Shown: positions 1 to 64,000 of the stretch, in pieces
Position numbering within the stretch: the first letter of the stretch is position 1
How the letters are laid out: the number at the start of each line of letters is the position of its first letter
Assembly: GCA_017545245.1 (NCBI GenBank)
Contig: JAFWPB010000007.1
Location: 1-64,000 of the forward strand
Source of the DNA: Clostridiales bacterium
GTDB lineage: Bacteria > Bacillota > Clostridia > Saccharofermentanales > Saccharofermentanaceae
DNA length: 64,000 bases
Direction of reading: 5' to 3'
Program-made: the position numbers and the translations under genes
The notes under the pieces: generated by a model
Told to the model about the DNA's origin: nothing
The model's database searches: none
What the model saw: the letters and a program-made list of their open reading frames with translations, nothing else

Positions 1-1053
1 AACGGCAACGTAAAGCACATCTGCGGCGCTTTCCCGTCTGCTTGCGGTAAGACCAACCTGGCAATGCTCGTTCCGACCATCCCGGGCTGGAAAGTACAGA
101 CACTCGGCGACGATATCGCATGGATGAAGTTCGGCGCTGACGGACGTCTCCACGCTCTCAATCCGGAAGCTGGTTTCTTCGGCGTTGCTCCGGGAACATC
201 CATGGAGTCCAACCCGAACGCTATGCTCTCCTGCAGAGAGAATACTATCTTCACAAACTGCGCTCTCACAGACGATGGCGACATCTGGTGGGAAGGCATC
301 GGCTACGATGCTCCGGCACACCTCATCGACTGGCAGGGCAAGGACTGGACACCGGATTCTACAGAAGTTGCTGCTCATAAGAACGCTCGTTTCACAGCTC
401 CAGCTAAGCAGTGCCCGGTTATCGCTCCGGATTGGGAAGATCCGAACGGTGTTGCTGTTGACGCGATCCTCGTTGGCGGCCGTCGTAAGACAACTATCCC
501 GCTCGTTCACCAGAGCTTCAACTGGAACCACGGTATCTTCATGGGTGCCATCATGGGTTCTGAGATCACCGCTGCTGTTATCTCCGATAAGGTAGGACAG
601 GTTCGTCGTGATCCGTTCGCTATGCTCCCGTTCATCGGCTATCATGTAGGCGATTATCTCCAGCACTGGCTCGATATCGGCAAGGCTACAGATGCTGATA
701 AGCTCCCGAAGATCTTCTATGTTAACTGGTTCAGAAAGTCCGAAGACGGCAAGTGGCTGTGGCCGGGCTACGGCGATAACAGCCGTGTCCTGAAGTGGAT
801 TGTTGAGCGTTGCTCCGGCGAAGGCAAGGCAGTCGAGACTCCGATCGGATACCTCCCGACAGTTGATGCTATCGACAGAACCGGTCTGGACAGCGTGACA
901 GACGAAGATATGGCTGAGCTCCTCACCGTCAACAAGGACGAGTGGAAGGCAGAAGCAAAGTCCATCCGTGCACACTTCGAGTCCTATGGTCCGAAGATGC
1001 CGAAGGAACTGTTCGCAGAACTCGATGCTCTCGAGGCTCGCCTGAACGCTTAA
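1..1053 (+). CDS. pckG: Phosphoenolpyruvate carboxykinase (GTP), C-terminal part
   Basis: The gene is open at the left window edge; the reading frame runs from base 1 to the TAA at 1053, giving about 350 residues of an enzyme usually near 600. It interconverts oxaloacetate and phosphoenolpyruvate using GTP/GDP in the cytoplasm. The PEPCK-specific nucleotide loop FPSACGKTN lies at the very start of the visible part, followed by GDDIAW (metal/nucleotide site) and the typical [13 protein letters not shown] stretch. These motifs identify the GTP-dependent family rather than the ATP-dependent PckA more common in Clostridia. Codon use is strongly biased (many CTC, GGC, CCG codons), as for a highly expressed gene. 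A strong terminator follows 20 bases after the stop. Confidence 0.97.
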
Positions 1054-1073
1054 TCTTGAAGGTTATATAAACG

Positions 1074-1105
1074 AAGAGCCGGTCTGATTTCAGACCGGCT
1101 CTTTT
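1074..1105 (+). terminator. Rho-independent terminator of pckG
   Basis: Perfect inverted repeat AAGAGCCGGTCTG / CAGACCGGCTCTT with a short loop, followed by TTTT. It sits 20 bases after the pckG stop and before a convergent gene, so it may serve both strands. Confidence 0.9.
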
Positions 1106-1134
1106 GATTTAGAAATAATAAATCAAGTACTTCG

Positions 1135-1839
1135 TTACTTAACGATCGTCCATGTTCCATCAGAGAGTACGACATGAATCTTCCTGACAGAAGGAGCGAC
1201 CCCTTCAATTTTTTCATCGACTGTGATCTGCACATCCATCGACTGTGTGCCCACGTTGGAAAAATCGACCTGGATCGTTCCCTTCTCCTCATCTGAAAAT
1301 TCCGGAGTTACGGTTATCTGTGCGCCGATCCAGTTCTCTTTCAGTATATATTCGATCGCACGCTTTTCACTTTCGCTCAAGAAAGGCTCACCGGAAAAAA
1401 GGATATCCCAGTGTTTCTTGTCTTCCGGCTTGGTGGAAGGGAACATGCCCGAAATCTGTGTGATCAGAAAATCCACATTGTTCGATCTGGAACCCTCGAT
1501 TTTAATCCCGCTGATACCGGAGAACTGTAGCGGATAGGTCTCAATAATATACCCATCGTAGGAAACGTTGATGATCTGCCCGGTCTTCAGGCTCGCCGAA
1601 GAGATCTGCTGTCCGTCCTGATCGAAGATCGGCTGTCCGGCGGAGGTAAAGATATACATCTTAAGACTCTCTTTTGTCGGTTCTGTCGCATAATAGGTTT
1701 GTCCCCGCTTGTAAATGATCTCAAGCAGGCAGTCGGCTTTTGTTGTCGGTTTTTTGGAATAAATCGTCTTCTGACAAGAGGACGAAAATAGAAGAATAGC
1801 TAGGATCAACAATACGCTGAGTCGTACTTTATGTCTCAT
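1135..1839 (-). CDS. Predicted lipoprotein of unknown function
   Basis: A 234-residue protein with a lipoprotein signal peptide: a basic start MRHKVR, a hydrophobic stretch LSVLLILAILL and a lipobox ending FSSSC at about residue 22, so the mature protein is probably membrane-anchored on the outer face. I chose the ATG at 1839 because an AAGGAGG ribosome site lies 8 bases upstream; a longer frame to 1866 has no such site. The rest is hydrophilic, with predicted beta-rich character, and I recognise no family. It is convergent with pckG and stands alone. The expected function is envelope-associated but otherwise unknown. Confidence 0.75.
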   Translation of the reverse strand: MRHKVRLSVLLILAILLFSSSCQKTIYSKKPTTKADCLLEIIYKRGQTYYATEPTKESLKMYIFTSAGQPIFDQDGQQISSASLKTGQIINVSYDGYIIETYPLQFSGISGIKIEGSRSNNVDFLITQISGMFPSTKPEDKKHWDILFSGEPFLSESEKRAIEYILKENWIGAQITVTPEFSDEEKGTIQVDFSNVGTQSMDVQITVDEKIEGVAPSVRKIHVVLSDGTWTIVK

Positions 1840-1962
1840 CCTGCAAACCTCCTTACCCAAACCCAAGGCAATTTTACGTCATCATATAAAGTGTACCCTT
1901 TACTTATTTCGAAACTGTTAATTTCATGTATATATTAGTTTAAAGAACAGCTCTGGATGAGT

Positions 1963-1991
1963 TTGACAGAATCCTTGTTTCGTGGCACAAT
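1963..1991 (+). promoter_or_regulatory. Vegetative promoter of the tRNA-Gly gene
   Basis: TTGACA at 1963-1968, 17-base spacer, CACAAT at 1986-1991, about 35 bases before the tRNA. The -35 is a perfect consensus. Confidence 0.75.
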
Positions 1992-2025
1992 CCGTATGTA
2001 GCTAATCGGAAGAATGCCGATATAT

Positions 2026-2099
2026 GCGGGTATAGTTCATCGGTAGAACGTCAGCTTCCCAAGCTGAACAGGAGGGTTCGACTCCCTTTATCCGCTCCA
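2026..2099 (+). tRNA. tRNA-Gly (anticodon CCC), CCA encoded
   Basis: The acceptor stem GCGGGTA pairs with TATCCGC; discriminator T is followed by an encoded CCA. The anticodon stem TCAGC/GCTGA closes the 7-base loop TTCCCAA, giving anticodon CCC, which reads GGG glycine codons. The T arm GGAGG-GTTCGAC-TCCC is present. A terminator hairpin follows directly. Confidence 0.95.
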
Positions 2100-2104
2100 G
2101 AAAC

Positions 2105-2140
2105 GAAAAACCATGCCAGATCGATGCGCATGGTTTTTCT
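2105..2140 (+). terminator. Terminator after tRNA-Gly
   Basis: Inverted repeat AAAAACCATG / CATGGTTTTT (2106-2115 and 2129-2138) followed by a T-rich run. Confidence 0.8.
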
Positions 2141-2185
2141 TTTTCTCCCGTTACGTTTTCATAGGTCCTGTTTCTCTCTTTCTTC

Positions 2186-2214
2186 TTGACTTTTTGCCCC
2201 ATAGATGGCAAACT
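2186..2214 (+). promoter_or_regulatory. Possible promoter of tRNA-Thr
   Basis: TTGACT at 2186-2191, 17 bases, then CAAACT at 2209-2214. The -35 is good and the -10 is poor. A separate promoter is expected because a terminator separates the two tRNAs. Confidence 0.4.
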
Positions 2215-2247
2215 GTATTTCGTGTTCGAAAGCACACACTGGAATCT

Positions 2248-2323
2248 GCCTTTATAGCTCAGTAGGTAGAGCGCATCCATGGTAAGGATGAGGTCACCAG
2301 TTCGATCCTGGTTAAAGGCTCCA
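2248..2323 (+). tRNA. tRNA-Thr (anticodon GGT), CCA encoded
   Basis: The acceptor GCCTTTA pairs with TAAAGGC, with discriminator T and an encoded CCA. The anticodon stem CATCC/GGATG closes the loop ATGGTAA, giving anticodon GGT (Thr ACC/ACU). The D arm AGCTCAGTAGGTAGAGC and the T arm with GTTCGATC are normal. Confidence 0.95.
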
Positions 2324-2345
2324 AAGAGCGAGAATTTCTCGGTGT

Positions 2346-2370
2346 AAAGCCCATATTTATGGGCTTTTTT
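2346..2370 (+). terminator. Terminator after tRNA-Thr
   Basis: AAAGCCCAT / ATGGGCTTT inverted repeat followed by TTTTTT. Confidence 0.85.
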
Positions 2371-2427
2371 CTTTGTCTTTGGTTGTGATAAAATGAATTC
2401 ACTAAGGAATAAAGAGAGGATAAACTT

Positions 2428-2898
2428 ATGAAGATCTGTCCAAAATGCAATGCACAGAATGCCAATAATGCTCCTGTATGCAAGAGTTGCGGTTCGAACT
2501 TAAATGAAGCAGTGGTTACCGATAAACTTGCCGAATATGACGACTCAAGACCGTACCACATTCTTCCTGCTTTTCTTCTCTCACTGGCAGCAGTTTTCAT
2601 CGGCGGACTGAAGCTGCTCCTGTCACTGGATCCTGAGCAGGATGGATACAAGCTTTCCAACTACTATCTCTATTTCATCGCTGTAGGTTTGTCTTTAGTC
2701 ATGACGATCGTTGCTGCGATCCTGCTTCGTGGACTTTTGAAGAAAAAACCGGTACCTATGGCCGGTATTCTTACACTGATGCTGGTCATTGCAAGTTTTG
2801 CGATCCTGGCTTTCGATATCGCTACCCTCAAGGGTTATATCGATGACTTCAATCACCTTTCTAAAGTCGGACTGTTTCCGCTCTTGAAGGGATTCTGA
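2428..2898 (+). CDS. Zinc-ribbon membrane protein
   Basis: A 156-residue protein with an N-terminal zinc ribbon (CPKC at residues 4-7, CKSC at 18-21) and three hydrophobic segments (about 46-66, 80-104 and 114-134). The topology suggests a cytoplasmic zinc ribbon in front of a small membrane domain. The function is unknown; such proteins are common in Clostridia and are usually annotated only as zinc-ribbon domain proteins. The start has GAGAGGA 8 bases upstream. The exchanger gene follows 9 bases after the stop, so the two are probably co-transcribed. At least four other zinc-ribbon proteins are encoded in this window. Confidence 0.8.
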   Translation: MKICPKCNAQNANNAPVCKSCGSNLNEAVVTDKLAEYDDSRPYHILPAFLLSLAAVFIGGLKLLLSLDPEQDGYKLSNYYLYFIAVGLSLVMTIVAAILLRGLLKKKPVPMAGILTLMLVIASFAILAFDIATLKGYIDDFNHLSKVGLFPLLKGF

Positions 2899-2907
2899 TC
2901 ACGATCT

Positions 2908-3891
2908 ATGACCATCTTTCTAAACATTTTGATACTGATCGTCGGATTTGCCATTCTTGTTAAGGGTGCCGATGTATTTGTTGACGGAAGTGCTTCCCTG
3001 GCACGCATTTTTAAAGTTTCCGGATTGATCATCGGACTGACGATCGTGGCACTCGGAACAAGTGCCCCGGAACTGGCAGTCAGTACCACGGCAGCGCTTT
3101 CCGGCTCAAATGAGATCGCACTTAGTAATGTCATCGGATCGAATCTTTTCAATCTTCTGATGGTGCTTGGCATATGTGCCGTCATCAGTCCTGTCCCTAC
3201 AAGCAAAGACATCGTCAAGCGAGATTATCCGATCTCGCTCTTTGCGACGCTGCTCGTATTCTTTCTCGCCAGCGGGCTGAAGTTCTTTACAAGCGGAAAT
3301 CCTTTCCAGCTCGATATGGCTTCGGAAGCGGGTACTTTCGGACGTGTTGGAGGCATAATCCTTCTGGTCTTTTTTGTCACCTATATTGTGCTTCTGATCG
3401 TGGAAGCGAAGAAGCATCCGTCCGAAGAGGAAAAAATCGAAGAAAGAAGTCTTGCTAAATGCATCCTGTTCATCCTGATTGGTCTTGCAATGGTCATCGC
3501 CGGCGGACAGGCCGTCGTATACAGTGCGAAAGCCATCGCACGTGACGCGGGCATGTCGGAGACACTCATCGGCCTCACGGTCGTTGCTTTTGGTACTTCG
3601 CTTCCAGAACTGGTCACCTCGATCGTGGCTGCAAGAAAGAATGAAACCGAGCTTGCCGTCGGCAATGTCATCGGTTCCAACATCTTTAATCTTCTGTTTA
3701 TTTTAGGCGTGTCCACCACGATCCATCCGATTGGGGTTAATTACGCCTCGCTTTTCGACCTGGTCGTTCTCTTCCTCGTCAGCATTCTGACGTTCCTGTT
3801 CCTTTTCAGGAAGAGAAAGCTCACGCGTATTGAGGGTATTGTGATGATCCTTCTTTACTGCGCACAGGTTGCTTTTGCCATCGTCCGCTGA
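2908..3891 (+). CDS. CaxA/YrbG-type calcium/sodium antiporter
   Basis: A 327-residue inner-membrane exchanger of the Ca2+:cation antiporter superfamily, with two homologous halves of about five helices. The signature alpha repeats are visible as GTSAPELAVS with SNVIGSNLFN in the first half and GTSLPELVTS with GNVIGSNIFN in the second; these acidic residues form the ion site. A hydrophilic loop (KKHPSEEEKIEE) separates the halves. The family extrudes Ca2+ in exchange for Na+, sometimes with K+. Exact ion specificity cannot be read from sequence. The length matches the bacterial family. It is translated just downstream of the zinc-ribbon membrane protein. Confidence 0.92.
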   Translation: MTIFLNILILIVGFAILVKGADVFVDGSASLARIFKVSGLIIGLTIVALGTSAPELAVSTTAALSGSNEIALSNVIGSNLFNLLMVLGICAVISPVPTSKDIVKRDYPISLFATLLVFFLASGLKFFTSGNPFQLDMASEAGTFGRVGGIILLVFFVTYIVLLIVEAKKHPSEEEKIEERSLAKCILFILIGLAMVIAGGQAVVYSAKAIARDAGMSETLIGLTVVAFGTSLPELVTSIVAARKNETELAVGNVIGSNIFNLLFILGVSTTIHPIGVNYASLFDLVVLFLVSILTFLFLFRKRKLTRIEGIVMILLYCAQVAFAIVR

Positions 3892-4000
3892 GCGGCGATG
3901 CCTTCCTCAAGCACCCGCACCCGCACCCACGCACCGGCTAAAGTGCTTTTCGCGATCCTGTCATCAGACTTTTTCAAAATGACCGAAGCCGTTCTTCTTG

Positions 4001-4009
4001 TGCTAGAAT
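4001..4009 (+). promoter_or_regulatory. Extended -10 promoter of the sirtuin gene
   Basis: TGCTAGAAT at 4001-4009 is an extended -10 with no clear -35, 35 bases before the sir2 start. The 150-base gap before it (3892-4043) also holds a short CCCGCA-rich run and one copy of the AAGTGCTTTT word at 3941-3950. Confidence 0.5.
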
Positions 4010-4043
4010 AAGTTTAGGCAAACATCAACAGGAGGACGGGCAT

Positions 4044-4787
4044 ATGGAATCATTTGATGAAAGAATTGAAAAACTCCAGAAGATCCTCGACGAAGCAAAG
4101 TCCGTGGTCTTTTTCGGCGGAGCCGGTGTCTCTACAGAGAGTGGCATTCCGGACTTTCGAAGCAAAGACGGGCTTTATAACCAGCATGACGTGCAGTTCG
4201 ACAAATATCCTCCGGAATATCTCCTGAGCCATAGTTGTCTCTATGACCAGCCGAAGGTATTCTTCGAGTACTACCGGCAGAAGATGGATTGCCGCGGAAT
4301 CGAGCCGAACGTCACGCACAAGAAACTGGCAGAAATGGAAAAGAGCGGTAAGCTCACCGCCGTGATCACGCAAAATATCGACGGCCTGCACCAGAAAGCC
4401 GGAAGCAAGAAGGTCTTTGAAGTACACGGTACAACGCAGCGTGTCTATTGTGACAAATGCGGAAAAGAATTTCCCTACGACATTCTCTTTACTTCCACCG
4501 AGGCGGTGCCGCACTGTCCTTGCGGAGGAATGCTCCGTCCGGACGTCACACTCTACGAAGAAAGCCTTCCGACCGAGGCCTGGGAAGGTGCCATCAATGC
4601 GCTCGCCCATGCAGATGTTTTCATTATCGGCGGCACATCTTTGACCGTATATCCTGCCAACACGCTGACACACTATTTCCGCGGAAAGCACCTGATCATC
4701 ATGAACCGCGACACAACTTCGCAGGACCGCTACGCCGAGATCGTATTCCATGAGAATCTCGGACAGGTATTCGGGAAACTGAAATAA
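4044..4787 (+). CDS. cobB: NAD-dependent protein deacylase, Sir2 family
   Basis: A 247-residue cytoplasmic sirtuin that removes acyl groups from lysine side chains using NAD+. NAD-binding motifs GGAGVSTESGIPDFRS (about residues 25-40) and TQNIDGLHQKAG (about 113-124) are intact; the catalytic histidine is in VHGTT. The structural zinc is held by four cysteines: CDKC at about 138 and CPCG near 158. GGTSLTVYPA closes the Rossmann fold. The length is typical for bacterial enzymes. The start follows GGAGGACGGGCAT. It is convergent with the ABC-F gene across a shared terminator and is a single-gene unit. Confidence 0.95.
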   Translation: MESFDERIEKLQKILDEAKSVVFFGGAGVSTESGIPDFRSKDGLYNQHDVQFDKYPPEYLLSHSCLYDQPKVFFEYYRQKMDCRGIEPNVTHKKLAEMEKSGKLTAVITQNIDGLHQKAGSKKVFEVHGTTQRVYCDKCGKEFPYDILFTSTEAVPHCPCGGMLRPDVTLYEESLPTEAWEGAINALAHADVFIIGGTSLTVYPANTLTHYFRGKHLIIMNRDTTSQDRYAEIVFHENLGQVFGKLK

Positions 4788-4812
4788 TTTCTATTCGGAT
4801 ATCCACAAAAAC

Positions 4813-4853
4813 AAAACGACCGAAGTCCTTTTCCCGGCTCCGGTCGTTTTTTT
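4813..4853. terminator. Bidirectional terminator between sir2 and the ABC-F gene
   Basis: AAAACGACCG at 4813-4822 pairs with CGGTCGTTTT at 4841-4850, flanked by A and T runs on the two sides; it lies between convergent stop codons. Confidence 0.85.
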
Positions 4854-4872
4854 GTCTGAATTCTGAAACGTC

Positions 4873-6468
4873 TTATGCGTTCTCGCGTTTTGCTTCCAGA
4901 TACTCGTCGTAGGTCGTACGCTTGTCGATCAATCCATCTGGTGTGATCTCCATGATGCGGTTGGCAATGGAGTCTACGAACTGATGGTCGTGGGACGTGA
5001 ACAGCAGCGCACCCTTAAAGGCTTTGACGCCTTCGTTCAAGGCCGTGATTGCTTCGAGATCGAGATGGTTCGTCGGATCGTCGAGGATCAGGACATTAGA
5101 ACCGGAGAGCATCATGCGGGAAAGCATGCAGCGCACCTTCTCACCACCGGAGAGGACCTTCGCTTCCTTGAGTGCTTCCTCACCCGAGAAAAGCATACGT
5201 CCGAGGTAACCGCGGATAAATGTCTCATTCTGATCTTTCGAGAACTGGCGCAGCCAGTCGACCAAAGACAGATCGCATCCGTCGAAGAAAGCACTGTTAT
5301 CTTTCGGCAGGTACGACTGGGAAGTCGTGATGCCCCATTTGAACTCGCCCTCGTCCGGCTCCATCTCGCCGGCAAGGATCGCGAATAAAGTCGTGTTCGC
5401 TACTTCGTCTTCTCCGACAAATGCAATGCGGTCATCGCGCTCCATCGTGAAAGTGATATTATCCAGAACTTTACGTCCGTTGATCGTCTTGCTGATTCCC
5501 TTTACAAAGAGACAGTCGTTTCCGATCTCACGATCCATGGCAAAGCTGATGAAAGGATAGCGGCGCGAAGACTTCAGGACTTCCGGAAGCTCGAGATTCT
5601 CGAGAAGCTTCTTTCTGGATGTTGCCTGACGGGACTTACTGGCGTTTGCCGAGAACCGCGCGATGAACTCCTGCAGTTCTTTTCGACGTGCTTCGATCTT
5701 CTTCGTCTGGTCCTTCAACTGACGGAGCGACAGCTGCGTGTATTCGTACCAGAAATCGTAGTTGCCCTGGAACAGCGTCACCTTGGAAAAATCGATATCC
5801 ACTATATGAGTACATACTTTATTTAAGAAGTGACGGTCATGCGAGACGACCAGTACGGTATTCTCGTAATCCATCAGGTAGTTCTCGAGCCAGTTGACCG
5901 TCTCAAGGTCGAGGTGGTTCGTCGGCTCGTCGAGGAGAAGCACGTCCGGATTCCCGAAAAGCGCTTGCGCCAGGAGTACTTTCACCTTCTGACCACCGGT
6001 CAGGTCTGCCATCGGATGCTCATACATATCTTCCGAGAACCCAAGGTATTGCAGGAGCATCTCTGCATTGCTCTCCGCCGACCATCCGTCCAGCTCGGCA
6101 AATTCACCTTCGAGCTCGCCGAGGAGGATGCCGTCCTCATCGTTAAAATCCGTTTTGGAATAGAGGCGTTCCTTTTCCTGCATGATCTCATAGAGGCGCT
6201 TATGTCCCATGATGACCGTCTCGCGGATCGTGTAGGCATCGTATTTAAAGTGGTCCTGCTCGAGAACACTCATGCGCTCGCCCTGGCCCAGTGTGACGAA
6301 ACCTTTGTTGGACTCGACCTCGCCGGACAATATCTTGAGGAACGTCGATTTGCCCGCGCCGTTCGCGCCGATAATACCGTAGCAGTTCCCCTTGGTAAAC
6401 TGTATATTTACGTCTTCAAACAACGTACGCCCGCCAAAACGAAGCGTTACACCCTGTACGTCAAGCAT
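4873..6468 (-). CDS. ABC-F family ATPase (YbiT/YkpA type)
   Basis: A 531-residue soluble protein with two ABC ATPase domains and no membrane domain. Domain 1 has Walker A GANGAGKST (about 34-42), signature LTGGQ and Walker B VLLLDEPTNHLDL. Domain 2 has a degenerate Walker A (GEDEVANTT), signature LSGGE and Walker B VLILDDPTNHLDL. The charged linker between domains (about 250-300) is the ribosomal P-site tRNA interaction region of ABC-F factors. The sequence pattern, including the C-terminal HDHQFVDSIANRI, is closest to the YbiT/YkpA group, which acts in translation rather than drug export. The weak second Walker A is notable but occurs in this group. It stands alone on the minus strand. Confidence 0.92.
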   Translation of the reverse strand: MLDVQGVTLRFGGRTLFEDVNIQFTKGNCYGIIGANGAGKSTFLKILSGEVESNKGFVTLGQGERMSVLEQDHFKYDAYTIRETVIMGHKRLYEIMQEKERLYSKTDFNDEDGILLGELEGEFAELDGWSAESNAEMLLQYLGFSEDMYEHPMADLTGGQKVKVLLAQALFGNPDVLLLDEPTNHLDLETVNWLENYLMDYENTVLVVSHDRHFLNKVCTHIVDIDFSKVTLFQGNYDFWYEYTQLSLRQLKDQTKKIEARRKELQEFIARFSANASKSRQATSRKKLLENLELPEVLKSSRRYPFISFAMDREIGNDCLFVKGISKTINGRKVLDNITFTMERDDRIAFVGEDEVANTTLFAILAGEMEPDEGEFKWGITTSQSYLPKDNSAFFDGCDLSLVDWLRQFSKDQNETFIRGYLGRMLFSGEEALKEAKVLSGGEKVRCMLSRMMLSGSNVLILDDPTNHLDLEAITALNEGVKAFKGALLFTSHDHQFVDSIANRIMEITPDGLIDKRTTYDEYLEAKRENA

Positions 6469-6748
6469 GGTTCTTCTTCCCCTTTTGTCTCTTTCTTTTT
6501 TCTATCTGTTTCACCATTTTCCGATGCCGGAAATAAACGGACAGACGATCTTATATGAATATATCGTCATTTTCAGTTCTTTTTCCAAAGAATGCTGCCG
6601 TGTCATAGTAGCCGAAAGTGCCGAATACGTCAACACTTTCCGCCTTTTTTCCCTTGATGTCTGTTTTGTAACTTGCCTCTTGCTTTTTTCACCTATACTG
6701 AAGACAATAAAAAGAGAGGAGCGGTGGTCTCCAAATCCATCGAGCAAC

Positions 6749-7939
6749 ATGAACGGAAATTATTACTATACTATGCCGGATAACTTTTACACTGAATTCG
6801 ATACTCCAAACGAAAACAGACCTGCTAAGGATACTTCTACTAAAAAGAAAGAGACGAAGAAAAAGGGGGTCGGCTACCGGATGCTGATCTTCTGTCTGGT
6901 CGTATCCATCGTTCTTCTCGCATGTGGCGGAACCGCTTATTTCTTACATAGAAAAGGCGTAATTGACTTGCAGAATCCGTTCTCTTCTTCCTCATCGTCC
7001 TCCAGGAAGGAAAGAACGAAGATTTCGAATAATGGCAATGTGAAGGCTCTCACTCCTGGCGGGGAAATGACTGTTCCCGTTCAGGGAGACCTCACAGGCT
7101 ACACAGTCATCCTGGACCCGGGCCATGGCGGCCGGGACACAGGCTGTGTATTCCCCTTTAACAATCCAAAATACGATGAGTGCGACTTCAATCTTAAGAT
7201 TGCGAAGCAGGTCAAAGAAGAGCTTCAGTCGCGCGGCGCAGTCGTTTATATGACACGTACCGATAACGAATGGGTATCCCTCTATAACCGTATCGCCCAG
7301 ACCCATCTGATCTGCATGGACATTGCCAAGGAACAGGGTGTACTTCCTTTCTCTTCCGAGCGCGAGGCAGAGCTGCGCATGCTCCTTCAGGAGTCGATCG
7401 ACATCAACGAAGATTCCGTCGCTTCCGGCGGCATGGGCATCATGGTCGGATCCGGCGTCGGCGAGGATCTCCAGGAACTCATGGAGATGGAATACAAACT
7501 CGAGAAAGTTCTTTTCCTGTCGATCCATCTGAACTCCAGCGAATCCAGAACACTGCACGGCACCCAGATCTATTATGTAACCGATGACTCCATTATCGAA
7601 AGCGAACATAATCAGATGCGCACCAACTCTGAATTCCAGCGCTCCGATTTCCCGATCCGTGACGAGTATTATGGAAGAAATTCTGACAAGAACTATGCTC
7701 TTTCCGAGTGCCTGTATAACTGCATCGTAAATGAGATTCCGCAGTTTGAGACGAATGCACATCCGATCCTCGCAGATAACTATGCCGTACTCCGTGAGCA
7801 CGGTCTGACAGGCGCTTTGGTCGAGGTAGCTTTCCTTTCTGACGACAATGACAGAGAGCGTCTTCTCAAGGATGGAACCAACGCTTCCGTTGCAAAAGGC
7901 ATCGCAGATGCGATCGAAATCTATTCGGCGCAACAATAA
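6749..7939 (+). CDS. N-acetylmuramoyl-L-alanine amidase (Amidase_3), membrane-anchored, copy 1
   Basis: About 396 residues. A basic cytoplasmic segment, one membrane helix (MLIFCLVVSIVLLACGG) and a serine-rich linker precede a zinc amidase domain that cuts the bond between muramic acid and L-alanine in peptidoglycan. Zinc-ligand motifs are ILDPGHGG, the acidic DECDFNL and SIHLN; the C-terminal catalytic glutamate is in VEVAFLS. A long insertion with the phrase LICMDIAKEQG separates the second and third ligands and is shared with the next gene. The start is uncertain: AGAGAGGAG lies 27 bases before this ATG, an unusual distance, and no better in-frame start is visible. The 280 bases upstream contain TATACT at about 6693. 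Confidence 0.85.
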   Translation: MNGNYYYTMPDNFYTEFDTPNENRPAKDTSTKKKETKKKGVGYRMLIFCLVVSIVLLACGGTAYFLHRKGVIDLQNPFSSSSSSSRKERTKISNNGNVKALTPGGEMTVPVQGDLTGYTVILDPGHGGRDTGCVFPFNNPKYDECDFNLKIAKQVKEELQSRGAVVYMTRTDNEWVSLYNRIAQTHLICMDIAKEQGVLPFSSEREAELRMLLQESIDINEDSVASGGMGIMVGSGVGEDLQELMEMEYKLEKVLFLSIHLNSSESRTLHGTQIYYVTDDSIIESEHNQMRTNSEFQRSDFPIRDEYYGRNSDKNYALSECLYNCIVNEIPQFETNAHPILADNYAVLREHGLTGALVEVAFLSDDNDRERLLKDGTNASVAKGIADAIEIYSAQQ

Positions 7940-8054
7940 CGCGAAAAAACTATCGAAAATTCGTCAAAATCACTAGAACCCTTTCGAAGTGCTGAAAAAT
8001 AAGCCTTTCCACATTCTGTTAACACTTAATTTGCAAAAAATATCAAATTTGTAA

Positions 8055-8082
8055 TTTACAACTGGCGAGAAAAGTTTATACT
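8055..8082 (+). promoter_or_regulatory. Promoter of the second amidase gene
   Basis: TTTACA at 8055-8060, 16 bases, then TATACT at 8077-8082, within a strongly AT-rich gap (7940-8110) between the two amidase genes. Confidence 0.6.
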
Positions 8083-8110
8083 ATAGATGCACATTAAAGA
8101 GAGGAACGAT

Positions 8111-9307
8111 ATGAAAAACAACCAACCACATTCGAGAACTTATACGGGCGCGTCAAAAGCCAATACAACCCAAACCTATTCCCAAACCAAGCGTCCGTCT
8201 CGAAAGAAAACCAAGTATGCCCGTCTTGTATTCGCGTACTGCTTATTCATAGTATGTTCGGTACTTGCTCTTGGTGGCGGTGTGTATCTTCTCTACCGCA
8301 CGGGTGTCTTTGGATCTAACAGCCAGTCAGAGGAAACAACCCTCTTGACTGGCGTTTCTTCGTCTGAAACTTCAGGAGAAGCTTCAGCTATAATCCCGGA
8401 AGACACTACGGCAGCAACCGAAGCGACAACGACCACACTTCCTTCGGACCTCCACGGATTCTACGTGATCCTGGACCCGGGCCATGGCGGCTGGGACCGT
8501 GGTACTTCCTATCCCTATAACAGTGACCAGAACGAAGAGCCGACGATCACGATCAAGATCGCTGAGAAGCTCAAGCCGGAACTGGAAAGCCGCGGCGCCA
8601 AGGTATATCTTACCCGTACTGAGGACAACTACTATTCCCTTTACTATCGTCTCGCGACGACTCACCTGATCTGCATGGACATTGCCAAGGAAAAGGGCAT
8701 TCTCCCCTTCTCCGCGGACCGCGAGCAGCAGCTCCGCACCAAGCTTGAAGAGATCAAGAACATCAACAGCGACAAGTTCAGTTCAGGCGGTATGGGCTTC
8801 ATGGCCGGAACCGGCGTCGGCGATGATCTGAAAGATCTTTTCGAGATGGAATATAAGCTGACCGACGTGGTCTTCATGTCCATCCATCTGAACGCCCATT
8901 ACGACGAGAAAACTTTTGAACCGGTCAACCACCACGGTATCGAAGTCACCTATGTTACGGACGATGCCGTAAATACCTACGAAGGCAACCCAAAGAACCA
9001 GACATCCGGAGCCCCGGTCCGCGACGCGTACCATGGCCGTCCGAACGAACATAACCTTCTGTACTGCCAGACCTTGTACGATACGATCACGGCCAAGATC
9101 CCGGAATTAAAGTCCAACATGGAAAAGCCGGTCTACACAGCAAACTGGGCCGTCATCCGTAAAACCGGTCTGGTCGGCACCCTTCTCGAGTTTGGTTTCA
9201 TCTCTCACGAGACAGACCGTGCCATCCTCACGAACGACACATCCTTGCAGACATTATGCTCTGCCACTGCAGACGGTATCGAAGAGTATTTTAAGCAGAT
9301 CCGCTAA
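8111..9307 (+). CDS. N-acetylmuramoyl-L-alanine amidase (Amidase_3), membrane-anchored, copy 2
   Basis: A 398-residue paralogue of the preceding gene with the same layout: basic N-terminus, one membrane helix (about residues 41-63), a Ser/Thr/Ala-rich linker and a C-terminal zinc amidase domain. ILDPGHGGWDRG, the glutamate-containing EEPTITIKIA, SIHLN and LEFGFIS carry the zinc and catalytic residues. The insertion LICMDIAKEKGILPFS followed by SGGMGFMAGTGVG is nearly identical to copy 1, pointing to tandem duplication. The start ATG is 6 bases after AGAGAGGA; an upstream in-frame ATG at 8087 lies before the ribosome site and is rejected. It is probably a wall-remodelling enzyme acting outside the membrane. 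Confidence 0.9.
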   Translation: MKNNQPHSRTYTGASKANTTQTYSQTKRPSRKKTKYARLVFAYCLFIVCSVLALGGGVYLLYRTGVFGSNSQSEETTLLTGVSSSETSGEASAIIPEDTTAATEATTTTLPSDLHGFYVILDPGHGGWDRGTSYPYNSDQNEEPTITIKIAEKLKPELESRGAKVYLTRTEDNYYSLYYRLATTHLICMDIAKEKGILPFSADREQQLRTKLEEIKNINSDKFSSGGMGFMAGTGVGDDLKDLFEMEYKLTDVVFMSIHLNAHYDEKTFEPVNHHGIEVTYVTDDAVNTYEGNPKNQTSGAPVRDAYHGRPNEHNLLYCQTLYDTITAKIPELKSNMEKPVYTANWAVIRKTGLVGTLLEFGFISHETDRAILTNDTSLQTLCSATADGIEEYFKQIR

Positions 9308-9329
9308 CCCGCGGGAACAGGAGGAGCCT

Positions 9330-10142
9330 ATGCGCATCGCCGTGATCACCGGAGCCTCATCAGGAATGGGCGAAGAATTTGCCAGACGTCTTCTCACTGA
9401 ATCAGACGGATTTGCAGGTGCGCCTTTTGACGAAATCTGGCTGATTGCAAGATCCGAAGCCAAGCTCAAGTCCCTGTCCGAAGAACTGGGACCGGACAAG
9501 TACCGCGTCCTCCCTCTCGATCTCACCTCACCTGAAGATATCTCCCATCTGGCCGGCATTCTCGAAAAGGAACAGCCCCAGGTAGGCCTTCTCATCAACT
9601 CCGCCGGCATGGGCAAGCTGGGTTCTTTTGCCTCCCACAGCATGAAAGACGTCGACACGACCGTCACCTTGAACTGCACGGCGCTGAGCGAAGTCACGCA
9701 CATGTTTCTTCCCTACATGATCAAATACGGGGACTCGCTTCCTGCGAAAAAAGGCCCGCGCATCATCAACATCGCGTCATCCGCAGGCTTCCTGCCACAG
9801 CCAAATTTCGCGCTATATGCCGCTACCAAATCTTTCGTGATTTCTTTGTCGCGAGCACTCCATGTGGAACTGAAACCGCACCACATCACCGTTACCTGCG
9901 TATGCCCGGGTCCGGTCGATACCAACTTCGTCAAGATTTCCAAGAATGATCCGAACGCCACGATCACCGGCTTCAAAGCCAAATTCGTGACAACTGTCGA
10001 TAAACTCATTCCCGCTTCCCTGCGCGCCGCGAAAAAGGGCAAGCGCATGCTCGTCTACGGCTTCGGACAGAAGATGCTCCATCTCGCCTCGAAGATCCTT
10101 CCGACCAATCTGATCCTCTATTTTGAAAAGGGTATGAACTGA
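9330..10142 (+). CDS. Short-chain dehydrogenase/reductase (SDR family)
   Basis: A 270-residue classical SDR. The nucleotide loop is TGASSGMGEEFA at the N-terminus, NSAGMG is the NAG motif, and the catalytic set is the serine in NIASSAG with YAATK (Tyr and Lys). The C-terminal third ends in a hydrophobic segment. The pattern matches the broad YqjQ/DltE-like group that reduces carbonyl substrates with NAD(P)H; the substrate cannot be inferred. The start at 9330 is 5 bases after AGGAGGAG, and the gene is 22 bases downstream of the second amidase, so they may share a transcript. It converges on the aromatic operon with only 30 bases between stops and no visible terminator. Confidence 0.9.
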   Translation: MRIAVITGASSGMGEEFARRLLTESDGFAGAPFDEIWLIARSEAKLKSLSEELGPDKYRVLPLDLTSPEDISHLAGILEKEQPQVGLLINSAGMGKLGSFASHSMKDVDTTVTLNCTALSEVTHMFLPYMIKYGDSLPAKKGPRIINIASSAGFLPQPNFALYAATKSFVISLSRALHVELKPHHITVTCVCPGPVDTNFVKISKNDPNATITGFKAKFVTTVDKLIPASLRAAKKGKRMLVYGFGQKMLHLASKILPTNLILYFEKGMN

Positions 10143-10172
10143 TTACTGATCGCTGTTCTGCGCCAAAAGCAC

Positions 10173-11063
10173 TTACAGCTGCAGTTTAAATATCGTGCGT
10201 TCTTTTCCATGCGTGACCCATTTACGCACAAGGTCCAGGAATGTGCAGAGCCATATACCTAAAATGAATCCCACCACATTCATCCATGCATCGTCGATAT
10301 CGCACTCTCCCATATGGAAGAAATACTGCACGGCCTCGATCGAGCTGGCCAGGAAGAACGGGAAAACATAGAGGATCCATCTGTGTTTTCTTTCTCTCCA
10401 CCACAAAGACATGTAAAATCCCATCGGCAGGAAGATCAGAAGGTTTCCGAAAAACTGGACGAACACGCCGTCTTTGAAATATCCCTTCTTGATGAGCGGC
10501 CAGTATATGGCAAACGCGCCTTTCAAAGGTTTCAGGTTCAGACTGCCGTTACCGAAGTGCCGGCTTCTCTGAAGCACAAAGAGATCCGCCAGAAGCACAA
10601 GATACAAAAGTGCAAACACGATACTCGAGCAAAGGAATCCACGCCCGAAACTACGCCTTATATGCGCGGCATTCCATTTCTTATGCGCAAACAATCTTAT
10701 CAGGATGGTGATCATCGTGCCGCCGCCCCACAACAAGAGCACCTGGAAACACCACTCGTAATCCATGCTCCGGAACAGTGCTTTCCACCCGTTATTAAAG
10801 TGCATATAGAAAAAGTACAGGACATTGACCAGAAGACCCAGCGTCTGAAGCAAAGCACACAGGAAGTGGCTCTTCGATGCCAGAAACATAAAAGTAGTCA
10901 GTCCGATCGCACAGCCCAGAAGAAAGATCTCCTGCCATGGCGAGAAGAAAAGCGAATCGCTCAACTCGATCAGCATCGGATGCAGGAATACACTCGTAAT
11001 AAAAGCGATCGTGATCAGCAGATTCAGCCGGCGGTCTCTAGGTTTTTTCGAATTAGTCTTCAT
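10173..11063 (-). CDS. VanZ-like membrane protein
   Basis: A 296-residue integral membrane protein with seven or so hydrophobic segments. The C-terminal part carries the VanZ-family pattern: NLLIFLPMGFYMSL, then SSIEAVQYFFHMGECDIDDAWMN with the characteristic acidic DIDD before the last helix. The role of VanZ-like proteins outside teicoplanin resistance clusters is not established. The N-terminal half has no family I recognise. It is the last gene of the aromatic operon, overlapping the end of aroQ by 11 bases; it has only a weak ribosome site and is probably translationally coupled. A link to aromatic synthesis is not implied by the family. Confidence 0.8.
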   Translation of the reverse strand: MKTNSKKPRDRRLNLLITIAFITSVFLHPMLIELSDSLFFSPWQEIFLLGCAIGLTTFMFLASKSHFLCALLQTLGLLVNVLYFFYMHFNNGWKALFRSMDYEWCFQVLLLWGGGTMITILIRLFAHKKWNAAHIRRSFGRGFLCSSIVFALLYLVLLADLFVLQRSRHFGNGSLNLKPLKGAFAIYWPLIKKGYFKDGVFVQFFGNLLIFLPMGFYMSLWWRERKHRWILYVFPFFLASSIEAVQYFFHMGECDIDDAWMNVVGFILGIWLCTFLDLVRKWVTHGKERTIFKLQL

Positions 11064-11829
11064 TTGAAACGTTTCTTATCTGGGATTGCCTTTCCTTGGA
11101 AAGACGCATGAGCTCTCGCATAAGTTCCTGCGCCGCTTCCGCATAGTCCTGGTCCACCCCTTTCGCCGCTTTGTCCAGGATCTCCTGTTCCCGCGACGGT
11201 GCATACGTTTCTTTCCCCACCTTCATCTTGATCTTTGCGATGCGGTCTACGTGCTTCATCCTCCGTTCAAAAAGCACCAGCATCTCTTTATCGATTGCGT
11301 CAATGGCAACTCTTTCTTCAGAAAGGAGACCGGAAGCTTCCGACTCTTTGGCCGCTTCCTGCGCACCGCAAAGTGCGTCCTCTCCGTCATTTCTGACCAT
11401 GTACTGATTCACCAGTTTTTCCATTGCCACAAGATAACTCTTCACTCCCAAGCCGCTGATCTGCTCGACGCATACCGCCTCGATGACCGAGCGGTTCCGG
11501 AAATCTTCGCGGTTATGGATATCCGAAAGATGCACTTCCACAACCGGGATCTTGATCAGCTCGATCGCATCACGGATCGCAATACTGTAGTGCGTATATG
11601 CACCTGCATTTAAAACGATACCGTCGATTACGCCCATCGAAGTATGAAGCTTCCGGATGATCGCCGATTCAGACTCAGACTGGAAACAGACGACCTCCAC
11701 ACCAAGCTCGATGCCCTTGCTGATGCAGGCATTCTCAAGGTCCTGGAGTGTTCCGCTTCCATAATGCTTCGGATCTCTCTTTCCCAGCATGGAAAGATTC
11801 GGTCCGTTCATGATCAATATCTTCTTCAT
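11053..11829 (-). CDS. aroQ: Fusion of 3-dehydroquinate dehydratase type II and chorismate mutase
   Basis: 258 residues in two parts. Residues 1-145 are a type II dehydroquinase, which converts 3-dehydroquinate to 3-dehydroshikimate: NGPNLSMLGKRDPKHYG contains the active-site arginine and tyrosine, with LNAGAYTHYS and EVHLSDIHNRE following. After a linker of about 25 residues, residues 175-250 form an all-helical AroQ-class chorismate mutase (IDAIDKEMLVLFERR, an internal Lys, then PSREQEI), which makes prephenate from chorismate. The fusion joins step 3 of the common pathway to the first step of the Phe/Tyr branch and supplies the substrate for TyrA of the same operon. It starts within the last bases of aroC (4-base overlap), with AAGGAGAG upstream. 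Confidence 0.92.
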   Translation of the reverse strand: MKKILIMNGPNLSMLGKRDPKHYGSGTLQDLENACISKGIELGVEVVCFQSESESAIIRKLHTSMGVIDGIVLNAGAYTHYSIAIRDAIELIKIPVVEVHLSDIHNREDFRNRSVIEAVCVEQISGLGVKSYLVAMEKLVNQYMVRNDGEDALCGAQEAAKESEASGLLSEERVAIDAIDKEMLVLFERRMKHVDRIAKIKMKVGKETYAPSREQEILDKAAKGVDQDYAEAAQELMRELMRLSKERQSQIRNVSNED

Positions 11830-12911
11830 AAACCATACTCTCCTTTACCCATCAGGCTGTCGAGAAGTGCCAGCGCCAGGCAGCCTTCCACTACCGGCAG
11901 AGCACGGGGAACGATACATGCGTCGTGACGTCCCGGGATCTCGATCTTCACGTTTTCCTGCGTCTCCAGGTTCACCGTATCCTGTTCTTTTGCCACGGAC
12001 GGAGTCGGCTTAAACGCCACCTGGGCCAGTACCGGCATGCCGTTACTGATTCCGCCCTCGAAACCGCCGCCGTGATTGGTCGTCATACGGAGTTTCCCGT
12101 CCTGGAACGAGAGATGGTCGTTGTTGACGGAACCTCTTCTCTCCGAGACCGCAAATCCGCTTCCAAAAGACACGCCCTTGACTGCCGGAATGCCGAATGC
12201 GAGCTGCGCAAAGCTGCTCTCCACCGTATCCCACATCGGAGAACCGATTCCACCCGGGAATCCGGTCGCCATGACTTCCACTATGCCACCAACCGAATCC
12301 AGTTCGGATCTGGCCACGTCGATCTCTTCTTTCATGCGCGCGGCAATAGCAGTGTTTTCCTGTGGAAAAGCACCCTCGACCGGAATGACCGGTGTCTCCG
12401 CTTCTTCCCAGCTTTCCGCCGTGACTTTTCCGATGCGGATGATATGTCCATACACTTCCGTTCCGTTTTTCGCCTTCAGGACCTGCTTTGCGATCGCGCC
12501 GGCAAAAAGCACCGGTGCCGTAAGTCTTCCGGAAAAGTGTCCGGAGCCTCTCGGATCATTGTTCATCTTATAGCGGAGCCGCGATGTATAGTCGGCATGT
12601 CCCGGACGGGGCGTCGTCACGAAGCCCTCATAATCCGAAGAATGCTGATTGGTATTCAAAATCTCGATAGCCAGCGGCGTACCGGTCGTCTTGCCCTGGT
12701 AGATACCAGACAGTACCGTCGGCAGGTCAGGTTCTTTTCGCGGAGTCGAGCCGGCCTGTGTACCCGGCGCACGACGCTGCATCTCCTTGATGACCTGCGC
12801 CTCATCGATCGGGATCCCGCTCGGAAGCCCGTCGATCACCACGCCGACCGCCGCACCGTGCGACTCTCCGTAAATACTGATTTTCAGGCGCTTACCCCAC
12901 GTTGATCCCAT
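11826..12911 (-). CDS. aroC: Chorismate synthase
   Basis: A 361-residue enzyme that makes chorismate from EPSP using reduced FMN. Family signatures GESHGAAVGVVIDGLPSG near the N-terminus, RPGHADYT with a following RGSGHFSGRLTA (Arg-rich FMN and phosphate site), and GGGFEGGISNG near residue 280 are complete. Two catalytic histidines are within GESHG and GRHDACIVPRA. The length is normal. The start follows GGGAGGATCGATTC and overlaps the end of aroA by 20 bases; the stop overlaps aroQ by 4, so translation is coupled on both sides. Confidence 0.97.
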   Translation of the reverse strand: MGSTWGKRLKISIYGESHGAAVGVVIDGLPSGIPIDEAQVIKEMQRRAPGTQAGSTPRKEPDLPTVLSGIYQGKTTGTPLAIEILNTNQHSSDYEGFVTTPRPGHADYTSRLRYKMNNDPRGSGHFSGRLTAPVLFAGAIAKQVLKAKNGTEVYGHIIRIGKVTAESWEEAETPVIPVEGAFPQENTAIAARMKEEIDVARSELDSVGGIVEVMATGFPGGIGSPMWDTVESSFAQLAFGIPAVKGVSFGSGFAVSERRGSVNNDHLSFQDGKLRMTTNHGGGFEGGISNGMPVLAQVAFKPTPSVAKEQDTVNLETQENVKIEIPGRHDACIVPRALPVVEGCLALALLDSLMGKGEYGL

Positions 12912-14190
12912 GAATCGATCCTCCCAGATCTAAGTATTCTTCAAAGAATGTCGGATACGACTTCTCGACCGCGACCGGATCCTTGATCCAGATCGTCTCT
13001 TTTGCCACCGTCGCCGCGATTGCAGACGCCATGACAAGACGGTGGTCCTTATGCGTATCGATCTCTCCGCCGGAAAAAACCTTCTCTCCCGGCAAAGTTT
13101 TCTTTCCATGTATCGTCATGCCGTCCGGATAGACTTCCACATCTACGCCCAGCACGCGGAGCATGCCTGCCGTCGATGCCAGACGGTCCGATTCTTTTAA
13201 AGCCAGTCTCTCAGCATGCACGATATGCGTCTCACAGTCGGTCGCTGCCGCTGCTACTGCGAAGACCGGCACCAGATCCGGTACATCCCGCGCATCCATC
13301 TCGAAGACCTTCTCGCGGCCCTTATATGCCACTTCGCGAAGTCCGGCCAGAAGCGTCTCGATCGCACGGTCTCCCTGGGATGTCTTGCCCGGAAGATTGG
13401 TCAGGCACAATGCTGAACCAAGGTAATTCGCTACCAGCCAGAATGCCGCCTGCGAGTAATCCGCTTCCACGTCAAAAGCACTGGTCCTCTTCGTTTTCGG
13501 TCCTCCTGCGAGGTAGTATCCGTTTTTCTCACGGACGACGGTGCAGCCAAAGCCCTCCATGACATCGATCGTCATATTGACGTAGGGCTCGGATTCAAGT
13601 GCTGTGGATAACCGTATCCGGGAAGGCTCGGATTCAGAAGAAAGCGCCATCAGGAGTCCGGAAATGTACTGGGAACTCACGTTTCCCGGAAGTGCATACT
13701 CACCCGCACGCATTTTTCCCTTGATCTCAAGCGGTAACGAAAGTCCTGTCTGATCCCGGTAGAGCATCTGTGCGCCGCTGTTTTCAAATACGCCTTCGTA
13801 TTCCTTGATCGGTCTTTGGGGAAGGCGTCCATGCCCGATAAAGCGGGTCGGAATACCCAGCACCGCGACAAGCGGGATCAGGAAGCGAAGTGTAGATCCC
13901 GACTCTTTACAGTCGATTTCAACCGGCTCCTCACTCTTCTTTTCACTGTCCAGATATGCCTGCAGTTTGCCAAGCGCCTCTTTGGTCGCGAAAATGTCAT
14001 CGGACGCATTCTTCTCATCTATCTTTGCCAAAGATACGTCTCCCGCCAGAAACGCCATGATCAGGCTTCTGTGCGCCATGCTCTTTGATTGCGGCACAGC
14101 GAGATTACCGGTCAGCTTCCCCGGCTCGATCCCTAGCTTGCCTACGTTAAAAAGGGCAGAAAGTCGTATCTTCTGTTGTTCTTTATCCAA
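12892..14190 (-). CDS. aroA: 3-phosphoshikimate 1-carboxyvinyltransferase (EPSP synthase)
   Basis: A 432-residue enzyme joining shikimate-3-phosphate and PEP. The N-terminal substrate motif LAVPQSKSMAHRSLI has the key Lys and Arg; ESGSTLRFLIPL replaces the NAGTAMR loop of classical enzymes; the C-terminal KESDRLAS and DHRLVMA motifs are present. The departures from the class I loop leave glyphosate sensitivity open. The start is a TTG at 14190 with AGGGAG 6 bases upstream; no ATG with a ribosome site exists nearby without losing the N-terminal motif. It lies 17 bases downstream of aroB and overlaps aroC. Confidence 0.95.
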   Translation of the reverse strand: MDKEQQKIRLSALFNVGKLGIEPGKLTGNLAVPQSKSMAHRSLIMAFLAGDVSLAKIDEKNASDDIFATKEALGKLQAYLDSEKKSEEPVEIDCKESGSTLRFLIPLVAVLGIPTRFIGHGRLPQRPIKEYEGVFENSGAQMLYRDQTGLSLPLEIKGKMRAGEYALPGNVSSQYISGLLMALSSESEPSRIRLSTALESEPYVNMTIDVMEGFGCTVVREKNGYYLAGGPKTKRTSAFDVEADYSQAAFWLVANYLGSALCLTNLPGKTSQGDRAIETLLAGLREVAYKGREKVFEMDARDVPDLVPVFAVAAAATDCETHIVHAERLALKESDRLASTAGMLRVLGVDVEVYPDGMTIHGKKTLPGEKVFSGGEIDTHKDHRLVMASAIAATVAKETIWIKDPVAVEKSYPTFFEEYLDLGGSIHGINVG

Positions 14191-14207
14191 GTTGTTCTCC
14201 CTTCACC

Positions 14208-15248
14208 TCAGAGCAGATCTTTCAGTTCCTGTTCCGAGAGTGGCTGTGTCTTCGAATCACCGATCTCCTTGATCACGACGAAGTAGACCTTACCGTTCAG
14301 CTTCTTCTTATCCGAAAGCATCGTCTGGTAGAGATCTTCGACCGGAAGATCTGTAGATGTCGGCAGATGCCATTTCTCCAGCACGTTCAGAATACGCTCC
14401 TTCACGCCCTTCGGTGTCTGGCCCAGTTTCTCGCCGATCTCGCAAGCCTTGATCATGCCGATCGCGACCGCTTCACCATGTGTATAACGGCTGTATCCGG
14501 AAACCTTCTCGATGGCATGGCCCCATGTGTGGCCAAAGTTCAGAAGCATTCTCTCTCCAGTATCAAACTCGTCGTTCTGTACGACCGTGGTCTTGATCTT
14601 GACGCAGCGCTGGAGCATCCACTCCATGTCCGCCTGGCCCTTTTCGATCGCCTCGAAAAGCATCGCATCGCGGATGCATCCGTACTTGATGACTTCCGCC
14701 ATACCTTCGGCCATACGTGTTCTCGACAAGGACTTCAGAAGGCCCGGATCGATCACGACTGCTTTTGGCTGATAGAAAGCACCGACGAGGTTTTTGCCAA
14801 ACGGCATATCGATACCGGTCTTTCCACCGATGGAAGAGTCGACCTGTGCCAGGAGCGTCGTCGGCACCTGGATCAGAGGACATCCACGCATATATGTTGC
14901 TGCAGCAAATCCGGTCAGGTCTCCGACTACGCCGCCGCCAAGTGCGATGACGAGATCCGATCTTGTCATGCCGAAATCGTGCATGGCACCATAGATCGCA
15001 AAGAGATTCTTCTCACATTTGCTTGCTTCTCCACTTTCCACTACATAGGAAGCGACTTCAAAACCAGAACCTTCCAGAGACTTCTTCGCCTGCTCCAGAT
15101 ACAGGCCCTCCACGATCGAATCCGTCACAACAAAAGCCTTTCTGCTTCTGACGGTCTTTCCCGCTACGTCACCCAGCTGTGCCAGCGCACCGGTACGGAT
15201 CAGGATCGGGTACTTTCCATGATTTGTATTTGCCATGATCTCCGGCAT
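14208..15248 (-). CDS. aroB: 3-dehydroquinate synthase
   Basis: A 346-residue NAD- and zinc-dependent enzyme that cyclises DAHP to 3-dehydroquinate. Motifs include ALGGGVVGDLTGFAAATYMRG (NAD site), PTTLLAQVDSSIGGKTGID, and the zinc ligands: Glu in EVIKYG, His in NFGHTWGHAIE and His in YTHGEAVAIG. I place the start at 15248 because GGAGGTGAT is 4 to 10 bases upstream; the ATG at 15263 lies inside that ribosome site. The gene is 57 bases downstream of the aroE-aroK fusion. No DAHP synthase gene occurs in the window to supply its substrate. Confidence 0.97.
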   Translation of the reverse strand: MPEIMANTNHGKYPILIRTGALAQLGDVAGKTVRSRKAFVVTDSIVEGLYLEQAKKSLEGSGFEVASYVVESGEASKCEKNLFAIYGAMHDFGMTRSDLVIALGGGVVGDLTGFAAATYMRGCPLIQVPTTLLAQVDSSIGGKTGIDMPFGKNLVGAFYQPKAVVIDPGLLKSLSRTRMAEGMAEVIKYGCIRDAMLFEAIEKGQADMEWMLQRCVKIKTTVVQNDEFDTGERMLLNFGHTWGHAIEKVSGYSRYTHGEAVAIGMIKACEIGEKLGQTPKGVKERILNVLEKWHLPTSTDLPVEDLYQTMLSDKKKLNGKVYFVVIKEIGDSKTQPLSEQELKDLL

Positions 15249-15305
15249 AAAGATCACCTCCATATGTCTGTTTCAACTTCTAATATTTTACCATGTCTCG
15301 ACATA

Positions 15306-16640
15306 TCACGTCTCGAACAGCTTTGTCACATTCGCAAAAATCACGTCTGTATTTTCATTCGCATCCAGCACGACATCCGCAGCTCTCTCGTAGGTCGGTT
15401 CACGCGACGCAAGGCGCGCTGCCATGTTCTTATACGCCGTGTCCGCATCTTTTGCGTCAAGAAGCGGCCTGGATCGGTCATTCTTTACTCTCTCCCAGAT
15501 GACTTCCGGCTTTGCTTTCAGGTACATCAGCATGGACTTGCTCTCCTTCAAGAGTGCCTCATTCTTCTCGTTGGTCAGTACCCCGCCGCCAAGAGAGATC
15601 ACGGCCGAACCCGGATGCTCGAGTTCACGTTTTAAGATCTCGTGCTCCATTCTCCGGAAGGTCTCTTCGCCATCTTTCTCGAATATCTCACGGATCGGGC
15701 ATCCAGCCACTTCCACGATCTTATCATCCAGATCGATAAACGGGATTTTCAACATATCCGCCGTCATGCGGCCGATCGTCGTCTTTCCGGCTCCCATAAA
15801 GCCTGTAAAGATCAGCTTCATCGGGTTCTTCTCCCAGAGTTTCTTTCTCACATCCGGCAGGATCTCGGAAAGTCTTCCGTCATCAAAATGCGCATCCGGC
15901 GCCCAGATTTTCTCGGCTGCAATCGCCTGGTTGAGGAGCATCTTCAGACCCGAGATAGCATTCTTTCCCTCGGCCCGGAACTGCATGCAGGTCTTTGTCG
16001 GACACGGGTTATAGATCGTATCAAAGAACGTACCTCCATCCGCAAGGACTCCAGCATCTGGAATCATGTCATGCACCTTCGGCCACATGCCACAAGGTGT
16101 GCCATTTAATATCGTGTCAAAAGCACTTCCCGAAGGCATACCTTCGGCCGGTGCCACTTTCTCATACCCCTTCTGCTTGCACTCGTCGATCAAGACCAGT
16201 GCTTTTTCAGCAGAACGCGCCCAGATCGAAAGATCCGCGCCCGCCTTCAGGGCTTCGATGGCCATCATGCGGGCCACGCCGCCGGCACCAAGAAGCAGGA
16301 CTTTCTTATCTTTCATCGGCACACCGCAGGACAGGAAACCGTCCACGTCCGTGTTGTAGCCGATCCTGCCACAGACCGTATTCGCCGCACCGTATTCTTT
16401 GACCATCAGCGCCACGTCATCAAGGAAAGGAAGGATCGCCACCTTGTGCGGGATCGTGATATTGAATCCCGTCAGTTCCCGCATCAGGATCGGCGCATAT
16501 TTTGGGAGCTCCTCCGGGGAGATTTCGTACAGTTCGTATTTTCCGAAGATTCCGGATGCCTCCATGATGCGCTCATGGATATAAGGTGACATCGAGTGAC
16601 CCAATGGGTACCCGATGAGACCCGCTTTAATCGCACTCAT
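15306..16640 (-). CDS. aroE: Fusion of shikimate dehydrogenase and shikimate kinase
   Basis: 444 residues. Residues 1 to about 270 are shikimate dehydrogenase: GHSMSPYIH binds shikimate, NITIPHK holds the catalytic lysine, GYNTDVDG the catalytic aspartate, and GAGGVARMMA is the NADP loop. Residues 274-444 are a full-length AroK kinase of 171 residues with P-loop GFMGAGKTT, DLDD for magnesium, SLGGGVL for shikimate, and RPLL in the lid. The two activities are consecutive: dehydroshikimate to shikimate to shikimate-3-phosphate. The kinase begins with a methionine, as if two adjacent genes lost their boundary. The start ATG has GGAGG 6 bases upstream and overlaps tyrA by 14 bases. Confidence 0.95.
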   Translation of the reverse strand: MSAIKAGLIGYPLGHSMSPYIHERIMEASGIFGKYELYEISPEELPKYAPILMRELTGFNITIPHKVAILPFLDDVALMVKEYGAANTVCGRIGYNTDVDGFLSCGVPMKDKKVLLLGAGGVARMMAIEALKAGADLSIWARSAEKALVLIDECKQKGYEKVAPAEGMPSGSAFDTILNGTPCGMWPKVHDMIPDAGVLADGGTFFDTIYNPCPTKTCMQFRAEGKNAISGLKMLLNQAIAAEKIWAPDAHFDDGRLSEILPDVRKKLWEKNPMKLIFTGFMGAGKTTIGRMTADMLKIPFIDLDDKIVEVAGCPIREIFEKDGEETFRRMEHEILKRELEHPGSAVISLGGGVLTNEKNEALLKESKSMLMYLKAKPEVIWERVKNDRSRPLLDAKDADTAYKNMAARLASREPTYERAADVVLDANENTDVIFANVTKLFET

Positions 16641-17721
16641 AGCCGGCCTCCTTCAGAAGCGCATAGGCTTCCACCGCTTCTTTTGCCGTACCCAGAAGCA
16701 GGCTCACCTGACCGCCTTCGTATGTACGGAAGTTGCGGATGTTGATGTTTCGGATATTGATGTTGCCCTTGCCGAGGATGGCCGTGATGCGGGCCAGCTC
16801 ACCGGGTTTATCGTCGACATAGACTGTCAGCATGGACGAAGCTTCCAGCGCGCCACGCAGGTTTGAATCGAGGTGGTCGCGGTAGCAGGCGCCCTGCATG
16901 AAGAGTTTCTCCAGTGCTGCCTGATCGTCTTTTTCAAGTGTCTCTTTCCATGTGGAAAGGAGGTCGATGTACTTTTCCAGAACCGGCAGAAGCGCCTCTC
17001 TGGAATTTTCCGTGATGCCTGCCCAGAGTTTCGCATCCGAAGAAGCGATACGGGTAATGTCGCGGAAACCACCGGCCGCCATACGGGAGATGGCACCGTC
17101 ATCGATGTTGGCCATGAGAAGCGAAAGGCTGCTGGCCACGATATGCGGAAGATGTGATACCGCTGCCACACGTTCGTCATGTTCTTTAGCCGACATACGC
17201 ATCGGTATCGCGCCGATTCCACGGATCAGTTTTTCAAAGTCATCCAGCATCGTCACCGATACCGTACACTGGTCCGGAATACAGATCACGTAAAGTGCAT
17301 TTTCAAAGAGGGATTCGCTGCTGCATGCATAACCATGACGCTCGGAACCGGCCATCGGGTGACCACCCACGAAATTCGGAAGTGTGATTGCTTCCATGAC
17401 CGGACGCTTGACCGATCCTACATCGGAGATCAAGCCGATGTCCAACGTTTTCAGTGTCGGCTCCATCTTCTTGATCGCGTCGATCGGCGCACAAAGGACG
17501 ACCAGATCGCATCCACCCAGGATAGATAAGTCGTCCTTGGAAAATGAGGAGATCACTCCTTCTTTGACTGCCAGTTCACCGGAAGCCTGATCCGGCTCTA
17601 CTGCAACGATTTCATCCACATCAGTACGGCGCTTCAGTGCTTTTGCCAAAGAACCACCGATCAGGCCGAGACCCACGATACCGACCTTCTTGATCTCCGT
17701 GGATTTTCTATCCTCTTGCAT
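16627..17721 (-). CDS. tyrA: Prephenate dehydrogenase with C-terminal ACT domain
   Basis: 364 residues. The NAD-binding loop VGIVGLGLIGGSLAKAL starts near residue 13; GGHPMAGSERHG and HDERVAAVSHLPH are the substrate-binding core; residues from about 290 form an ACT domain (YVDDKPGELARITAILGKGNINI) that usually binds the end product tyrosine for feedback. It oxidises prephenate to 4-hydroxyphenylpyruvate. I use the ATG at 17721, 9 bases after AGAGAGG; the ATG at 17754 lies within the -10 hexamer and cannot be translated. It is the first gene of the operon, followed by the aroE-aroK fusion with a 14-base overlap. Confidence 0.95.
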   Translation of the reverse strand: MQEDRKSTEIKKVGIVGLGLIGGSLAKALKRRTDVDEIVAVEPDQASGELAVKEGVISSFSKDDLSILGGCDLVVLCAPIDAIKKMEPTLKTLDIGLISDVGSVKRPVMEAITLPNFVGGHPMAGSERHGYACSSESLFENALYVICIPDQCTVSVTMLDDFEKLIRGIGAIPMRMSAKEHDERVAAVSHLPHIVASSLSLLMANIDDGAISRMAAGGFRDITRIASSDAKLWAGITENSREALLPVLEKYIDLLSTWKETLEKDDQAALEKLFMQGACYRDHLDSNLRGALEASSMLTVYVDDKPGELARITAILGKGNINIRNINIRNFRTYEGGQVSLLLGTAKEAVEAYALLKEAGYECD

Positions 17722-17752
17722 GCGAAAATACCTCTCTTTTTCAAGTAGGTCC

Positions 17753-17761
17753 ATTATAGCA
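17753..17761 (-). promoter_or_regulatory. Extended -10 promoter of the aromatic amino acid operon
   Basis: Read on the minus strand, TGCTATAAT occupies 17761-17753: a perfect -10 with the TG extension and no convincing -35 (a CTGTCA 19 bases upstream). Transcription would begin near 17746, 25 bases before the tyrA start. Confidence 0.7.
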
Positions 17762-17836
17762 TGAAGGCGCGTGATTCTGACAGTTTTACACTGTCGGGCT
17801 ACGAAATTCAGCAGGTTTCGCTAACGTTATGCATCG

Positions 17837-20308
17837 TTACTTACTTTCTGCAATGATCAGGGCCACCCGGTTCTGTATCGTCGCTGCCACATCCTTCGCA
17901 TTCTTTTGTCCGGCAAAGTAAGCCGAGGCCTCTTCGTTGATCACGGAAAGGATGTCAGGATACGACACATATTTGGTATGTACATTCTCGATCATAGTGA
18001 TCCATGTCTTTGCTTTTTCCTCGTCCAGCGGAGCACTGCCATGCGTCTTCGGATCCGGGCTCTGCGCGGCTCTTGCATGGTAATTATCTATGTCCACCGT
18101 ATTCTGTGCATCGACTGCACTTCGAAGGATCGAAGCACCTTCATGCTTGTTCTTTGGTGCCAAAGAAAGCAGATAGCGGACAAAATCCCACGCTTCGTCC
18201 TGGTGACGGGAAAACGCGGAAATACCGACAGAAAGCGCCGCACGTGCAGAGAATCCTTTTCCCTCCGCCGTAGGATAACCGAGGAACGTAACATTGCCCT
18301 GATTCACATCGCAATAACGTCCATATGAATTCGCCAGAGAGGCAAAACGGTATTCGTTCATAGCGCAGATCCCGAGCGTGATTGCATTCGCGTCAGGCGA
18401 GTGGTAAGACTCATCGTCCAGTTCTTCGCGGTTATTGCGGCTCACTTCGCACTTTTTCGCGACCTCCAGAAGCGTAGCGAATTCGTCTGAATCAAAGGAG
18501 ACTTCGCCCGTATCGTAGTTCACAAAATGACTCATGTCTCCGGAAACCATATCGTCCAGAAAATGCTGGGACGTTATGCTGTAAAAAGCCGTCATATCAG
18601 AAGGCAGTGAGGAAAGAAAGCTACTGTATTCCGAATAGGTCCAGCCGGTCCGTTCTCCACAATATTCTTTGTTTCCGACCAATCCGTACACATAGAATGT
18701 CAGTGGCATCTGGTACAATTTTCCGTTTGTTTCAAAAGCACGCATCACGTTGTCAAAATACAAACTCCGGTCGATCCCGTTCGTGCTGTCGATATATGTA
18801 TTCAGATCTATCAGGACCTTCTCGTTTTCAAATTCACCGAAGTCCGTAAAATTCATGACGATATCCGGACCCGTTCCGGAACGCATCGCTTCAAAAACTT
18901 TGTAACCGACATCGGCACTCGCTTGGAACGGAGGCAATGTCCGGTCGATCTCGTCCGCATAGTCATAGAGCATGACACGAGCTTTGGCTCCGGTCTGTTG
19001 GTTGTACTCCACTACCTGGTCGATCAGTTCTTCGGAATTCACACCATAGGCCGCAAGATGCAGCAGTGCTTTTCCCGCATGTGGATTCTTTGCAGCCCGC
19101 TGGAAATGGATAAGCTTATACGACCCTTCTTCCTGACTGCCCTCCACTCTCGTCGGTTCCTGGAAAAATGCCATCTCGTCGGAATTCATCACTCTGCAGG
19201 ATCGTTCATCCAGACGTTTGCAGTTTACATCAGTCTCATTCCAGTTGATGAGTGCTTCTCGCGTACCGGTAATAATGTCTACCTTCACCACACCATTGGC
19301 TCCAATGCCGTATATGCCGTCTTCTCCCGGGAAAAGAACACTCGGCACATTCGGTGAAAGCGCTTCTCTGCTTCCGATCGGGTTTCCGCTATTGATATCC
19401 ATCTCCTGGATCGTCCGCTCGGAAACATTCTGATCACCGGATTCCGTGATCTTATTAAATATGCAGTAAAGTTTTCCGTTTTCGTAGAAGACTCCCTCGA
19501 TCCTTCCGGTCTCCATCGTTGTCATGGAGTCGTTCGACACCTGCCAGATCAGGTTTGCATCCTTATCCATCAGCATGGTCATATAATCTTCCATAAAGAG
19601 GAGGCGGCCATCCGGCAGCACAGCATATTGTCCTGTTAACGGCATATTCTGCATCCCCTGTATAGGTTTTTTCTCCAGCATTTCGCCTTTACTGTCGAAG
19701 ATAAATACGAAAGGTTCTATCTTTATGTCATCGCCTTCAAAAGTTACTTGGGCAAAGAACATGCCGAGTCTTCCGTCTGAAAACTCAAATACTCTTCCAT
19801 ATGTGGGCAGATTCAGAGCATCATCGCCGCTCAACGTAAAGAGATACTCGCCGGCGCTGCTGAAGATTGCCCATCCTTCGATATAGTATTTCCCTGCGAT
19901 CAATTCCTGATATTTGGATGTATCCTGGGGAAACTGCATCTGGTCGACCTGTTTCTGGATCTCATCCGGCAAAACGTACTGCACGTGATACTGCTGTGCG
20001 ATATATTTCCCGGCAAAAATCGGGGCACCGTGAAGGCTTGAATATTCCACTTTCAGATCCGGATCCTTCGGGACATCAAGGATCACTTCTGAAGCCGCAA
20101 AAAACGGGTCATCTTCCTTCACCAGATCCGCGTTGTAGTCAACGTTATTATTCGGGTTCTCCGTGTTGTCACCACTTACGACCTTGTTGGTTGTCGAAGC
20201 ATCTGTGTTCTTTGGATCCGTAGTATTCTCCGGATCCTTCTTTCCGCATCCACAAGACGCAATCATTAATGCTGCCATGAAAAATGCTGCGATTCTTCTA
20301 TGCTTCAT
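17837..20308 (-). CDS. Large extracellular solute-binding lipoprotein, copy 1
   Basis: An 823-residue lipoprotein. The signal peptide ends in the lipobox MIASCGC (Cys about residue 20), followed by an Asp/Asn/Thr-rich linker. Residues of about 60-390 are beta-rich with recurrent sensor-like strands (for example GEYLFTLSGDD, GRLLFMEDYM) and resemble a propeller-type domain. Residues of about 400-800 match the family 1 ABC solute-binding fold: GTGPDIVMNFTDFGEF, FETNGKLYQMP and SVGISAFSRHQDEAWDFVRYLL. No permease or ATPase gene is nearby, so it may serve a distant transporter or act as a receptor. The ligand is unknown. It is downstream of its paralogue by 33 bases, with GGGGAGGA upstream of the ATG. 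Confidence 0.85.
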   Translation of the reverse strand: MKHRRIAAFFMAALMIASCGCGKKDPENTTDPKNTDASTTNKVVSGDNTENPNNNVDYNADLVKEDDPFFAASEVILDVPKDPDLKVEYSSLHGAPIFAGKYIAQQYHVQYVLPDEIQKQVDQMQFPQDTSKYQELIAGKYYIEGWAIFSSAGEYLFTLSGDDALNLPTYGRVFEFSDGRLGMFFAQVTFEGDDIKIEPFVFIFDSKGEMLEKKPIQGMQNMPLTGQYAVLPDGRLLFMEDYMTMLMDKDANLIWQVSNDSMTTMETGRIEGVFYENGKLYCIFNKITESGDQNVSERTIQEMDINSGNPIGSREALSPNVPSVLFPGEDGIYGIGANGVVKVDIITGTREALINWNETDVNCKRLDERSCRVMNSDEMAFFQEPTRVEGSQEEGSYKLIHFQRAAKNPHAGKALLHLAAYGVNSEELIDQVVEYNQQTGAKARVMLYDYADEIDRTLPPFQASADVGYKVFEAMRSGTGPDIVMNFTDFGEFENEKVLIDLNTYIDSTNGIDRSLYFDNVMRAFETNGKLYQMPLTFYVYGLVGNKEYCGERTGWTYSEYSSFLSSLPSDMTAFYSITSQHFLDDMVSGDMSHFVNYDTGEVSFDSDEFATLLEVAKKCEVSRNNREELDDESYHSPDANAITLGICAMNEYRFASLANSYGRYCDVNQGNVTFLGYPTAEGKGFSARAALSVGISAFSRHQDEAWDFVRYLLSLAPKNKHEGASILRSAVDAQNTVDIDNYHARAAQSPDPKTHGSAPLDEEKAKTWITMIENVHTKYVSYPDILSVINEEASAYFAGQKNAKDVAATIQNRVALIIAESK

Positions 20309-20341
20309 ACCCCAAAGTCCTCCCCGAAAAAACTGTTCGAC

Positions 20342-22780
20342 CTATCCTCTCTCTTTCACGACTGTCGCCGCACGGTTTTGGATATTCTTGACCACATCTT
20401 CGATCGAGCGCTGACCGTGAAGATATCCCGGAACTTCTTCCTTGATGATCAGCAATATCGACATATCCAGATTACTGCAGGTATGGATATCGTCAAGCAC
20501 CGAGAGAAGTTCAGAAACCATCTTGTTATCCAGTTTCGGCAAAGATTTTATATAGTCAGCATCATAGGAAGTATGCTTCAAGGAATCCTCATATCTGCTC
20601 AATTCTTCCTTCAGTTTTTCCTCACAGGATGCCCGGCATACCGGCAGCATATTCGTCTCGATCGCGATCCTCGTCATTACCTCTTTTCCGAAGAGATACT
20701 TCACAAAATCCCACGCTTCTTCCTGATACCGGGAAGCCTTTGAAATGCCGACACTCATGCCATAGGAGAAACTCATACTGCCTTCTTCGGAACTCGGATT
20801 GCCGACAAATATGATCTCCCCGTCGTCTGAACCGGTCACATAAGCATAGTGCATCAGCTGGCTGACCTCGGCCTGTGCAGTTGCCGTCAGGCCTATCGCG
20901 GCCATCTCGCGGTCAAGGATATATCTGTTTTCAAAGCCTTCGATATTAGTGCGGCTCTCGAAGATCTGGTCGAGCGTCCGCATGGAGCCATGTTCCTTCA
21001 CGACTTCGAGAATCTTGGCAAACTCCGGATCGTCAAAATGCACTTCTTTCTTATCGTAGTCCACGAATCTCCGCATCGAACTCTGAAGAAGCTGTTCCAG
21101 AAGATCGCTCCATGTCGTCTCCGGGATCATGGTCACATTCTCCGGGAGATTCTTTGAAGCATTTTTGAAATCGTCAAATGTCCACTTCTGCGGATTCCCG
21201 ATATATTTTGAGTTTCCGATCATGCCTGTCATTCTGAAGGTGATCGGCATTTGGAAGAGTTTTCCGTTGGTCTCGGAAGCGCGGAAAACATTATCGAAAT
21301 ACTCGCTGCGGTTGAGCCCCTCTTTGCCATCAAGAAGCGTATTCAGATCCAGAAGGACTGTCTCGTTGTTAAACTGGCTGTATTCTCCGAAATTCATCAG
21401 AATATCCGGTCCCGATCCCGAAAGAAGGTCCAGGAATAACTTGTCCGTAGTTTCTGATATAAACTTGTCCCGCTCCTCCCACGTGGTGGGCAAGATCCCA
21501 TTGTCAAAATAATTCTTAAAAACGATCCTGGCTTTCCGGTTTTCGTCACGATTATATTCGTTCAGGTATTTGAGAAAAGCACTCGCGGCGGATGCGTCCG
21601 GACCCGCGATCGTGATGATCTTTTTCCCCGCATGCGGATTCTTCTCCGCTTTTGTGAGGTGGAGAAGATAAATCTTTATGCTTTCCGGAGAAGTCAGGTA
21701 TTCATCCCGGTTATCCTCCATACGAACGACAAAAAGTTCCCGCTCCGAAGCAATACGATACTCCGTTATTCCAGAATAATTGCAGTCTGTATCTGCCCAT
21801 CTCAGGAATGGTTCTTTTTCGAAAGTCTGAAGGTTTCTGATCCTGTCAAAACCATTGGATGCTACCTGGAATATCCCGGTTTCTTCAGGTTTCAGGTAAT
21901 AGATATCCATGCCGGCCGGAAGGCGGATCTGGTTTTTTCCGAGAGAGAGCGGGGCGGTACCGATCTCAAGAAGATAGTAGTAAGAGGGATCACTTTCACT
22001 CATAGGTGTGTGATAACATCCGAGATAGTATTTTCCATCCTGACACACGATCTTGTACTGACTCTCCTGCGCCTTAACCGAACCCAGACATTTTCCGGTC
22101 TTATCAAACATGACCACACCGGAAAGTCCGGCACAAAGGAAATTCCCGTTTTCCATTTCTACTGTGGAAAGCGTATAGGCATAGGGAGAATCCTTCATTT
22201 CCGGGATAGAACTGTTATCCAGTTTGATCTCTTTTCCGATCTTTCCTTCTGCCGTGATTTCTTTCAGCGCGTTATGTATATCATAATCCGGCGCTTCTCC
22301 AAAAGAGGAGGTAACCAGATACTGCGTGCCGTCCTTGCCACATAGTGCACTTGTCACCGTTCCGGCTTCCCGTTCCGGGAGAAATCCCAGATAATTTCCG
22401 GAAAGGTCATACACCAGAAAGCCATTTTTCTGATAGTCTGCCATTTCCAAGAACAAAGCGCTGACCTCCTCATCCGAGAAAGACAACGGATTGCTTTGAT
22501 ATTTGTTGATACGTTTCTGGAAATCTTCCGGGTATTGGTATTGTTCGAGAATTTCGACCAACACAAGATTATTCAAGATAAATACTTTGTCGAAATTCCT
22601 CTGTTCTAGTACAAGGTCATCAGATTTGGGATAAAGCAACTCGATTTCCTGTGATTCGAAATACGGGTCATCTTCCTTCACGACGCCTGCGGCTTCTGTC
22701 TTTTTCTTACATGCACAAAGTGAAAACGGAATAGAAATGCTGATTGCCAGTGCAAGCAACCTGTTGCTGAATCGGCTCAT
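20342..22780 (-). CDS. Large extracellular solute-binding lipoprotein, copy 2
   Basis: An 812-residue paralogue of the next gene downstream, with the same architecture: lipobox FSLCAC, a leading VKEDDPYFESQEIELLYPKS segment shared with copy 1, a beta-rich N-terminal half, then a solute-binding domain (GSGPDILMNFGEYSQF, SETNGKLFQMP, SVGISKASRYQEEAWDFVKYLF). The start at 22780 has GGAGGT 6 bases upstream; the in-frame ATG at 22843 would precede it by 21 residues that are not a signal peptide. It is first gene of the pair, divergent from the EamA-type transporter. The function is probably ligand binding at the cell surface; the ligand is unknown. Confidence 0.85.
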   Translation of the reverse strand: MSRFSNRLLALAISISIPFSLCACKKKTEAAGVVKEDDPYFESQEIELLYPKSDDLVLEQRNFDKVFILNNLVLVEILEQYQYPEDFQKRINKYQSNPLSFSDEEVSALFLEMADYQKNGFLVYDLSGNYLGFLPEREAGTVTSALCGKDGTQYLVTSSFGEAPDYDIHNALKEITAEGKIGKEIKLDNSSIPEMKDSPYAYTLSTVEMENGNFLCAGLSGVVMFDKTGKCLGSVKAQESQYKIVCQDGKYYLGCYHTPMSESDPSYYYLLEIGTAPLSLGKNQIRLPAGMDIYYLKPEETGIFQVASNGFDRIRNLQTFEKEPFLRWADTDCNYSGITEYRIASERELFVVRMEDNRDEYLTSPESIKIYLLHLTKAEKNPHAGKKIITIAGPDASAASAFLKYLNEYNRDENRKARIVFKNYFDNGILPTTWEERDKFISETTDKLFLDLLSGSGPDILMNFGEYSQFNNETVLLDLNTLLDGKEGLNRSEYFDNVFRASETNGKLFQMPITFRMTGMIGNSKYIGNPQKWTFDDFKNASKNLPENVTMIPETTWSDLLEQLLQSSMRRFVDYDKKEVHFDDPEFAKILEVVKEHGSMRTLDQIFESRTNIEGFENRYILDREMAAIGLTATAQAEVSQLMHYAYVTGSDDGEIIFVGNPSSEEGSMSFSYGMSVGISKASRYQEEAWDFVKYLFGKEVMTRIAIETNMLPVCRASCEEKLKEELSRYEDSLKHTSYDADYIKSLPKLDNKMVSELLSVLDDIHTCSNLDMSILLIIKEEVPGYLHGQRSIEDVVKNIQNRAATVVKERG

Positions 22781-22941
22781 AAAACAACCTCCACACACTA
22801 TCAACCCTACCATAGTCATTGTACATGAAAACAGTTCATCCAAAATTACAAAGTCGTCACGAAAAGCACTTGTATGAAGGATTTCGTTAATCTGACTATA
22901 CTCTTTTCATTTACAAAAGCACTTGTCCTGTACTATTATTA

Positions 22942-22995
22942 CCAGGGTCTGCCTGGAACAATCATCTGGTGTGCTGTTTTCCGGATATCAGGCAG
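22942..22995 (+). promoter_or_regulatory. Leader with mutually exclusive helices before the EamA-type transporter
   Basis: In the leader of the transporter gene, CCAGG (22942-22946) can pair with CCTGG (22952-22956), while CTGCCTG (22949-22955) can instead pair perfectly with CAGGCAG (22989-22995), enclosing a second hairpin ATCTGG/CCGGAT (22964-22969, 22981-22986). The alternative helix ends about 20 bases before the ribosome site. This is compatible with a regulatory switch but matches no riboswitch class that I recognise. The whole gap 22781-23026 also contains two copies of AAAAGCACTTGT 53 bases apart. Confidence 0.35.
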
Positions 22996-23026
22996 GATCA
23001 GCATCTTTTTGAAAGGAACCTTCTTC

Positions 23027-23986
23027 ATGACCTGGATACTTCTGACATTGGTATATGGTTTACTTAAGGGCGGCCGCGAGATCGCCAAGAAGAAATCCAT
23101 GAACAAAAACACGGTCATGGAAGTACTCCTGATCTACACCTTGATCGGGTTCCTGATGGTCGTTCCACGCGCACCTCATGCTATGGGACTTCCTTTGGAA
23201 TACTATGGTCTCATTGCTATCAAATCCTTCGTGATCTTCCTGGCCTGGATCTTAAGTTTCCGTGCATTAAAGCACCTTCCGGTCAGCCTCTACGGTATCC
23301 TCGATCTTTCCCGTGTGCTGCTTGCCACACTTCTCGGTGTCTTCGTCCTGCATGAAGTTCTGGTCTGGAATCAAGTTCTCGGCCTTGCTCTCGTTGCCTT
23401 CGGTCTTCTCGCTTTGAAGTTCCGCATTTTCGGGAAGAAAAAACCTGACTCGGCTTCAGAAAACAAGACTGAAGAAAACCATGCTGAAGCATCTGATATA
23501 TCATCCGGAAAAGCTCCTGATAAAGCTTCATCAAAAGCACCGGCCGAGGGTTCCGGAAATCTCACAAAGTTCGTCCTCATGGCTTTCGGTTCCTGTCTTC
23601 TCAACGCCGTCTCCGGACTTATGGACAAGATTCTCATGAAGTCGATCAGCGGCGCCCAGCTCCAGTTCTGGTACATGCTTTTCCTTCTGCTTTTCTACCT
23701 CGCATATGTTGTAATCACAAAAACCAGGATCTCCAGCACCGTCTGGAAAAACGGCTGGATCTGGATCCTGGCTCTCATGTTTGTTATTGGTGACGCCGCT
23801 CTCTTTGCCGCTAACGGAATATCCGGCAGCCGCGTCACGGTCATGACGCTCATCAAGCAGAGCGGCTGTTTCGTCACCATCGCCGGGGGCAAGTTCTTTT
23901 TCCACGAGAAAGACATCGGTTACCGCGTCTTCTGTGCCTCCATCATCTTTTGCGGTATTCTCCTGAGCGTCCTGCCCCTCGCATAA
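23027..23986 (+). CDS. EamA/DMT-family transporter
   Basis: A 319-residue membrane protein with about ten helices in two five-helix halves, each carrying the EamA pattern (GILDLSRVLLATLLGVFVLHEVLVWNQVLGLALVAFGLLALK in part, and GSRVTVMTLIKQSGCF with FFHEKDIGYRV in the second). The halves are linked by a hydrophilic segment of about 45 residues rich in Ser, Lys and Glu (about 148-185). The DMT superfamily moves small metabolites; the substrate is unknown. The start at 23027 follows AAGGA by 9 bases; extending further upstream would consume the structured leader. It is divergent from the lipoprotein pair. Confidence 0.85.
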   Translation: MTWILLTLVYGLLKGGREIAKKKSMNKNTVMEVLLIYTLIGFLMVVPRAPHAMGLPLEYYGLIAIKSFVIFLAWILSFRALKHLPVSLYGILDLSRVLLATLLGVFVLHEVLVWNQVLGLALVAFGLLALKFRIFGKKKPDSASENKTEENHAEASDISSGKAPDKASSKAPAEGSGNLTKFVLMAFGSCLLNAVSGLMDKILMKSISGAQLQFWYMLFLLLFYLAYVVITKTRISSTVWKNGWIWILALMFVIGDAALFAANGISGSRVTVMTLIKQSGCFVTIAGGKFFFHEKDIGYRVFCASIIFCGILLSVLPLA

Positions 23987-24034
23987 GGAACGCTTCTGCC
24001 GCTTGACGCCATCGACTCACAAAATCAGGCGTTT

Positions 24035-24688
24035 TTATCCTCTGCTCTCGAAATCCTCGTCGATCGCGGCGCGCCAGGAAGCATCCATCTTACCCTTTTT
24101 TCTCACGCTCGAAAGTGCCTGTCCCATGCACGCGAAGTTGATGGCTGTGCCGGCCGCATCGCAGTGGTAATTCACCGCACGCTCTTCATCAATGCCGAAG
24201 CTTTTCGCTGTGCTGACTGCATCGATATTGGCACCCAGGAAAAGGAACTCCCATCCTGCTTCCTTCTTCGCCTCGATCATCTTCTTGACCTTCTCCGAAG
24301 AATACTTCCGGCTGCTGTTCTCCATGCCATCCGTCGTGATCACGAATACCGTGTGCGCTGGCACATCTTCTTTTCTCACATACTTATGGATCCCGGCGAT
24401 GTGCTCGATCGTTGATCCCACTGCATCGAGGAGCGCTGTGCTGCCACGTACGAAGTACTCTTTGTCAGTCATATCCTTGATCTCATCGAGCTTCACTCGG
24501 TCATGGATCGTTTCCACTACCGAATCGAAAAGCACTGTTGTAACGAAGCATTCGCCTTCTTCTTTTTTCTGCTTGGCGATCATGGAGTTGAAGCCGCCGA
24601 TCGTGTCACTTTCCAGTCCACCCATGGATCCACTTCTGTCCAGGATAAATACGATTTCTGTGATGTTGTTTTTTGTTTCCTTTGTCAT
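24035..24688 (-). CDS. von Willebrand factor A domain protein
   Basis: A 217-residue cytoplasmic protein consisting of one VWA domain. The metal-ion-dependent adhesion site is intact: DRSGS at residues of about 16-20, a threonine in GSTALLD, and aspartate in TTDGMEN. Such stand-alone VWA proteins are widespread in Firmicutes and phage-like loci, but their role is not established. The start at 24688 has GGAGG 8 bases upstream. A longer in-frame version to 24733 has no ribosome site. It is separated from the upstream EAL gene by a terminator. Confidence 0.85.
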   Translation of the reverse strand: MTKETKNNITEIVFILDRSGSMGGLESDTIGGFNSMIAKQKKEEGECFVTTVLFDSVVETIHDRVKLDEIKDMTDKEYFVRGSTALLDAVGSTIEHIAGIHKYVRKEDVPAHTVFVITTDGMENSSRKYSSEKVKKMIEAKKEAGWEFLFLGANIDAVSTAKSFGIDEERAVNYHCDAAGTAINFACMGQALSSVRKKGKMDASWRAAIDEDFESRG

Positions 24689-24811
24689 GTTCGTTTCCTC
24701 CCTGTATTCTTTTGGCGTCCGGTCCGGTACCACCGGATTCCACGTCCCGGGTGCGTTTCTTTTGTTTCCCGCACCTCTTGCTTACAAGTACATTAAACAA
24801 AAAACGGGCAT

Positions 24812-24843
24812 AAAAAAGGTCGCCTGAAAAGCGACACTTTTTT
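24812..24843. terminator. Terminator downstream of the EAL-domain gene
   Basis: AAAAAAGGTCGC / GCGACACTTTTTT hairpin with A and T runs on both sides, 41 bases past the stop of the minus-strand GGDEF/EAL gene. Confidence 0.75.
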
Positions 24844-24883
24844 CACCTTCTTTTTCAAAGGAAACTTGACTTAAGTAAACTCT

Positions 24884-27166
24884 TTACGCTCTGTTGGATT
24901 TCCAGAACTCTTCAAATTCCGCAAGCGGCATAGGCTTTGCAAAATAGTATCCCTGGAACAGTTTACATCCCATCTCCGACAGCATTTCCAGCTGCGGTTT
25001 CGTCTCGACGCCTTCTGTCAGCGAGGAGATGCCCAGGTCATCAGACAGGTTGATGATATTCTGCAGGATCGTTCTGGCTTTGGTGTCATCTGCTGTTTTC
25101 GTCAGGAACTTCATATCGATCTTCAGTACATCTACCGGCATATCTTTCAAAAGATTCAGCGAGGAATAACCCGAACCGAAATCGTCCATCTCCACGATAA
25201 ATCCGGCGTCACGGAGCTCATCGATCATCTTCATTCTGTTCTCCACATCCGTCATCATGACCGTCTCGGTGATCTCGATACGGAGCTTGGAAGGCGTGAC
25301 CCCAAACTCTTTTACCAGATTCTGGATCTCTGCTTTGACATCCATAAAATAGAAATCCTTCGGCGAGATATTCACGGAGATAAAGAGATCTCGTCCCTCT
25401 TTCTCCCACGTCGAAAGGATCTCACATGCGCACCGCCACATGTACCGGTCGATCTCGGTGATCATTCCGTTCTTTTCAAATACCGGTATAAAAGAACCTG
25501 GCGCGAGGAATCCTTCTTCCAGATGGATCCATCTTGTCAGCGCTTCCGCACCGACGATCTTCCCGTTTCCATCCACGATTGGCTGAAGATATGGAACCAC
25601 ATCCCTGTTCTTCACGGCATCCATCAGCTGAGCCGAGATCTGCTGGGCCCAGATAACTTCTTTACGCATCTTGTCGTCGTAGAAAGCAATATGGCGCTGG
25701 TACTCGTCCTGGATCGTCCTCATGGCCATCAGTGCACGGTCAAACATGATCGAAATCTTCATGCTCCTGTCGACCACCTCGTAAACACCGATATGGATAA
25801 TGATGTTGTGATCGATCTGCCCGTCATTGATATTAAAGTGCGAAAGACTCGTCTCCAGTTCCTGCTCGTTGAATTCATTCTTAGGAATGCAAAGGCCGAA
25901 CGTGTCTCCACCAAGACGTCCGAAAACACCGCTTTTCGAGTTCTTTTCGCGAAGGAAACCAGCGATCTGCTTTAATGCCACATCACCGAAACTGCTTCCG
26001 AATACATCGTTTACCAGTTTGAAATTCAGAATATCGATGTACAAGATCAGGTATGCCTTTTGGGTATCTTTATCCAGTCTTTTGCGGATGCACTCATACA
26101 GATACTCCTTTGTAAAAAGCCCTGTCAACGAGTCGTGCGTAGCGTTATAGCGTTCCTGCTGGAGTGCGCGCTGTTCTTTTGTGATATCTCGGATCGTAAT
26201 AAAAGAACCCGTGACCAGTCCTTTTTCATCCCTGACGGTTCTCTTGGACTGGTAATAATACTCGGCGGCCGATCCTGAACCAAGGACCTGTGTGCACTCC
26301 CATTCGCTCTTATCGAAGTCTTCCTTCGTTCCGAATTTTGCGGTCAGAAGTTCCGATGTCTTATCAAATGCCTCATCCTTGATTCCGGCCAGATCGATAG
26401 CTGGCTGGTTTGCCCAGATGCAACGGCCGTCCGCATCGTAGAAGAAGATCGCATCCGGCATGTCTGACGCCATGTTTGCAAGAAGACGGTCAAGAAGCGT
26501 AAGCGGCCGGTAGTAAAGTGCGAAATAGAAAATGAGCAGTCCGAACACGCCATAGCCGGTCATGGAGCGGTCGATCGGCGTACGCGAGAAAATGTAGTAC
26601 GTCTGCCATAGTGCGGTGATCACTATGGTAATGAGGATCACCGAATACCGCTCAGTATATACTTTTGGAGACTTGACGATCTTTACCACGAAAATGATCA
26701 GGACCGCAAAGAAAAGCGCGTATACGACTGCCCGGTGATACGCCTGTCCGAAGTACGGAACAACTCGATAGTAATTCTCGCCATCCACAAGGACTGCTTC
26801 GATATCGAATGCGTGATGGAAAATCGGATTCAACAGGTACTGGACAACGTCAAGCGTGATCACTCCATATACAAGGAAATGCAGCTTCTGACTCGGCCAC
26901 TTGATCACGCAATACTGGAAAGTAAAATGCAGCAGCGCCATGATAAACGCGTCCATGCCGATAAAATACACATAGCAGCCAAGCTTGGCAGGAAGATAGG
27001 ATGTCGAAAGAACAATAATGAGATTACCGATCACAGGCGGAATCGTCATGCCAACCTGCATCGCCACCGCACCCTTGATTTTCTTATAAGACCGTCGGGC
27101 AACGACAACACACGCCAGCAATGCCAAAATCATCGCTACGTACAGCCCTGCAAAAGCGTATCTCAT
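24884..27166 (-). CDS. Membrane c-di-GMP phosphodiesterase with degenerate GGDEF and intact EAL domains
   Basis: 760 residues: seven hydrophobic segments (about 5-215), a PAS domain (about 230-330), a GGDEF-like domain (about 340-495) and an EAL domain (about 510-755). The GGDEF signature reads GGDTF at 419-423, so diguanylate cyclase activity is unlikely. The EAL part keeps EALTRW (541), NISPKDF, the DDFGSGYSSL loop, a lysine in LKIDMKF and EGVET, the set for metal and catalysis, so it should hydrolyse c-di-GMP. The GGDTF domain may bind GTP to regulate it. An intramembrane signal sensed by the N-terminus is inferred. It lies just beyond two family I hairpin elements. Confidence 0.9.
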   Translation of the reverse strand: MRYAFAGLYVAMILALLACVVVARRSYKKIKGAVAMQVGMTIPPVIGNLIIVLSTSYLPAKLGCYVYFIGMDAFIMALLHFTFQYCVIKWPSQKLHFLVYGVITLDVVQYLLNPIFHHAFDIEAVLVDGENYYRVVPYFGQAYHRAVVYALFFAVLIIFVVKIVKSPKVYTERYSVILITIVITALWQTYYIFSRTPIDRSMTGYGVFGLLIFYFALYYRPLTLLDRLLANMASDMPDAIFFYDADGRCIWANQPAIDLAGIKDEAFDKTSELLTAKFGTKEDFDKSEWECTQVLGSGSAAEYYYQSKRTVRDEKGLVTGSFITIRDITKEQRALQQERYNATHDSLTGLFTKEYLYECIRKRLDKDTQKAYLILYIDILNFKLVNDVFGSSFGDVALKQIAGFLREKNSKSGVFGRLGGDTFGLCIPKNEFNEQELETSLSHFNINDGQIDHNIIIHIGVYEVVDRSMKISIMFDRALMAMRTIQDEYQRHIAFYDDKMRKEVIWAQQISAQLMDAVKNRDVVPYLQPIVDGNGKIVGAEALTRWIHLEEGFLAPGSFIPVFEKNGMITEIDRYMWRCACEILSTWEKEGRDLFISVNISPKDFYFMDVKAEIQNLVKEFGVTPSKLRIEITETVMMTDVENRMKMIDELRDAGFIVEMDDFGSGYSSLNLLKDMPVDVLKIDMKFLTKTADDTKARTILQNIINLSDDLGISSLTEGVETKPQLEMLSEMGCKLFQGYYFAKPMPLAEFEEFWKSNRA

Positions 27167-27243
27167 ACTGCCTCCCCTTCAACGTATGAACGCATAGTAA
27201 TATCAATACCATTTTACAGAGGAAAAATTACGATTCTATGAAT

Positions 27244-27317
27244 CTTTAAGAAACACTTTTCTTGTGCTGTCCTCGGGCTTCGCCCTGCGGAGGCACTACG
27301 AAAAGTGTTTCTTAAAG
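27244..27317 (-). repeat. Hairpin element family I, copy A
   Basis: Arms CTTTAAGAAACACTTTTC (27244-27261) and its perfect complement (27300-27317), 18 of 18 bases, enclose a 38-base core. Read on the minus strand, the core has GTGC/GCAC, then TCCGCA, hairpin GGGC-GAA-GCCC, then GAGGAC. The core matches copies B and C; the arms do not. It lies 78 bases upstream of the GGDEF/EAL start and points opposite to copy B. Confidence 0.8.
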
Positions 27318-27339
27318 TTCGGGTTCAACGCAAAAAACA

Positions 27340-27408
27340 GTCATGCAAAATTCGAAGCGCGATTCCGCAGGGCGCAGCCCGAGGACCAGCGCAAGAGTTT
27401 TGCATGAC
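27340..27408 (+). repeat. Hairpin element family I, copy B; also the likely glnA terminator
   Basis: Arms GTCATGCAAAA (27340-27350) and TTTTGCATGAC (27398-27408) pair perfectly around a core GCGC - TTCCGCA - GGGC GCA GCCC - GAGGACCA - GCGC. On the minus strand the right-hand side of the hairpin is followed by TGTTTTTTG, 26 bases after the glnA stop, so it should terminate glnA transcripts. Confidence 0.8.
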
Positions 27409-27433
27409 CGATTTAATTCATTATCGTTGCCGA

Positions 27434-28864
27434 TCAGAGATCGTAGTACATTGCATATTCCATTGGATGCGGCAGTTTATTGATCTTCGCGGCGGCTTTT
27501 TTATTTTTCTCGATGAGCTGGTTGAGAAGTCTTTCCGGGAAGACTCCACCGGCGGTCAGGTAGTCGTGGTCGGCTTCCAGAGCTGCGGTTGCTTCTTCCA
27601 GAGACTTCGGAAGACCGGTGAGTTTTGCCTTTTCTTCTTCCGGGAGATTATACAGATTACAGTCAAATGGACCCCAGCCGTTCTGGTGTGGATCGATCTT
27701 GTTCTTGATGCCGTCGAGACCGGCCATCAGGATGGCTGCGTAAGCATAGTACGGGTTGCAAGTTGCATCCGGATTACGGAGTTCGAAACGCTTGGTATCC
27801 GGTGTTTTTGCATAGGCCGGGATACGGATCACGGCGCTTCTGTTACTCATGGCATAACCGATCGTGACTGGTGCTTCAAAGCCTGGGATCAGGCGCTTGT
27901 AAGAATTCGTGGAAGGATTCGTGATTGCGCAGAGGGATCTTGCATGAGCCAGAAGTCCGCCCATGAAGTAATGTGCGGTCTCACTCAGCTGCGCATACGC
28001 TTCTTCTTCGTAGAAGACAGGCTGACCTTCTTTCAAGAGCAGCATATGCACGTGCATGCCGCTTCCTGCTTCCTCTGCCAGAGGCTTCGGCATAAAGGTT
28101 GCCGTAACACCATCACGGGCCGCTTCGTTCTTAATGACGTATTTCGCAGACATGGTATCGTCAGCAAGCTTGAGCATGTCGCCCAGCTCCACTTCGATCT
28201 CCATCTGACCGGAACCGCCGACCTCCGGATGATGGTACTTCACTTTGATTCCCCAATCCTCCATGCTGAGGCACATGCGGCTTCTAAGATCGTTACGGAT
28301 ATCTGTCGGAAGGCTGTTATGGTAGCCGGCTCCCGGCATGACCTGATAACCATTGTTGCTCATATCATCATTCGAAGCATAATGTGCCTGGGAAGTATAG
28401 ATGCTGGCAGACATATCGTAGTACTTTGTCGAATAACGCACGTCATCGAAAATGTAGAATTCATACTCCGGTCCGATGATCATCTGATCAGCCACGCCGG
28501 TCTCCTTCATGTACTCCAGCGCGCGGATCGCGACATTTCTCGGATACTGGTCAAAAGGCTTATTCTGCGGAATGGCGATTACACGAACATCGCCGATCAT
28601 GGAAAGCGTCGGCACCTCACAGTACGGATCGATCACTGCGGAATCCCAGACCGGAAGAAATACCATATCACTGTTCTCTACCGGTGCATACCCGTAATTA
28701 CTGCCGTCAAAACCGATGCCGTGCATCATTGTCGACGGAGTCAGTCTTTCCGCCGGGATCGACAGATGTCTCCACCTTCCGTCAATGTCGGTCAACTTGA
28801 AGTCGATCATCTTGATCCCCTTCTCCTTGATCAATTCCTGAATGTCTTGATAAGTCTTTGCCAT
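27434..28864 (-). CDS. glnA: Glutamine synthetase, type I
   Basis: A 476-residue enzyme that makes glutamine from glutamate, ammonia and ATP. Motifs include GFDGSNYGYAPVENSDM, the metal-binding EYEFYIF, the ATP-site phrase around SGMHVHM and NPSTNSYKRLIPGFEAP with the family arginine, and ELRNPDATCNPY. The tyrosine-adenylylation segment of the I-beta subtype is not obvious, which suits a Clostridial I-alpha-type enzyme. The start has GGGAGGAATAGGT upstream. It lies 29 bases downstream of the macro-domain gene and is followed by element B. Confidence 0.96.
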   Translation of the reverse strand: MAKTYQDIQELIKEKGIKMIDFKLTDIDGRWRHLSIPAERLTPSTMMHGIGFDGSNYGYAPVENSDMVFLPVWDSAVIDPYCEVPTLSMIGDVRVIAIPQNKPFDQYPRNVAIRALEYMKETGVADQMIIGPEYEFYIFDDVRYSTKYYDMSASIYTSQAHYASNDDMSNNGYQVMPGAGYHNSLPTDIRNDLRSRMCLSMEDWGIKVKYHHPEVGGSGQMEIEVELGDMLKLADDTMSAKYVIKNEAARDGVTATFMPKPLAEEAGSGMHVHMLLLKEGQPVFYEEEAYAQLSETAHYFMGGLLAHARSLCAITNPSTNSYKRLIPGFEAPVTIGYAMSNRSAVIRIPAYAKTPDTKRFELRNPDATCNPYYAYAAILMAGLDGIKNKIDPHQNGWGPFDCNLYNLPEEEKAKLTGLPKSLEEATAALEADHDYLTAGGVFPERLLNQLIEKNKKAAAKINKLPHPMEYAMYYDL

Positions 28865-28893
28865 ACCTATTCCTCCCGTATGATTGTTATGTT

Positions 28894-30162
28894 TTACGCG
28901 CCCAGAAGATTCTGGTCAAACGCGAAAAGCGCTTCGTTAATGGTGTACAGATCGTACTTTCTATTGGAGATAAAATACTCCACGATGATGTCGAATTTAC
29001 TTGCATGGGAAAGTGCAAATCCTGCTTTCTTCAGCAGTGCTTCCGTCTCCGAAATATCGAGTTCCAGTGCGACGGCAAAAGCCAGCACCGTCTGCTTGCT
29101 CGGGCGATAATGGATATCGCTTCGGATCTTCGAGAAAAGTTTTCTGTCGACATTTGCTTTCTTATAGCATTCCGAATCTTTCATGCCTTTGGCATCAATA
29201 ATGCGAAGCAATGACTGGGAAAAGCTCTCGTCCAGATTCGCCAGCGCCGCCTCCAGAGAGTTGTTTGTCATCTGCATCTGTGCTGCTGCAAAAGCCGGCT
29301 GACCCATCATTGCGGATGCCGCCGCAGCCTGGCCCGCACCCGCACAACGCATCGCTTCCGCGTCAAAACGGGCGCCATCGATTACCGCTTCTTCAGCACA
29401 GATCTCGTTGTCCGCCGCAGCCTCTTCGTCGCAGACCTCGCCGCAGATCTCTTCTGGTTCAGGTTGTTTTTCGACCGGAACACTTGCGCAGGCATCCATC
29501 CTCTTTCTTTCCGGACGCGCTGTCTTTTCCTTCGATGTGAACACAGAATCACGGCTTCCGGATGCTCCTCCAAAAGCAATCGAGCGCATCACATTTCCCA
29601 GGAAAGATCCTTTGGATTTCTCTTCGGTCTTTTCAGACACATATGTATTTCGGATATAACCGGAAATTTCAGAATAAAGGTCATAATCAAAGCGGAAACT
29701 CTCTTTGCTGAAAATGACCAGCGTCACGTCCATCTCGTGATCATCCAGAAAACGCCTTATCTCTTCTTCTGCAATCTTTAGCGCCTGGTCTTTCGGGTAT
29801 CCGTACACTCCCGACGAAATCAATGGAAAAGCCACGCTCTCGCAGTTCTTTTCAAAAGCAAGCTGAAGCGAATTTCTGTAAGCAGAACGAAGAAGTTCCT
29901 CTTCATTGGAACGGCCGCCCTGCCAGATCGGTCCGACAGTATGAATGACGTATTTAGAAGGGAGATCATATCCGAGAGTTACCTTCGCCTCGCCGGTACG
30001 GCAGCCATGCAGCGTACGGCATTCTTCCAGAAGACGCGGGCCAGCTGCGCGATGGATCGCACCATCCACGCCTCCGCCACCCAGAAGCGACGAATTCGCC
30101 GCATTCACAATGGCATCCACTTTTAGTTCTGTGATGTCGCCCAAAACGATCTGAAAAGGCAT
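28894..30162 (-). CDS. Macro-domain protein with C-terminal helical domain
   Basis: 422 residues. Residues 1 to about 165 form a macro domain that binds or hydrolyses ADP-ribose derivatives: [34 protein letters not shown] and the SSGVYGYP loop are complete, the MacroD-like set. A low-complexity middle section (about 175-300) is rich in Ala, Glu and Cys. The last 115 residues ([15 protein letters not shown] to the end) form a helical domain, with a phrase [31 protein letters not shown] that reads like a phage-repressor-type helix-turn-helix. This combination recurs in Firmicutes, and a regulatory role is inferred. The ATG at 30162 is preferred over an upstream TTG. Confidence 0.85.
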
Positions 30163-30242
30163 CCCGAATTCCCCCTTTGGAATCAATACACCTATTATAC
30201 ACTAATCCACGTATCAAAAGGTGATCCGGGGGCACAGCTTCT

Positions 30243-30578
30243 TCAGTTCCGGTTTGTGTTTCTCCTGAAGTACGCCACATTCTCGTTGTGTTCCTTATAG
30301 TCGCTTTTGGCGTACTTGTTTCCTTTCTTGTTATAGGCAACGAAGTTATCGCTCTGGTTTCCGTCTTTGACGCGGATTCCGGTACTGCTGTATTGCGAAA
30401 TGTCCACCTGTTTCAGAGAAGAATTGTCCGAAGCCAAGTTCTTTTTGACGATGATCCGGCCATAGATATAAAAGGCAAGATAGATCCCGATCGTCACGCC
30501 CAAGACCAGGCCGATGACCCAGGATCCGTTTTTCAGCAGATTTAAAGCGTTGTTGATAAAAGGATCGCACTTAACCAT
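30243..30578 (-). CDS. Small single-pass membrane protein
   Basis: 111 residues with one strong membrane helix (WVIGLVLGVTIGIYLAFYIYG, about 18-38) and a polar C-terminus rich in Asn, Lys and Ser. I recognise no family. The start at 30578 has AAGGAGG 8 bases upstream and overlaps the end of the zinc-ribbon membrane gene by 8 bases, so the two are translationally coupled and the proteins probably work together. Confidence 0.7.
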   Translation of the reverse strand: MVKCDPFINNALNLLKNGSWVIGLVLGVTIGIYLAFYIYGRIIVKKNLASDNSSLKQVDISQYSSTGIRVKDGNQSDNFVAYNKKGNKYAKSDYKEHNENVAYFRRNTNRN

Positions 30579-31797
30579 GGCCGTTCCTCCTTCTGACAAA
30601 CTTGAAAAGTCTTCTCGACGTTGCCGTCCTGTTGTTCTCTTTGATCTTCTGGAAAAGAACATTCGTCTTGTCCCGGAGCGTGACAAGTACCGCTGTCATC
30701 AAGGGAATGCCCAGCGCAAAAAGAAGAACACTCACCGTTGGTACCCAGCCATAATCGTAATCCATCAGTTTGACCCATGCAGAAGACAGGAAGATTCCGA
30801 TTGCCGCCATGACCGGCACGGTGATCAGCGACAGAAGGAAAACATGCAGGCCGAAACTTTTATTACTGATCGGCGCACCGCTTACTACTTTTCCCGTCTG
30901 GCCGTTCACCAGAGTCGTGATCTGATTTCCATCGATCTCACCGGTAACAAACCACATCGGGAAAAGCGCATAGACTGCTTTTCCTTCAAAATGCACATGT
31001 CCCTCCGCGCCAGCCGGCTGACTGCTCGGCGGAATCTGCGATTTAGGGAAACTTTCACTCACGATGCGCTTGCTGACTTTTTCCGCCTTGGTGCAAAGAT
31101 ACTCCGGCGTCTCGTCCGCCATATCGGAATAGAACCCCTGCAGATAGCCTTCCTCGAAGTGCACCAGACCGTCGAGATCATACGGTTCCACCGCTGCACT
31201 CGCCTCATCCAAAAGCGCCTCCGATGCTTCGAGCGCGAGCTTGTCGAGATTGCACGTCACCGTCTTTGTATAGTCCTGGATAACGACATATTCCCCGTTT
31301 CTGTCCTTGCTCAGCACTTCAAAATTATGCAGGCCCTCATACTTCGCAGAAACGATAAAGTACGGGATATATATTCCGCGCGTGCAGGTAAACTCCATTT
31401 CTTTCACTTTATCCGAAAGCGCCGCAGAAGATTGGAGGTGCTCGCGTGCTTTTTTCTCCGCCTCTTCCGTACCAAAAGCAAACGGAATGATCGCGTCAGG
31501 TCGTCTTCTTTTCTCCACACGATCGAAAATGACGCCCTTATGGCCGCAATACTGGCAGAACGACGTCATTTCCTTACTGTTGACGATGATGCTTCCGCCA
31601 CAGGAACTGCAGGTATACACATTCGCTTCCAGTTCCGCAAAATCAATCTTCTCCTTGAAAAGCACTTGCAAATCGACGAATCCTTTCTTCTCAGATTCGT
31701 CCACGTCAAAATGGCTTCCACATGTATCACAAAGAAGCTTTCCCGACTTCGGATCATACGTCAACGACCCGGCACAATTCTTACACTGAAAAGCCAT
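30571..31797 (-). CDS. Zinc-ribbon membrane protein, double zinc ribbon
   Basis: 408 residues. Two zinc ribbons lie at the N-terminus: CKNC and CDTC (about 5-26), then CSSC and CQYC (about 63-85). A soluble region of about 230 residues follows (FTCTRGIYIPYFIVSAKYEG is conserved in similar proteins), and two membrane helices lie at about 310-335 and 345-365. The likely topology is a large cytoplasmic part anchored in the membrane. The function is unknown; related proteins are annotated as TFIIB-type zinc-ribbon or DnaJ-like. It forms a two-gene unit with the small membrane protein downstream. An ATG start at 31797 is preferred to an upstream TTG. Confidence 0.75.
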   Translation of the reverse strand: MAFQCKNCAGSLTYDPKSGKLLCDTCGSHFDVDESEKKGFVDLQVLFKEKIDFAELEANVYTCSSCGGSIIVNSKEMTSFCQYCGHKGVIFDRVEKRRRPDAIIPFAFGTEEAEKKAREHLQSSAALSDKVKEMEFTCTRGIYIPYFIVSAKYEGLHNFEVLSKDRNGEYVVIQDYTKTVTCNLDKLALEASEALLDEASAAVEPYDLDGLVHFEEGYLQGFYSDMADETPEYLCTKAEKVSKRIVSESFPKSQIPPSSQPAGAEGHVHFEGKAVYALFPMWFVTGEIDGNQITTLVNGQTGKVVSGAPISNKSFGLHVFLLSLITVPVMAAIGIFLSSAWVKLMDYDYGWVPTVSVLLFALGIPLMTAVLVTLRDKTNVLFQKIKENNRTATSRRLFKFVRRRNGHG

Positions 31798-31916
31798 CTC
31801 TTCTACCCCCAAACAATATCTAATACCATTCTATTCTATGCTCCCTACTTCACTCAAACCTCACTACCACGAAATACCAAAAGATATTTCCTCACTCCCC
31901 ACCTCCACCGATGAAC

Positions 31917-32062
31917 AGAAGAAATAACCCGGACTGTTCATAAAAAGCCGGCAAAAGAAAATACCGCCACCGACGAGTTTTTTTGCTTCGCAAAAACTGT
32001 CTGAGTCGGAGCGGTATATTTCTCTGCCGGCTATATCAGGTATAGTCCGGATTATTTCTTCG
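31917..32062 (-). repeat. Hairpin element family II, copy D, covering the end of paaK
   Basis: Imperfect arms of about 50 bases (31917-31967 and 32011-32062) enclose a core read on the minus strand as CCGAC-CTCAGACAG-hairpin-CTCG-GTCGG (with loop TTTTTGCGAAGCAAAAA). The right arm includes the last codons and TAA stop of paaK (32052-32062), and the left arm holds an inverted copy of them. On the paaK strand GCCGGC is followed by TTTTT, so the hairpin can terminate paaK. Confidence 0.8.
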
Positions 32063-33377
32063 TGAAGCGCTCGTCGATAACCCTCTTCATCTTTCCTTCT
32101 GATCTAGGCAAAGATCTTGGCTCACAGAGTTTGATCTTCGCGTGGATACCGGTCATGGAAGCGATCTCGCCTTCGAGCATCTTCTCTGTCTTCTCGATCT
32201 CACGGATAGAGTCGGAGAAGAACGAAGGTGTCATTTCTACTTTGACAGTCATTCTGTCGAGGTTCTGTACACGATCAAGATAGATCATGTAATGTGGCTC
32301 AACCTCACTGTGTGCAAGGAGAACGGCTTCGATCTGGGACGGGAATACGTTCACGCCACGGATGATCATCATGTCATCTGCACGTCCGGTTACCTTCTCG
32401 ATCTTCGGTGTGGTACGTCCGCACTCGCACTTGCCATGATACAGACGTGTCAGGTCGTGCGTGTTATAACGCAGGAGCGGTACACCTTCCTTACTGATGG
32501 AAGAGAATACCAGTTCGCCCAGTTCACCGTCCGGGAGAGGCTCACCTGTCTCTGGATCTACGATCTCCGGAATGAAGTGGTCTGCTTCGATATGGATTAG
32601 ATCGGACTTGTCACAGGAACATCCTACACCAGGTCCGCAGATCTCGGTAAGACCATAGATATCGAAAGCACGCAGGCCGAGTTTCTCTTCAATCTGATCT
32701 CTCATCTCGATCGTCCATGCTTCGGCACCGAAGATACCGCAGCGGAGATTCAGTTCGGACTTATCGATGCCGGCAGCTTCGAGCTGGTCAGCAATATGCA
32801 AAGCGTATGTCGGTGTGCACATCAACACTTCCGGCTTCCACTCACGAAGGATCGTGATCTGTCTTGCAGTATTACCACCGGAAACAGGAAGTGCAACACA
32901 TCCCATGTCAGCGCAGGCATAGTGTGGGCCAAGGCCACCTGTGAAGAGACCATAACCATAAGCGATATGAACGAGATCACCCTTCTGCACGCCGGCTCTT
33001 GCCATCGCACGGCAGAGAACGGAGTTCCAGAGCTTTACGTCGTTCGCAGTATATCCGACGACCTTCATTTTACCGGTCGTACCGGAAGATGCGTGTACAC
33101 GGACCAGTTCCTGTCTCGGAACAGCCAACGTTCCGAATGGATAGTTATCACGGAAATCAAATTTATCGGTGAATGGAAGTTTCGGGAGGTCGGCAACACT
33201 CTTGATGTCACCCGGCTGTACACCCTTTTCTTCCATGCGCTTTCTGTAGTACGGCACGTTGTTCCACATGCGGTTCACGCACTTGATCAAACGCTCGCTC
33301 TGTACCTGTGCGCGCTCGTCGTCTGACATGCACTCGGCTTTGGGATCATAGATCCAGGAGTTCACTTCTTTTCTCAT
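32052..33377 (-). CDS. paaK: Phenylacetate-CoA ligase family enzyme
   Basis: A 441-residue adenylate-forming enzyme that activates an aryl acid (phenylacetate or indoleacetate) with ATP and coenzyme A. The P-loop-like SSGTTGKMKVVGYT, GLTEICGPG and the C-terminal VTGRADDMMIIRGVNVFPSQIE hinge and RGxN motif are those of PaaK. Zinc-type cysteines (CECG) lie near residue 320, as in many anaerobic members. It is cytoplasmic. In fermenters it usually works with indolepyruvate ferredoxin oxidoreductase in aromatic amino acid catabolism; no such partner is in the window. A T-box leader precedes it and a family II hairpin overlaps its end. Confidence 0.93.
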   Translation of the reverse strand: MRKEVNSWIYDPKAECMSDDERAQVQSERLIKCVNRMWNNVPYYRKRMEEKGVQPGDIKSVADLPKLPFTDKFDFRDNYPFGTLAVPRQELVRVHASSGTTGKMKVVGYTANDVKLWNSVLCRAMARAGVQKGDLVHIAYGYGLFTGGLGPHYACADMGCVALPVSGGNTARQITILREWKPEVLMCTPTYALHIADQLEAAGIDKSELNLRCGIFGAEAWTIEMRDQIEEKLGLRAFDIYGLTEICGPGVGCSCDKSDLIHIEADHFIPEIVDPETGEPLPDGELGELVFSSISKEGVPLLRYNTHDLTRLYHGKCECGRTTPKIEKVTGRADDMMIIRGVNVFPSQIEAVLLAHSEVEPHYMIYLDRVQNLDRMTVKVEMTPSFFSDSIREIEKTEKMLEGEIASMTGIHAKIKLCEPRSLPRSEGKMKRVIDERFTKK

Positions 33378-33412
33378 CTTTACTACCTGCCTTTCTCATT
33401 CTTGACGGCAAC

Positions 33413-33452
33413 AAAAAGTCCCATTGCCGTCATTTTCTAACAGCAATGGGAC
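33413..33452 (-). terminator. T-box regulated terminator
   Basis: GTCCCATTGC (33452-33443) and GCAATGGGAC (33427-33418) pair perfectly, followed by TTTTT on the minus strand. It is mutually exclusive with the T-box antiterminator. Confidence 0.88.
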
Positions 33453-33720
33453 GAAATCTTGATCTCGCGGTACCACCCATTTTCGAGTGTCTTCTTTTCC
33501 AAAAGCACTCGCTCTCATCAAGGCCTAACAGCCTCTGCCCGAATAACGATGGGCTTCCGTATCCACCTACCTTCGTCATCCCCGACAAATCGGGATACCC
33601 GCTTTCAGCAGATCTGCTCGGGAGGGAACTTCACTGATCTTCTCTCGTATGCCGGCTCTCAATTCTTCCGCCGGCACACCCTGTACGACTTCCAACCGCT
33701 ACTTTTCTCCGTCAACGCAT
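33413..33720 (-). promoter_or_regulatory. T-box riboswitch leader of paaK, probably Phe-responsive
   Basis: On the minus strand the invariant T-box sequence TGGGTGGTACCGCG lies at 33479-33466, followed by the terminator hairpin. About 220 bases of potential stem I to III structure precede it. In the lower 3' side of stem I the sequence GTGAAGTTCCC suggests a UUC (Phe) specifier at 33628-33626; this assignment was made by eye and is less certain than the T-box itself. Uncharged tRNA pairing with the T-box would open transcription of paaK. Confidence 0.88.
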
Positions 33721-33741
33721 TTATCATTAACAGTTAAGCAG

Positions 33742-33770
33742 ATTATGCGGCGAAAAGACGTCGATGTCAA
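33742..33770 (-). promoter_or_regulatory. Promoter of the T-box/paaK transcript
   Basis: Minus strand: TTGACA at 33770-33765, 17-base spacer, CATAAT at 33747-33742, just upstream of the T-box leader. Confidence 0.75.
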
Positions 33771-33805
33771 GTTCTTTTCGGGCAAAAGAGTGGAAAGCCG
33801 AAAAA

Positions 33806-34144
33806 CTATGAATCTTTCTTGTCGTCTGCGTCCGTTTTGATCTGGTCGTTGTTGGTCACTTCGTCTTCATCGTCTCTGAAATCAACATGGATACCGAGAA
33901 CATTTACGTCGGTGCCCTTGTCATCTACAATGACGTGAATACCCGGAAGATCAACTTTGACGCCGTCATCTTTACTGATATCGATGCCCTTGCAGCTCTT
34001 GTTGATCTCGCCTGTCGTGATGCACTCTGTCAGTTTCTTCGCGCCGGTGCCGATATAGAAGATACCGCTGACGCAAAGGAAGATCATGGACATAACGAAG
34101 CAGAATACCATGATACAGATTAGTATTGCACTACCCTTTTTCAT
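33806..34144 (-). CDS. Small single-pass membrane protein of the PadR/HAAS operon
   Basis: 112 residues: a basic start MKKG, one hydrophobic helix (AILICIMVFCFVMSMIFLCVSG), then an acidic tail with two similar strands (VDLPGIHVIVDDKG and VNVLGIHVDFRDDE) that suggest a short beta-repeat, as in the DUF4097-type adhesin-like proteins often found in such operons, but far shorter. I cannot assign a function. The start is 7 bases after AAGGAGG and one base after the stop of the HAAS gene, so the genes are co-translated. Confidence 0.75.
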   Translation of the reverse strand: MKKGSAILICIMVFCFVMSMIFLCVSGIFYIGTGAKKLTECITTGEINKSCKGIDISKDDGVKVDLPGIHVIVDDKGTDVNVLGIHVDFRDDEDEVTNNDQIKTDADDKKDS

Positions 34145-34145
34145 A

Positions 34146-34973
34146 TTATGCCTCCTTTTCTGCGCTGGTGGTTGACTTACCCAGCCAACGGAAGTAAGCG
34201 ATCGTTCCCAGGATGAATCCACGTATCGCGAAGAATGCGATGATCGCATGTGCAATCACAGCGAATGCCAGCGCGATGGCGAGGAACAAGGTTCCGAGGA
34301 ATATTCCGCCGGAGAATGAAGACATAAGCGCAAACAACGTAACAGATGCTGCACCTGTAACGATCGGCCATGCCGTGATCAGGAGAGTCAGTGCCAGAGC
34401 AATGAACCATACCGGAACAAATACAAAGATCGTAAACAGAATTGCAAATGCTTTGTCATGCGTCTTCGGCTGCGGTTTCTGATAATTCGGATCCTGTGAC
34501 GGATACTGCTCATAACCTGTAAGCTCAACTTGTTTCCATTCCTGCTTCGGATGCGGCTGCGAAAGATCCGGTGCACGACCACCCTGGTGTGCGGTGTCCC
34601 CTGCCGGTTCCGGCTTTGGAGCTTTGTTCTTCGGCGGGATCGCATATGTCGGATGGCAGAAGCCCTGGATGGTCTGTGCCGTGGTGCCGCGATTCGGACG
34701 TCCAAGCCATGTCTGGATTGGAACGATCGGGAATGCGCCGGCTGCGACCTGCTCTGTTCCTGCTGGATTGTATTCCGGAACAGCTTCGCCGAGATAATAC
34801 TGTGCAACTTCTTCCGGGCTGCCAAGCTTGGCAGCGATCTCATTTTCAGCTTTCCCTTCGGAAACGCCGATATCAAAATGCATCTCGAATTCTTTCAAGA
34901 TTTCTTCCACATCATTGGAAGGAAGCGTGACTAACTTTTCACGCAGCGAAGAGATATATTCTTTCTTATTCAT
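34146..34973 (-). CDS. HAAS-domain (DUF1700) membrane protein
   Basis: 275 residues. The N-terminal 65 residues are a HAAS domain (MNKKEYISSLREKLVTLPSNDVEEIL and a GKAENEIAAKLGSPEEVA motif), the partner domain that bridges PadR-type regulators and membrane sensors. A Pro/Gln-rich linker of about 110 residues follows, then about four membrane helices. Co-occurrence with a padR gene directly upstream is the family norm, and the protein is thought to report envelope or lipid stress to PadR. It overlaps padR by 4 bases. Confidence 0.88.
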   Translation of the reverse strand: MNKKEYISSLREKLVTLPSNDVEEILKEFEMHFDIGVSEGKAENEIAAKLGSPEEVAQYYLGEAVPEYNPAGTEQVAAGAFPIVPIQTWLGRPNRGTTAQTIQGFCHPTYAIPPKNKAPKPEPAGDTAHQGGRAPDLSQPHPKQEWKQVELTGYEQYPSQDPNYQKPQPKTHDKAFAILFTIFVFVPVWFIALALTLLITAWPIVTGAASVTLFALMSSFSGGIFLGTLFLAIALAFAVIAHAIIAFFAIRGFILGTIAYFRWLGKSTTSAEKEA

Positions 34974-35287
34974 GCGCTTTCCCCTCCCACTATCTTATTG
35001 ACGCTGGCGGTAAAGGAATTCCAATCCTCCAGAAGCTCTTCGAGTTTTTTCTGTCCCATGACTGTAAGACTATAGTATTTCCGCGGCGGTCCGCTCTGCG
35101 ACTCCTGCAGATAGGATGCCACTAAACCGTCACTGGCCAGTTTACGAAGAAGCGGATAGACCGTACCGTCAGAGATCATGATGGTCTCAGACAAAGTGCT
35201 GGCCAGCTCATAACCGTAACGGTCACTGTCTTTCAACATGGCCAGTACACAAAGATCGAGAACGCCCTTCTTAAATTGAACATTCAT
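34970..35287 (-). CDS. PadR-family transcriptional regulator
   Basis: A 105-residue winged-helix repressor: VLDLCVLAMLKDSDRYGYELASTL, TVYPLLRKLASDGLV and the basic wing GPPRKYYSLT identify the PadR family (subfamily 2, short C-terminal helix). It should bind the palindrome at 35338-35359 immediately downstream of its own promoter and thereby autoregulate the three-gene operon. The ATG at 35287 is preferred, 7 bases after AGGAGG; a GTG two codons upstream is inside the spacer. The inducer is unknown. Confidence 0.92.
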   Translation of the reverse strand: MNVQFKKGVLDLCVLAMLKDSDRYGYELASTLSETIMISDGTVYPLLRKLASDGLVASYLQESQSGPPRKYYSLTVMGQKKLEELLEDWNSFTASVNKIVGGESA

Positions 35288-35337
35288 GTGCACTCCTCCT
35301 TTATTTAAAATAACTTCAGTTTCTTTTCCCTTTCGTG

Positions 35338-35359
35338 GATTATTCAGTATTGAATAATC
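35338..35359. promoter_or_regulatory. Probable PadR operator
   Basis: Perfect 9-base arms GATTATTCA and TGAATAATC around GTAT, starting 10 bases past the -10 hexamer of the padR promoter, so it overlaps or directly follows the start of transcription. Confidence 0.7.
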
Positions 35360-35369
35360 TACACTACTG

Positions 35370-35399
35370 ATTATAGAACGGTATTATTTAATATGTCAA
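35370..35399 (-). promoter_or_regulatory. Promoter of the padR operon
   Basis: Minus strand: TTGACA at 35399-35394, an 18-base spacer and TATAAT at 35375-35370, both perfect consensus hexamers, with the palindromic operator immediately downstream. Confidence 0.85.
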
Positions 35400-35402
35400 T
35401 CC

Positions 35403-35550
35403 CTTTTCTAAAGTTCATCTTCTCAAATCTTAATTCAGACAGAAAATGCAAACCTGAGCCGCGCTTACGCAGGGCGTACGCCCGAGTACCTAGCGACGAA
35501 GGTTTCGCATTTCCTGACTGAAATAAGAGAATTGATGAACTTTAGAAAAG
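35403..35550 (+). repeat. Hairpin element family I, copy C
   Basis: Perfect outer arms CTTTTCTAAAGTTCAT (35403-35418) and complement (35535-35550) continue as an imperfect duplex of about 50 bases, with inner match CAGAAAATGC-AAACCT against AGGTTTCGCATTTCCTG. The core TTACGCA-GGGCGTACGCCC-GAGTACC is homologous to copies A and B. The left end is 4 bases from the -35 of the padR promoter. Between this element and the next gene (35551-35661) I see no other feature. Confidence 0.8.
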
Positions 35551-35661
35551 CTTTGTGATTATTTAACTCTTACCATAAGCTTCTTCTCTATACTGACTAC
35601 TATCCAATCATGGATGATCTGATAAATGGATCAGCAGATCCGATATATAAGGAGTATGCTC

Positions 35662-36666
35662 ATGAACAATATGCTTCAGGCAAACATAGATAATTTTGTA
35701 AATAACACGATGACGTGTGAGGGTGTGTTTACGCTGGATAGTAATACGTATTCGTGTCTGGGGGCGCTTCTTTGTCTGCCGGATGGGGAGCGTCTGGAAC
35801 GGGCGGCTTTGAAGAAGTGCAAGAAGCTTCTTCATGCGAATACCGGTCTTTTTTCGAATCTTCGGGGAAGGTCCCGTATTCTTCTTGTGGCAGCCCTTTC
35901 GAGGAGCAAAGATCCGGAGTGGCTGCTGTCCAGGATCCAGCGTGCATATACGGAACTGAGAAAAGAATTTGCGCGTTCGGAGCATCTTCCTTTTGCCGCA
36001 TTTCTTCTCGCCGAGTATTGCCGCCCGGACCAGTATTTTTTCTACGTGATGCGTGCGAAGAGTCTCTTTCTGGAGCTCAAAGGGTACCATAGCTTGCTGA
36101 CGCAGAACAATTTCGTTCCGCTCTGCGTGCTCATGTCCTTTTCGGACAGAAATACCCATCACATGGCAAGTGAAACCGAAAAATGCTACAAGCTTCTGAA
36201 AAACAGTTTCTTTGGATCGTCCTCGATCCTTCTGATGTCCTGCATTCTGGCGATGTACCAGGGTTCACCGGAGAAGAAAACGGGTGCGGTCCTGAACATG
36301 CAGTCCCATCTCCATGCAAAAGCACTTCCTTTCGGAAGTACGACCCAGATTCCTGCCTTGGCCAGTCTTTCGATGTGTCTCGAGCCGCAGGAGGCCCTTT
36401 CGCAGAACGTTTCCGAAGCGTATATATATCTGAAAAAAGAGAAGCACTTCGGATTTTTCCTTACGAGAAAGTCGCTTTGTCTTCTTTTTGCCTCGGTCCT
36501 GGTAAACAATTCCAACGATAATTCTGCTTTACTGTGTCCGCTGCAGATTGGAACGACCGCGCCTGTTTCGCAGCTGATCTCGATCCTGGCGATCGTGTGC
36601 TGTCCGACTTTAAAGGAAAGAAGGATCTTGGGGAAGAACTTCGCGAAAGAAGAATATGCATCTTAA
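35662..36666 (+). CDS. DUF4003-like protein
   Basis: 334 residues, soluble and helical, resembling the DUF4003 family of Firmicutes (NTMTCEGVFTLDSNTYSCLGALL at the start, and a mid-protein RILLVAALSRSKDPEWLLSRIQRAYTELRK). The family's role is unknown. The start at 35662 lies 7 bases after AAGGAG; an in-frame ATG at 35626 lacks a ribosome site. The TAA is within the last codons of the convergent gene (4-base overlap). No partner genes are obvious. Confidence 0.75.
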   Translation: MNNMLQANIDNFVNNTMTCEGVFTLDSNTYSCLGALLCLPDGERLERAALKKCKKLLHANTGLFSNLRGRSRILLVAALSRSKDPEWLLSRIQRAYTELRKEFARSEHLPFAAFLLAEYCRPDQYFFYVMRAKSLFLELKGYHSLLTQNNFVPLCVLMSFSDRNTHHMASETEKCYKLLKNSFFGSSSILLMSCILAMYQGSPEKKTGAVLNMQSHLHAKALPFGSTTQIPALASLSMCLEPQEALSQNVSEAYIYLKKEKHFGFFLTRKSLCLLFASVLVNNSNDNSALLCPLQIGTTAPVSQLISILAIVCCPTLKERRILGKNFAKEEYAS

Positions 36667-37436
36667 ATAATGGATGAGAAGCAGACCCAGTTTTGTTCTT
36701 CGTCGAGGAGGATCACTTCTGTGGTCATGTGCGTAACTTTGTAGGAGCACCGCATGATGTATACCGTCGCATGCGAGTGTTCGTCGATATCGTCAGGGAA
36801 GCAGATATCAAGTTGCAGCAGATGGTTTTCGTCGATCTCCACTCCGGTAAACGCTGAAATCTCGGCTTTATGCTTGGAGTCCAGATCGACCGCCCTGGCT
36901 TCTTCGAGGCTCAGCTTGGACAGTACTGACCGCTTCTTCGCAAGTTTGGTAAAGGAATCGAAAAACAAAGGCTCACAAGAGAATTCGAGCACAACATAAC
37001 TGCTGCTCCGGAAATCCTCCGAGCAAAAGTCCAGGCGGTAATTCTCCGCACTTTCCGGGATTCTGCTCGGAAAGAACTGGGGCACGTATCTCTCACGGGT
37101 CAGGTACGCAAGATGCTTGGGATAGTTCTTTTTCGCCGTGGAAGAAAAAGGAATGGCGAGCGAATTCACAAAAATGGACAAAGCCAGAAGGACCACCGAG
37201 AGCAGATATGCCGTCTTCATGGAAGAACTGCTTTTGCTTCGGATCATCGCGATCAGGCTGACGAGGATGGCGATCACGCCGAGGATCAACGCAATCGAGA
37301 AACTCGGCACCATGTAGCGGAACGCATTGCTGCCATACCAGATCGTTGCCGCAAGAAGGACCACTTCGACGACAATGCCGATCGAGCGTATTTTTCTTTT
37401 ATATGAAGGCTCTTGTCTTTTCTCGTTCTCGCTCAT
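36663..37436 (-). CDS. Membrane protein of unknown function
   Basis: 257 residues with three hydrophobic helices near the N-terminus (about 20-37, 45-62 and 75-94), then about 160 polar residues that would lie outside or at the membrane surface. A repeated pattern of Phe and acidic residues (DFCSEDFRSS, LDICFPDDIDEH) gives no family match. The start at 37436 is six bases after GGTGG; an upstream GTG start is possible. It stands alone, convergent with the DUF4003-like gene. Confidence 0.65.
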   Translation of the reverse strand: MSENEKRQEPSYKRKIRSIGIVVEVVLLAATIWYGSNAFRYMVPSFSIALILGVIAILVSLIAMIRSKSSSSMKTAYLLSVVLLALSIFVNSLAIPFSSTAKKNYPKHLAYLTRERYVPQFFPSRIPESAENYRLDFCSEDFRSSSYVVLEFSCEPLFFDSFTKLAKKRSVLSKLSLEEARAVDLDSKHKAEISAFTGVEIDENHLLQLDICFPDDIDEHSHATVYIMRCSYKVTHMTTEVILLDEEQNWVCFSSII

Positions 37437-37545
37437 TTTTTCCACCAAAGCCACACAAATACGATACTCCCCTGCCTATATTGTATTCCGATGGAAAATA
37501 ATAGAAACGGAAAAAGTTAAGAAAAAACTAGGATAAATCCTAGTT

Positions 37546-38436
37546 TTAGAGCATATCGATCAGTTTTTTCAGGCGGTGGTTCATGCCGGACTTGGAAATC
37601 GGCGGATCCATCAGTTTTCCCAGTTCCGTCAGGGACAGACCGGGATTGTCAATATGAAGCCGGGCAACGTCCAGAAGTTCTTTTGGAATCCTGCCTGCTT
37701 TTTCCGAGGCCAGGAGCGCCTGAAGCTGTTTCGTTCTTCTTGCACTCGCGTCGGCCTGCTGCTTCATCGTCCAGTTATCCAGATTGACTGTGCTGGCCAC
37801 CATGCGGTTGACTTCACGCTGTGCGCGGAGATTCTGAAGTTCCATCATCTGCTTGACAGAGCCAAGAATAACCAGAAAATCGCTGATTGCGTCAATCTTT
37901 TTGAAGTAGACCGCCCACGTCGTATCGGAAACACGTGTTGATGGTTCAATATTCTCCGCATGAAACAAAAGCACAAGTGGTTTTACAAAAGCATCGGTCC
38001 TGCAAAGGATCTCGATCCTGGACTTTTTCTCAGGATTCGAGTAGGACCCGCGCGCAAGAAACGCCCCGCGCAGCATCGCACGACGCAGCTTCGGGTCTTC
38101 CGAGATCACGTCGCTCAGATTATCCGGGCTTAGATAATATTCGATATAATTCTCGAAAAGCTCTCTTGGGAAAGTCACTTCGTAGCAGGAACCGCCGCGC
38201 CGTCCGACACGAGTCGCTTCCTGTAAAGGCGGCACTTCCGCATACATCTTCGCATCCTGATAGAGTCTCCCACCGACGATTTCCTTCGGGCAAAGCACTT
38301 TCACCACGTCGTCCTCTTCCATGTATCCACTGCAGAGACATATGGCCGCCATCTCGGCTGCCCATTCCTCTTTCGTTCCATACTGATGTTTGATGATCTC
38401 TTTTTTGATTTCGCCGGAAGGGGTCTCCACGCTCAT
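37546..38436 (-). CDS. whiA: WhiA DNA-binding protein
   Basis: 296 residues. The N-terminal part is the degenerate LAGLIDADG-like domain (GSCYEVTFP, LRGAFLARGSYSNPEK), and the C-terminal part a helix-turn-helix (LSLTELGKLMDPPISKSGMNHRLKKL). In sporulating actinobacteria it is a transcription factor; in Firmicutes it binds the nucleoid and affects division and growth. It overlaps rapZ by 4 bases. The usual intervening gene for a YvcK/MgfK protein is missing. Confidence 0.95.
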   Translation of the reverse strand: MSVETPSGEIKKEIIKHQYGTKEEWAAEMAAICLCSGYMEEDDVVKVLCPKEIVGGRLYQDAKMYAEVPPLQEATRVGRRGGSCYEVTFPRELFENYIEYYLSPDNLSDVISEDPKLRRAMLRGAFLARGSYSNPEKKSRIEILCRTDAFVKPLVLLFHAENIEPSTRVSDTTWAVYFKKIDAISDFLVILGSVKQMMELQNLRAQREVNRMVASTVNLDNWTMKQQADASARRTKQLQALLASEKAGRIPKELLDVARLHIDNPGLSLTELGKLMDPPISKSGMNHRLKKLIDML

Positions 38437-39332
38437 TGCTTACTTGCCTCTTTCCGCTGATAGCGCGGATCCTTGTCGATGTCACGGTGGTGCAGAGAAA
38501 CACGGTATCCCGCATCCTTCAGTCCTTTGTAAAGACGCTCTGCCATATATACCGAACGGTGTCTTCCACCTGTACAGCCTACGCCGACCGACAGTCTGGC
38601 CTTACCTTCGCGGATATAGTACGGGACGGAAAAGAGGAAAAGATCCATCATCTTCTCATAGTATTTTTCCGTCTCTTCATACTGCTCCAGGAAATCGATG
38701 ATCGCCTGATCTTTTCCCGAAAGAAGTTTCAGTTCCGGAATGTAGAAAGGATTCGGCAGGAATCGCACATCGCAGGTAATATCGCAGTCTCCCGGTATTC
38801 CGTACTTGAATCCAAAAGATTCCACATGAATGTCCATCGTGGTCAGATCTTCCACGTCGATGATGTTGACCAGTTCTTCACGAAGACCATTCAGATCCAT
38901 CATGGAAGTATCGATAACATGCGTCGCACGGGCGCGGATGCCTCGCATCAGGTCACGTTCTTTATCGATTGCTTCCACCAGGGAAAGGCCTTCCGAAAGC
39001 GGGTGCTTACGGCGTGTCTGACGATAGCGGCTTACGAGAACAGCATCGCTGGCCTCGAGGAAAATGATCCGGTATGGGCATCCGAGACTCTTGATCTCCG
39101 ACATGGCTTTTCCGAATCCCTTAAGAAGATCGTTACTTCTGATATCGACCACAAAAGCAAGCTTATTGATCGCATATCCTTCGCCGCCCTGTCCTTTTAA
39201 GAAAGTGCGTACTAATTCCGGAAGTACGACCGGTGGAAGATTATCGATACAGAAGTATCCCTGGTCTTCCAAAAAATGCACTGCCTGACTTTTTCCTGCG
39301 CCGGACATTCCTGTAAGAATGATAACGTCCAT
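38433..39332 (-). CDS. rapZ: RapZ/YvcJ RNase adapter ATPase
   Basis: 299 residues. Walker A GMSGAGKS at residues 8-15, a middle Walker B-like LVEAIDKERDLM region, and the conserved C-terminal VGCTGGRHRSVYMAERL and LHHRDID, the small-RNA or metabolite binding half. In E. coli RapZ controls GlmS through RNase E; the Firmicutes homologue YvcJ binds GTP and affects competence and wall precursors. The start at 39332 follows GGGAGAG. Operon order murB-rapZ-whiA with hprK upstream is typical of Clostridia. Confidence 0.95.
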   Translation of the reverse strand: MDVIILTGMSGAGKSQAVHFLEDQGYFCIDNLPPVVLPELVRTFLKGQGGEGYAINKLAFVVDIRSNDLLKGFGKAMSEIKSLGCPYRIIFLEASDAVLVSRYRQTRRKHPLSEGLSLVEAIDKERDLMRGIRARATHVIDTSMMDLNGLREELVNIIDVEDLTTMDIHVESFGFKYGIPGDCDITCDVRFLPNPFYIPELKLLSGKDQAIIDFLEQYEETEKYYEKMMDLFLFSVPYYIREGKARLSVGVGCTGGRHRSVYMAERLYKGLKDAGYRVSLHHRDIDKDPRYQRKEASKQ

Positions 39333-39398
39333 ACTCTCTCCCACTCTCCAGACTTATTTTCCTGCTCCACGCCACTATTCAGAGGCCGCAGATCAGCT

Positions 39399-40367
39399 TT
39401 ACTGTGTATAACCTCTTCCGATAAAGCGAACTTCACGCTCAAGCATAACTCCGTATTTTTCCATAACGACAGCCTGTACTTTTTTCACCAAAGCATCGAT
39501 ATCGGCGGCCTTTGCATCCCCGATATTGATCACAAAACCTGCATGCTTCTCCGAAACCTGTGCCCCGCCGACTGTAAGTCCTTTGAGGCCGGCCTGATCG
39601 ATCATCGTACCGGCATAATGTCCGACCGGACGTTTGAACATGCTCCCCGCACTCGGGAAGTTGAGTGGCTGCGATTTCGTTCTCTTTTCAGTATATTCCT
39701 TAATCTGTGACGAGATCGCATCTTTGTTTCCTTTTCGAAGTCTCATCACTACCGTAAGCACGATATCTCCTGTATTCATGAACCGGCTTGTACGGTATCC
39801 GTATTCAAATTCACCGCGGTTGACTGTATATGTTTCTCCATCGGGCGCAAGACAAAGAGCAGACTCGACGATCTCTGACATATCATGCTCATAGGCGCCG
39901 GCATTCATAAACACGGCTCCACCGATCGATCCGGGAATGCCGGAAGCAAACTCCAGTCCGCTCAGTTCATGCTTCAGAGCACGCGAAGAAACTTTCGTTA
40001 AAAGTGCTCCGGCATACGCATGCATAAAGCAGTAATTACTGTCCTTAGGGTCTTCTTCGACCCATATAGTAGAGAACTGTTCTCCCAGGCGGATCACAAG
40101 TCCTTCTATTCCTTCATCGGAAATAACCAGATTCGAACCGTTTCCCATCAGGAAATAAGGCATGTTCAGCGCTTCTGCCGTCTGAATCAGGGTGATGACT
40201 TCCTGCAGTTCCGAGGGTTCCACATAAAGCTGTGCTGCCCCGCCGACCCGGAAGGATGTATGCTTGTTCATCATCTCATCCCTCTTCAGTTTTTCATCCA
40301 GCACCCAGAAACCAGCGGCACATATCTTTTTTCTGAATGCCTGGATCATGTTCTCATCCACGCTCAT
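39399..40367 (-). CDS. murB: UDP-N-acetylenolpyruvoylglucosamine reductase
   Basis: A 322-residue FAD enzyme making UDP-N-acetylmuramate in the second committed step of peptidoglycan synthesis. FAD-binding HTSFRVGGAAQLYVEP and FLMGNGSNLVISDEG near the N-terminus, SGIPGSIGGAVFMNAGAY in the core, the active-site serine in FPSAGSMFKRP, and the catalytic Glu in the last third show a type IIb MurB. The ribosome site is close (AGAGGAA touching the ATG, with GGGGG further up). It sits between hprK (34 bases) and rapZ. Confidence 0.96.
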   Translation of the reverse strand: MSVDENMIQAFRKKICAAGFWVLDEKLKRDEMMNKHTSFRVGGAAQLYVEPSELQEVITLIQTAEALNMPYFLMGNGSNLVISDEGIEGLVIRLGEQFSTIWVEEDPKDSNYCFMHAYAGALLTKVSSRALKHELSGLEFASGIPGSIGGAVFMNAGAYEHDMSEIVESALCLAPDGETYTVNRGEFEYGYRTSRFMNTGDIVLTVVMRLRKGNKDAISSQIKEYTEKRTKSQPLNFPSAGSMFKRPVGHYAGTMIDQAGLKGLTVGGAQVSEKHAGFVINIGDAKAADIDALVKKVQAVVMEKYGVMLEREVRFIGRGYTQ

Positions 40368-40401
40368 TTCCTCTTCCCCCCAGGTATGGTAAACAACATA
40401 A

Positions 40402-41331
40402 TCAAGAATTCAGCCCTCCCGGGAAAACACGGGTCACCAGATCCTTGGCTGCATTGTATCCCATCTTCTTTACACGATAGTTGATCGCTGCCGCTTCAAC
40501 GATAATTGCAAGGTTACGTCCAGGTCCGACAGGAATCGTAATGGACGGCACAGCGATACCAAGAATATCCGTCGTCTCATCCGTAATGCCGAGACGGTCA
40601 TAAGTCTTCTTCTCATCCCACAATTCGAGGTTGATAACAAAGTCGATATTCTCCTGCAGTTTAACGGAAGATACACCGTACAGTTCTTTTACATCGAGAA
40701 TACCGATACCACGGATCTCAATCAGATGGCGGATCACTTCCGGCGCACGTCCGAGAAGCGTCGTCTCCGAAACTCGGCGGATCTCCACCTGGTCGTCCGC
40801 GATCAGACGATGACCACGTTTTACGATCTCCAGTGCGGTCTCGGATTTACCTACGCCGCTCTCACCCAGGATCAGGATACCTTCACCGTTTACCTCGACC
40901 AGAACACCATGCATGGAAATTCTCGGAGCCAGCTCAACATTGAGATACTTGACCAGCGAACTCATGAATTCACTCGTAGCCTGATGCGTACGGAGAAGCG
41001 GGATCTTTGCCTCCTGTGCCACCGCGATCAGCTCATCGTGCGCGACATGGTTTCTCGTCAGGATCAAGCACGGAATATTCTTCGCAAAAAGCGCTGCCAA
41101 CCGTTCTTTTCTCTGCTCGGATGTGAGCTTGTCAAGGTAGGCATGTTCCATGTTTCCGATCAACTGGATACGGTCCGGTCCGAAGTGATCATAATAACCT
41201 GCAAGCTGAAGTCCTGGTCTCGTCACGTCCGCAACATGTATCCGGACCTGGTTGATATCCTCAGGTGCATAAACTTCTTCCAGTTCGAAAGCCTTGATGA
41301 TCTCTGTGAGAAAAACGCTCGAATATGGCAT
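40402..41331 (-). CDS. hprK: HPr kinase/phosphorylase
   Basis: A 309-residue bifunctional enzyme that phosphorylates or dephosphorylates HPr Ser46 to control carbon catabolite repression. Walker A GESGVGKSETALEI at about 152-165 and the family signature EIRGIGILDV at about 200 are intact; the N-terminal domain (MPYSSVFLTEIIKAFELEEVY) is typical. Cytoplasmic, normal length. The start has CGGAGG upstream. It leads the hprK-murB-rapZ-whiA group. HprK hints at a PTS/CcpA system elsewhere in the genome. Confidence 0.97.
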   Translation of the reverse strand: MPYSSVFLTEIIKAFELEEVYAPEDINQVRIHVADVTRPGLQLAGYYDHFGPDRIQLIGNMEHAYLDKLTSEQRKERLAALFAKNIPCLILTRNHVAHDELIAVAQEAKIPLLRTHQATSEFMSSLVKYLNVELAPRISMHGVLVEVNGEGILILGESGVGKSETALEIVKRGHRLIADDQVEIRRVSETTLLGRAPEVIRHLIEIRGIGILDVKELYGVSSVKLQENIDFVINLELWDEKKTYDRLGITDETTDILGIAVPSITIPVGPGRNLAIIVEAAAINYRVKKMGYNAAKDLVTRVFPGGLNS

Positions 41332-41459
41332 CCCATTATCCTCCGTCTGTTAAATTCCACCTTTTATTGTATAACAAATCGTCGCAAATGAATATATTCT
41401 GAACTCCTTTCCATTCTCTTGCGCGTATCATTCCCGTCGCCAAGCGTCTCCACGCCAAA

Positions 41460-41620
41460 GGCCATTCTTGCAGGATGAGAGGAGCGTTAGTTGTTGAAAG
41501 AAAAATGAAAACTCCCCGGTGGCGAGTTTTTTCGCGTACGCGAAAAGCTGTCTGAGCCACAGGGGAGTTATTCATTTTCTTTCAAACTTTAAGGATTACT
41601 CCTCATCCTGCAAGAAGGCC
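41460..41620 (-). repeat. Hairpin element family II, copy E, with inverted copy of the EF-G gene end
   Basis: Inner arms (41493-41517 and 41554-41580) of about 25 bases close on the core GGTGGCGAG-hairpin-CTGTCTGAGCCAC. The pairing continues outwards: GGCC(A)TTCTTGCAGGATGAG at 41460-41480 is an inverted copy of 41601-41620, the last codons (AFLQDEE) of the EF-G paralogue frame. On that strand GGGGAG is followed by TTTTC, so it may end the transcript. Confidence 0.8.
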
Positions 41621-41694
41621 TTGCGTGCTTCGATGACCTTTGCCTGTACATCGCCTGGAGCCTGCTCATATCTTGCATGCTCGATCGTGTATCA
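41596..41694 (-). other. In-frame tail of the EF-G paralogue after an internal UGA
   Basis: The frame continues past the TGA at 41694-41692 for 31 codons (starting YTIEHARYEQAP, then GDVQAKVIEARKAFLQDEE) to a TAA at 41596-41598. These residues are the conserved end of EF-G domain V, so the ancestral gene had 693 codons; the UGA sits where relatives mostly have serine. Confidence 0.85.
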
Positions 41695-43677
41695 GCCGCG
41701 GCCCTGAGTCATGGACTTGAGGTCTGTTGCATAGGTAGCCATTTCTGCTGTCGGAACTTCGCAGTTGATGACCGATCCGGTCTCATCACTGTCGATTCCC
41801 ATGATACGGCCACGACGCTTGTTCATGTCGCCCATGATGTCGCCCTGCTTATCTTCCGGGATGTGTACGGAAACAGTGCTGATTGGCTCAAGGAGAACCG
41901 GGTTGGCAGCCGCCATACCAGCCTTGAAAGCGAGGCTTGCAGCAATCTTAAATGCCATTTCCGAAGAGTCTACATCGTGGTAAGAACCATCTACGAGAGT
42001 AGCCTTGAGGTTAACTACCGGGAAGCCGGCGAGTGTACCCTTCTTAACTGCATCCTGAAGTCCTTTTTCAACAGCAGGGAAGAAGTTCTTCGGAACCGCA
42101 CCACCGAATACCTTCTCGTCAAATACGAGCTCTTCGGAATCTGTCGGCTCAAACTCGATCCAAACGTCACCATACTGACCGTGACCACCGGACTGTTTCT
42201 TATGCTTACCCTGAACCTTAACCTTCTTACGGATTGCTTCACGATAAGGAACACGCGGCTCTTCGAGATCTGCATCTACGTTGAACTTTGTCTTCAGCTT
42301 GCTCTTGAGAACGGAGATTTCCTGCTCACCGAGACCGGAGATAACCATCTGCTTCGTCTCTGCATTGTTTGTAACAACGAATACCGGATCCTCATCCTTC
42401 AACTTGTTCAGGCCGGCCATGATCTTATCTTCCTCGCCTCTTGCCTTCGGAACGATACCCATGGAAAGACACGGTGTCGGGAAGTTGATCTTCGTCAAGG
42501 TAACGATACGGGACTTATCGCAAAGTGTATCGTTCGTCTGTGTGATCACGAGTTTTGCAACCGCACCGATATCACCGGCAACGACCTTATCTGTCGGGAT
42601 CTGCTTCTTACCTACCATGTAGAACAGACCACCGAGGCGCTCTTCTTTTTCTTTCACGGCATTGTATACTGTCGAGTTCGCATTCAGGACACCGGCATAT
42701 ACACGGAAGAGAGAGATTCTTCCTACAAACGGGTCAGCGATCGTCTTAAATACAAATGCTGCTAACGGATCCTCTTCCTTACAAACAACAGTCACCACAT
42801 CCCCATCTGGTGTCTCGCCTTCTTGCGGCGGTTTTGTAGAGGCCGGCGGTGTATCCTTGGAGATACAGTTCATCAGGAACTCTACGCCCCAGTTCTTGTA
42901 TGCAGAACCTGCATAGATCGGATGCAGAACACCATCTGCGAATCCGGCATGTACGCCACGACGGAATTCGTCCTCTGTAAAAGGTTCGCCGGCGAAATAC
43001 TTCTCCATCAGCTCTTCGTCACTCTCAGCAACGACCTCGTTAATCTTGTCCTGAAGCTCATTAACACGATCTTCGAACTCAGCCGGAAGCGGGATCTCTG
43101 TCTGTGCACCGGTCTTCTCGTCCAGTGTGAAAGCACGCTTATTCATTACGTCGACGATACCCGTCATCTTATCACCGGTCATGATCGGGAGAGAAAGCGG
43201 GATAACGCCACGGCCATAGCGGTTCATCATACGTTCAATAACGCCTTCAAAATCCGCATTGGGTTCATCCATACGGTTCAGGAAGAAAAGGAACGGAACC
43301 TTTCTCTTATTCAAAAGACGGATGGCTTTCTCGGAACCAACCGAAGTACCGCCCTTGGCACTGATCACAACGATCGCACTGCCTGCTACACGAATACCGG
43401 CCATTGTCTCACCAAGAAAATCGAAATCACCGGGTGTGTCGATGATGTTCATCTTCGTGTTCTTCCACTCGCATGCTGCTACGGAAGTATTGATCGAGAT
43501 CTGACGCTTTGCTTCTTCAGGATCAAAGTCCATCGCTGTGTTGCCATCAGTTCCTCGACCCAGACGGTCAATTGCCTTAGCGCAGAAGAGCATCGCTTCT
43601 GCCAGTGCTGTCTTACCAGATCCACCATGGCCCAATAACGCTATGTTACGGATCTTGTCTGCCGAATAATTGGTCAT
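41692..43677 (-). CDS. EF-G paralogue (translation-factor GTPase), interrupted by UGA near the end
   Basis: 661 residues to an in-frame TGA. The GTPase domain carries P-loop GHGGSGKT (about 16-23), DTPGDFDF (80-87, with Asp84 where EF-G has the catalytic His), NRMD in place of NKMD, and SAKGG. Domains II to V follow, ending in SMTQGRG. It is an EF-G-like paralogue of the kind found in many Clostridia beside the real fusA; the role may be in ribosome recycling or another step. The missing 31 residues include the last beta strand of domain V. It has an AGGAGG site and a TATAAT box at 43713-43718. Confidence 0.88.
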   Translation of the reverse strand: MTNYSADKIRNIALLGHGGSGKTALAEAMLFCAKAIDRLGRGTDGNTAMDFDPEEAKRQISINTSVAACEWKNTKMNIIDTPGDFDFLGETMAGIRVAGSAIVVISAKGGTSVGSEKAIRLLNKRKVPFLFFLNRMDEPNADFEGVIERMMNRYGRGVIPLSLPIMTGDKMTGIVDVMNKRAFTLDEKTGAQTEIPLPAEFEDRVNELQDKINEVVAESDEELMEKYFAGEPFTEDEFRRGVHAGFADGVLHPIYAGSAYKNWGVEFLMNCISKDTPPASTKPPQEGETPDGDVVTVVCKEEDPLAAFVFKTIADPFVGRISLFRVYAGVLNANSTVYNAVKEKEERLGGLFYMVGKKQIPTDKVVAGDIGAVAKLVITQTNDTLCDKSRIVTLTKINFPTPCLSMGIVPKARGEEDKIMAGLNKLKDEDPVFVVTNNAETKQMVISGLGEQEISVLKSKLKTKFNVDADLEEPRVPYREAIRKKVKVQGKHKKQSGGHGQYGDVWIEFEPTDSEELVFDEKVFGGAVPKNFFPAVEKGLQDAVKKGTLAGFPVVNLKATLVDGSYHDVDSSEMAFKIAASLAFKAGMAAANPVLLEPISTVSVHIPEDKQGDIMGDMNKRRGRIMGIDSDETGSVINCEVPTAEMATYATDLKSMTQGRG

Positions 43678-43846
43678 GTATTCGTCCTCCTAATTCAAAC
43701 TCTAATGTGACTATTATAACCGATATACTTCACAATATCCACAAAAACTTTCATCACGGAGAAAACTTTTTTGTGACACTTAACGGCAAGTTATCAAAAA
43801 AGCTCAACCAGTTCTTTTCTCTACTTCCAAAAGGTGTTTTTTGACG

Positions 43847-43901
43847 CAAAAAGACTGGGACTGCCTCCCTGTAAGATCAGACTTACAACAGGAAACAGTC
43901 C
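43847..43901 (-). terminator. Terminator of the coiled-coil protein gene
   Basis: GGGACTG/CAGTCCC arms with an inner CCTGTAAG/CTTAC pairing, followed on the minus strand by AGTCTTTTTG, 66 bases past the stop at 43967. Confidence 0.8.
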
Positions 43902-43966
43902 CGCCTCAAAACTACAAACTTTCGAAAGCGCGCCTTTTGGCACGATTTCCTATCTACGTGGAAGAA

Positions 43967-46327
43967 TCACTTCTTGCCTTCCGGTTTGTTTCTTTCAAAT
44001 ACCATGATCACACGGTCTTCCTTGATGGCAACAGAACTTGCGCTGAGAGACATTGCATCTCCACCACCGAGGGAAGCCTGGACTTTACCACCTTCGTCAT
44101 TGATCATGCTGTGCAGGTGCCATCCGCCTGCGGCCTTGGCTGCCAGGATCTCGGCGATACGCTCCGAGTTGACTTCACCATTCTGCAGATGCGGTACAAC
44201 AACTACGGAATATTCCTTCAATCCGTCATGGATGGAAACGACTCCGCCGCCACCGCCTGCCGGCATCTTATCCAGTCTGTCCTGCAGTTTCTTCACTGCA
44301 GCCTGTGTCTCATTCAACTGCTTCTCTAATTCTTCTTTTGACTTCGCCATCTCTGCCAATTCACTCTCCTTCTCTTTGAGTGCATCCTGAAGTTTGCCTT
44401 TCTCACTTTCCGAAAGAGCAGACTCTTTCAGGGAGATCGCACGCTTTTCTGCTTTCAGGATCAATTCCTGCGCCTCTACTTCAGCCAGTTTCTTCGCATT
44501 CTTCGAATCAGCAATGATTGCCTTCGCAGTCTCCAGGTCATTCTTCAGTGCCGCGATCTGTGCGGTAAAAGCGCCCTTGCTCTCTTCCTGTTCCTTCGTC
44601 ATCTTGGCGATATCTGCTTCGAGAGCACTCTTCTGCTTCGCGATTACGTCGCAGCCAGCCTTTGCCTCAGCCTGCAGCCGGTCTTTCTCCTGCTGTGCAT
44701 TCTTGATGGCATTTTCCGCTTCTTGCATCTTTGCCTTTGCAGCATCTTCCATCTTCTGCTTTTCCTGCTGGGCAAGTCCGAGGACCTGTGCAGCCTCTGC
44801 ATCCAGACGGCTCTTTTCTGCCTGGGATTTTTCTAATTCTTCTTTTGCCTGAGCATTGATGCGGGCTCTCTCCGCCTCCGCTTCCTTCGTGATACGGGCT
44901 TTCTCATCTTCTGCTTCCTTAGCAAGAAGTGCCTTCGCATCTTGTGCTTCTTTCGTAAGACGTGCCTTTTCCTGTTCCGCCATAGCAATCACAGCCTGGG
45001 CTTCCTGGGAAATACGTGTGCGCTCATCTTCCGCTTCTTTGGTCAGGCGTGCCTTATCCTGCTCCGCCTGGCTGATCACAGCCTGTGCCTCAAGAGCGAT
45101 CTTCGTTCTCTCGTCTTCCGCTTCCTTGATCACACGAACCTTGTCCTGCTCAGCCTGAGTCAGTGCCGCCTGTGCTTCTTCCTGCATACGTACGGCTTCC
45201 TTCTGGATTGCTTCGAGCTGTGACTGAGCCTCTTCCTGCAGACGCTTCTTCTCCTGCTCTGCATTCTTCTTCAGATTCACGATTTCTGCTTCGATATTTT
45301 CTTTTTCTTGTGCGACAGCCTCATAGGAAGCTTGCGTTTCATCCAGAGCCTGCTGCATGCGCTGCGACTCTTCGATAATTTTCTGTTGCTGCTCATGCGC
45401 CTTGTTGGCTTCGTTGATTACGCGCTGCGCCTCGGCGGTATATGCCTTCAATTCTTCTGCAGCCTGCTTCTTCGTCTCTTCTACGCTTGCCAGGATCTGC
45501 TGTGCCTCTGCAATTGCCGCTGCCTTGGCATCTTCGCCTTCTTTGATCGCAGCCGCGCGTGCATCCTCACCCTCTTTGATCTTTGTCTTGCTGATTTCGG
45601 ATGCTTCTGCTTCGAGGCGGGCCTTCTCGCCTTCATAATCGTTACGGATCGCCTGAATCGACGCCGTCATTTCATCGTATTCTTTCTTCGCCTTATCACG
45701 TTCTTCCATTGCCTCTTTGGTAGCCGCTTCCGCTGCTAACGCTTCGTCAAGCAGCTGCTGCTTTCTGGCCATGGCATCTTTATATTCTTTCTGAACCTGT
45801 ACGGCGAGTTTTTCAGTCTGTTTCTGAGCATCCAGGAGGATCGCTTCCTGCTCTTTCTGAGCCTGCTTGATCATCTCATCGTGCTCGGCGGCCATCTCTT
45901 TTCTGGCCTGCTCTTTCAATTTCTCCAGCTCTGCGCCGGCATCCTTGCTGCGCTTCTTCTCGATCTCCACAGATTCACGAAGCTCTTCAAGTTCTTTCTC
46001 CAGCTGTTTTCTCTCATCCAACGCACGTTTGCGGATCTCCACATACTCCGACTCAATACGAAGTTTCTCAGACTCCAGCTGCTGGTTCAACGTTTCAATC
46101 TCACGCTGATTCCGGGCTTTCATTTCCACGATCACTTTTTCTTCATCGGACCGCTTCTGCTCTACTCGGGTAGCAGCTTCCTGTTCATTTCGCTTGATGT
46201 TTTCGTTGGCTTCTTGACGGGCCGCATCCTCACCTTCACGTGCAGCCTTCTGGAAATCGTACTTACACATGAAGCAACGAGCCACGTTATCACCCATCAT
46301 AACGCCACATACTGGACACTTCTTCAT
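43967..46327 (-). CDS. Very long coiled-coil protein with zinc ribbon and DUF4177-like C-terminus
   Basis: 786 residues. An N-terminal zinc ribbon (CPVC at 4-7, CFMC at 18-21) is followed by about 660 residues of almost uninterrupted Ala/Glu/Gln/Lys-rich coiled coil, a Gly-rich hinge (PAGGGGG) and a C-terminal domain of about 80 residues (YSVVVVPHLQNGEVNSERIAEIL, GGWHLHSMI, RVIMVFER) that resembles DUF4177. No signal peptide or membrane segment is seen, so it is likely a cytoplasmic filament-like or scaffolding protein. Three 29-residue repeats lie mid-protein. It is monocistronic, between two terminated units. Confidence 0.8.
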   Translation of the reverse strand: MKKCPVCGVMMGDNVARCFMCKYDFQKAAREGEDAARQEANENIKRNEQEAATRVEQKRSDEEKVIVEMKARNQREIETLNQQLESEKLRIESEYVEIRKRALDERKQLEKELEELRESVEIEKKRSKDAGAELEKLKEQARKEMAAEHDEMIKQAQKEQEAILLDAQKQTEKLAVQVQKEYKDAMARKQQLLDEALAAEAATKEAMEERDKAKKEYDEMTASIQAIRNDYEGEKARLEAEASEISKTKIKEGEDARAAAIKEGEDAKAAAIAEAQQILASVEETKKQAAEELKAYTAEAQRVINEANKAHEQQQKIIEESQRMQQALDETQASYEAVAQEKENIEAEIVNLKKNAEQEKKRLQEEAQSQLEAIQKEAVRMQEEAQAALTQAEQDKVRVIKEAEDERTKIALEAQAVISQAEQDKARLTKEAEDERTRISQEAQAVIAMAEQEKARLTKEAQDAKALLAKEAEDEKARITKEAEAERARINAQAKEELEKSQAEKSRLDAEAAQVLGLAQQEKQKMEDAAKAKMQEAENAIKNAQQEKDRLQAEAKAGCDVIAKQKSALEADIAKMTKEQEESKGAFTAQIAALKNDLETAKAIIADSKNAKKLAEVEAQELILKAEKRAISLKESALSESEKGKLQDALKEKESELAEMAKSKEELEKQLNETQAAVKKLQDRLDKMPAGGGGGVVSIHDGLKEYSVVVVPHLQNGEVNSERIAEILAAKAAGGWHLHSMINDEGGKVQASLGGGDAMSLSASSVAIKEDRVIMVFERNKPEGKK
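44918..45178 (-). repeat. Three 87-base tandem repeats in the coiled-coil gene
   Basis: Units 45178-45092, 45091-45005 and 45004-44918 encode EAQA(A/V)xxxAEQ(D/E)Kx(R)xxKEA(E/Q)D repeats of 29 residues, similar at DNA level as well. The period keeps the heptad-like pattern and a fourth degenerate unit follows. Confidence 0.75.
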
Positions 46328-46447
46328 TGCTATTTACTCCTCATGCATCGAATTGTAAAACAATTATACAACGTTTTCTTATCTTTTTCATTGTTTTATG
46401 TACGATTTCACAATAAATTGACAAAGATTTTTCACAACGAACAAATA

Positions 46448-47089
46448 TTACTTCTGTGCAGGAAGCATGCTGAAGCCCCAGGCAGAGGCAAAAAGGAATA
46501 TCACAGCAAAAAGAACTGCGTAGAACAGCAATATGCAGATCGACGTAATGATCAACGTTCTGCTTGAATTAAACTTTTTCGTTTTTTCATAAGGATTTCG
46601 CTCACCCATACCGCTACATGCCTTAACAAGGGAAGCAATGGAAAGCGGAAGCGGCATCAGAATGCCCACAAGAGTCAAGGCTGAAACGATGATCAGCACG
46701 ATCGAGATGCCGCGCATAGCTTCAAAATCATACTCTTCTCTAGCGTTTATGTGATAATACGGTCCTTCTTCATATGCATATGGAAAAGCACTTGCCTGCG
46801 GTACAAATCCCGGCTGTCCGAGCATTCTCGTATCATACTGCACCTGTGGAAGTGGAGCCGCCGGTGCCGTTGTCTCAGGTGCTGCCGGCGCCATAAACGG
46901 AGTCAGGACTGGAGCTGAAGAAGTTTCAGGGTTGGCCGGAGTTTCTGGCATGTCAGACGGAGACACTTCTGTCTTGGTCAATTCCGGAGTCAATATATCC
47001 GTTGCTTCTCCCGAACGGATCAGATATCCGCACTCTGTGCAGAAGACCGCTCCATCCAAGATCTCTTTATGGCAATGACTGCAAATCAT
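46448..47089 (-). CDS. Zinc-ribbon membrane protein
   Basis: 213 residues. The zinc ribbon CSHC/CTEC lies at residues 3-21, then a Pro/Ala/Thr-rich disordered section of about 95 residues, and two membrane helices (about 127-150 and 180-203). The pattern is that of small Clostridial zinc-ribbon membrane proteins with no known role. The start has AAGGAG 9 bases upstream. It may share a theme with the neighbouring zinc-ribbon genes at 43967 and 47241, all separately terminated or spaced by over 100 bases. Confidence 0.75.
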   Translation of the reverse strand: MICSHCHKEILDGAVFCTECGYLIRSGEATDILTPELTKTEVSPSDMPETPANPETSSAPVLTPFMAPAAPETTAPAAPLPQVQYDTRMLGQPGFVPQASAFPYAYEEGPYYHINAREEYDFEAMRGISIVLIIVSALTLVGILMPLPLSIASLVKACSGMGERNPYEKTKKFNSSRTLIITSICILLFYAVLFAVIFLFASAWGFSMLPAQK

Positions 47090-47152
47090 GACCCGTGTCT
47101 CCTTCCCGCAAGTTCTTTTCTCATATTATCCGCTTCATGCATGCTCGTCAAG

Positions 47153-47197
47153 CAAAAAAGGACTGCCCCGTCGTGATCTCCACGACTGAGGCAGTCC
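47153..47197 (-). terminator. Terminator downstream of the zinc-ribbon/DUF4190-like gene
   Basis: GGACTGCC (47160-47167) pairs with GGCAGTCC (47190-47197), with CGTCGTG/CACGACT inside; followed on the minus strand by TTTTTTGC. Confidence 0.85.
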
Positions 47198-47240
47198 ATC
47201 TGACACTATTTCGCGATTCGCCGGGAAAGGCCGGTGAGGA

Positions 47241-47801
47241 TCACTTTGTTACGTTATCCAAAGACTCGGAAACCGACTGGTAAACAGACTCGAAGTATTC
47301 CTTGAAGTCTCTGCCGTCAGCGTACTTGTTAAAGTCAACGAAGAACTTGATGATCGAAAATGCAAGGCCGCCAAGGATTACCAGGAAACCGACGATCATC
47401 ATGATGCGGGCTTTCTTTCTGTTCGATGCTTCTTCCTCTGCATTCATGCTGGTCTTGACCTTGGAAGCAAAGACGATACCGAGAATACCAAGAATCACAG
47501 CGATCAAGGAAATAAAGTTTGTGCAGCAGCAGCAAACAACGCCCAGAATCAGGGAAATGATATTTCCGGCGAGAAGTCCGCCTGCGCCACCTGGTGTATA
47601 GTATGGCGGCTGCACTCCGTAAGAACTCTGCTGAGGCTGATACGGATCCTGCTGCGGATAGGGCTGTGGATTCTCGTTTGCAAAAGGTGTAACCGGCTGC
47701 GCTGTCGGAATCGGATCCGGCTGAACTTCCACTTTTGCGCCGCAGTTCTGACAAAACGGTGTTCCACCACTTTCCTGACCACAATACTTGCAAATAGACA
47801 T
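47241..47801 (-). CDS. Zinc-ribbon membrane protein, DUF4190-like
   Basis: 186 residues. The zinc ribbon CKYC/CQNC (4-20) is followed by a Pro/Gln/Tyr-rich linker (about 28-75) and two membrane helices (about 80-116 and 135-160) around a cytoplasmic loop; the first helical region (AGNIISLILGVVCCCCTNFISLIAVILGILGIVFA) has the DUF4190 character. The role is unknown. The start has GAGGAGG upstream and a strong terminator follows. Confidence 0.75.
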   Translation of the reverse strand: MSICKYCGQESGGTPFCQNCGAKVEVQPDPIPTAQPVTPFANENPQPYPQQDPYQPQQSSYGVQPPYYTPGGAGGLLAGNIISLILGVVCCCCTNFISLIAVILGILGIVFASKVKTSMNAEEEASNRKKARIMMIVGFLVILGGLAFSIIKFFVDFNKYADGRDFKEYFESVYQSVSESLDNVTK

Positions 47802-47906
47802 AGGCTTTCCTCCTCAAATTGTGTAAACCAAATTCATAATTATAATAATTTCTTTCAGGTGCAAACGCAAGAATCACATTCTAATCTTTATAATTACTTA
47901 ATTATA

Positions 47907-48353
47907 TCAGGGCGCCAAAATAGAGAATGGCCATACGGGAATGTTCCGAAGTATGGTAAAGGCGATAATGACCACACCGCAGAGCACAGCTGCCCAGATC
48001 GGAACGGATTCCGGGATCCACATCACCCTCTTTTTTCGGATAAGCGTCGTCAGCCCGACAAAGTAATAGTACGCAACGACGATCGCTACAAAAGGAAGGA
48101 GCAGGTTATAGTCGAACGCTTCCAGTATATGCCCGTGCAAAAGAGCATGCACCGCCCTTGTTTCCCCGCATCCGGGGCAGTAATAACCGGTCATCTCGTA
48201 GGTAACACACTTCATGGTAAAGCCGGGGCTTGCGATTGGATCGATCAGATAACAATATGCAAGACCAAGAAGGACCGCCAGTATCATAAGGATCACAAGC
48301 GGCCACCTTATATAATTCTTATATAATAAAAACTCTTTCTGCTTCTCCTGCAT
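47907..48353 (-). CDS. DUF2752 family membrane protein
   Basis: 148 residues with three hydrophobic helices and the DUF2752 signature YYCPGCGETRAVHALLHGHILEAF at about residues 57-80: the CPGCGxTRA motif and following histidines. The molecular function of the family is unknown. The start has only a weak ribosome site. It sits between the CAP-protein terminator and the zinc-ribbon gene. Confidence 0.88.
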   Translation of the reverse strand: MQEKQKEFLLYKNYIRWPLVILMILAVLLGLAYCYLIDPIASPGFTMKCVTYEMTGYYCPGCGETRAVHALLHGHILEAFDYNLLLPFVAIVVAYYYFVGLTTLIRKKRVMWIPESVPIWAAVLCGVVIIAFTILRNIPVWPFSILAP

Positions 48354-48371
48354 ATTTCACGCCCGAATAAA

Positions 48372-48419
48372 AATTGACAGTTTTCTCTATTTTGCGGATA
48401 AAAGAGAAAACTGTCAATT
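48372..48419 (-). terminator. Terminator of the CAP-domain protein gene
   Basis: Perfect 17-base arms AATTGACAGTTTTCTCT (48372-48388) and complement (48403-48419), followed on the minus strand by TTTTATTC, 36 bases past the stop of the CAP gene. Confidence 0.85.
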
Positions 48420-48454
48420 CTAAGAAAGAATAAGAGGAAAAATGAAAAGTAAGC

Positions 48455-49564
48455 TTATGCGAATTCTTGTACCCAGTAGTATGTTCCGTTGCAGTAGTAG
48501 CAGGAAACACCAAGGGAAGAATAATAACTGTTCAGAATGTTGTCACGGTGTGTCGGAGAGTTCATCCATGCAGCGACAACTTCGGAAGCGGATGTCTGAC
48601 CAAATGCCAGGTTCTCACCCATCTGGAGCTGAGCACCGGCTGTCCACCAATCGGATCCATCAGGACGAGTGTGGGAGAAAGAAACTACGAGTTCTGTTGC
48701 ACGGATATCAGCTGCCTTTGCCAATGTGCCGCCCCAGGAAAGAGCTCCAAGACCATTTGCTTCACGCTCATTGTTGATGAGTGTCAAAACTGCTTTTGCC
48801 ATTTCTTTGTCAAAAGAACCGCTGGTGTCGCCGAGAACTTTCTGCTCTTTCTTCGGAGCTTCAGTTGTCGTTGTAGGAGCTTCAGTTGTCGTTGTAGGAG
48901 CTTCCGTTGCTTCTGTCGTTGTTGTCGGAGCCTCGGTTGCTTCTGTTGTTGTAGTTGTGGGTTCTTCTGTTGTCTCAACAGTTGTTGCCTTTGTTGTTTC
49001 CTCAGTTGCCTCAGTCGTTGCTTCCGTTGTTGCTTCGGTAGCGGCTGTGGTTTCCTTGGTTGTCTCAACTGTTGTCTCGATCGTTGTTTCGATCGTGGTT
49101 TCTTCTGTTGTTTCTACAGTTGTTGCAACGGTTGTTGTTTCAACTGTCGTGGTTTCTCCGGTTGTTTCTTCAACAGTCGTCTCAACAGTAGTTGTCTCTT
49201 CTACTGTTGTGGTCTCAGTAACAGTTGTTTCTTCGGCTGTTGTAGTTTCTTCGGCTGTTGTTGTTTCTTCGGTCGTTGTGGTTGCTTCAGTTGTTGTCTC
49301 TTTTTCTGTCGTCTCTACTACTGCTTCTTCAACTTTCTTTTCTTCTGTCTCAACTACTACGATCGTTTCCGGTGCGGTATCCAGAACTGCTGTTGTCTCT
49401 GTTTCTACAGCTGTTGTCTCTTCAGATGTCTTAAACCAGGAAGATGTATTCAGGATATCGGACTTCATATCAGCCAGGCCGATTGTGCCCAGCGCTACAG
49501 CAGACACGATGGAAATCGCTGTCATATGCTTTGTGAAGAAATTCATCATGTTGTGCAACTTCAT
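48455..49564 (-). CDS. Secreted CAP-domain protein with Thr/Glu-rich stalk
   Basis: 369 residues. N-terminal signal or anchor (TAISIVSAVALGTIGLA), then about 190 residues of low complexity, mostly ETTT, VETT and EATT units, which would make an extended, potentially glycosylated stalk. The last 120 residues are a CAP (SCP/PR-1) domain: AVLTLINNEREANGL, SFSHTRPDGS, MGENLAFG and WMNSPTHRDNIL with the conserved His and Glu pairs. CAP proteins are extracellular; proposed roles range from sterol or lipid binding to protease activity and none can be chosen here. Confidence 0.9.
   Translation of the reverse strand: MKLHNMMNFFTKHMTAISIVSAVALGTIGLADMKSDILNTSSWFKTSEETTAVETETTAVLDTAPETIVVVETEEKKVEEAVVETTEKETTTEATTTTEETTTAEETTTAEETTVTETTTVEETTTVETTVEETTGETTTVETTTVATTVETTEETTIETTIETTVETTKETTAATEATTEATTEATEETTKATTVETTEEPTTTTTEATEAPTTTTEATEAPTTTTEAPTTTTEAPKKEQKVLGDTSGSFDKEMAKAVLTLINNEREANGLGALSWGGTLAKAADIRATELVVSFSHTRPDGSDWWTAGAQLQMGENLAFGQTSASEVVAAWMNSPTHRDNILNSYYSSLGVSCYYCNGTYYWVQEFA
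48836..49420 (-). repeat. Low-complexity Thr-coding repeats in the CAP gene
   Basis: About 585 bases built from ACAACT and GAA(G)-type codon runs, encoding ETTT-like repeats. The monotonous sequence opens long false frames on the opposite strand. Confidence 0.8.
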
Positions 49565-49895
49565 AGTTTAGATCCCCCTTCTCTTTTCCTAAGCCACTAT
49601 GTTGCGCCCCTCAATGATTATATTGTATATATTATCTATGTCGGAAAAAAGTGCAGTTCTTTACAATTTTGTAAACGAAGCCTTGAATTTTGGCGATTCC
49701 GGTACGATTTCTCACCCAGGGTCACCAGCCGGCGGCTTCCGGCAAGTTCTTTTCAAGCATACAAAAAGGGGAGTCTCTTCGGTGATCCACCTTTGAGACA
49801 CCCCTTAAGGAAAACTTATGATGCACTCAGAATGTCATATCATATTCCGTCGCCAATCTGTCAACGTATTCTTTTAGTCAGATAATCTCGATCCA
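49565..49895. other. Intergenic region between the CAP and prepilin genes
   Basis: 331 bases. It holds the prepilin terminator at 49763-49807, one AGTTCTTTTC word at 49745-49754, and an AT-rich stretch near 49620-49650 with TATAAT-like boxes on the minus strand that may drive the CAP gene. No gene is seen. Confidence 0.6.
49763..49807 (-). terminator. Terminator of the prepilin gene
   Basis: AAGGGG-AGTCTC pairs with GAGAC-ACCCCTT around a 17-base loop, followed on the minus strand by TTTTTGT. Confidence 0.75.
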
Positions 49896-50645
49896 TCAGG
49901 AGAACGCAAGTCCGAATGTGTTTTCGAGATAAGCCATCTGTGCAGAAGTCAATGTGTAAGAATCATACTTCCAAAGATCTTTGAAGACGTTCTGGTCCAA
50001 ATTCCACTTGTTGCCGCCGGTGAGGTTCATTGTGTAGCTTCCGCCATTGTCAACGATCGTCATATCAACGGTGTTCCACTTGTTACCATTGTTCAGTGTG
50101 ACAGTGTATGTCTTGCCGTCACCCGATACTTGGAATTTAGCAACTCCGTGTGCTTCTGGATCTACGCCATTCTTAGCCTTGATCTTCTCTGATCCCGCTC
50201 CGCCGCCGGCAGGTGTCCCAGCACCGGCTCCGCCGTTTGCTGGAGCTGCAGTTGTTGGGGCTGCAGTAGTAGTCGTCTGTTCCTGTGTGGTCGTTGTTTG
50301 AGGTGGGGGAATAGTTGCATCAGGAGCCTCGACATCGATTGTCGTCGCATTCTGTCCACCTCCGGCATCAGGAGCTGCGGTACCAGGTCTTGTTTCATCG
50401 ATCGTAGCACTTGTCGCGGATGCGGCCGGCTGTCTCGTGTAACCTACTAAATAACTCTTAACATCATCTTCTGCCCGTGCATTGTTAAGTTCGTGTTCTT
50501 GTACTTTATCTGCTGCGCGATTTGCAGTTGCGTTATACTCCACTACGTTTGTAAATAAAACTGAAGAGAAAAGAACGATCATTGCAATTACGCAAACCAT
50601 CTCAACTAATGTAAAACCCTTTTTGGTGTTATTCATCTTTTTCAT
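49896..50645 (-). CDS. Type IV prepilin-like protein
   Basis: 249 residues. The N-terminus KKGFTLVEMVCVIAMIVLFSSVLFTNVV has the prepilin peptidase site (G-F), the Glu at +5 and the hydrophobic stalk of a type IV pilin or pseudopilin. The middle is a Thr/Pro/Ala/Gly linker (about 80-155). The C-terminal part has two similar segments, NNGNKWNTVDMTIVDNGGSY and TGGNKWNLDQNVF. No pilus assembly genes lie in the window, so it is an orphan that presumably uses a machine encoded elsewhere. The start has AAGGAGGGGG upstream. Confidence 0.85.
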   Translation of the reverse strand: MKKMNNTKKGFTLVEMVCVIAMIVLFSSVLFTNVVEYNATANRAADKVQEHELNNARAEDDVKSYLVGYTRQPAASATSATIDETRPGTAAPDAGGGQNATTIDVEAPDATIPPPQTTTTQEQTTTTAAPTTAAPANGGAGAGTPAGGGAGSEKIKAKNGVDPEAHGVAKFQVSGDGKTYTVTLNNGNKWNTVDMTIVDNGGSYTMNLTGGNKWNLDQNVFKDLWKYDSYTLTSAQMAYLENTFGLAFS

Positions 50646-50994
50646 ATTGTCCCCCTCCTTACGTTGTTGGTATATCCCCTCAAGATCGTAACGACCTTTG
50701 TTGTTTTTCTATGACCTAATTCTAGCAATGCCTCTGTTCAAAATCTACCCTATTTTTGTCACATTTTTGCCATATTTTGTATCTAATTTGTGACGGAATT
50801 TTGTCCGAGAGGATTTCTTTGTGCTTTTTACACAATTCTTTGATATATTTCGCGCATTTCGCGCTCCGTATTTCGTTCAAAATATGGCAGATTGTGAACT
50901 CGTTTTCACAATTCAAGGCGTTTTTTAAACAGAATATAAATCGGGCATGTCCAATTTGAACACGCCCGATTAAAAAACTGTATCAAAAAGCCCT
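50646..50994. other. AT-rich intergenic region upstream of the prepilin gene
   Basis: 349 bases. It holds the CCA-enzyme terminator at 50939-50971 and a TGCTAGAAT extended -10 on the minus strand near 50725 for the prepilin gene. A 64-codon frame at 50722-50916 has no ribosome site and was not accepted. Otherwise I see nothing. Confidence 0.6.
50939..50971 (-). terminator. Terminator of the CCA-enzyme gene
   Basis: AATCGGGC (50939-50946) pairs with GCCCGATT (50964-50971) with an inner GTCCAA/TTGAAC pairing, 24 bases past the cca stop on the minus strand. Confidence 0.65.
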
Positions 50995-52362
50995 TCAATT
51001 TTCCTCGAAATTCTCCCAAATCGCCTGCGCCCGTAGGAGAAGCAGTTCTTTTTCATTTGGAATGGTCTCCTCCATGATCTCGTCCAGCAATTGTTTTTTT
51101 ATCTCACCCAGATGCGGTCCGGGAGGTATCCCAAGCTCCATCAGATCCTTGCCGTCGACCTCCATATCTGAATAAGAAAAGCACATGGCTTCCTCGATGA
51201 CTTCATTCATAAGTGCTTCAAATCCGTCGATTTCCGCCAGGCGGTACTGGCTCAGGGAGGAGTGTGCCTTTATATCCGCCCGCTTAACAGAAATCAGAAG
51301 CCGCAGCATCTCCTCACCGAAACGCGACAGTCTTTTTCGAACGATACGCCGCTCCGGCTCCAGTGTCATGTCATGGATCTTGACTAGTTCGACCACCGTC
51401 TCTCTCGTTTTTGTATCGACTTTCAGGCGTCTCAGGATCTCGTCAGCAAGATCCGCACTCACTCTCTGGTGACCATAGAAATGGCCGATTCCGTCATCAC
51501 CCAGCTGAAAACATAATGGTTTGGCAATATCGTGAAGAAGCATCGTCGTCCTAAGGATCACATCACCCGGGACATGCTCCATGGCCACGAGAGTATGCTC
51601 CCACACATCATATATATGATGCGGATTCTTCTGTTCAAATCCCTTCATTGGCGTGATTTCTGGAATGATCTCCGCAAAAACATCGAAATAAGCACGTAGT
51701 ATCTCTACCGCATGATCCGCACAAAGAAGCTTCCGAAGTTCCTGCCAGATACGCTCGGAAGAGAGCTTCTGCAAAGATCCCCGCAAAGCAAAGATTTCTT
51801 TTTCTGTTTCCGGATCAATCGAAAAGCCCAGCTGGGCGGCAAAGCGAAGCGCGCGAAGAATGCGGAGCGCGTCTTCCTCAAAACGGATTTTCGGCTCGCC
51901 CACCGTCCGGATCAAACCCTTCTCCAGGTCCGACACACCCTCGCACAGATCGATCAGCTGCGAATCTTTTGACATTGCCATCGCATTGATCGTGAAATCC
52001 CTGCGCTTCACGTCTTCTTCCAGATTCCTTGTAAAAAGCACTTGTTCGGGGTGTCTTGCGTCGTTATATTCTCCATCGATGCGGAATGTCGTCACTTCAT
52101 AGGGCGTACCTTCCCACACGACCGTAACTGTCCCATGCGCAATTCCCGTCGGGTGACAGTTCTTTTCGCCAAAAACGCTAATAGTTTCAGAAGGTGTCGC
52201 ACTTGTTGTAATATCAAAATCGTCAGGATCTTTTCCCAGAAGGATATCACGGACTGCACCGCCCACGATATACGCCTCATAGCCGCTTCCTTCCAGTTTC
52301 TCCAGAAGTCCTCTCAGCGGTTTGGGAACACTGTATTTATCTTTCCAATCAAAAACTGGCAT
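50995..52362 (-). CDS. cca: CCA tRNA nucleotidyltransferase / poly(A) polymerase family, with HD domain
   Basis: 455 residues. The class II nucleotidyltransferase core has GGAVRDILLGKDPDDFDITTSA (catalytic DxD), RRDFTINAMA (residues of nucleotide recognition) and EDALRILRALRFAAQLGF. The middle contains an HD domain (LRTTMLLHDIAKP and FYGHQ) for metal-dependent phosphohydrolase action. The length and HD domain point to a CCA-adding enzyme of the Clostridial type; the tRNAs in this window already encode CCA, so its task would be repair. The ATG at 52362 or the TTG at 52371 can be the start; ribosome sites are weak at both. It follows the iron-ADH-fold gene. Confidence 0.92.
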   Translation of the reverse strand: MPVFDWKDKYSVPKPLRGLLEKLEGSGYEAYIVGGAVRDILLGKDPDDFDITTSATPSETISVFGEKNCHPTGIAHGTVTVVWEGTPYEVTTFRIDGEYNDARHPEQVLFTRNLEEDVKRRDFTINAMAMSKDSQLIDLCEGVSDLEKGLIRTVGEPKIRFEEDALRILRALRFAAQLGFSIDPETEKEIFALRGSLQKLSSERIWQELRKLLCADHAVEILRAYFDVFAEIIPEITPMKGFEQKNPHHIYDVWEHTLVAMEHVPGDVILRTTMLLHDIAKPLCFQLGDDGIGHFYGHQRVSADLADEILRRLKVDTKTRETVVELVKIHDMTLEPERRIVRKRLSRFGEEMLRLLISVKRADIKAHSSLSQYRLAEIDGFEALMNEVIEEAMCFSYSDMEVDGKDLMELGIPPGPHLGEIKKQLLDEIMEETIPNEKELLLLRAQAIWENFEEN

Positions 52363-52397
52363 CCACGTCAAACCGGATCAATTGATCTTTCCTTCTC

Positions 52398-53573
52398 TTA
52401 TTTAATCGCACGGAGAATACCGATCAAGGTCTTATAACTCACTTTCATCGGACATCCCCACGTCTTCAGATCCAGAAGCACCATCTCGATGATTTCGTTA
52501 TAATCGTCCGCTTTCAGGCTCGTGACCGTCTCCGACACATTTACTCTTCGCATCAGGCTGCGGACGCCCTCGATAAAAGCAAGCGCCGCATCTTCCTTCG
52601 TTGCTTTTGCTGAGCAAAGATGTGCACACAAAGCCAGTTCAGACAGCGGTTCGGCAATATAATCCAGTTCGGCTTCAAGTACTACAGGAAGCAGCGCGGC
52701 ACAGACCTTTCCCAATGGGAGGTCATATTTGTACGCGATCCGCAAAGCCAGGCTGTGGGCCAGTCCGAACCCGATTCTTCTTGTTGCGACGCCGGAATAA
52801 TACGGCGCCATCATCACCTGAAGATACATGACATCGTTCTTCACACCGTGCTTGTAGCACTTCTCCAGATAGGAGAAAAAGATCGGAACGGCCACCAGCA
52901 CGTTCGCACGGTCCGCCGGAAATTCCATGGAAAAAGAACTTACATACGCTTCAACTGCGTGGGTAAAAGCGACCATCTCCGCTGAAACCAGATTATCTGT
53001 CGGCAGACGCAGGATCAGATTCGGGTCAAGCACGACCGTCTTCGGCACCATATGTTCACTATAGAAAAGAGAGATCTGCTGGTCATCACGGATCATGGAG
53101 CACGCTGAAGCCTCGGCACCAGAGCCGGTGGTTGCGACCACATAGAGTTCTACGCCCGGATTCGGGATCTTGCCGATTCCACGAAGCTGATACAAAGATT
53201 TATTCGCGTTAGTCACCCAGACCGATACGAGCTTGGCCACATCAATGACCGTACCGCCTCCAAGCGCCACGATCGCATCGCAGTTATACGTCTGGCACTG
53301 CGCTGCACAACGCTCGACGGTTCTCGAGTCCGGGAATTTATCTACTTCCGAATAGATGAAAGAACGTATGCCGGCCTGATTCAGGGAATCGATAAAAGAA
53401 TCGTAGAGCTTGAGTTTTTTCGTCTGCTTTCCGGAAATAAAGTATAACCTCTTCACATCCCGGGAAACCAGAAGATCGACCAGATTGGAAAACGCGCCAA
53501 TATCCACCAGTACTTCCTGGCGGGCATCCTGCATCTTATGAGCATAACGGACGAGGTCCTTGTTCAAACCCAT
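52398..53573 (-). CDS. Iron-containing alcohol dehydrogenase fold protein lacking metal ligands
   Basis: 391 residues. The dinucleotide site GGGTVIDVAKL (about 105-115) and TTGSGAEAS are those of the family. Of the four metal ligands, Val201 replaces the Asp in the usual MDALTH motif and Leu287 replaces the final His of PHG; only His205 and His273 remain, and Leu277 replaces the third usual His. Catalysis by the family mechanism is therefore unlikely, though NAD(P) binding looks kept. It may be a regulatory or divergent enzyme. It starts after AAGGAGAAGG and precedes cca by 35 bases. The neighbouring divergent GH31 gene also lacks catalytic residues. Confidence 0.88.
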   Translation of the reverse strand: MGLNKDLVRYAHKMQDARQEVLVDIGAFSNLVDLLVSRDVKRLYFISGKQTKKLKLYDSFIDSLNQAGIRSFIYSEVDKFPDSRTVERCAAQCQTYNCDAIVALGGGTVIDVAKLVSVWVTNANKSLYQLRGIGKIPNPGVELYVVATTGSGAEASACSMIRDDQQISLFYSEHMVPKTVVLDPNLILRLPTDNLVSAEMVAFTHAVEAYVSSFSMEFPADRANVLVAVPIFFSYLEKCYKHGVKNDVMYLQVMMAPYYSGVATRRIGFGLAHSLALRIAYKYDLPLGKVCAALLPVVLEAELDYIAEPLSELALCAHLCSAKATKEDAALAFIEGVRSLMRRVNVSETVTSLKADDYNEIIEMVLLDLKTWGCPMKVSYKTLIGILRAIK

Positions 53574-53737
53574 GAAATCCTTCTCCTTGCGTTTTCCGGG
53601 AAATCCGGACCGACTAACTCATGCTGCCAACACAAATATATGTTTAAGTATATCATGAACAAGTGGTTTTCGAGCGTCATTTTTCATATAATTGAAATAC
53701 AGTAGTAGGAATTCTGTGCGACATGGGAGCATCGCTC

Positions 53738-53746
53738 TGTTATAAT
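53738..53746 (+). promoter_or_regulatory. Extended -10 promoter of the GH31 gene
   Basis: TGTTATAAT at 53738-53746 with no clear -35, about 44 bases before the start codon, in the 216-base gap between divergent genes. Confidence 0.65.
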
Positions 53747-53789
53747 CAATATTGGGATTTGATATTTTAGGAAATGCGAGGTACCGGCT

Positions 53790-56168
53790 ATGAAATTTAC
53801 AGACGGCCTATGGGTGGCTAACGAAGGATACAAGATCGAAACACCTAAAGAGATTGCTGACATCGGTCAATCCGAATCCGGCATCACACTTTTCGCTCCT
53901 TATCAGGAGCAGGACCACAGGACCTCTTCGATTGGATGCGGCTTGCTGTCGATCAAGATCAGCGCACCTGCTGCCAACATGCTTTCCGTAAAGATCACAA
54001 ACCACAAGGGCCGCCGTGTAAGCAAGGCGTTCTTTGAGTTGAACCGTGAATCTGTCACGCCGGTCAGCAGCGAAACAGAAGACAGTTACGTATATGCCTC
54101 CAGTCTTCTGGAAGCACGTATCAAGAAAGACGGCAACTGGGGTATTTCTTTCTATTTCTCAGGAAATTATCTTACCTCTTCTTCGCTGGGCGGTATGGCC
54201 CACATCGTTGCTCCGGACGGTCGTTCCTATATCCGTGAGCAGCTCGATCTTAGCGAAGGTGAATGCATCTACGGTCTCGGCGAACAGCCGGGAAGCATCG
54301 TCCGTAACGGCGGTTCCTATGCTGTCTGGAATGAAGATGCCGGCATTGATTTCGGAAAATCTGCAGCCTGCGTTCCTTTCTTCCTTTCCTCAAACAACTA
54401 CGGCGTACTGGTCAACAGTACCAGTTGTGTAGAATATGAAATCGCTAACGATTGTACGATCGGCGCCGGTGAAAACGGCATGATCTACCGTAACCAGTTC
54501 TCCGTTGAAGGCGAGACGATGGAATACATCATCATCGGCGGCGCTTCTCCGAAGCACGTTCTGAACCTGTACACGGAACTGGTCGGCAACCCGGCTCTTC
54601 CGCCGGCCTGGTTCTTCGGACCTTGGGTCTCCACCTCGATCGCCGCCGATTTTGACGAAGAAACGATCCTTGAAACGGCAGAAAAGTACCGTACTCAGGG
54701 CATCCCACTTTCCGTGATCCACTTCAGTCCTTTCTGGATGAAGGGCTTCGAGTGGACGAGTTTCCTTTGGGACGAAGAACGGTTCCCGAATCCTTCCCAT
54801 ATGATCAGAAAACTCCACGAAAAGGGCATCCGCGTATGTCTCTGGATCAGCCCGTACATCGCCCAAAAATCGCCGTTTTTCCGTGAAGCGATGGAAGGCA
54901 ACCTCTTCATCAACACCGGCGACGGAAATGTATGGCAGAGCGACTACCGTCAGGCCGGAGCCGGCATGATCGATCTCAGTCTACCTGTCGTAAGAGCCTG
55001 GTATCAGAAGTTCCTCGACGACCTGCTCCGTATGGGTGTTGATACATTTGAACTCGATTATGGTGCTGACGCACCTATTGCGTCTCCATATTTCGGACCT
55101 GACGCCGAGAGATTCAACATCACTTACAAGAACAAACTCGATCCGGAAAGCATGCACAACTATTATGCGTATCTTTTTGCGGAAACTGTATTTGAAGTAC
55201 TCGAAAAGCGCCTGGGACAGAACAACGCCGGTATTCTCGCTCACGCAGGAACCGTCGGCACCCAGAAGTTCCCGTTCGTATCCCTCGGCAATACCCTTGC
55301 CTCTTACGAAGGCATGCAGTCGACGATCCAGAGCGGCCTGAACCTCTCACTCAGCGGCTTCCCATTCTGGAGCCAGAACATCGGCGGTCTCGACGATGAA
55401 TGCACACCGGAACTCTACATGCACTGGCACCAGTCAGCCATGTTCTCTCCGCATTCCAATGCACTCGGCATCAACGTTCCGAAGGATCCATGGAACTTCG
55501 GCGCGGACGCCGTCGCGGAAAACATGCTCTTTACCAAGTTGAAACTCGGCCTGATGCCGTACATCTTCTCTTCTGCCGTGGAGAGCAGCACTATGGGCAC
55601 ACCTCTGGCACGCCCGATGTTCCTGGAATTCCCTGGCGATCCGAATACTCTCGCGCTTGACCAGCAGTACATGTTCGGCGGAAGTCTTCTCGTCGCACCA
55701 ATCACCCAGGCTGACGGCATCGTCCGTTACTATGTACCGTCCGGCGTATGGACCAACCTGCTCACCCGCGAGCGCGTCGAGGGACCAATCTGGAAAAACG
55801 AGCAGCACAGCTATACCACCATGCCAATCCTGGCAAGACCGGGAACGATCCTTGTGGCGGGCCCGATTGACGATACACCGATTTATAATTTCCTGGAAAA
55901 TGTCACGATCACGCTCTTCGAGATTCCGGAAGGCAAGGAGATCACTACCGATGTATATTCTGCCGATCTGAAGAACATGGGTCTGGTCCGCGTCGTGAAG
56001 AACGGGCAGAAGATCGATGTCCAGACACAGGGGCTCGTCGGTCAGACGAGACTGCTCCTGGCCAACATCTTCGAAGTATCCGGCTCTTCCATGGGCTTCC
56101 CGGAAATGAACGAGTGGGGCACGATGGTCGTATTCGAAGGCGACCACGTCGAGGTCACACTTGCGTAG
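53790..56168 (+). CDS. Glycoside hydrolase family 31 protein (YicI-like) with altered active site
   Basis: 792 residues, cytoplasmic (no signal peptide), with the N-terminal beta-sandwich, the catalytic (beta/alpha)8 barrel (about 270-640) and a C-terminal beta domain of YicI-type alpha-xylosidases. The nucleophile aspartate is present (ELDYGAD, Asp423). The Arg of the usual RSASVGAQKFPVHWGGD segment is His485, and the acid/base Asp of GGD is Asn501 (SLGN). In IHFSPFWMK, Ser313 stands where YicI has the Asp of HFDCFW. These changes argue against ordinary alpha-glycoside hydrolysis. No transport genes are adjacent. The start follows GCGAGG by 8 bases. Confidence 0.9.
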   Translation: MKFTDGLWVANEGYKIETPKEIADIGQSESGITLFAPYQEQDHRTSSIGCGLLSIKISAPAANMLSVKITNHKGRRVSKAFFELNRESVTPVSSETEDSYVYASSLLEARIKKDGNWGISFYFSGNYLTSSSLGGMAHIVAPDGRSYIREQLDLSEGECIYGLGEQPGSIVRNGGSYAVWNEDAGIDFGKSAACVPFFLSSNNYGVLVNSTSCVEYEIANDCTIGAGENGMIYRNQFSVEGETMEYIIIGGASPKHVLNLYTELVGNPALPPAWFFGPWVSTSIAADFDEETILETAEKYRTQGIPLSVIHFSPFWMKGFEWTSFLWDEERFPNPSHMIRKLHEKGIRVCLWISPYIAQKSPFFREAMEGNLFINTGDGNVWQSDYRQAGAGMIDLSLPVVRAWYQKFLDDLLRMGVDTFELDYGADAPIASPYFGPDAERFNITYKNKLDPESMHNYYAYLFAETVFEVLEKRLGQNNAGILAHAGTVGTQKFPFVSLGNTLASYEGMQSTIQSGLNLSLSGFPFWSQNIGGLDDECTPELYMHWHQSAMFSPHSNALGINVPKDPWNFGADAVAENMLFTKLKLGLMPYIFSSAVESSTMGTPLARPMFLEFPGDPNTLALDQQYMFGGSLLVAPITQADGIVRYYVPSGVWTNLLTRERVEGPIWKNEQHSYTTMPILARPGTILVAGPIDDTPIYNFLENVTITLFEIPEGKEITTDVYSADLKNMGLVRVVKNGQKIDVQTQGLVGQTRLLLANIFEVSGSSMGFPEMNEWGTMVVFEGDHVEVTLA

Positions 56169-56207
56169 TATTCTTCTTTTCAAGAATCCAGCACTAACTA
56201 AACTTCA

Positions 56208-56253
56208 CAAAAAACCTGCTAACAAAAATCAATAGCTTGTTAGCAGGTTTTAA
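56208..56253. terminator. Bidirectional terminator after the GH31 gene
   Basis: AAAACCTGCTAAC (56211-56223) pairs perfectly with GTTAGCAGGTTTT (56239-56251), between convergent genes. Confidence 0.85.
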
Positions 56254-56273
56254 TTCACCGCTACCAGATGTAA

Positions 56274-57434
56274 TCAGTAATGACGGTTTCTCACTTTGGA
56301 TACGATCAGGATCAGGATCACGATCAGGCTGACGATAACCAAGATGCCGCCGATCATGGTACGTGTGGTAAACATCGACGCGAAGAAATCATCAATTCCA
56401 GCTTCTGGCGTAGGTGTCGGAGTCGGTGTCGGTGGAATCGGTGTTGGCGTCGGAGTCGGCGTTGGTGTCGGTCTCGCGCCGGAGCGGAACTCCACATTGG
56501 CGCACACTTCATTTTCAAAACGCACGGTGTGCATCGACGAAACTTCAAAGATTTCTCCGTCAAAAGGATCGGCGAGATACGCTTCTGTCAGGATGATGTA
56601 TTTTCCTGCAATCGCCGTTTTTTTCGATTCGATCTTCAGCGATGACTGCTTTATAAGCACGTCTCCCTCCGGAACAAACACAGCCGTCACTTCTGAGCTG
56701 TTGCACGTTACTGAAGCCTTGACCCCGTCATCCAGAGTAATGCCGTTTTTTGCATAGAGCACGGATTCGGACGCAGAGAGCGTCAGTTCAGAAGCACTTC
56801 CCGAAATCTTGAGGCTTCCGTCAAGCGACGCAATTGCTTTTCCCAAAGAATCAATAGAGATCTTCGTATCCTGGATCGTGATGTTGTCCTTCGTATTTCC
56901 GATCGCGCCGCCTGTCGACGTGATCTTGTCATGCACGGTCAGAGAAGCTTTTTCCAGCAGGATCGGTCCATCCGCCATAACAAGGTATTCCGTGTTTTCT
57001 GTTGCACCTGTTCCCTCTACGGAAACAGTCGTATCTGTGATCGTAAGACTTCCTTCCTGCGCAAAAAGAGCTGCGTGGCAGCCTGATGCAGAAAGTTCAA
57101 GTGAGCCGGCGCCTTCGACCTTGAGCGAACCCGTAACACGGATCGCCGGTGCTTCGATATTGGAAACGACTTTATTTGTGCCGGAAAGATCGATCGTGAC
57201 TTCGTCCTGCGTGCCAAGGTCGATGTACATACCTTCGTATCCTTCCAGGAAAAGCGTATGTTCATCGGAATCGAATCTCCAGTTCTCGCCTTTGCAATCG
57301 CGGCTCACGGCAAAGACTTTGCCGTCCACGATGATCGTTTTGTTTTCCATCGCCAGGACCGGTATATTTGTCATGCCCAGAATCATGGTCATGAGCAGTC
57401 CAGAAAGCAGACGGGATATGTGTTTTTTCATCAT
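56274..57434 (-). CDS. Surface protein with beta-repeat domain and C-terminal membrane anchor
   Basis: 386 residues. A signal peptide (LLSGLLMTMILGMTNIPVLA, cut near AMENK) is followed by about 290 residues of short repeated beta strands (IRVTGSLKVEGAGSLELSASG, GSLTITDTTVSVEG, ITIQDTKISIDS and others), the look of a right-handed beta-solenoid of the DUF4353 or carbohydrate-binding type. A PTPTPTP hinge (about 320-345) and a C-terminal helix (IGGILVIVSLIVILILIVS) with a basic tail anchor it. The protein would be displayed outside the cell. I cannot assign a ligand. The ATG is 6 bases after GAGGAA. Confidence 0.82.
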   Translation of the reverse strand: MMKKHISRLLSGLLMTMILGMTNIPVLAMENKTIIVDGKVFAVSRDCKGENWRFDSDEHTLFLEGYEGMYIDLGTQDEVTIDLSGTNKVVSNIEAPAIRVTGSLKVEGAGSLELSASGCHAALFAQEGSLTITDTTVSVEGTGATENTEYLVMADGPILLEKASLTVHDKITSTGGAIGNTKDNITIQDTKISIDSLGKAIASLDGSLKISGSASELTLSASESVLYAKNGITLDDGVKASVTCNSSEVTAVFVPEGDVLIKQSSLKIESKKTAIAGKYIILTEAYLADPFDGEIFEVSSMHTVRFENEVCANVEFRSGARPTPTPTPTPTPIPPTPTPTPTPEAGIDDFFASMFTTRTMIGGILVIVSLIVILILIVSKVRNRHY

Positions 57435-57542
57435 TGTCTATTCCTCATAAAGCCAAGTTTTATCCTACTCACTATATCATATCACGGACGAAATTGCGCC
57501 TTGACATTTTAGGGTGCAACCACGATAATAGGGAAGTGATTC

Positions 57543-57618
57543 GGGGCATTAGCTCAGCTGGGAGAGCGCCAGGTTCGCAATCTGGAGGTCGTGAGTTCGA
57601 TCCTCATATGCTCCACCA
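57543..57618 (+). tRNA. tRNA-Ala (anticodon CGC), CCA encoded
   Basis: The acceptor GGGGCAT pairs with ATGCTCC, including the G3:U70 wobble that marks alanine tRNA; discriminator A and CCA follow. The anticodon stem CCAGG/TCTGG closes loop TTCGCAA, so the anticodon is CGC (GCG codons). Confidence 0.95.
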
Positions 57619-57619
57619 T

Positions 57620-57655
57620 AAAGAAAAAGGACGGTTGAAGCCGTCCTTTTTCTTT
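57620..57655. terminator. Bidirectional terminator after tRNA-Ala
   Basis: AAAGAAAAAGGACGG (57620-57634) pairs with CCGTCCTTTTTCTTT (57641-57655), between the tRNA and a convergent gene. Confidence 0.9.
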
Positions 57656-57698
57656 TCATCTGTGACTTTTCTATTCCGTACGCAAGATCTTCCCACTG

Positions 57699-59420
57699 TC
57701 ATTCGATGATATAGGCATAGAGATTTCGATTGCTGTAACGGCTACCGTCCTCATTCTCCAGAATAAGTGCGAATCCAATCTTCTTTGTCACACTTGTCCC
57801 ATCCCGGAAATATACTGTCATCTCTATAGCTGCATCTTTCAAGGCAGTATTAAAATAGTCGGAATCCTCGTATCCCTTCATCGTAAACAGATCCGTGTCC
57901 TTGGACTTTAATTCCTCATTGCCACTCACATCAAGTTCCACGCAAATTTCATAATTCTGCATTTCCTGTACCGGATACTGCATGGAGAAGGACGAGTAGC
58001 AATGATGGACCATTTCTCCTTTTTCAGGATGTTCCGGATCCTTTGCATACGCCGCTTCGTTTACATCGTCACCGATACTGCTTTCTGTTCCTTTGATCCT
58101 GTATTCTTCATCGCCTACTCTAAAGTCAACGTCAAAGCACAGATTCTCGCTTAAGGACCGGAATTCCACATGATCGACATCCTCGCCGTCTGCTATGAAC
58201 GGGAGTCCGAAAAAGACATAGACCCATCCATTCTCCCAGGAACCCCTGCCGAGTCCTCCGTTCCCGTTTTCGAACGTATACGGGATGACCGGCAGATTCG
58301 GGTCGTTCAGGACGTTCTTTTCTTCCACAATCTTCTTCAGTCTTTCCTGTTCCTGAAGCACTTCCGGATCCACCTCCGGATCCTTGCCAAGTTCTTCATC
58401 CGTAAATGGTTCCCGATCAATGCCTTCTTCCTTATAAGATCTCAGGTGGACCTCACCGGGTTCTTCTGAAGATCCTTTGATATAGCATGCAAAACCGTCC
58501 GTTATTTCGTTATATACGGTGCCATCTTCATCCTCATATGAATACGGGACTTTTGCACCTTTGATACCGATATCGGTAACTTCACTCGAACCATCTTTGA
58601 AATTGACTTTGACCGTGACCACGATATCCTTACACAGGGCGGTAAGAACATCGCAAGTATAAGGAAAATAATGTTCGTCATCGAGCTCGAGGTCAACATG
58701 TTCATAAACATCCTGACGGTCCTCAGTCAGTACGCAGAGATACTTCTTATAGTCTTCTCCGTATCCGGAAGGAGCCATCTCTTTATACGCCTGATAAAAA
58801 TCGACCATACCTATGTCAAAGATACTGTCCCCTATATAATACCTGTGCGGTTCATCTGGCCAATCGGAAAGATACCGGTCATCCAGGTTGATCTTTTCGC
58901 CCGTGATGTTGTCCGGTGAAGTTCCGTTATGGGCAATCGCCACCTCCGCATTTTTGAATGAATACTCCACACTCTCCACATTGTCACCGACAACGGAAAG
59001 AGGAAACTCACACTCAAAGAAGAAATCATAGTATGAACTGCCCATTGACTTCAATGCCGAGGTCAGATTCTCAAGCGGGATCGAATTGTCGTATCTCAGT
59101 CCCTGTCCGGCGACCATAATGGTATATGTTTCACACTTTATTTCATTCGGGTGATCTGTGCTTTCCGAAATCAGGAATCCCGCATCTGCTTTCTCCTTTC
59201 CGTATCTTACCGCGCGATACACGGCACAAGACAAGAGAAGGACGGAAGCGGCAGCGGTAATTGCCAGCATGCGTGTAACGGTCTTTCCATTGTTATTCTT
59301 CTTCGGGCTCACTTCCCGGATCGTCCCATGATCCGGCAGATCTAAAAGTGCCTGATCCACTTTGGCATTTACAATATCCGGGATCATCACATTCTCTTCA
59401 AATATATTCCTGTCGTCCAT
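57699..59420 (-). CDS. Membrane-bound anti-sigma factor-like protein
   Basis: 573 residues. A short cytoplasmic N-terminus of about 48 residues, one membrane helix (TRMLAITAAASVLLLSCAVYRAV) and a large extracellular acidic part (Asp/Glu-rich, with several tyrosine and glycine strands). Its gene overlaps the upstream ECF sigma gene by 23 bases, the usual arrangement for a cognate anti-sigma factor, but the cytoplasmic part shows no clear zinc-binding ASD motif. Anti-sigma activity is inferred from context; the extracellular domain is unassigned (DUF4179-type proteins look similar). Confidence 0.75.
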   Translation of the reverse strand: MDDRNIFEENVMIPDIVNAKVDQALLDLPDHGTIREVSPKKNNNGKTVTRMLAITAAASVLLLSCAVYRAVRYGKEKADAGFLISESTDHPNEIKCETYTIMVAGQGLRYDNSIPLENLTSALKSMGSSYYDFFFECEFPLSVVGDNVESVEYSFKNAEVAIAHNGTSPDNITGEKINLDDRYLSDWPDEPHRYYIGDSIFDIGMVDFYQAYKEMAPSGYGEDYKKYLCVLTEDRQDVYEHVDLELDDEHYFPYTCDVLTALCKDIVVTVKVNFKDGSSEVTDIGIKGAKVPYSYEDEDGTVYNEITDGFACYIKGSSEEPGEVHLRSYKEEGIDREPFTDEELGKDPEVDPEVLQEQERLKKIVEEKNVLNDPNLPVIPYTFENGNGGLGRGSWENGWVYVFFGLPFIADGEDVDHVEFRSLSENLCFDVDFRVGDEEYRIKGTESSIGDDVNEAAYAKDPEHPEKGEMVHHCYSSFSMQYPVQEMQNYEICVELDVSGNEELKSKDTDLFTMKGYEDSDYFNTALKDAAIEMTVYFRDGTSVTKKIGFALILENEDGSRYSNRNLYAYIIE

Positions 59421-59943
59421 TTTTCATTTCTCCTTGAAAATCACAGTTGTAATATCCGGCAAGTTTCTTTCTTGCCCGCTGCAACCGTGTCGTGACTGCG
59501 GTCTTGCTGATATTCAGGATCTGTGCGATTTCTTTCGTTTCGAACTCGTGCAAATAAAAGAGGATCACCACCATACGGTATTTCTCATCAAGAAAGCTCA
59601 GCGCCTCCTTGAGTTCGAGATTGTACTCATCTGTGACAGCGGGTTCCTTCCATTCTGAAAGGTCCGTAAAGCGTTTCCTTTCATTTATCATTGCATAACA
59701 GCGATTGATCAGTATCTTTGTCATCCATGTTTTGAAATACCTTTCTTCCCGAAGGCCTGTGATCTTCTCCCAGCAGGTAAGAATGGTATCCTGCATCGCA
59801 TCGGCAACATCCTCGTCATTCATAAGAATGGCCAGTGCGACTTTATACATGTACTGTTTATTCAACTGAATCAGACTCGCAAAAGCATCTTTATCGTTTT
59901 TCTTTGCAGCTATCACCAACTGCAGTTCTTCAGTGGTGGTCAT
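59398..59943 (-). CDS. ECF-type RNA polymerase sigma factor
   Basis: 181 residues. Region 2 (FASLIQLNKQYMYKVALAILMNDEDVADAMQDTILTCWEKI) and region 4 (ALSFLDEKYRMVVILFYLHEFETKEIAQILNISKTAVTTRLQRARKKL) are those of extracytoplasmic-function sigma factors. The start follows AGGAGG by 5 bases. A TATAAT box lies about 65 bases upstream on the minus strand. The overlapping downstream membrane protein is the probable anti-sigma partner, so the pair likely answers an envelope signal. Confidence 0.93.
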   Translation of the reverse strand: MTTTEELQLVIAAKKNDKDAFASLIQLNKQYMYKVALAILMNDEDVADAMQDTILTCWEKITGLREERYFKTWMTKILINRCYAMINERKRFTDLSEWKEPAVTDEYNLELKEALSFLDEKYRMVVILFYLHEFETKEIAQILNISKTAVTTRLQRARKKLAGYYNCDFQGEMKNGRQEYI

Positions 59944-60063
59944 CTACGCCTCCTTTTCTCAACTTAATGAAATAAGCGCTTTTTTCGATACACCCATTAG
60001 ATAGATTATAAACGAGTTTGGTCACACATCTGGTGAAAAAATATTCCACTGTCTTTCTTGGAC

Positions 60064-60110
60064 GAAAAAAGCTGTGTATTTTCGGGACCTCCCGATAAAT
60101 ACACAGCCTT
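60064..60110 (-). terminator. Terminator of the SmsC-SmsB operon
   Basis: AAGGCTGTGTATTT pairs with AAATACACAGCTT around TCGGGACCTCCCGA, followed on the minus strand by TTTTTTCG, 24 bases past the SmsB stop. Confidence 0.85.
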
Positions 60111-60133
60111 ATTGATCACTTTTATCTTTTAGA

Positions 60134-61060
60134 TCACTTCAAGAAGCCATTGATGATCTGCTCTTCCGCTTCCTGTTCGGTGAGACCGAATGTCATGAGC
60201 TTGATCAGCTGCTCGCCGGCGATTTTTCCGATGGCCGCTTCGTGTACGAGTGCCGCGTCGACATTGTTTGCTTCGAGGCCCGGAACAGCCAGGATCCGTC
60301 CGTTGTCCATGATGATCGCATCGCACTCGGTGTGACCAGAGCAGGCAGCATTACCTGTCAAAACCGCATCGAACTTCTGATAGGAATCATCTCTTGCAAC
60401 AGAACGTGAAACGACGTCAGCGGAGGAGCCTTCGCCGTTCAGATCTACGCGGTAGTTACTGACGGCATTCTGGTTTCCATGAGTCATGAGACGCTCATGC
60501 ACGACCAGTCTCGCGCCCTTGCCGAGTTCGGCTTTGGTATCACGGACAGTATCGTCGACGCCCTTGATCTGGGTCATCTCCATCTCCATGTAGCTGTCCT
60601 CTTCCATATACACTTCCGTTCCCGGATTCAGGATACGCTTACCTGTGCCCTCACCGGAACCGTAGTGCTTCTCGACGTACTTGACCTTCGCACCTTTTCC
60701 GACGAAGAAACGGTGGATACCGTCATGCTCGGAGTCTTTCGGGCCGCAGTTGTCGATACCGCATCCCGCAACGATCACGACGTCGCAATCCTCACCGATA
60801 TAGAAATCGTTATAAACGATCTCCTTGATGCCGCTCGCCGTCATGACGACCGGGATATGCACACTCTCGTTCTTCGTGCCCGGCTTGATCTTGATGTCGA
60901 TGCCCGAGCCATTCTCCTTCGGGATGATCTCGATATTCGCCGTGGAATTTCTTGCCACCGCCTTACCATTGGAGCGGATGTTAAAAGCACCCACCGGTAC
61001 CTTATGCAGGTCTGCAACTTCTTCTAAGAGACGATCGGAAACATTATCTAATTCGAACAT
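60134..61060 (-). CDS. SufB/SufD-like Fe-S assembly scaffold (SmsB type)
   Basis: 308 residues, a short SufB/D-family protein: a beta-helical core (VVIVAGCGIDNCGPKDSEHDGIHRFFVGKGAKVKYVEKHYG) and the C-terminal signature (GHTECDAIIMDNG, EAAIGKIAGEQLIKLMTFGLTEQEAEEQII). The length of about 310 and its pairing with a single SufC-like ATPase match the minimal SmsC-SmsB system described in anaerobes and archaea rather than the multi-gene SUF operon. It would assemble iron-sulphur clusters. The start overlaps the SufC stop by one base (TAATG). Confidence 0.9.
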   Translation of the reverse strand: MFELDNVSDRLLEEVADLHKVPVGAFNIRSNGKAVARNSTANIEIIPKENGSGIDIKIKPGTKNESVHIPVVMTASGIKEIVYNDFYIGEDCDVVIVAGCGIDNCGPKDSEHDGIHRFFVGKGAKVKYVEKHYGSGEGTGKRILNPGTEVYMEEDSYMEMEMTQIKGVDDTVRDTKAELGKGARLVVHERLMTHGNQNAVSNYRVDLNGEGSSADVVSRSVARDDSYQKFDAVLTGNAACSGHTECDAIIMDNGRILAVPGLEANNVDAALVHEAAIGKIAGEQLIKLMTFGLTEQEAEEQIINGFLK

Positions 61061-61809
61061 TACTCTTCGCCTCCTTCCAAAGCCTGGTCCTTACCGCAAC
61101 GCTTTACGGCAGACATGGTGCCGGCCAGTTTCGGGAGCACCTGCTCCTTCGGACCGTGCTCGACGAGCTTTCCGTCAGAAAGAACGATGATCTCGTCAGC
61201 AATATTCAGGATCCTCTCCTGATGCGAAATGATCAGGATCGAGCTGTCCTTGATGTCTTTTCTCATACCTTCGAAAACCTTGATGAGGTTCTGGAAACTC
61301 CAAAGATCGATTCCCGCCTCCGGCTCATCGAAAACAGAAAGCTGCGATGCTTTTGCTAGAACGGTTGCGATCTCGATACGCTTCAGCTCACCACCGGAAA
61401 GGCTCGCGTTCACTTCACGGTTGATGTAGTCTCTCGCGCAAAGACCGACTGCGGAAAGATACTTGCAGGCGTCGACAGACGAAAGCTTTGTGCCTGTCGC
61501 CAGACGGATCAGGTCGAAGACCTGAAGTCCCTTGAATCTTACCGGCTGCTGGAAAGCAAAACCGATACCGGCTATAGCACGGTCCGTGATCGACATTTCC
61601 GTGATGTCTTCACCATTAAAAAGGATCTTACCCGATGTTGGCTTGATGATACCCGCGATCAACTTGGCCATCGTGGACTTACCACCACCGTTTGGACCGG
61701 TAATGACTGTCAGATGTCCGTCCGGGATCGTCAGACTAATGTCATGCAGGATCTCTTTATCCTGTCCTTCCTCATTCACTTCGAATGAGACATGCTGTAA
61801 TTCAAGCAT
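61060..61809 (-). CDS. sufC: SufC-like ABC ATPase (SmsC type)
   Basis: 249 residues. Walker A GPNGGGKS (about 39-46), Q-loop FQQPVRFKG, signature LSGGELKRIE, Walker B LSVFDEPEAGIDLW and H-loop ISHQ are complete. It energises the SufB/D-type scaffold encoded directly downstream. The Gly-rich Walker A and PEAG motif are typical of SufC. The start follows AAGGAGAGCATC. No sufS, sufU or sufD gene is nearby. Confidence 0.93.
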   Translation of the reverse strand: MLELQHVSFEVNEEGQDKEILHDISLTIPDGHLTVITGPNGGGKSTMAKLIAGIIKPTSGKILFNGEDITEMSITDRAIAGIGFAFQQPVRFKGLQVFDLIRLATGTKLSSVDACKYLSAVGLCARDYINREVNASLSGGELKRIEIATVLAKASQLSVFDEPEAGIDLWSFQNLIKVFEGMRKDIKDSSILIISHQERILNIADEIIVLSDGKLVEHGPKEQVLPKLAGTMSAVKRCGKDQALEGGEE

Positions 61810-61893
61810 GATGCTCTCCTTATCTAGGGAATTATATTATTTCAGTGCTTTTGGAGCGGAAAAAGAAACTGCCCCGGTCCGCAAAGACACCGA

Positions 61894-62898
61894 TCAGAAT
61901 TCAACCATGGGATATTGTACCACGATTTGGAAGCCTTTTCCTGTCTCTGAGGCAACATCCAGAGTAAATTTCATGTCATCCGCTACTTTTTTTACCAGAT
62001 ACAAGCCCATGCCGGTCGCTTTTTTCCGCACGGCGCCTGTATCGCCCGTGAAACCACGCTCAAAAATGAACGGCAGATCGCAGGATTTCACGCCGATTCC
62101 ATTATCTGAAATGACCAGCTTGTCGGGACCTTTTGAAGCAAACTTCAGCTCCGGCTCCTCGGAAGAATACTTGATCGCATTGCTGACGATCTGACCGAGG
62201 ATAAACCGGAGCGCGCGCCGATCAGCGAAAAGCACTTCCGACGTCAGGTCATTGATCACGGTAAAGTTCTTTTCGGAAAGGAGCGGGCGGTAATCCTCGA
62301 CGACCTCGTCCACCGCGTCTTTCAGACAAAGCTTCTCAAGAAGGTAATCCTTCCGCTCGCCTTTGACGCGGGCATACTGGAGCATCTGCTCCACCGACTC
62401 ACTGAGGTTGCTGCGGATGTACTCCATCTTATAGACCATCTCCGGATCCATGGAATCGCGGTTGTTATCGAGGATCATGGTCAGAAGCGCAATCGGCGTT
62501 TTGGCCTCGTGCGCCCACTTCTCAACATACTCCTCGTAGTCCTCATTCTGAGCGATCAGCGTGCCCTTCTGCTGCTCATTCTTCTCAAGAAGCTCCAGCA
62601 GGACTTTCAATCGTGCCTTCGTGCCGCCCTTATGCCGGTTCAGAAAAATCTGTGCCTGGCTCGCGTCAGAATTCTGGAGATAATCGGAAAACGCCTTTGC
62701 GATCCGGCGTTCGCGCGCCCACAGATAGGCGCACACCGCGGCAAAAGAAAAGATCGTAAAAAGAATCAGCGACAAGGAAAGAATGCCGATCGCACGGGCG
62801 TCCACCACCCAGAGCGTGCCGACAAAAAAGGCATCGCACAGGAGCATAAACAACAGCCAGACAGCATGTTCACGAAGGATACCGGTAAACTTTTTCAT
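61894..62898 (-). CDS. Sensor histidine kinase, BceS-like intramembrane-sensing type
   Basis: 334 residues with two N-terminal membrane helices separated by only a few residues (about 12-30 and 36-60), so no extracellular sensor domain. The dimerisation box has the phosphorylated His in KWAHEAKTPIALL; the ATPase part has NAIKYSSEEPEL, DNGIGV and GFTGDTGAVRKKATGMGLYL. This layout is the BceS family that senses antimicrobial peptides through a partner FtsX-type transporter. It overlaps the response regulator by 4 bases. Confidence 0.93.
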   Translation of the reverse strand: MKKFTGILREHAVWLLFMLLCDAFFVGTLWVVDARAIGILSLSLILFTIFSFAAVCAYLWARERRIAKAFSDYLQNSDASQAQIFLNRHKGGTKARLKVLLELLEKNEQQKGTLIAQNEDYEEYVEKWAHEAKTPIALLTMILDNNRDSMDPEMVYKMEYIRSNLSESVEQMLQYARVKGERKDYLLEKLCLKDAVDEVVEDYRPLLSEKNFTVINDLTSEVLFADRRALRFILGQIVSNAIKYSSEEPELKFASKGPDKLVISDNGIGVKSCDLPFIFERGFTGDTGAVRKKATGMGLYLVKKVADDMKFTLDVASETGKGFQIVVQYPMVEF

Positions 62899-63575
62899 GT
62901 GGTCTCCTCCGAAGGCATCAGCCGGTAGCCGACACCGCGCTCGGGCACGATGGAAAGCTTCATGGAAAGGCTGCTCATCGTCTTCTTCAGCCTCGTCAGG
63001 TTGACCTGAAGCGCGTTCTCATCGATAAACTCGCTCGTTCCCCAGACCGCTTCGCAGATGGTTTCTTTCGTCACCACATTGCCCATGTCCAGCATCAAGG
63101 TCTCGAGGATCTTGCCCTGATTCTTCGGCAAAAGCACTGACCGGTTGTCGATATAGAGTGTATACGTGCCGCGGTCGAGAAGGAATCCCGGACCCTCGAG
63201 CATGTTGCTTCTTCCTTCGTAGCGTTTGAGGACATTCGCGATCCTCGCCAGAAGGCGCTCTTTGCGATAAGGTTTCGTGATGAATTCATCCGCGCCGAGT
63301 TCCAACGCAAGAAGCTCATCACGCAGCTGATCCCGGGAGGTCAGAACGACCACCGGGACCGCGCTTTTATTCTTCACTTCACGGCAGATCTGAAAGCCGC
63401 TTTTTTCCGGGAGATTGATGTCCAGAAGCAGAAGGTCCGGAAGTTCTTCGAGAACTCTTTCCGTCACGCAGGTAAAATCGGAGAGGACGGATACACTATA
63501 CCCTTCCTTTTCGAGCATGGTGCGAAGCTCCTGTGCCACCATCTCTTCATCTTCGACTACCGCGATACGCTTCAT
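62895..63575 (-). CDS. Response regulator, OmpR/BceR type
   Basis: 226 residues. The receiver domain has EDEE, the phosphorylated Asp in LLLDINLPEKSG and Lys in TKPYRKE; the C-terminal winged helix of the OmpR type follows (RGTYTLYIDNRSVLLPKNQGKILETLM and GVGYRL). The start at 63575 follows AAGGAAG by 8 bases. It is translated ahead of the kinase and lies downstream of the partial permease gene, the usual order for a BceAB-RS-type detoxification module. Confidence 0.93.
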   Translation of the reverse strand: MKRIAVVEDEEMVAQELRTMLEKEGYSVSVLSDFTCVTERVLEELPDLLLLDINLPEKSGFQICREVKNKSAVPVVVLTSRDQLRDELLALELGADEFITKPYRKERLLARIANVLKRYEGRSNMLEGPGFLLDRGTYTLYIDNRSVLLPKNQGKILETLMLDMGNVVTKETICEAVWGTSEFIDENALQVNLTRLKKTMSSLSMKLSIVPERGVGYRLMPSEETT

Positions 63576-63652
63576 GAACAGGTCTTCCTTTCCGTCTCCC
63601 CGCATCCCGCATTCTTCCCGCAGCAAGCCCTTGGGGAAGTGCTTTTGGATCG

Positions 63653-64000
63653 TTACTCTTCTCTTTCCGGAGTCATCAGGGTCTCCAGGAATCTCGAGCT
63701 CGAACGCTTAACGAGGAACATATACACATATTCTATCAGACCGAACAGGACAATCACAATCAGGACCACAGGAATCATTTGCGACATGCTGACTTTTGTC
63801 CGGCTCGAGAGGATCGCGTTAAAGAGTGCACGTGTGGCGAAGTATGCACTTGCGCAGGCTACGGCGATCGGAATGCCGAAATACCAGTTGATCTGCTTCT
63901 TCGAGCTCTTGTACAGCGTCTTGTGGTCTGCACCGAGCTTCACCAGTGTACGGTAACGGCGGGAAGAACGCTTCTGTCCCATGAGGAACTGTACCGCGAG
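63653..64000 (-). CDS. FtsX-type ABC permease (BceB-like), C-terminal part
   Basis: The frame is open at the right window edge; the last 115 codons are visible. Three membrane segments of the FtsX domain are present (WYFGIPIAVACASAYFA, MSQMIPVVLIVIVLFGLIEYVYM and the preceding segment), after the QFLMGQKRSSRRYRTLVKLGAD helix that is typical of BceB permeases. The rest of the gene and a cognate ATPase are expected beyond the window. The likely job is a bacitracin- or peptide-detoxifying transporter that also signals to the adjacent kinase. Confidence 0.8.
   Translation of the reverse strand, partial: LAVQFLMGQKRSSRRYRTLVKLGADHKTLYKSSKKQINWYFGIPIAVACASAYFATRALFNAILSSRTKVSMSQMIPVVLIVIVLFGLIEYVYMFLVKRSSSRFLETLMTPEREE

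Follow-up and report, generated by a model that had tools for sequence, protein, structure and literature searches.

Transcriptional T-boxes for tRNA-Phe (RF00230), for example that of pheST, carry UUC in Stem I, an S-turn formed by AGUA and GAA, a UGGN bulge and an antiterminator/terminator switch. Phenylacetate-CoA ligases (PaaK) of solved structure are known from catabolism. Phenylacetate is available in the rumen and in the gut, and we know of no study that has settled the genes and the control behind the rumen synthesis of phenylalanine (Phe) from it. That rumen bacteria make Phe from phenylacetate is reported in PMC7356843, which cites Allison 1965. The conversion of aryl acids to aromatic amino acids in Methanococcus maripaludis is discussed together with an indolepyruvate oxidoreductase in PMC4162585, which cites Porat et al. 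Here we compare these systems with a locus in which a T-box precedes a gene of the PaaK family.

The window analysed here, i.e. the whole stretch of 64,000 nucleotides from contig JAFWPB010000007.1 of a Clostridiales bacterium of the rumen, contains a single Rfam T-box, at 33444-33724 on the minus strand. The match to RF00230 is full length (model positions 1-219 of 219), with 103.4 bits (E 9.8e-22) for a gathering score of 93 bits. A first-pass annotation made from the letters alone had proposed a T-box at 33413-33770. The above-threshold Rfam match, together with a promoter and a terminator, shows that this T-box is real, and the proposed interval is accurate, extending from the -35 box of the promoter to the U-run of the terminator. 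Sequence inspection revealed a sigma-70-type promoter at 33742-33770 (TTGACA-17 nt-CATAAT, 11/12), on the minus strand like the other features of the leader. In the Rfam alignment, AGUA at 33700-33703 forms the 5' side of the internal (specifier) loop of Stem I, and UGGU at 33472-33475 is the T-box bulge, which can pair with the 3' ACCA of the tRNA. The antiterminator region, comprising the T-box sequence and its 3' half, was located at 33445-33483 by the alignment and by folding. An intrinsic terminator hairpin of 15 pairs at 33418-33452, identified as a hairpin and in the fold, is followed by UUUUUGUU. For the 91 nt that contain the terminator, the predicted folding energy is -33.6 kcal/mol, with a z-score of -5.3 relative to shuffled sequences. 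When the 3' arm of the terminator is omitted, the T-box sequence pairs with UCCCAU at a z-score of 0.25, no stronger than shuffles, which is expected because the antiterminator needs the tRNA.

The specifier loop (33632-33621) reads GAA-G-UUC-C-CUCC, its CUCC pairing with GGAG, and the specifier codon UUC (Phe) was assigned to 33626-33628 from the Rfam register and from a calibration on the T-boxes of the same genome (G000). An Rfam search detected nine T-boxes in this genome, including that of the window, and when read in this register, all those with a named amino-acid gene downstream (7/7) specify the expected amino acid, so that the window leader reads UUC, Phe. For instance, with genes named by NCBIfam, CUC is found for 2-isopropylmalate synthase, AAC for asparaginyl-tRNA synthetase, UUC for pheS (L007) and UGG for trpE. 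Two threonyl-tRNA synthetases have one T-box each (G000:C16:73028-73243 and G000:C61:2156-2385), with ACC and a UGGA bulge. The UUC specifier that the first-pass annotation considered likely was thus borne out, the covariance model also yielding UUC and not a codon for another amino acid. The tRNA-Phe of the genome, with anticodon GAA and 3' end ACCA, fits both the UUC specifier and the UGGU bulge. According to one survey, specifiers matched gene function wherever this function was verified (PMC2494555). T-boxes are described in a review as preferring a purine right after the specifier (PMC7583486), a preference from which the window departs, the base directly 3' of the specifier being C. Among relatives this base is A, G or C, many leaders having A or G, which indicates that the position is tolerant within this group. 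A Val (GUU) specifier was also considered and ruled out: L069 and L073 read GAA-A-UUC, the base after UUC varies and UUC is constant, and it is the UUC register that gives the correct amino acids at the seven named genes. From its sequence, the leader is best explained as a canonical transcriptional T-box riboswitch specific for tRNA-Phe.

The gene directly downstream from the leader is paaK (32052-33377, minus strand, ATG at 33377), and profile matches assign its product of 441 aa to the PaaK-family AMP-forming (aryl)acyl-CoA ligases. The domains PF00501 (AMP-binding, 61.9 bits) and PF14535 (AMP-binding_C_2, 112.6 bits) are both above their cut-offs. The score against the PaaK equivalog TIGR02155 is 534.3 bits, 112 bits short of the cut-off of 646.3, and the protein is therefore labelled PaaK-family; phenylacetate is its presumed substrate, on the basis of the specifier and the family and not of TIGR02155. 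Among proteins of solved structure, it is closest to phenylacetate-CoA ligases: the alignment covers 423 residues, and the GK motif near the C-terminal end is conserved. The PDB matches also include PaaK-family enzymes with other substrates. No other strong PaaK match is found in the genome.

To assess the conservation of this arrangement, three sets of loci that share species were analysed. A scan of one genome per species provided 80 PaaK loci with up to 6 kb on each side, and a T-box was called when the core motif and the specifier loop were both present at most 700 nt upstream. A T-box was found upstream in 50/80 PaaK matches with enough upstream DNA, a count that includes two matches from L100 and leaves out L092, which has too little upstream DNA. 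A simple motif gave 44/80, an undercount due to leaders reading UGGUAACGCG, which a wider motif caught; the L065 and L100 leaders both read GAAGTTC. In 118 related genomes, 107 PaaK matches were taken and nine more of 304-346 bits were left out; 36 of the 106 with enough upstream DNA have a T-box. For the 29 best loci besides the window's in a class-wide search of 391 genomes, the corresponding number is 17/28. The specifier is UUC in every T-box of the three sets (50/50, 36/36 and 17/17). In the stem below the specifier, both sides change among relatives and pairing is kept (GGAG/CUCC, GGGG/CCCC, UGAG/CUCA and AGAG/CUCU), which also bears out the register of the specifier. Twelve out of 20 sampled leaders pass the Rfam gathering score, and the other 8 carry the motif. 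Most of the closest PaaK relatives derive, judging from record titles, from metagenomes of the rumen or of other gut habitats. Among named relatives, the cultured Thermoclostridium caenicola DSM 19027 (L098) has a T-box with UUC upstream of paaK, and none was detected in Ruminococcaceae strain KHP2 (L051). The neighbours of the window's locus (PadR, HAAS, a 149-aa protein, a macro-domain protein, glnA and a zinc-ribbon protein) are absent from the one-per-species loci beyond the window's genus and L102, indicating that the T-box travels with paaK and not with a neighbour. The genes at 33806-35293 (minus strand), upstream of the T-box, encode a PadR regulator, a HAAS-domain protein and a small putative membrane protein, and are kept in the window's genus.

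A tree of 153 non-identical PaaK sequences (quick method, midpoint root) groups all 57 T-box rows within one 97-row clade (SH-aLRT 99), in which T-box rows belong to sample families f1, f3, f9 and f30 and to named Oscillospiraceae. The remaining 40 rows of this clade have no detected T-box, two of them having almost no upstream DNA, and T-box control is thus not essential. At least seven changes are needed to account for T-box presence on the tree. Most simply, this paralogue acquired its T-box once, long ago, and lost it several times; repeated gain could also produce this pattern. Upstream of paaK in L144 (neighbouring genus g2), the terminator hairpin seems to be kept and Stem I and the T-box sequence are gone, possibly a loss in progress. 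The 51 rows that lie at most 6 kb from iorA and have no T-box are all outside the T-box clade. Two T-box rows of Oscillospiraceae, L099 and L100, adjoin iorAB, in the order iorA-iorB-[T-box]-paaK-ACT.

The first-pass annotation had suggested a search for an iorAB-type oxidoreductase elsewhere in the genome, and one is present. IorA is encoded at G000:C59:92801-94546 (683 bits, cut-off 650.9) with IorB beside it (244.5 bits, cut-off 230), in an operon ordered sodium:solute symporter, IorA, IorB and ACT-pair protein. No T-box was detected on the IOR operons of five loci, including that of the own genome, at E up to 0.05, which leaves only one step of the proposed phenylacetate-to-Phe route under T-box control. 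Sister genera g3-g5 carry a symporter-PaaK2-IorA-IorB-ACT operon and a separate T-box paaK. The genome of the window has the same operon minus PaaK2, making the T-box paaK the obvious partner of IorAB. Among the 118 related genomes, 87 have a PaaK match that reaches 300 bits, and IorA is over the cut-off in 82 of these and in 7 of the other 31 (Fisher p 3e-14, uncorrected for kinship). Of the five PaaK genomes without IorA over the cut-off, four have it in pieces on two contigs and the other is 73% complete. IorA is present in each of the 37 genomes that carry a T-box paaK, counting that of the window; it passes the cut-off in 35 of them and is fragmented in G017 and G089. A T-box was also sought in the iorB-paaK gap of about 440 nt in the iorA-iorB-paaK-ACT cluster of genus g2 and discarded: in L159, L160, L165, L174 and L182 the gap looks coding by eye, seemingly for a PaaI-like hotdog thioesterase. 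The symporter-PaaK2-IorAB operon of L195 is preceded, at a distance of about 3.9 kb, by a Na+ riboswitch at 366-415 of the plus strand (RF03071; 46.4 bits for a gathering score of 40.5).

We consider it probable that uncharged tRNA-Phe induces the activation of phenylacetate, which would then supply phenylpyruvate and Phe. The view of the first-pass annotation, that Phe starvation controls phenylacetate activation, is supported. When Phe is short, uncharged tRNA-Phe would pair with the leader at two places, the UUC specifier through its GAA anticodon and the UGGU bulge through its 3' ACCA; this binding would hold the antiterminator, and RNA polymerase would read into paaK. The PaaK-family ligase would convert phenylacetate to phenylacetyl-CoA at the expense of ATP, and the separately encoded IorAB would carry out the reductive carboxylation of phenylacetyl-CoA to phenylpyruvate, from which an aminotransferase would form Phe. 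No PF05138 match, which would indicate the oxygenase subunits PaaA/PaaC, is found in the genome (controls were positive in 4/14), and this rules out the aerobic route of phenylacetate breakdown. The genome encodes a prephenate dehydratase (C21:12528-13052); the usual synthesis of Phe is therefore probable, and salvage would be an alternative and not the sole source.

Other explanations were weighed against this reading. The T-box could be real and Phe-specific and the ligase act on another acid, such as phenylpropionate, cinnamate, 4-hydroxyphenylacetate or indoleacetate, with only an indirect link to Phe. The ligase does fall below the strict PaaK equivalog cut-off (534.3 versus 646.3), and its PDB matches include family members with other substrates. 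Nevertheless, the solved structures closest to it are those of phenylacetate-CoA ligases (423 residues aligned, GK motif conserved), and in every T-box relative the specifier is UUC, never UAC or UGG; we regard a different acid as rather unlikely. Another explanation holds that PaaK and IorAB work in the oxidative direction or in disposal (Phe fermentation, aryl-acid catabolism or detoxification) and that the T-box is a quirk. PaaK is indeed best known from catabolism, and the iorAB-paaK-ACT operon of genus g2 contains the apparent PaaI-like thioesterase gene seen by eye. However, induction of paaK by uncharged tRNA-Phe would come precisely at times of Phe scarcity, the ATP cost of an AMP-forming ligase makes such an enzyme poorly suited to acid release, PaaA/PaaC are absent, and an ACT-pair protein adjoins iorB. 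This makes an oxidative role very improbable.

It is even harder to regard the leader as the decaying relic of another Phe T-box whose control of paaK has been lost, and we give this idea very little credence. Leaders have been lost in several relatives, L144 shows an apparent terminator without Stem I, and the window specifier is followed by C, all of which would suit decay. Yet the window's leader retains an intact promoter, specifier, T-box bulge and terminator, stems show compensatory changes among relatives, and the association of T-box and paaK spans at least four sample families (f1, f3, f9 and f30). Induction of phenylacetate activation by uncharged tRNA-Phe remains our preferred reading.

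Other T-boxes of the genome could give clues regarding a wider salvage circuit. A T-box with AUC (Ile) at L006 1501-1744 (-), i.e. G000:C23:58063-58306 (-), precedes an acyl-CoA ligase gene (L207:2972-5491, minus strand) encoding a protein of 839 aa with XRE, cupin and AMP-binding domains. The best NCBIfam model for this protein is the acyl-CoA synthetase MbcS (410.5 bits), a relative only, as the cut-off is 850. Of 30 loci examined in this genome and its relatives, 27 have the AUC T-box upstream of an MbcS-like ligase. Branched-chain acids are the substrates of MbcS-type enzymes, and Ile is known to be formed in the rumen from 2-methylbutyrate through the same type of reactions. This ligase could possibly serve Ile salvage from 2-methylbutyrate. 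In the own genome, threonine ammonia-lyase (76.5 versus 378.8) and citramalate synthase (173.1 versus 450) models remain below cut-off; the citramalate synthase match is nearly full length and may be a functional relative. Finally, a UGG (Trp) T-box at L009 1501-1750 (-), i.e. G000:C21:10766-11015 (-), lies upstream of the gene for a TrpB-like TrpB2 (TIGR01415, 597.5 bits). This T-box is close to the prephenate dehydratase gene.

The Phe T-box of paaK, the Ile T-box of the MbcS-like ligase and the Trp T-box of TrpB2 are hints of T-box control of salvage in general. We tentatively suggest, as a possibility that falls somewhat short of an even chance, that T-boxes in rumen Clostridia are a general switch for the salvage of amino acids from fermentation acids and indole, the specifier naming the acid of the ligase. 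In such a circuit, uncharged tRNA-Phe would switch on PaaK, tRNA-Ile a branched-chain-type acyl-CoA ligase and tRNA-Trp TrpB2, and ferredoxin-dependent oxidoreductases would carboxylate the acyl-CoAs.

A conserved Phe T-box would assign one paaK paralogue to the phenylacetate-to-Phe route, apart from the paralogue of the IOR operon, and would predict both the substrate and the inducer of the ligase. Together with the Ile T-box on the MbcS-like ligase, it could provide a rule, applicable from sequence alone, for the carboxylic acid of a CoA ligase in uncultured gut bacteria. It could also be a way to see gut microbes switch from amino-acid synthesis to scavenging. The literature searched contains no prior report of a link between a T-box and a phenylacetate-CoA ligase, two main T-box surveys lying outside it, so that an earlier mention is possible; a Geobacter genome paper contains both terms, T-box and paaK (PMC2700814).

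In comparison with known systems, the element is an ordinary T-box and its target is the new part. The leader shares with other tRNA-Phe T-boxes all the features listed at the outset, but the gene it precedes encodes a carboxylic-acid CoA ligase and not a tRNA synthetase, a transporter or an enzyme of the shikimate pathway, and the window specifier is followed by C instead of a purine. The solved PaaK structures 2Y27/2Y4O, which we take to be Burkholderia cenocepacia PaaK, and 4R1L belong to the same family as the window's ligase over its whole length. In contrast to the genes of these enzymes, that of the window is predicted to respond to amino-acid starvation, in a genome that lacks the aerobic pathway. 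With the aryl-acid route of rumen bacteria and of the Methanococcus maripaludis IorAB, this system would have in common the sequence from phenylacetate through phenylacetyl-CoA and phenylpyruvate to Phe, with an IorAB-type enzyme, and would differ by the addition of T-box control. To our knowledge, T-box control of this route has not been described, and archaea are not known to use T-boxes. The IorAB-PaaK-ACT operons of other Clostridia encode the same enzymes as the window's genome, but there PaaK2 lies inside the operon, with no T-box in the loci examined, whereas the window's PaaK is a separate paralogue preceded by a T-box.
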